Positions 1 through 16,781 of a DNA stretch of 16,781 nucleotides are shown here, piece by piece. The notes below the pieces were generated by a model. It was not told the origin of the DNA, did not search any database, and saw only the letters and a program-made list of their open reading frames with translations. This stretch comes from an uncultured Eubacteriales bacterium. GTDB taxonomy: Bacteria; Bacillota; Clostridia; Christensenellales; Borkfalkiaceae. Each line of letters begins with the position of its first letter. Positions within the stretch are counted from its first letter, which is position 1. The stretch is from the NCBI GenBank assembly GCA_900549005.1, contig URMT01000030.1, positions 1-16,781 on the forward strand. The letters are read 5' to 3'. The translations under genes and the position numbers were made by a program.

Positions 1-129
1 GCCGTACCCGTTTTTCCTGCGTAAAAACGGGCGCTTTTGGCTTACAGGAGCCGTACCCGTTTTCCCTGCGTAAAAACGGGTGCTTTTGGCTTACAGGAGC
101 CGTACCCGTTTTCCCTGCGTAAAAACGGG
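1..129. repeat. Tandem array of a 49-bp hairpin-forming repeat (about 2.6 copies)
   Basis: Units begin at 1, 50 and 99, each opening with GCCGTACCCGTTTT. The first two are full 49-bp units differing at only a couple of positions; the third stops after about 31 bp. Each unit holds an inverted repeat: CCCGTTTT(T) and (A)AAAACGGG separated by a 7-9 base spacer containing CCTGCG, followed by a spacer ending in GGCTTACAGGA. The array touches the window edge, so more copies may lie to the left. The period is not a multiple of three, and the short reading frame that crosses it on the minus strand is not believable as a gene. Function is unknown; the hairpins could end transcription arriving from the minus-strand flavoprotein genes. 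Confidence 0.9.
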
Positions 130-131
130 GT

Positions 132-161
132 GGACCCTGCGCCTTTAAAGGCGCAGGGTCC
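132..161. repeat. Perfect 30-bp palindrome, possible terminator
   Basis: The left arm GGACCCTGCGCCTTT is followed directly by its exact reverse complement. As RNA it would form a GC-rich hairpin with an AU-rich tip. Read on the minus strand, the arm is followed about 6 bases later by GTTTTT, so it could act as a rho-independent terminator for the flavoprotein operon ending at 327, although the T-tract is displaced and the hairpin is about 165 bases beyond the stop codon. It shares CCTGCG with the loop of the adjacent 49-bp repeats, which suggests that palindrome and array belong to one repeat family. Confidence 0.75.
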
Positions 162-326
162 GTTCGAGAGAATATGAAAAAAGTTATGTGTGGTCGGCTT
201 CTTCCGCAGGGCGGCTATACGCGCCGCGGAGGGATTTTGCAAGGCGCGGGCTTTTCTACCTCTTTGCCTTTGCTGATTAAATTATAGCCGTTTTTTGTGT
301 ACATAATATGAAAAAAATATAGCGTT
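162..326. other. Non-coding remainder of the left intergenic region
   Basis: No gene is recognised between the palindrome and the stop codon of the FAD dehydrogenase. The stretch is AT-rich near the gene and holds one small inverted repeat (GCGGC at 211-215 with GCCGC at 223-227). A 66-codon minus-strand frame passes through here and into the repeats, but it has no recognisable domain. Confidence 0.6.
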
Positions 327-1883
327 TTAATGATTATTAGGGCGGTTTTTATGCAGATTGAATATATATTCCGCCGTCCTTATGCCGTCCGCCGCAGAGC
401 TTGTTATCCCGCCCGAATAGCCGCTCCCTTCGCCGCACGGGTACAGATTTTTAAGCGAAACACTCTGTCTGTCATCTCCGCGGACAATTCTTACGGGGGA
501 AGAAAATCGCGTTTCCACGCCTGTGAACAGCGCGCCGGGACTGTCGAACCCTTTAAGCCTTCTGCCCATATCGGGCACGGCGGTTTTAAGCGCCTCGACG
601 GCGACCGCGGGAAGCACCTCGTTCAGCGGCGCAAACTGCACGCCCGCCGCGTAAGTGGGTAAAACTTCGCCGAATTTATCAGAAACCCTGTCCTTTACAA
701 AGTCGCCGAACAGCTGACAAGGGGCGCGGTAAGTTCTGCCGCCCGCCGCAAAGGCGCGCTCTTCTATCGCCCTTTGGAACTCCATACCGTCGAACAGCCC
801 CTCGCCGAAGTCGGCGCGGTTAAGCTGGACCATAAGCGCGGAGTTGGAATTTATTCCGTCACGAGCAAAGTCGCTCATTCCGTTGACCACCACTCCGCCC
901 TCTTCGCTTGCGGCGGGAATAACCACGCCGCCGGGACACATACAGAAGGTGAACACCGTGCGTTCGTGCGCGTGGGATACGAGTTTGTAGTCTGCCGCGG
1001 GCAGAAGTTTATAGTTTTTGCCGTACTGGGCAAAACTTATGCGTTCGGAAAGATGCTCCACCCTAACGCCGACGGCAAAGTCGCGCGGCTGCATAACTAC
1101 ACCTCTTTCATAGAGCATTCTGAACGTATCGCGCGCGGAATGGCCCACCGCAAGCACGGCTGCCGATACGGAGAGTTCGCCCTCCTCGCCGCTTAGTGCG
1201 TCGCGGAAAATTACGCTTTTAAGTTCGCCGCCCGAAGAGCCGAACCCTACAAATTTTTTATTGAACAGAAACCTGCCGCCGCAACTCTCTATGTACGCGC
1301 GGATATTTTTGAGCACGACTTTCAGTTTGTCGCTGCCGATGTGCGGTTTGTTGAGGTATAAAATTTCTTCGGGCGCGCCGAATCGCGCAAAAATTTTAAG
1401 CACGTCGCGGTTATAGCCGTCCTTGGTCTGTGTGTTGAGTTTGCCGTCGGAAAAAGTTCCTGCGCCGCCCTCGCCGAACTGCACGTTGCACTCGGGGTTG
1501 AGCTTGCGTTCTTTTAAGAAGGCGTCTACCTCGCGCGAGCGCTCGTCCACGGCTTTGCCGCGTTCCAGAATTACTGGGGCGTAGCCGTGTTCGCACAGCC
1601 GCACGGCACAGCACAGCCCTGCGGGGCCTGAACCTATCACGCATACCGCGGGCGCGGGCGCAGCCGAAAGTTTTTCAAACTGCGGCTCTTCCTCCGCCTC
1701 GCTGCTTTGCGAATACGCCACGGAATAAAGCCAGAAGATATTGTTTTTGTCGCGCGCGTCGAGCGACTTTTTTAATATTCTGAAATAACCGAGTTTTCCG
1801 CCCGCCCTCTTTTTTACCAGTTTATAAAGCTCGTCCTCGCCCTTGCCTGCGGGTATTTTAACGTTATCAAGCCGCTTAATCAT
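327..1883 (-). CDS. FAD-dependent dehydrogenase, COG2509 type
   Basis: A 518-residue flavoprotein of the uncharacterised FAD-dependent dehydrogenase family COG2509. An N-terminal segment of about 75 residues precedes a Rossmann fold with the dinucleotide motif GSGPAG at residues 84-89. The family-typical FGEGGAGTFSDGKL block lies near 137-148, and a C-terminal FAD-closing motif (CGEGSGYSGG) lies near 483. The substrate is unknown; the protein is probably cytosolic, as no signal peptide or membrane segment is visible. The ATG at 1883 is chosen because GGAGGG sits just upstream and because ATGA overlaps the TGA stop of the preceding gene (1880-1883). The reading frame stays open for another 46 codons upstream, but that sequence is only the shadow of the neighbour. 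The 4-bp overlap implies translational coupling with the upstream flavoprotein. Confidence 0.9.
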   Translation of the reverse strand: MIKRLDNVKIPAGKGEDELYKLVKKRAGGKLGYFRILKKSLDARDKNNIFWLYSVAYSQSSEAEEEPQFEKLSAAPAPAVCVIGSGPAGLCCAVRLCEHGYAPVILERGKAVDERSREVDAFLKERKLNPECNVQFGEGGAGTFSDGKLNTQTKDGYNRDVLKIFARFGAPEEILYLNKPHIGSDKLKVVLKNIRAYIESCGGRFLFNKKFVGFGSSGGELKSVIFRDALSGEEGELSVSAAVLAVGHSARDTFRMLYERGVVMQPRDFAVGVRVEHLSERISFAQYGKNYKLLPAADYKLVSHAHERTVFTFCMCPGGVVIPAASEEGGVVVNGMSDFARDGINSNSALMVQLNRADFGEGLFDGMEFQRAIEERAFAAGGRTYRAPCQLFGDFVKDRVSDKFGEVLPTYAAGVQFAPLNEVLPAVAVEALKTAVPDMGRRLKGFDSPGALFTGVETRFSSPVRIVRGDDRQSVSLKNLYPCGEGSGYSGGITSSAADGIRTAEYIFNLHKNRPNNH

Positions 1884-3100
1884 ACGCCCTCCGAAAGAGC
1901 TTCGCGCGAGGCTATCGCGAGGGCGACGTGCCACGCCGAGGCAAACGCCCACGTGAGGTTGTAGCCGCCGCAGTCGCCGTCGACATCGAGCACTTCGCCC
2001 GCAAAGAACAGATTTTTGCAAAGTTTGCTTTCAAGCTCGTCCGTTACAAACCTCATATCAACGCCGCCGTGAGTCACCTGCGCATAGTCGAAGCCGAGTG
2101 TGCCCGTCACATTCAGCGTAAAATGCTTTGCCATAGATGCGATGTCTTCGGGTTTGCCGCTTGCGGCGCGCTTTATTATCGCCCTGCCTATCTGGTTGTT
2201 GAGCGTAAGCGTTAAAAGTTCGCTTTCGGCATATCCCAGCTTCTGCTTGTCCAAAACGTCCCGTCTGAGAGTTTCGAAGGAAATGTCGGGCGCAAATTCA
2301 ATGACTACTTCGCCCGTCTTGCCTGCAAATGCGGGCGATACAGAAAATACGGCATTGCCAGAAATTCCGTATTCGGTAAATATCACGTCGCCGCGGCTTG
2401 AAGCAACCTCTTTGCCGTCAACCACGGCGGTAATTTTGCAGTCGGCGCGAATACCGCGGAGCGTTTTTATATGCGTTGTATCCGTTTTAAGCTGTACGAG
2501 CGACGGATACAGCGGCGTAATTTGATGCCCGAACGCTTCGGCGAGGGCATATGAAGAGCCGTCCGTTCCGAACTGCTTCTGCGCCTTGCCGCCGACGCAC
2601 AGCAAAACATACTTTGCCGAAATACTCTCTCCGTCGGAGAGCGTAAGGCGGAAAAGGCCGTCTTTTTTTATACCCGTGACCTTAACTCCCGTAAAGGTTG
2701 ATACGTTATGCGCCGCAAGCTCTTTTATAAGGCAGTCGGTAAGCGCCGAAGCCTGCCTGCCCGCAGGGTAAATTCTGCCCTTTTCGTCAGCCGTAAAGAT
2801 GCCGTGAAACAGCGTTTCATACGCCCTCTGCCCGCACGAAATAATGTCGTATGTCATATTTACAGAGCCGCCGCGAAAGTTCTGCGGCCCGGCACTGTGA
2901 TAATTTCGGGGGCTTATCGAGGTATTGCCAACGTTCCCCTGGCCGTTGCCAGTTGCGGAAAGTTTTTTTCCGAGACGGACATTTTTATCTATCACGCAAA
3001 TATTGAATTTTTTGCGGCTGCTTACCGTAAGGCTGCCCAAAAATGAAGCGGCGGCCAGCCCAGAGGCTCCGCCGCCCACTATCGCGACGTCGTAATTCAT
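1880..3100 (-). CDS. NAD(P)/FAD-dependent oxidoreductase, HI0933/YhiN/BaiN type
   Basis: A 406-residue flavoprotein of the COG2081 (HI0933-like) family, full length. The start is fixed by the family opening MNYDVAIVGGGASGLAAA, with GGGASG at 9-14. The conserved KLSATGNGQGN block is at 46-56, and the C-terminal signature THGGVD followed by FFAGEVLDVDGDCGGYN (from about residue 365) is intact. Members are annotated as aminoacetone oxidase-like; the clostridial BaiN protein of this family has been linked to bile-acid 7-dehydroxylation, but that role should not be assumed here. It is the first gene of a two-gene operon with the COG2509 flavoprotein. No Shine-Dalgarno site precedes the ATG, and the predicted transcript start coincides with it. 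Confidence 0.92.
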   Translation of the reverse strand: MNYDVAIVGGGASGLAAASFLGSLTVSSRKKFNICVIDKNVRLGKKLSATGNGQGNVGNTSISPRNYHSAGPQNFRGGSVNMTYDIISCGQRAYETLFHGIFTADEKGRIYPAGRQASALTDCLIKELAAHNVSTFTGVKVTGIKKDGLFRLTLSDGESISAKYVLLCVGGKAQKQFGTDGSSYALAEAFGHQITPLYPSLVQLKTDTTHIKTLRGIRADCKITAVVDGKEVASSRGDVIFTEYGISGNAVFSVSPAFAGKTGEVVIEFAPDISFETLRRDVLDKQKLGYAESELLTLTLNNQIGRAIIKRAASGKPEDIASMAKHFTLNVTGTLGFDYAQVTHGGVDMRFVTDELESKLCKNLFFAGEVLDVDGDCGGYNLTWAFASAWHVALAIASREALSEGV

Positions 3101-3136
3101 ACATATAATTGTATATTACGCCGCCCCGCCTGTCAA
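3101..3136 (-). promoter_or_regulatory. Promoter of the flavoprotein operon, apparently leaderless
   Basis: On the minus strand TTGACA (3136-3131) is followed after 17 bp by TACAAT (3113-3108). Seven bases separate the -10 box from the A of the flavoprotein ATG at 3100, so the expected transcription start falls on or within a base or two of the start codon. No ribosome-binding site is present. The -35 box also contains the likely TGA stop (3135-3133) of the upstream ferritin-like gene. Confidence 0.8.
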
Positions 3137-3641
3137 CTTTTAAGCGAGTGCAAAATGTCCTCGAACGCCGAAGATGCAGTCTTTCGTCCTCTAAAATACG
3201 TTCGATAATCTCCTTAACTTTTGCGTTTTTAAGCACGCGCAGCATACGCTCGTAATCGTGTATGGCCTGCTTTTCGGCGCGCACGTCGTCCTCAGCCATA
3301 CAGACGAGCGAACGCGAATAGCTTACGAACTTAGCCGAATAAAAGTTGAACATTGTGGGCGGATTGAAGGTGTATACGGGCGACGCGCCCAACGCCGTTA
3401 TTACCTCACCCAGAAATTTTAAGTGAATCATTTCGGAAATGGCAATGCTCTCAATCGTTTCGGCAAATTTTTTGTATCCGCAGGCGTTGAAGTGATAGTA
3501 ATGATAAAGGTACTGCAAAATTGCGTTAAGTTCGCCCGTAGGCGCGGCGTAGGCGGGCGAAATTATGCGCAGGGTAAACGCATCGGGGCACAGCCCGTCT
3601 GTTGTGGGGAAGGGTTTGTTTTCTGTAAGCGGCGAAGGCAT
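3133..3641 (-). CDS. Ferritin-like di-metal protein with C-terminal frameshift
   Basis: A four-helix ferritin-like protein resembling the manganese-catalase/CotJC-like group. The ligand set is complete: E37, E70-x2-H73 (SEMIH), E123, and E153-x2-H156 (DERLH). The ATG at 3641 follows AAAAGGAGTGA by about 10 bases; the open frame upstream of it is ignored. After L157 the literal frame runs into unrelated Arg-rich sequence and continues to 2985, 116 bp inside the next gene. Inserting one base near 3168-3173 restores a natural ending, SAFEDILHSLKS, and a stop at 3133, giving 169 residues. All metal ligands precede the shift, so the product may still fold. The cause could be a real mutation or an assembly error. 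It probably binds iron or manganese and acts in peroxide or metal handling; this is inferred from family only. Confidence 0.7.
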
Positions 3642-3729
3642 ACGGCGGTCACTCCTTTTAATTAAGTCGTTACTTTCAGCATATTCAGAACGGGCATTTT
3701 TTGCGCTAAAAAGCCCTGCCGCGTAAAAC

Positions 3730-3765
3730 AAAAAAACTTGCCTGCGCTTTTTTAGCGCAGGCAAG
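3730..3765 (-). terminator. Rho-independent terminator of the XRE regulator gene
   Basis: A perfect 11-bp stem, CTTGCCTGCGC (3737-3747) with GCGCAGGCAAG (3755-3765), and a 7-base loop. On the minus strand the stem is followed by seven T residues (3736-3730). It lies 9 bases past the stop codon of the regulator gene and separates it from the ferritin-like gene. Confidence 0.93.
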
Positions 3766-3773
3766 GCAGCCGC

Positions 3774-4574
3774 TCAATCATTTTTTGCAACCGGTTGTCT
3801 TAAAAAGAATGTCGTAAGTAACCCCGCAATCAGATAAACTGCAAACCAAATCAGAAATACAAGTTCAAACGAAAAATTTATAACGGTATCGTAAGGCAGG
3901 TCGTTTATGCTTATTATGCACATAACGGCTATCCACATCACAAAAATTACCAGCCCGAACGCAGGAGCCAAAGCAAACATCCATACCGTTGTGCGGTAAT
4001 ACTTCTTTCGGCAAATTTTTCTTACATTATGGTCTGTCCCCGAAAATACCATTTCAAATCGCACCATTCCGACGACGGAAACGGCAATTCCGCAGGCAAG
4101 AAGCACATAAAATGCAACTGTCAGCCCCGTAAAAAACATAAGCACGGAAATTATTCCGACTATGAGCGCCACTATCTGGTAAATATACAGTCTGCGGCAC
4201 TTAGCGTCGGGTTCTGCGCCGCCGGAACTGCCGTCCGCTTCTTTTGCGCAACCGTGCAGATTGCCGGCACTGCTTTCCGGCATCTGTACGGAATCGAGTT
4301 TTTCCACCATAATGAACGATGCACCGTTGTCGTCCGAATTAAATGCCGCCGACACGTTTTCGGCCGCGTTTTCAGTCACATCGTCATTTATAAGGTAATC
4401 GGCCGAAACGCCGAATACCTTGCATATTATGGAAAGATTGAAAGCGTCGGGAAGAGCCGTACCCTGTTCCCAACGGGATATGGCCTGGCGCGACACACCG
4501 ATTTTTTCTGCGGCCTCTTCCTGCGACAGTAAGGCTTGCTTTCTCAATTTTAAAAATTTTTCTGCAAAAGTCAT
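3774..4574 (-). CDS. XRE-family transcriptional regulator with four membrane segments
   Basis: A 266-residue protein with an N-terminal XRE/Cro helix-turn-helix (residues about 4-61; core LSQEEAAEKIGVSRQAISRWEQG). A polar linker of about 65 residues follows, then four hydrophobic segments at roughly 131-153, 154-173, 197-222 and 236-257, ending in a short charged tail. The architecture implies a membrane-tethered DNA-binding protein in which the membrane part may sense a signal, a layout common in Firmicutes; its ligand and targets are unknown. The ATG follows AAGGAA by 6 bases. It is transcribed alone, with its own promoter (4600-4628) and terminator (3730-3765). Confidence 0.88.
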   Translation of the reverse strand: MTFAEKFLKLRKQALLSQEEAAEKIGVSRQAISRWEQGTALPDAFNLSIICKVFGVSADYLINDDVTENAAENVSAAFNSDDNGASFIMVEKLDSVQMPESSAGNLHGCAKEADGSSGGAEPDAKCRRLYIYQIVALIVGIISVLMFFTGLTVAFYVLLACGIAVSVVGMVRFEMVFSGTDHNVRKICRKKYYRTTVWMFALAPAFGLVIFVMWIAVMCIISINDLPYDTVINFSFELVFLIWFAVYLIAGLLTTFFLRQPVAKND

Positions 4575-4599
4575 AATTTATTCCTTAATGTATGACTCA

Positions 4600-4628
4600 A
4601 TTTTACACTATACAGAAAAATTGTGCAA
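4600..4628 (-). promoter_or_regulatory. Promoter of the XRE regulator
   Basis: TTGCAC (4628-4623), a 17-bp spacer, then TAAAAT (4605-4600), reading on the minus strand. The expected start of transcription near 4593 leaves a leader of about 20 bases that contains AAGGAA before the ATG at 4574. Confidence 0.75.
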
Positions 4629-4684
4629 GCTCACACGGTTTACAAACGCGCAACAAGTGTTTGCATTGAACGCCGAAAGACGAA

Positions 4685-5470
4685 TCACAGCTTTTTAAGC
4701 GCCGTTATCGCGCCAAAGTGCCTGACGGTAAACTCTTCGGGAGCACATTCTTCGAGCATCTTGAAATGCTCGCGCGAAAAACTTTGCAACCTGTCGCCGT
4801 CCAAAGCGGCGCTTACGCCGCGACAGGAGAGTATGCGCCCGTGCCAGCCTGTCCGCGTAAAATGCACTTCAAGCGGAAAGACCTCTTCCGAAACAATCTT
4901 GAAGTACTTGAAATAGCACTCGGGAACACGTATTTTTGAGGGCACGTCGCCAAAGCCCGTCCAGGACGGATTATATTTTAAAATAAGTTTTTCAGAGCGC
5001 GCGGCAAGCTCGTCTTCAAATGGCAGCCAGCCCATATAGGCAACCGCAAAAGCCCCGTCCGCCTTTAAAACTGAGGCAAGCCGCACGGAAAGTTTTTCGT
5101 GATTAAAATAAGTGAAGCACTGGCACGCCGTCACGCCGTCGAAAGTATTTGGCGGAAAAGCGCAATCTTCGGCGGGAGAACATACAAAGTTTATATCCAT
5201 TCCGTTCTCTTTTGCTAATCTGAGGGCTTCGGTTATCTGATTTCCCGAAGCGTCCACACCCGTAAACCGCGCGCCCGCAGAATACAGCATCCGCGGAATT
5301 ACGCCCGTACCAGTGCCTACGTCCAGCACCATTCTTCCCGCCGCTATGTTCGCCGCGGCGCCGAGTCTGTTCAGAAATTCAGGAGGATAGATGTCCCTGT
5401 GTTTTGCGTAATAACAAGAGGCTTTTCCCCAATCGAAATCTTTACCGCCGTCGATATGTTTTAGCCGCAT
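4685..5470 (-). CDS. Class I SAM-dependent methyltransferase
   Basis: A 261-residue protein of the Rossmann-fold methyltransferase superfamily (Methyltransf_11/25 type). The opening DFDWGKASCYYAKHRDIYPP is typical of one clostridial subgroup. SAM-binding motif I is VLDVGTGTG (48-56), motif II GVDAS (71-75), and the motif III/IV area is AEDCAFPPNTFDGV (100-113). The substrate is unknown; nothing here says whether it is DNA, RNA, protein or a small molecule. The ATG at 5470 is preferred over one seven codons upstream because GGAGGGG lies just before it, inside the longer frame. The gene follows uvrA by 96 bases with no convincing terminator between them, so it may be transcribed as the third gene of the uvrBA unit. 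Confidence 0.85.
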   Translation of the reverse strand: MRLKHIDGGKDFDWGKASCYYAKHRDIYPPEFLNRLGAAANIAAGRMVLDVGTGTGVIPRMLYSAGARFTGVDASGNQITEALRLAKENGMDINFVCSPAEDCAFPPNTFDGVTACQCFTYFNHEKLSVRLASVLKADGAFAVAYMGWLPFEDELAARSEKLILKYNPSWTGFGDVPSKIRVPECYFKYFKIVSEEVFPLEVHFTRTGWHGRILSCRGVSAALDGDRLQSFSREHFKMLEECAPEEFTVRHFGAITALKKL

Positions 5471-5566
5471 AATCCCCTCCAAAACCGACAAAATTTACTT
5501 AATTTGCCGCATTTATGCGTGACATAATACTATGCAGAAAGCACATTACAGCACTTTTTGAGCTGT

Positions 5567-8380
5567 TCACAACACCTTTTTGAGGAACTGGCCCGTGTAA
5601 CTTTCGGGATGAGCCGCAACATCTTCGGGAGAACCGCAGGCAATAAGAGTTCCTCCCTTGTCGCCGCCCTCGGGGCCGAGGTCGATTATCCAGTCGGAAG
5701 TTTTTATGACGTCGAGGTTGTGTTCTATTACCAGCACCGTGTTGCCGCCCTCGCGCAGGCGCGCAAGAATTTTTATAAGCTTGTCGACGTCGTAACTGTG
5801 CAGTCCCGTAGTGGGCTCGTCGAGAATGTAGAAGGTTTTGCCCGTACTCCTCTTTGAAAGCTCGGTGGCAAGTTTTACCCTCTGCGCCTCGCCGCCGGAA
5901 AGCGTGGTCGCGCTCTGCCCGAGTTTTATATAGCCGAGGCCCACATCAACCAGCGTTGACAGCTTGTTATAGATAGAATTTATAGGCTTGAAGAATTCGG
6001 CGGCGTCTTCCACCGTCATCTCCAATACGTCGGATATAGACTTACCCTTATACTTTACTTCGAGCGTTTCACGGTTATAGCGCTTGCCACCGCACACTTC
6101 GCACGGCACGTAGATATCGGGCAGAAAGTGCATCTCTATCTGAATTATGCCGCCGCCTTCGCAGTGTTCGCACCTGCCGCCCGCTATATTGAAAGAAAAT
6201 CTGCCGCTCTTATAGCCGCGCTCCTTGGCGTCAGGCGTGGCGGCGAACAAATCGCGTATCATCGTGAACACGCCCGTATAAGTTGCGGGGTTGGAGCGGG
6301 GCGTTCTGCCTATTGGCTGCTGGTCGATTGCTATCACCTTGTCGAAGTGTTCCAATCCCTCAATTTTAACGAACTTGCCCTGCGGCTGGCGCGCGCCGTT
6401 TAAAGTGTTTGCAAGGTAGGGGTAAATAATTTCGTTCACAAGGCTGGACTTGCCCGAACCCGAAACACCCGTCACCGCCGTTATTAGCCCTGCTGGAATC
6501 TGTACGTCGATACCTTTCAGGTTGTTCTGTCTTGCGCCGTGCACGGTGAGGTATCTGCCGTCGGGCTTTTTTCTTACGGCGGGCACTTCAATCTTCCTTC
6601 TGCCCGAAAGGTAATCGCCCGTAATTGAGTTCGGACAGTTCATTATGTCCTGCGGAGTGCCGCAGGCTACTACTTCGCCGCCGTGCACGCCCGCCTTGGG
6701 GCCTATATCCACGATATAGTCGGCCTCGCGCATAGTGTCCTCGTCGTGCTCGACGACGATAAGCGTGTTGCCCAAATCGCGCAAGCCTTTAAGCGAGGCG
6801 AGAAGTTTTTCGTTGTCGCGCTGGTGAAGACCTATCGAAGGTTCGTCGAGGATATAGAGTACTCCCGTAAGCGCGCTGCCTATCTGCGTAGCTAATCTTA
6901 TTCGCTGGCTTTCGCCGCCTGAAAGCGTTGCCGCGCTGCGCGACAGCGTAAGATACCCCAGCCCCACGTTTTTAAGGAAACTTATGCGGTTATCTATCTC
7001 TTTTATGATGCTGTCGGCAATCATATGCTCGGTGGGCGTGAAGAAAGAAAAGTCTGTAAACGACGCCAAATCGTCCACGGCCATATCGCACACCTGCGCA
7101 ATATTTTTGCCGCCTACCGTCACCGCAAGCGCCTCTTTTTTAAGCCTCTTGCCGTGGCAGACAGGGCAGTCGGTCGTGCGCATATAGCGTTCAATGTCCA
7201 TCTTTACGCTGTCTGACGATGTCTGGTTATAGCGGCGCTGCAAGTTGTTTGCAAAGCCCTCCCACGAAGTTTTATAGCTGCCCGAAAAGCGGTATGCGTT
7301 GTACGCAAGCTCTATCTGCTCGCCGCCGTTGCCGTACATAAGCATATCGTATACGCCTTCCGGCAGGTCTTTTACGGGCACGTCGAGCGAAAAATTGTAA
7401 TGTTTTGCAAGCGAGCTTATATACATCTGCGTGACAGACGAACTGTCGAGATTCCAGCCGCTTATTTTAATTGCCCCCTCGCGCAAGGTTTTGGTCTTGT
7501 CGGGGCAAATCATATCGGGGTCAACCACCTGTTTAAAGCCCAGGCCCGAACATTCGGGGCAGGCGCCCCACGGGGTGTTGAACGAAAACAGGCGGGGCTC
7601 TATTTCCTCTATCGATATTCCGCAGTCGGGGCAGGTATAGTTGGAGGAATACAGGTCTTCCTTGTCGCCACTGTCTATTATTACCAGACCGCCGCCCAGC
7701 TTCAAAGCGGCTTCAAGGCTGTCGGTAAGCCTCTTTAAAATACCCTCTTTGATGACCAGCCTGTCCAGAATCACCGATATGTTGTGGCGGATATTCTTCT
7801 CTAAATGAATTTCTTCCTGCAAGTCGTATACGGCGCCGTCTATCTTCACCCTGCCGTAGCCGCTCTTTTTGAACCCCGCAAGCTCCTTGGCAAATTCGCC
7901 CTTCTTGCCGCGCGCGATGGGCGCTTCAACCATTATTTTACTGCCCTGCGGCATCGCCATAACCCTGTCGGCGATTTCGTCCACAGACTGCTTGCGTATC
8001 TCCCTGCCGCAGTTGGGGCAATGAGGTATGCCCACGCGCGCAAACAATAAACGGAAATAGTCGTAAATTTCCGTCACCGTGCCCACGGTCGAACGCGGGT
8101 TGTGCGATGTGGTTTTCTGGTCTATGGAAATTGCGGGCGAAAGGCCGTCTATAAGCTCCACGTCGGGTTTTTCCATTTGGCCAAGGAATTGGCGGGCGTA
8201 TGAAGAAAGACTCTCTATATACCTTCTCTGTCCCTCGGCGAAAATCGTATCGAACGCGAGCGTGGATTTGCCGCTGCCCGAAAGACCCGTAAACACTGTG
8301 AGAGTGTTGCGGGGGATATGCACATCTATATTTTTTAAATTGTTTTCTTTTGCGCCCTTTACAAAAATTTCTTCTTTCAT
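5567..8380 (-). CDS. uvrA: Excinuclease ABC subunit A
   Basis: Full-length UvrA (937 residues), the damage-sensing ATPase of nucleotide excision repair, which acts as a dimer with UvrB in the cytoplasm. Two ABC ATPase modules are visible: Walker A GLSGSGKST at 32-40 and GVSGSGKSS at 638-646, signatures LSGGE at 486-490 and 827-831, and Walker B YILDEP at 509-514 and 851-856. Zinc-site cysteines are C250/C253/C274/C277 and C737/C740/C760/C763; CPNC (121-124) and CPVC (405-408) add further cysteine pairs. All catalytic motifs are intact. The start lies 70 bases after uvrB with a weak AGGG ribosome-binding site, as expected for the second gene of a uvrBA operon. It is therefore likely to share damage induction through the operator upstream of uvrB. 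Confidence 0.99.
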   Translation of the reverse strand: MKEEIFVKGAKENNLKNIDVHIPRNTLTVFTGLSGSGKSTLAFDTIFAEGQRRYIESLSSYARQFLGQMEKPDVELIDGLSPAISIDQKTTSHNPRSTVGTVTEIYDYFRLLFARVGIPHCPNCGREIRKQSVDEIADRVMAMPQGSKIMVEAPIARGKKGEFAKELAGFKKSGYGRVKIDGAVYDLQEEIHLEKNIRHNISVILDRLVIKEGILKRLTDSLEAALKLGGGLVIIDSGDKEDLYSSNYTCPDCGISIEEIEPRLFSFNTPWGACPECSGLGFKQVVDPDMICPDKTKTLREGAIKISGWNLDSSSVTQMYISSLAKHYNFSLDVPVKDLPEGVYDMLMYGNGGEQIELAYNAYRFSGSYKTSWEGFANNLQRRYNQTSSDSVKMDIERYMRTTDCPVCHGKRLKKEALAVTVGGKNIAQVCDMAVDDLASFTDFSFFTPTEHMIADSIIKEIDNRISFLKNVGLGYLTLSRSAATLSGGESQRIRLATQIGSALTGVLYILDEPSIGLHQRDNEKLLASLKGLRDLGNTLIVVEHDEDTMREADYIVDIGPKAGVHGGEVVACGTPQDIMNCPNSITGDYLSGRRKIEVPAVRKKPDGRYLTVHGARQNNLKGIDVQIPAGLITAVTGVSGSGKSSLVNEIIYPYLANTLNGARQPQGKFVKIEGLEHFDKVIAIDQQPIGRTPRSNPATYTGVFTMIRDLFAATPDAKERGYKSGRFSFNIAGGRCEHCEGGGIIQIEMHFLPDIYVPCEVCGGKRYNRETLEVKYKGKSISDVLEMTVEDAAEFFKPINSIYNKLSTLVDVGLGYIKLGQSATTLSGGEAQRVKLATELSKRSTGKTFYILDEPTTGLHSYDVDKLIKILARLREGGNTVLVIEHNLDVIKTSDWIIDLGPEGGDKGGTLIACGSPEDVAAHPESYTGQFLKKVL

Positions 8381-8425
8381 AAATACCCTGATTATTCTAA
8401 TCTTAAAATGCGCGCCGCGCCCGAC

Positions 8426-8446
8426 GCGGCGGGCTGTCGCCGCCGC
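8426..8446 (-). other. GC-rich hairpin between uvrB and uvrA
   Basis: GCGGCGG (8426-8432) and CCGCCGC (8440-8446) can pair around a 7-base loop within the 70-base gap between uvrB and uvrA. No T-tract follows on the minus strand, so this is not a standard terminator. It might slow polymerase or protect an mRNA end. The role is inference. Confidence 0.35.
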
Positions 8447-8450
8447 AAAT

Positions 8451-10430
8451 TCAGCTCTTCGGCACCGATTTGCCCGCCGTACGCATACGCTTTTTCAATC
8501 CGTTTATGGTATCGCGTATCTCTATCGCGCGTTCGAAGTCGAGCTGGGCGGAAGCCACCGCCATCAATGCTTTGAGCTTTTCGATTTCGGCGGGAATGTC
8601 GGCGGCCTTTATATCGTCGCCCACCTTCTTTTTGCCCGTTATGCCTATCGTGCTCTTTACTTCCTTTATTATCGTCTTAGGCGTAATTCCGTGCGCCTTG
8701 TTGTATTCGTCCTGAATTTTGCGGCGGCGCTGAGTTTCATCTATGGCGCGCTTCATACTGCCCGTAATTGTATCGGCATACATAATTACGCGGCCCTCGG
8801 CGTTTCTCGCCGCCCTGCCTATCGTCTGAACGAGCGCCGTTTCGCTCCTCAAAAAGCCCTCTTTATCAGCGTCGAGTATGGCAACCAGCTTTACTTCGGG
8901 CAGGTCAAGCCCCTCGCGCAGCAGGTTAATGCCGCACAGCACGTCAAATTCGCCGCTCCTTAAACCGTTGATTATGTCGATGCGTTCGAGCGCGTCTATG
9001 TCGCTGTGCATATACTTTACTTTTAAGGAATGTTCTTTGAGATAGTCGGTAAGACTCTCGGCCATACGCTTGGTCATAGTGGTGACGAGCACCCTGCCCT
9101 GCGAGGCAATCACCTTGTTGATTTCGCCCAGAAGGTCGTCAATCTGTCCCTTGGTGGGACGCACCTCCACCTCGGGGTCCAAAAGCCCCGTGGGACGGAT
9201 GAGCTGTTCCACCGTGTTGCCCGACTGTTCGAGTTCGTAAGGCGCGGGCGTGGCCGAAACGCAGATAAGCTGCGGTATGCGCGCGTCGAACTCCTCGAAG
9301 GTGAGCGGGCGGTTATCGTAAGCAGATTTTAAACGGAAGCCGTAGTTTACCAGATTTTCCTTCCTGCTCCTGTCGCCGTGATACATTGCGCGTATCTGCG
9401 GTATGGTCATATGGCTCTCGTCTATGAACACGAGAAATTCGCCCGCGGGGAAATAGTCTAAAAGCGTGAACGAGGGTTCGCCGGGGCTGCGCCCGTCGAA
9501 GTATCGGCTGTAATTTTCCACGCCGCTGCAATAGCCTATCTCGCGTATCATCTCCATATCGAAGGTGGTGCGCTGTTCGAGGCGCTCTGCCTCCAAGGGC
9601 TTGCCCGCGTCGCGGAAGGCCCTGACTTCGTCCTTCATATCGTGCTCTATCATCGCAAGCGCCCTGCCAAGCTTGTCGCTTCCCACGGCATAGTGCGTGG
9701 CCGGGAATATGCACACGTGTTTGAGTTCGGATATTATATTGCCCGTGAGCGCGTCCTCTTCGCATATTCTGTCTATCTCGTCGCCGAAAAATTCCACGCG
9801 GATGGCTACTTCCGAATTGCTCGCAGGGAAAATTTCCACAATGTCACCCCTGACGCGGAAGGTTGCGCGGTGGAAATCCATATCGTTGCGTGCGTACTGA
9901 ATTTCTACCAGGCGGCGAAGAAGGTCGTCGCGGCTGAGCTCCTGCCCGGGGCGAAGGGATACAGACAGTCTGAAATATTCTTCGGGCGCGCCCAGACCGT
10001 ATATGCACGAAACCGAAGCCACCACGATTACGTCCCTTCTCTCTCCCAGCGAGGCTGTTGCAGAGTTGCGCAATTTATCTATTTCGTCGTTCAGGCTCAT
10101 ATCCTTTTCGATGTAAGTATCGGTTGACGGAATGTAACTTTCGGGCTGGTAATAGTCGTAGTAAGAAACGAAGTATTCCACCCTGTTTTCGGGGAAGAAC
10201 TCGCGGAACTCGTTGCAAAGCTGTGCGGCAAGCGTCTTGTTGTGCGCAATAACCAGCGTGGGACGGTTGACGTTCTTTATTATGTTAGCCATAGTGAACG
10301 TCTTGCCGCTGCCCGTAACGCCCACGAGCACCTGCGTGCGTATGCCGTCGAAAACGCCCTCGGTTAGCTCTTTTATGGCCTCCGGCTGGTCGCCCGTAGG
10401 CTGAAATTTTGAATATAACTTAAACTCCAT
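8451..10430 (-). CDS. uvrB: Excinuclease ABC subunit B
   Basis: Full-length UvrB (659 residues), the helicase-like subunit that is loaded at DNA damage by UvrA and recruits UvrC for incision. It shows Walker A GVTGSGKT at 37-44, the DNA-clamping beta-hairpin [20 protein letters not shown] at 91-110, the Walker B box DESH at 337-340, helicase motif [11 protein letters not shown] at 535-543, and the C-terminal UVR domain (about 614-648) that contacts UvrC. It heads the operon with uvrA. Two promoters precede it: a proximal one with a very short leader, and a distal one overlapped by a LexA-like operator. Confidence 0.99.
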
Positions 10431-10450
10431 ATAAAAACCTGTACCGTTTA

Positions 10451-10479
10451 ATTATAAACCGTAAACGCTATTTTTACAA
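10451..10479 (-). promoter_or_regulatory. Proximal uvrB promoter (P2)
   Basis: On the minus strand TTGTAA (10479-10474), a 17-bp spacer and TATAAT (10456-10451). Transcription would begin near 10443, leaving a leader of about 13 bases with AGG before the ATG at 10430. No LexA-like palindrome overlaps it, so it could provide basal uvrBA expression independent of the operator at P1. Confidence 0.6.
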
Positions 10480-10512
10480 CAAAAATCGCCGGATAGCGCA
10501 GGCCGTGTAAAA

Positions 10513-10526
10513 TAAACATTTGTTTG
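10513..10526 (-). promoter_or_regulatory. LexA-like operator at uvrB
   Basis: The minus strand reads CAAACAAATGTTTA, which matches 13 of 14 positions of the two operators at 13118 and 13163 and is palindromic except for the last base. It lies just downstream of the -10 box of the distal promoter and covers the predicted transcription start near 10524, the position expected for a repressor site. uvrB is a classical SOS gene, which supports reading this as the LexA box of the organism. Confidence 0.82.
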
Positions 10527-10530
10527 AAAT

Positions 10531-10560
10531 ATTGTATCATCAACGTGCGGCGCAAGTCAA
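10531..10560 (-). promoter_or_regulatory. Distal uvrB promoter (P1), operator-controlled
   Basis: TTGACT (10560-10555), an 18-bp spacer and TACAAT (10536-10531) on the minus strand. Its start site lies inside the LexA-like operator 10513-10526. The leader to uvrB is about 94 bases and contains the whole proximal promoter. Confidence 0.75.
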
Positions 10561-10580
10561 GCCTATAAAAACTCAAACAC

Positions 10581-10614
10581 AAAAAAATTCCGCACGACGA
10601 CGTGCGGAATTTTT
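10581..10614 (-). terminator. Rho-independent terminator of the two-component operon
   Basis: A perfect 14-bp stem, AAAAATTCCGCACG (10583-10596) with its complement (10601-10614), closed by a 4-base loop. Seven T residues follow on the minus strand (10587-10581). It begins directly after the histidine kinase stop codon and insulates the kinase operon from the uvrB promoters. Confidence 0.95.
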
Positions 10615-10616
10615 AA

Positions 10617-12167
10617 TTATTTCTTCTTCCTGTCCCTGATATCCTTGCCGTCTTTTACTTCGATGGCGGCCTGTTTATCTTCATTGGCAGCCTCTTCGGG
10701 AAGCTCGGGCGGGACTTCGGGGAAGTCTACCCAGAATTCGGAACCCTTGCCGAGTTCGGAATCGGCGCCGAAATCGAAGGAATGTTTTTCGAGTATGGTC
10801 TTTACAATCGAAAGCCCCAGCCCCGTGCCCTTTACGGGACGCGCGTGGTTTTCCTTTACCCTGTAATACCTGTTCCAGATTGCCGGCAAATCCTCCTTCG
10901 ATATACCCTTGCCCGTGTCGCGTACCTTGAACTTTATGCGCCCGCTGGCTTCGTCGTGTTTGAGGCTTACGAACACCTTTTTGTCTTCGCCCGTATAGTT
11001 CACCGCATTGGATATAAGGTTATACAGCACCTGGCCTATCTTCTCTTCGTCGGCGCAGGTGTAAAGGTCGGGGTCTATATCTATCATAAAGTTATAGCCC
11101 TGCATATCGCGCAGATATTCGAACTTCTTCATTATGCCGTACAAAAAGTCGGTCAGGTTGAATACCTTTTTGTTTATCTGGTTGATATCCGAACTTATCT
11201 TCGACATATTCAGAACGTCGTTCACAAGTCCCGTAAGCCTGTCGGCCTCGTCGATGATAACCTGCAAATGCTGGTTGCGCTTTTCGGGGTTGTCGCCCGA
11301 AATTTCCTTTATCATAGAGGCATAAGCCTTTATCATTGTAAGCGGCGTGCGCAAATCGTGCGATACGTTTGCAAGCAGTTCCTTCTGGAAACCGTCGGTC
11401 TTTTTAATCTCGGCGCAGGCATAGTTCAGCGCGTCGGAAAGCTGGGCAATCTCCTGGTACTCCGCCGAGGCGAAGTTGACGTTGTAGTCGCCCTTTGCCA
11501 TCTTATTTGCCGTGGCCGTGAGGCTTTTGAGCGGGTCTGAGATATTCTGCGCCATACTGTACGCAACCAGAAATGCCAGCAGTATTATGAACACGCCTAC
11601 AACAATCATATACACCTGAATGGCGTTCATTGTGTTGTTGGCAACGTCCAGCGAATAGCGCACCACGAGGTAGTTGCTCGAATAGGGGTCTGCGCCGAAA
11701 CTTGTGGCCGCCGCATATGTGTACACGTTGTCGTTTTCGTATATAACGAACGAACCGCCCGCAGAAGAGAGCCTGTCGCGCACAGTTTCGCTCACGCCGT
11801 CCCAATACTCCCTTTCGCTTTCCGTAATGCGGTCGCTGTTGGGAATTATTATGCGCCCGTCGCCCGTGAGCACGGCAATATTCATATTGTTTTCAAACGA
11901 CTGCCTTTCAATATACTCCTCTACAAGATACTTGTCGAACGGATTCACGCTTGCCGCCGCCTCGTCGAGCCGCTCGGATATGGAGTTGCCTACTGCGTCA
12001 ATCTTATCTCGCATAAAAGAAGAAAACGAGCTCTGCACGATGAGATAACAGATGACGCTTATAAGAAGTATTATAAAAAGGGCAAACAGGCAGAAGTTCC
12101 GCCACAGCGTAACGTTCAGGCTTTTAAGGCTTATCAGCTTTTTGAACGCCTTTTTTTCAGACTTCAA
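10617..12167 (-). CDS. Sensor histidine kinase
   Basis: A 516-residue membrane kinase. A first membrane segment at about 25-46 is followed by an extracytoplasmic sensor of roughly 135 residues, a second membrane segment (about 183-205), a HAMP linker (about 206-258), and a HisKA domain with the phospho-accepting H270 in VSHDLRTPL. The HATPase domain has its N box NLISNAVNYT (383-392), G1 box DTGKGI (417-422) and G2 box GTGLGLSI (447-454). A charged, Glu/Lys-rich tail follows. The sensor resembles a single PAS-like/dCache fold, but its ligand cannot be told. The start is a TTG at 12167, inside the response-regulator gene, giving an 11-bp overlap; a CTG start ten codons later is an alternative. 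It partners with the upstream OmpR-type regulator. Confidence 0.93.
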   Translation of the reverse strand: MKSEKKAFKKLISLKSLNVTLWRNFCLFALFIILLISVICYLIVQSSFSSFMRDKIDAVGNSISERLDEAAASVNPFDKYLVEEYIERQSFENNMNIAVLTGDGRIIIPNSDRITESEREYWDGVSETVRDRLSSAGGSFVIYENDNVYTYAAATSFGADPYSSNYLVVRYSLDVANNTMNAIQVYMIVVGVFIILLAFLVAYSMAQNISDPLKSLTATANKMAKGDYNVNFASAEYQEIAQLSDALNYACAEIKKTDGFQKELLANVSHDLRTPLTMIKAYASMIKEISGDNPEKRNQHLQVIIDEADRLTGLVNDVLNMSKISSDINQINKKVFNLTDFLYGIMKKFEYLRDMQGYNFMIDIDPDLYTCADEEKIGQVLYNLISNAVNYTGEDKKVFVSLKHDEASGRIKFKVRDTGKGISKEDLPAIWNRYYRVKENHARPVKGTGLGLSIVKTILEKHSFDFGADSELGKGSEFWVDFPEVPPELPEEAANEDKQAAIEVKDGKDIRDRKKK

Positions 12168-12828
12168 ACTTGTATCCCAGTCCTCTTAAAGTTACTATGA
12201 ATTTTCTGTACTGTTTAAGGTTGCTGCGCAGCATCTTGATGTGCGTATCCACAGTTCTGTCGTCGCCGTAAAAATCGAAGCCCCACACGTCCATAAGCAG
12301 TTTTTCGCGCGTGAGAGCTATTCCCCTGTTCTTCACGAAGTAGAATAGAATTTCGTATTCCTTGGGGGTAAGTTCGGCCTTTTCGCCGTCTACGTATACA
12401 TTCCTGCCCGCCATATCTATTGTGAGGCCTTCAAACTTATACACGTCGTTTTTAGGCTCTTCTTTTGCGGGACTCCTGCGCTTTGTAACGGCATTTATGC
12501 GCGCCATTACCTCTTTGGGAGAAAATGGCTTAGTAACATAGTCGTCAACGCCCATTTCAAAGCCGAAAAGTTTATCGTACTCCTCGCCGCGCGCAGAGAG
12601 CATTATGACGGGTATGTCCTTTATCTTTTTTATCTCTTTCACGGCAGAAAAACCGTCGAGACGCGGCATCATCACGTCCATTAAAATGACGTCGTAATCG
12701 TTATCGCGGCACATTCTGACGGCCTCCATACCGTCGGCCGCTTCAAACGCTTCGTTACCTTCAAACTCAACGTACTCTTTGAGCACGTTGCGTATCATAT
12801 CTTCATCGTCTACAATAAGAACTTTCAT
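12157..12828 (-). CDS. OmpR/PhoB-family response regulator
   Basis: A 224-residue two-domain regulator. The receiver domain (1-115) has acidic D7/D8, the phospho-accepting D51 (ILMDVMMP), S78 and K100 (YVTKPF). The winged-helix DNA-binding domain occupies about 127-224, with the TVDTHIKMLRSNL recognition region. The start is ATG 12828 (MKVLIVDDED) with AAAAGGCGGA upstream; the frame remains open back to a TTG at 12912, but those 28 extra residues are not part of the family fold. It is the first gene of the two-component operon and overlaps the kinase gene by 11 bp. The upstream direct repeats at 12963-12984 suggest autoregulation. Confidence 0.95.
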   Translation of the reverse strand: MKVLIVDDEDMIRNVLKEYVEFEGNEAFEAADGMEAVRMCRDNDYDVILMDVMMPRLDGFSAVKEIKKIKDIPVIMLSARGEEYDKLFGFEMGVDDYVTKPFSPKEVMARINAVTKRRSPAKEEPKNDVYKFEGLTIDMAGRNVYVDGEKAELTPKEYEILFYFVKNRGIALTREKLLMDVWGFDFYGDDRTVDTHIKMLRSNLKQYRKFIVTLRGLGYKFEV

Positions 12829-12882
12829 AAATTTTTCCGCCTTTTGGGGTGTATTTGCGGCGTACCGCGCAGGCACATACCG

Positions 12883-12912
12883 ACTATATTTATTTTTAAC
12901 CTCGTCTTGCAA
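12883..12912 (-). promoter_or_regulatory. Candidate proximal promoter of the response regulator
   Basis: TTGCAA (12912-12907), an 18-bp spacer and TATAGT (12888-12883) on the minus strand. The predicted start near 12876 leaves a leader of about 48 bases. The -10 is imperfect, and the better-matched upstream promoter may be the main one. Confidence 0.45.
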
Positions 12913-12934
12913 GCGTTAAAACATATTTATCACA

Positions 12935-12962
12935 ATTATATTAGATTTAATTTACATATCAA
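12935..12962 (-). promoter_or_regulatory. Candidate distal promoter of the response regulator
   Basis: TTGATA (12962-12957), a 16-bp spacer and TATAAT (12940-12935) on the minus strand, with a leader of about 100 bases. Two 11-base direct repeats starting TGAAAT on the plus strand (12963-12973 and 12974-12984) abut the -35 box, spaced as OmpR/PhoB-type regulators usually bind. Confidence 0.55.
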
Positions 12963-13117
12963 TGAAATATAAGTGAAATTTGTGCATATGTACAAAAAGT
13001 TCACCGCGCAAAGATATTGCGGCCGCGCAGTCGCCGTCGCATACAGTACGTACAACCGCGGCCTATCCTCCCCCGCCCGCTGCCGTAAAAACCGGCAAAA
13101 ATTTTTTCTTTTAATAT

Positions 13118-13131
13118 CAAACAAATGTTTG
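13118..13131 (+). promoter_or_regulatory. LexA-like operator O1 of the radical-SAM operon
   Basis: CAAACAAATGTTTG, a perfect palindrome of 6-bp arms around AA. Its last three bases form the first three of the -35 box TTGACA, so a bound repressor would block polymerase. It is identical to O2, 45 bp downstream. Confidence 0.88.
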
Positions 13132-13157
13132 ACAAACGGTTTTGCGGGTGCTATAAT
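13129..13157 (+). promoter_or_regulatory. Strong consensus promoter of the radical-SAM operon
   Basis: TTGACA (13129-13134), a 17-bp spacer and TATAAT (13152-13157): a complete SigA/sigma-70 consensus. Such a strong promoter held between two identical palindromes is the arrangement of a tightly repressed, strongly inducible gene. Transcription should start near 13164, inside O2. Confidence 0.93.
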
Positions 13158-13162
13158 ACATT

Positions 13163-13176
13163 CAAACAAATGTTTG
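13163..13176 (+). promoter_or_regulatory. LexA-like operator O2 of the radical-SAM operon
   Basis: A second exact copy of CAAACAAATGTTTG, starting 6 bases after the -10 box and covering the predicted transcription start. O1 and O2 are 45 bp apart centre to centre, a little over four helical turns, so dimers at both sites would lie on similar faces of the helix. Confidence 0.88.
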
Positions 13177-13182
13177 CAAGGC

Positions 13183-13239
13183 GTGCGGCTGTTATTTCGG
13201 GTTTATGCCGCACTGCCCGCGCAGGCATTTGCAAGCGGG
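13183..13239 (+). promoter_or_regulatory. Structured leader with Shine-Dalgarno-masking hairpin
   Basis: Two tandem inverted repeats lie in the leader of the radical-SAM mRNA. GTGCGGC (13183-13189) pairs with GCCGCAC (13207-13213). CCCGC (13216-13220) pairs with GCGGG (13235-13239), possibly extended by GCA/TGC inside. The second hairpin contains the only Shine-Dalgarno-like sequence (GCGGGA, 13235-13240) before the ATG at 13248. It could limit translation. The base pairing is visible; the regulatory role is inferred. Confidence 0.45.
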
Positions 13240-13247
13240 ATACACAT

Positions 13248-14507
13248 ATGCTCAATGCCGATACTTTGCAAATTTTAACAGAAAGCGCCAAGTACGATGT
13301 GTCGTGCTCCTCTTCGGGTTCAAAACGGGCGAACACGAAGGGCGGGCTCGGAAATGCTTCCGTCGGGGGAATATGCCACTCCTTTACTCCCGACGGGAGA
13401 TGTATCTCTCTCCTTAAAATTCTTATGAGCAACGAGTGCGCATACGACTGCGAGTACTGCCCCAACCGCCGCTCTGCCGACGTGAAGAGGGCGCGCATTA
13501 CCCCCGACGAGATATGCGAACTTACGATAAACTTTTACAAGCGAAACTACATCGAGGGGCTGTTTTTATCGTCGGCGGTGTTCGATACGCCCAACCGCAC
13601 TATGGAACTGCTCGTCGAGACGGTGGTGAAGCTGAGAAAACAGTATAACTTCAACGGATATATACACCTCAAAGGCATACCGCACGCAGACGGCGCGCTC
13701 GCGCTGAAAGCCGCAAAATATGCCGACAGAATGAGCTATAACATAGAGTTGCCCTCAGAAAAGTCGCTTAAACTGCTCGCGCCGCAAAAGACCAAAGACA
13801 GCCTTATAACGCCGATGAAAAAGTTGCAGACGGCGATAGTGTGCGACAGGGAAAACAAGGTTAAAAAGGGTATGTTTCTGCCCGCGGGGCAGACCACACA
13901 GATGATTGTGGGCGCCTCGCCCGAAACCGACGGGCACATACTGCGGCTCACCGAATACCTTTACAGGCATATGGACTTGAAGAGGGTATACTACTCATCC
14001 TACATTCCCGTGGTGAAGAGCAATCTGCTCCCCGCCGCGCCCGCGGGACTTCTGCGCGAACACAGGCTTTACCAGGCCGACTGGCTGATACGTTTTTACG
14101 GGTTCGACGTAGACGAAATATGCGGCGAGGGCGAAAACCTGAGCCCCGACTACGACCCAAAATGTGCCTGGGCGCTAAGAAATATGCACCTCTTCCCCGT
14201 GGAAATAAACAGGGCGCCGCTCGAAATGTTGCTGCGCGTGCCCGGAATAGGCGCGAAGAGCGCATATAAAATTATACAGGCGCGAAAGTTTGCCGCGCTC
14301 GACTTCGATAATCTTGCAAAAATGCGCATAGTATTAAAGAGGGCAAAGCACTTTATTACCTGCAAGGGCAGATTTTTCGGGTTGGAGTACGCAGCGGCAA
14401 AGACCGCATTGATGATTGACGAAAAGTGCCGCACGGAGCAGAGCGAACAGCTTTCGCTGTTCTCCACTCCCTCCGATACGCTGAGCGCCCTCACGGGAGA
14501 GCTATGA
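13248..14507 (+). CDS. Putative DNA modification/repair radical SAM protein (TIGR03916 type) with helix-hairpin-helix
   Basis: A 419-residue protein of the family named for its link to uracil-DNA glycosylase-like proteins (TIGR03916, COG4277). The opening ILTESAKYDVSCSSSGSKR is characteristic. The radical-SAM cluster cysteines are C64, C68 and C71 (CAYDCEYC), so it should bind a 4Fe-4S cluster and SAM. A C-terminal helix-hairpin-helix (about 320-365; VPGIGAKSAYKI) predicts DNA binding. The reaction is unknown. The ATG at 13248 is chosen because it matches the family start and lies about 84 bases after the predicted transcription start; the frame open further upstream would begin inside the promoter. 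The stop overlaps the next gene's start as ATGA, so the two are co-translated. Two LexA-like operators indicate damage-inducible expression. Confidence 0.95.
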   Translation: MLNADTLQILTESAKYDVSCSSSGSKRANTKGGLGNASVGGICHSFTPDGRCISLLKILMSNECAYDCEYCPNRRSADVKRARITPDEICELTINFYKRNYIEGLFLSSAVFDTPNRTMELLVETVVKLRKQYNFNGYIHLKGIPHADGALALKAAKYADRMSYNIELPSEKSLKLLAPQKTKDSLITPMKKLQTAIVCDRENKVKKGMFLPAGQTTQMIVGASPETDGHILRLTEYLYRHMDLKRVYYSSYIPVVKSNLLPAAPAGLLREHRLYQADWLIRFYGFDVDEICGEGENLSPDYDPKCAWALRNMHLFPVEINRAPLEMLLRVPGIGAKSAYKIIQARKFAALDFDNLAKMRIVLKRAKHFITCKGRFFGLEYAAAKTALMIDEKCRTEQSEQLSLFSTPSDTLSALTGEL

Positions 14508-15247
14508 AAGTTTTTATAACCGACGGCACAGCGGCGGGATTTTACACCGCCGTATTCCTCTCTTACAGGGAAAAGGATGCCGTAATCACCTCGCAAGAAA
14601 ACAGGCAGCTGAGCTTTGACACCGAAGTGATAAACGTTGAAACGGACAGAGAAAAGGCAGAGCGCGTGCGCGCCAGAATAGACGGCACCGACAGGTACGC
14701 AGCAGGAGACATAGACCTGGCGCTGAGGAGCTGCGATTCGCTCAAAGAGAATGTCTGCGCCGAATATATAAAATTGCTGATAAAAAGCGGGCGGCCGGTG
14801 CGAAAGATGCTATCGCACCCTACGGTGATAGAGATTACAGAAATAATACAGCGCGTGACGGGCGAACTGCATAAAATGAAGGGCTTTCTGCGCTTTATGG
14901 AGACGGAGAGCGGCGCGCTTTACGCCCCCTATTCTCCCGACAACGACATAACCGACCTGATTGCGCCGCACTTCAAGGCGAGGCTGGGCGGGCACAAGTT
15001 TGCCATACACGACGTAAAACGCAAAAAGGCAGCGCTGTGCGACGGCACAGACTGGTTTATGGCCGAAGTCGGCGAGGCGGAAGTTTATCTGTCCGAATAC
15101 GAGCGCTCGTTTGAAGCGCTGTGGAAAAAGTATTACACCAGCGTAAACGTGAAAGAGCGCCCGCACGAAAAGCAGATGAAGGGCTATATGCCCGTGCGCT
15201 ACTGGAAATTCCTGCCCGAAAAGAACGGGCAGAGCGACGCGGAATGA
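14504..15247 (+). CDS. TIGR03915/DUF4130 family probable DNA metabolism protein
   Basis: A 247-residue protein that in known genomes accompanies the TIGR03916 radical-SAM protein. The N-terminal part (MKVFITDGTAAGFYTAVF) is followed by the conserved C-terminal DUF4130 region: MKGFLRFME near 125, YAPYSPDNDITDLIAPHF, FAIHDVKR, then WKKYYTSVNVKERPH and MPVRYWKFLPE. In some organisms this module is fused to a uracil-DNA glycosylase-like domain (TIGR03914); no such domain is present here, so a glycosylase, if needed, must be encoded elsewhere. The ATG at 14504 overlaps the radical-SAM stop by 4 bp, with GGGAGAG upstream as ribosome-binding site. The biochemical function is unknown; a role in DNA repair is inferred from partner, family and operators. 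Confidence 0.93.
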   Translation: MKVFITDGTAAGFYTAVFLSYREKDAVITSQENRQLSFDTEVINVETDREKAERVRARIDGTDRYAAGDIDLALRSCDSLKENVCAEYIKLLIKSGRPVRKMLSHPTVIEITEIIQRVTGELHKMKGFLRFMETESGALYAPYSPDNDITDLIAPHFKARLGGHKFAIHDVKRKKAALCDGTDWFMAEVGEAEVYLSEYERSFEALWKKYYTSVNVKERPHEKQMKGYMPVRYWKFLPEKNGQSDAE

Positions 15248-15278
15248 CAATTGCTTACAATATTACTCCCTTTAAAGG

Positions 15279-15325
15279 CCGCGTGGTCGGCGACATAAAG
15301 TCGCCGACCACGCGGTTCATTTTAT
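15279..15325 (+). terminator. Terminator between the radical-SAM operon and the Mrp gene
   Basis: A perfect 16-bp stem, CCGCGTGGTCGGCGAC (15279-15294) with its complement (15300-15315), around a 5-base loop. It is followed on the plus strand by TTCATTTTAT. It lies 31 bases after the DUF4130 stop. Because the genes converge here, the same hairpin may also stop minus-strand transcripts of the Mrp gene, though no T-tract follows on that side. Confidence 0.85.
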
Positions 15326-15368
15326 AAAAATATAAGTTCTTTCAAAACCTATTTAAAGCACGCGCCGC

Positions 15369-16235
15369 TTACTTCTTCTTTTCCGCCGAAGCCGCAACGG
15401 GCTTGTCTTTAAGTTCTGCCGCAATTTTATCGAAGAATTCGGAGAGATAGTTGTTTTTTACCTCCTCTATCTTCCCCGCGTCGGCGGCAAAAGTCAGCTC
15501 TCTGTCGATGGGTACTTTTGCAACGGCGGGTATGCCGTGTTCGAGCGCTATCGCGTCCACCGCGCTCTCGCCGAATACGCTTATCTTTCTGCCGCAGTCG
15601 GGGCAGGTGAGGTAGCTCATATTTTCAACTATGCCGAGTATGGGCACGTTCATCATATTGGCCATATTTACTGCCTTTGAAACTATCATTCCCACAAGGT
15701 CCTGCGGGGTGGTGACCACGATTATGCCGTCGAGAGGTATGCTCTGGAAGAGAGTTAAGGGCACGTCGCCCGTTCCGGGGGGCATATCCACGAACATATA
15801 GTCCACTCCCTGCCATATCACGTCAGTCCAGAATTGAAGCACAGTGCCCGATATGAGCGCGCCGCGCCATACAACGGGGTCGTCCTCCTTTTCAAGGAGC
15901 AGGTTCATACTCATCATCTGCACGCCCTCTTTGCTCACGCAGGGATAGATGCCGAACTCGTCGCCCCTGGCGCGCTCGTGCACGCCGAACATTTTTGGTA
16001 TCGAAGGGCCTGTGATATCTGCGTCCATTACGGCGGTAACGTTGCCCTTTGCCTGCGAAGCCGCCGCAAGCAGTGCACACGTCATCGACTTGCCTACGCC
16101 GCCCTTGCCGCTCACCACGGCGATAACGCGCTTTATATCGCTCATAGCGTGGGGCTTCTTTTTAAGACTTGCCCCTTCGCGCGAAGGGCAATCTTCTCCG
16201 CACGAACTGCAATCGTGCGAACAATTTTCAGCCAT
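15369..16235 (-). CDS. mrp: Mrp/NBP35-family Fe-S cluster carrier ATPase
   Basis: A 288-residue P-loop ATPase of the Mrp/ApbC/NBP35 group, which carries 4Fe-4S clusters to apoproteins in the cytoplasm. The deviant Walker A GKGGVGKS is at 43-50, followed by DADITGPSIP (71-80), MPPGTGD (151-157) and the cluster-bridging pair C211-x2-C214. An N-terminal cysteine cluster C5-x3-C9-x2-C12-x3-C16 is also present, as in many clostridial members and reminiscent of NBP35. A Lys-rich tail ends the protein. The ATG at 16235 is chosen over an upstream frame because AAAGGAGAT lies 6 bases before it. It is transcribed alone, divergent from the SRP RNA gene. A supporting role for Fe-S enzymes such as the neighbouring radical-SAM protein is possible but unproven. 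Confidence 0.95.
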   Translation of the reverse strand: MAENCSHDCSSCGEDCPSREGASLKKKPHAMSDIKRVIAVVSGKGGVGKSMTCALLAAASQAKGNVTAVMDADITGPSIPKMFGVHERARGDEFGIYPCVSKEGVQMMSMNLLLEKEDDPVVWRGALISGTVLQFWTDVIWQGVDYMFVDMPPGTGDVPLTLFQSIPLDGIIVVTTPQDLVGMIVSKAVNMANMMNVPILGIVENMSYLTCPDCGRKISVFGESAVDAIALEHGIPAVAKVPIDRELTFAADAGKIEEVKNNYLSEFFDKIAAELKDKPVAASAEKKK

Positions 16236-16315
16236 ACAAAAATCTCCTTTACAATAAGCACGCATTCTGCGCCATACCGAACATTCAGGCAGGCGGCAAA
16301 CCGCGTCTGAATTAA

Positions 16316-16344
16316 ATTTTAGTTTATGTGGCACAAAAAGTCAA
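16316..16344 (-). promoter_or_regulatory. Promoter of the Mrp gene
   Basis: TTGACT (16344-16339), a 17-bp spacer and TAAAAT (16321-16316) on the minus strand, giving a leader of about 74 bases. It is back to back with the SRP RNA promoter, the two -35 boxes being 38 bp apart. Confidence 0.8.
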
Positions 16345-16382
16345 GCCATTACATATTTTGCTCAAAAAAATAAAGCAAACGC

Positions 16383-16411
16383 TTGCAATAAAAAAGTATT
16401 TCTGTTAGAAT
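16383..16411 (+). promoter_or_regulatory. Promoter of the SRP RNA gene
   Basis: TTGCAA (16383-16388), a 17-bp spacer and TAGAAT (16406-16411). The first base of the closing stem of the RNA is 7 bases past the -10 box, exactly where transcription should begin. The AT-rich sequence upstream could serve as an UP element. Confidence 0.85.
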
Positions 16412-16417
16412 TATATA

Positions 16418-16684
16418 GCTGTGCTAAGTGGGGAGTTAGCGGTGCCCTGTACCTGCAATCCGCTACAGCAGGACTGAATATCTCTCTCGACGCAGCAGAT
16501 GGAAGGACTGCGCTCTGCAAGGGGCGTTGATCGCAAGGTCTTATGCAACCGGAAGCTGCGAACCGTGTCAGGATAGGGATATAGCAGCACTAAACAGTCC
16601 GAAGGTGTGCCATAAGGTAGCTTTGCGGGAGTTACCTGCATTGTTTCACGCTTCGGTTTGTTGCGGCAAAAGAGATTGCACAGT
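16418..16684 (+). ncRNA. ffs: Signal recognition particle RNA, large Gram-positive type
   Basis: About 267 bases, the usual size of the Bacillus/Clostridium SRP RNA. It scaffolds Ffh for co-translational targeting of membrane and secreted proteins. The 5' Alu domain is recognisable from GGGGAGTTAGCGGTGCCCTG and the following ACCTGCAATCCGC through GCAGGACTGAA. The Ffh-binding domain IV lies at 16567-16588: GTCAGG, a short AU stem, a GGGA tetraloop (16576-16579) and AGCAGC. CTGTGC at 16419-16424 pairs with GCACAG at 16678-16683, closing the molecule. The closing stem is followed by seven T residues (16684-16690), which serve as terminator. Confidence 0.95.
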
Positions 16685-16690
16685 TTTTTT

Positions 16691-16781
16691 GTGTTTCCTT
16701 GTCCACCGTAGTTTGTGGCCACACAGCGGCCCACAGGGCGAAACTGGCGGCAATCGCTGCGGCTATGGGAATTTGTTTTTT
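16691..16781. other. Unassigned sequence after the SRP RNA
   Basis: No coding start is recognised before the window ends. The stretch holds a perfect 10-bp palindrome TGTGGCCACA (16714-16723), which can also form a longer stem with CCACA at 16731-16735. A second possible stem is GCGGC (16747-16751) with GCTGC (16756-16760). The window closes in a T-run. It may be the leader of the next gene or the edge of another structured RNA. Confidence 0.4.

What the first reader, a model, noticed from the sequence alone, without database searches (positions are those of the whole stretch)
13118..15247. A radical-SAM/DUF4130 repair cassette that looks like a tightly repressed SOS operon
A TIGR03916-type radical-SAM protein with a helix-hairpin-helix and its TIGR03915 partner form an operon overlapping by 4 bp. 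Their function is unknown in the family descriptions I know. Here a complete consensus promoter (TTGACA-17-TATAAT) is bracketed by two exact copies of CAAACAAATGTTTG, one overlapping the -35 box and one the transcription start. The same element, with one mismatch, sits at uvrB, a classical SOS gene, in this window. This gives the pair a concrete prediction: off in normal growth, strongly induced by DNA damage, like the most tightly held SOS genes. No uracil-DNA glycosylase domain is fused here. Sequence and positions are seen; LexA as the repressor is inference.
Basis: partly seen in the sequence, partly recalled or inferred. Interest (0 to 1): 0.88.

Follow-up and report, generated by a model that had tools for sequence, protein, structure and literature searches.

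The report
SOS-controlled DNA-repair pair with RNA hairpin
A gut bacterium appears to keep two little-understood DNA-repair genes under the DNA-damage (SOS) switch, and their message seems to start with an RNA hairpin that relatives preserve even though its letters change, which hints at a second layer of control.

Summary
TIGR03916 radical-SAM (13248-14507) and TIGR03915/DUF4130 (14504-15247) genes overlap by 4 bp; a consensus promoter is bracketed by two exact CAAACAAATGTTTG boxes, and uvrB has a one-mismatch copy. LexA control is well supported: a box lies upstream of 66 of 69 related radical-SAM genes, at lexA in 19 of 21 relatives, and at 26 of the 30 best-scoring TIGR03916 loci from 299 phylum genomes. 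recA mostly lacks it. LexA control is not new: it was predicted for this operon in Clostridium acetobutylicum (2013) and for a uracil-glycosylase-linked form in Bacteroidetes.

Additional, from sequence only: (1) right after the second box lies a stem-loop whose stem differs between species while its arms co-vary (34 non-redundant leaders: -410 against -254, SD 14, with swapped arms) and whose loop keeps CGGGU; 48 of 59 members of one clade have it. Rfam scans of the window and three relatives did not match it; no paper search targeted it. (2) DUF4130 models like a divergent DHH (RecJ/Cdc45) fold, by structure only. (3) The radical-SAM enzyme has three extra conserved cysteines.

LexA binding, induction, hairpin function and the lesion are unproven.

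The parts
13118..13131 (+). upstream LexA-type box CAAACAAATGTTTG, overlapping the -35
   Evidence: exact match; two boxes 40-60 bp apart in 16 of 69 related loci
13129..13157 (+). sigma-A-type promoter TTGACA-17-TATAAT
   Evidence: read directly; similar -35/-10 sequences next to the box in many relatives, judged by eye
13163..13176 (+). downstream LexA-type box CAAACAAATGTTTG, starting at about the inferred transcription start
   Evidence: exact match; at least one box with at most 2 mismatches in 66 of 69 related loci
13167..13231 (+). predicted folded 5' leader: box-2 RNA (13167-13177) pairs with 13221-13231 and encloses the hairpin
   Evidence: minimum free energy fold of 13163-13252, -32.9 kcal/mol, z -1.94, 9 of 200 shuffles at least as stable
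13183..13213 (+). leader stem-loop, arms GTGCGGC/GCCGCAC, loop with UUCGGGU (CGGGU at 13198-13202)
   Evidence: arm-swap tests over relatives; core-sequence control; coordinates
13248..14507 (+). radical-SAM gene, TIGR03916, 419 aa; CX3CX2C at C64/C68/C71, extra conserved C20, C43, C52; helix-hairpin-helix-like stretch towards the C-terminus
14504..15247 (+). TIGR03915/DUF4130 gene, 247 aa, stand-alone, model resembles DHH proteins
15277..15317 (+). stable hairpin after the operon (possible terminator)
   Evidence: fold of 15240-15345, -41.9 kcal/mol for the stretch; no terminator scan was run
10513..10526 (-). LexA-type box of uvrB (one mismatch)
8451..10430 (-). uvrB
5567..8380 (-). uvrA

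Best explanation
This is an SOS operon. LexA sits on two palindromes, one over the -35 and one over the start point, and blocks a consensus promoter; RecA-driven LexA cleavage after DNA damage releases it (inferred). The mRNA then begins with the RNA copy of the second operator followed by a stem-loop whose CGGGU loop is conserved; I propose that it is a second, post-transcriptional control or stabilising element, perhaps bound by a trans factor. The two products, coded with a 4-bp overlap, probably act together on damaged DNA: a helix-hairpin-helix radical-SAM enzyme, possibly with an auxiliary Fe-S cluster, does radical chemistry on a lesion, and DUF4130, a DHH-like protein probably without classical DHH catalysis, holds or processes the strand. 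Shown: the sequence elements, their conservation and the co-variation of the arms. Inferred: LexA binding, induction, transcription start, the second layer, and the chemistry.
For: Box with at most 2 mismatches within 300 bp of the radical-SAM gene in 66 of 69 related loci, at lexA in 19 of 21, upstream of uvrB in 18 of 34, at a Y-family-polymerase-like gene in G001 and G009. Of 299 phylum-drawn genomes 65 have TIGR03916 over the cut-off; in the 30 loci returned (the best-scoring), 19 have CRAACRNNYGTTYG with at most 1 mismatch within 200 bp and 26 with at most 2, against shuffle means of 0.04 and 1.58. Hairpin: 43 distinct leaders, own pairing -737.4 against -434 (SD 19) for swapped arms, lowest of 10,000 permutations -506; 34 non-redundant leaders, box excluded, -410.2 against -253.9 (SD 13.9), 0 of 10,000 as low, while the next 24 nt show no such fit. 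Strict hairpins with CGGGT: 25 in leaders and 47 elsewhere; six unrelated cores 0 in leaders and 25-67 elsewhere. Box plus CGGGT: 21 hits in 24 genomes, 16 of them radical-SAM leaders. Tree: 48 of 59 rows of one clade, 0 of 10 outside. DUF4130 follows in 97 of 100 loci. DUF4130 model pLDDT 86.5, leading VIA rows DHH-type. Extra cysteines invariant in 51 aligned proteins and in 5 of 6 proteins from three phyla.
Against: recA has no nearby box in nearly all relatives, so the regulon is not the textbook one. No binding or induction data. 11 of the 59 clade members lack the hairpin, so it is dispensable. A count of pairs enclosing the loop does not beat shuffles in the window (79 of 100 reach it) and is weak overall (mean z 0.83 over 46); the window leader as a whole folds only at z -1.94; L001, L022, L035, L052 and L069 fit their own arm poorly in the swap test (ranks 17, 12, 28, 9 and 18 of 42). 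Five of 21 box-plus-CGGGT hits lie elsewhere. Profile comparison gives no support for DUF4130 as a DHH protein.
Confidence: 0.75

Rival explanations
1. A repressor other than LexA binds the palindrome.
For: Binding was not tested; the window motif (CAAAC..GTTTG) differs from the Bacillus subtilis box 5'-GAACN4GTTC-3' quoted in PMC4234289 (passage); recA mostly lacks it.
Against: lexA, uvrB and a Y-family-polymerase-like gene carry it; in other genomes of the phylum the same gene often carries GAAC-type boxes.
Confidence: 0.05
2. The hairpin is only a generic 5'-end stabiliser; the loop has no specific partner.
For: It lies close to the inferred 5' end, and stem sequence and length vary freely.
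Against: A generic stabiliser does not explain the fixed CGGGU: six unrelated cores never occur in such leader hairpins, and 16 of 21 box-plus-CGGGT hits in 24 genomes are this leader.
Confidence: 0.3
3. The radical-SAM protein is a SplB-like photolyase and DUF4130 a partner that modifies thymine.
For: [quoted passage not shown]
Against: No spore photoproduct lyase model is among the NCBIfam matches at E 0.001 and none is in the 50 fold matches shown, which are led by HydE (Foldseek) and lipoyl synthase (VIA); three extra conserved cysteines suggest a second cluster.
Confidence: 0.2
4. The DHH likeness of DUF4130 is only a common arrangement, not kinship.
Against: The leading VIA rows and most of the leading named viral rows are DHH-superfamily proteins spanning most of the model.
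Confidence: 0.3

Closest known systems
CAC3343-CAC3344 of Clostridium acetobutylicum, predicted LexA operon (PMC3828012, passages)
   Different: one species; the passages shown mention no double box, leader hairpin or fold; I did not check that CAC3344 is DUF4130
COG1573-COG4277 uracil-DNA-glycosylase operon in Bacteroidetes, and as cited there in Verrucomicrobia and Alphaproteobacteria (PMC8565304, passages)
   Same: predicted LexA-controlled two-gene repair operon; that COG4277 is the TIGR03916 family is recalled
   Different: it includes a uracil-DNA glycosylase; on two alphaproteobacterial plasmids the partner is annotated UdgX family, 478 and 484 aa. Here DUF4130 stands alone, and 0 of 40 genomes searched have a TIGR03914 match over its cut-off
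tisB mRNA of Escherichia coli (PMC7708055, abstract and outline read; LexA control recalled)
   Same: DNA-damage-induced mRNA whose structured 5' leader adds a second layer of control
   Different: pseudoknot and standby site of a toxin mRNA; no sequence relation was looked for; here no cis partner of the loop was found
RecJ / Cdc45 / NrnA (DHH superfamily)
   Same: overall arrangement of the predicted DUF4130 model
   Different: no profile similarity, no conserved DHH motif

Membership tests
LexA (SOS) regulon of Bacillota | operator of the lineage's LexA type in the promoter | tested here: met
   two exact boxes; a box in 66 of 69 related loci
LexA (SOS) regulon of Bacillota | the same operator at lexA itself | tested here: met
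   19 of 21 relatives; not testable in the window's own genome
LexA (SOS) regulon of Bacillota | the same operator at recA (usual, not defining for a target gene) | tested here: not met
   26 of 29 without a site within 350 bp; only G028 has one near the gene. In the 12-kb stretches of G001 and G009 the only intergenic site with at most 2 mismatches upstream of recA is at L179:2164, several genes away
LexA (SOS) regulon of Bacillota | LexA binding and damage induction | not testable with these tools
   needs the bench
TIGR03916 (rSAM_link_UDG) | score over the curated cut-off | tested here: met
   583.1 bits, cut-off 343.5
TIGR03915 / DUF4130 | score over the curated cut-off | tested here: met
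   199.7 bits, cut-off 112.25; PF13566 148.7, cut-off 27
UDG/UdgX-linked form (COG1573-COG4277) | uracil-DNA glycosylase domain fused to the pair | tested here: not met
   no such domain matched in the window proteins; the 95 complete DUF4130 frames among 100 loci are 236-277 aa; no over-cut-off TIGR03914 in 40 genomes, weaker matches in 13
SplB spore photoproduct lyase | match to an SPL family model or fold | tested here: inconclusive
   no SPL model among NCBIfam matches at E 0.001; not in the 50 fold matches shown
Lipoyl-synthase-like radical SAM with N-terminal auxiliary cluster | three cysteines before the CX3CX2C motif that bind a second cluster | tested here: inconclusive
   C20, C43, C52 conserved, but spacing is unlike LipA's (recalled) and the model is poor there; best VIA matches LipA 16.2 and HydE 15.9, a tie
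DHH phosphoesterases (RecJ, NrnA, Cdc45) | fold | tested here: inconclusive
DHH phosphoesterases (RecJ, NrnA, Cdc45) | DHH motif and profile similarity | tested here: not met
   not among conserved columns; hhalign 0.1%; no DHH or DHHA1 among Pfam matches of 55 members at E up to 10
Rfam RNA families | the leader matches a family | tested here: not met
   in window 12900-13400 only a far-sub-threshold match on the other strand; none at the leaders of L028, L031, L042; other leaders were not scanned

The most novel reading that the evidence does not exclude
The stem-loop with the conserved CGGGU loop is a new class of cis-acting bacterial RNA, built in part from the RNA copy of the LexA operator, that gives a LexA-controlled repair operon a second, post-transcriptional lock read by a specific trans factor (protein or RNA, perhaps the operon's own product); and DUF4130 is a degenerate RecJ/Cdc45-like factor that works with a two-cluster radical-SAM DNA enzyme.
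Probability: 0.35. Interest if true: 0.8.

Novelty: new variant of a known kind. Interest (0 to 1): 0.6.

Why it matters
The TIGR03916/DUF4130 pair is widespread and, as far as I recall, has no known reaction. The data make it a frequent SOS operon in the phylum, without the uracil glycosylase that other phyla attach, so the core activity should lie in the radical-SAM enzyme and DUF4130 themselves. The leader hairpin offers a directly testable case of an SOS mRNA with a possible second control layer, and the DHH-like model gives a structural idea for a domain of unknown function.

Tried and rejected
Whole-genome scan of the window's own genome: none held, so relatives were used. Rfam: no match at the window leader or at three relatives' leaders. 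Counting pairs that enclose the loop against shuffles was uninformative (mean z 0.83; 6 of 46 leaders at 5 of 100 or fewer); I replaced it by the arm-swap test and report both. A first scan of lexA and recA loci did not orient minus-strand loci and was redone. Cis pseudoknot of the CGGGU loop: no ACCCG in the 200 nt downstream in 46 of 46 leaders; I do not claim active avoidance, because GACCC and CACCG are also nearly absent from that stretch (0 and 1 of 46). A covariance model was not built: few compact seed hairpins and little information; the genome-wide statement rests on a pattern search, which also missed known leaders (for example that of G009). Profile proof of the DHH idea failed. 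For solved-structure sequences, DUF4130 has one match at E 0.52 and the radical-SAM protein none at E 0.01. Spore photoproduct lyase and UDG folds do not appear in the 50 rows shown, which excludes nothing. Paper searches with 0 hits: TIGR03916; LexA + SOS regulon + Christensenell; UdgX + radical SAM. With hits. No search was aimed at the hairpin, so I cannot say that it is not in print.

Papers: PMC3765255, PMC8565304, PMC9380542, PMC4234289 and PMC3828012 were seen as passages; PMC7708055 as abstract and outline; all others as listings. The Verrucomicrobia paper (PMC4951493) is not held and is known only through PMC8565304.
Full report
OBSERVATION. The window holds a two-gene operon: TIGR03916 radical-SAM gene 13248-14507 (419 aa) and TIGR03915/DUF4130 gene 14504-15247 (247 aa), overlapping by 4 bp. 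Upstream, TTGACA (13129-13134), a 17-bp spacer and TATAAT (13152-13157) form a consensus promoter; two exact CAAACAAATGTTTG boxes lie at 13118-13131 and 13163-13176, 45 bp apart, and a one-mismatch copy lies before uvrB. About 0.0009 exact matches are expected in the window.

IS IT LexA? The window's own genome is not held. A scan of species genomes gave 70 relatives, MAGs labelled Clostridia or similar, six of them named Candidatus Coproplasma. A box with at most 2 mismatches to CRAACANNTGTTYG lies within 300 bp upstream in 66 of 69 loci that have upstream sequence; 16 of 69 have two boxes 40-60 bp apart, among them all 11 relatives in the window's 12-row clade (L001-L010, L069), with spacing 45 or 47. 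Of 30 genomes searched, 21 have a lexA match, and 19 of those carry the box within 350 bp upstream, by eye mostly over the -35 region. For uvrB, 18 of 34 have a site with at most 2 mismatches within 300 bp; a few of these may be chance. Listing every site with at most one mismatch in G001 and G009 (18 and 20 places) shows intergenic sites at lexA, at a Y-family-polymerase-like gene (Pfam IMS exactly at its cut-off for a 60-residue piece) and at the radical-SAM gene in both, at uvrB in G009, at an AAA ATPase in G001, at a small unknown gene in both, and in a repeated element; many others lie inside genes. Against: 26 of 29 recA loci have no site with at most 2 mismatches within 350 bp upstream; the exceptions are G028 (at -53), G014 (-347) and G023 (-261). 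In G001 and G009 recA lies behind genes that look, by eye, like rimO, pgsA and cinA. So lexA and uvrB support LexA, while recA is mostly outside this lineage's visible regulon.

HOW GENERAL? Of 299 genomes drawn from the phylum, 65 have TIGR03916 over the cut-off. Of the 30 loci returned, the best-scoring, 5 have CRAACRNNYGTTYG exactly, 19 with at most one mismatch and 26 with at most two within 200 bp upstream; shuffled upstream regions give means of 0.02, 0.04 and 1.58. This pattern is looser than the window's box and was chosen after seeing the relatives. SOS control of this gene therefore looks frequent in the phylum. DUF4130 lies next to it in 97 of 100 loci; the exceptions are L065 (contig ends), L191 and L201; the 95 complete frames are 236-277 aa, never the size of a UDG fusion. 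0 of 40 genomes have a TIGR03914 match over the cut-off; 13 of 40 have weaker UDG-like matches, one of them (G028) among the 20 genomes taken from the first 70 loci. On two alphaproteobacterial plasmids the partner is annotated 'UdgX family uracil-DNA binding protein', 478 and 484 aa.

PRIOR ART. PMC3828012 (2013; [quoted passage not shown] PMC8565304 (passages) predicts LexA control of a COG1573-COG4277 operon in Bacteroidetes and cites Verrucomicrobia and Alphaproteobacteria for the glycosylase system; that COG4277 equals TIGR03916 is recalled. PMC3765255 (passages) links DUF4130 to SplB-like enzymes and uracil glycosylases. SOS control as such is thus not new.

THE LEADER RNA. After the box the leader forms a stem-loop. 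In 46 of 70 sequences examined (window plus 69 loci; 69 of 70 have a box at up to 3 mismatches) a script found [AT]CGGG[TC] within 40 nt after a box. Examples of stems: L005 TGTGCGGTGCA/TGCGCCGCGCA, L014 TACGGAAA/TTTCCGTG, L031 TTTGCGTAAA/TTTACGCGGG. Arms fit their own partner far better than those of other loci: 43 distinct leaders, -737.4 against -434 (SD 19), lowest of 10,000 permutations -506; 31 of 43 in the top 5%. With 5' arms at most 70% identical and the box excluded, 34 leaders give -410.2 against -253.9 (SD 13.9), 0 of 10,000 as low; the next 24 nt downstream fit slightly worse than permuted ones (-187.1 against -212.8). A strict hairpin with CGGGT occurs 25 times in leaders (24 loci) and 47 times elsewhere on both strands of 1.1 Mb; ACGGG, a shifted reading of the same loop in part, 10 times in leaders; six other cores 0 times in leaders though 25-67 times elsewhere. 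Box plus CGGGT within 24 nt occurs 21 times, in 18 of 24 genomes, with no reversed-pattern hits; 16 of the 21 are the radical-SAM leaders, two are copies of the G009 repeat element, three are elsewhere; the pattern misses some known leaders (matched). In the window and several close relatives the RNA of the second box is also predicted to pair with a stretch nearer the start codon. On a tree of 69 proteins the hairpin is in 48 of 59 rows of one clade and 0 of 10 outside; one gain and several losses is the simplest reading (the 59-row fork has support 92/90; two labels were set by eye). A simple count of enclosing pairs against shuffles was weak, and L001, L022, L035, L052 and L069 fit poorly.

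MECHANISM. Off in normal growth through two LexA boxes; on after damage; message opened by a conserved stem-loop whose role (stability, translation, or binding of a partner) is unknown; products acting together on DNA by radical chemistry. Only the sequence facts are shown.

VERDICT. A known kind of SOS operon with two further aspects that I did not find described: a co-varying leader hairpin and a fold hypothesis for DUF4130.

recA count corrected (26 of 29, three exceptions), radical-SAM share of box-plus-CGGGT hits corrected (16 of 21), DHH fold set to inconclusive, claims of novelty of the hairpin limited to the Rfam scans made.

Noticed in passing
L150:2909, L152:2567 (G001); L161:2069, L162:656, L168:1980 (G009): A repeated element: LexA-type box, consensus-like promoter and a hairpin GAGTACAGGC...GCCTGTRCTC (variants between copies), two copies seen in G001 and three in G009; may be an SOS-driven mobile or RNA element.
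   Followed up: partly
L158:1998 and L169:2047: A small gene (123 and 130 aa; no Pfam match for the first 60 residues of the first) begins 32 and 17 bp from the centre of a LexA-type box in the two genomes: a candidate unknown SOS protein.
   Followed up: partly
L098-L126 (recA loci); L160, L179: 26 of 29 recA loci lack a LexA-type box within 350 bp; in G001 and G009 recA sits behind genes that look by eye like rimO, pgsA and cinA.
   Followed up: partly
leaders of, for example, L013, L018, L020, L021, L022, L027, L029, L033, L034, L042, L044, L045, L048, L051, L053: A second, stable hairpin (TTCCGCCG...CGGCGGAA) with a CTCC-containing loop before the start codon, in leaders without an obvious Shine-Dalgarno sequence, judged by eye.
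   Followed up: no
window 13236-13243 and L001-L007, L009, L010, L016, L069: CGGGATAC (CGGGATGC in L016) lies just before the start codon in 12 sequences, with CATTTG before it in 7 of the 12, which can pair with the RNA of the LexA box.
   Followed up: partly
L091, L092: A second kind of LexA-like gene, the only one found in G029 and an additional one in G003, with its own inverted GAAC/GTTC repeat upstream.
   Followed up: no
window 16419-16683: Bacterial large SRP RNA, 164.5 bits; also in L028 and L031.
   Followed up: yes
phage-collection hits H41-H50: TIGR03916-like proteins (44-98% of the query covered) occur in 10 phage-collection records, 8 of them unannotated faecal contigs.
   Followed up: no
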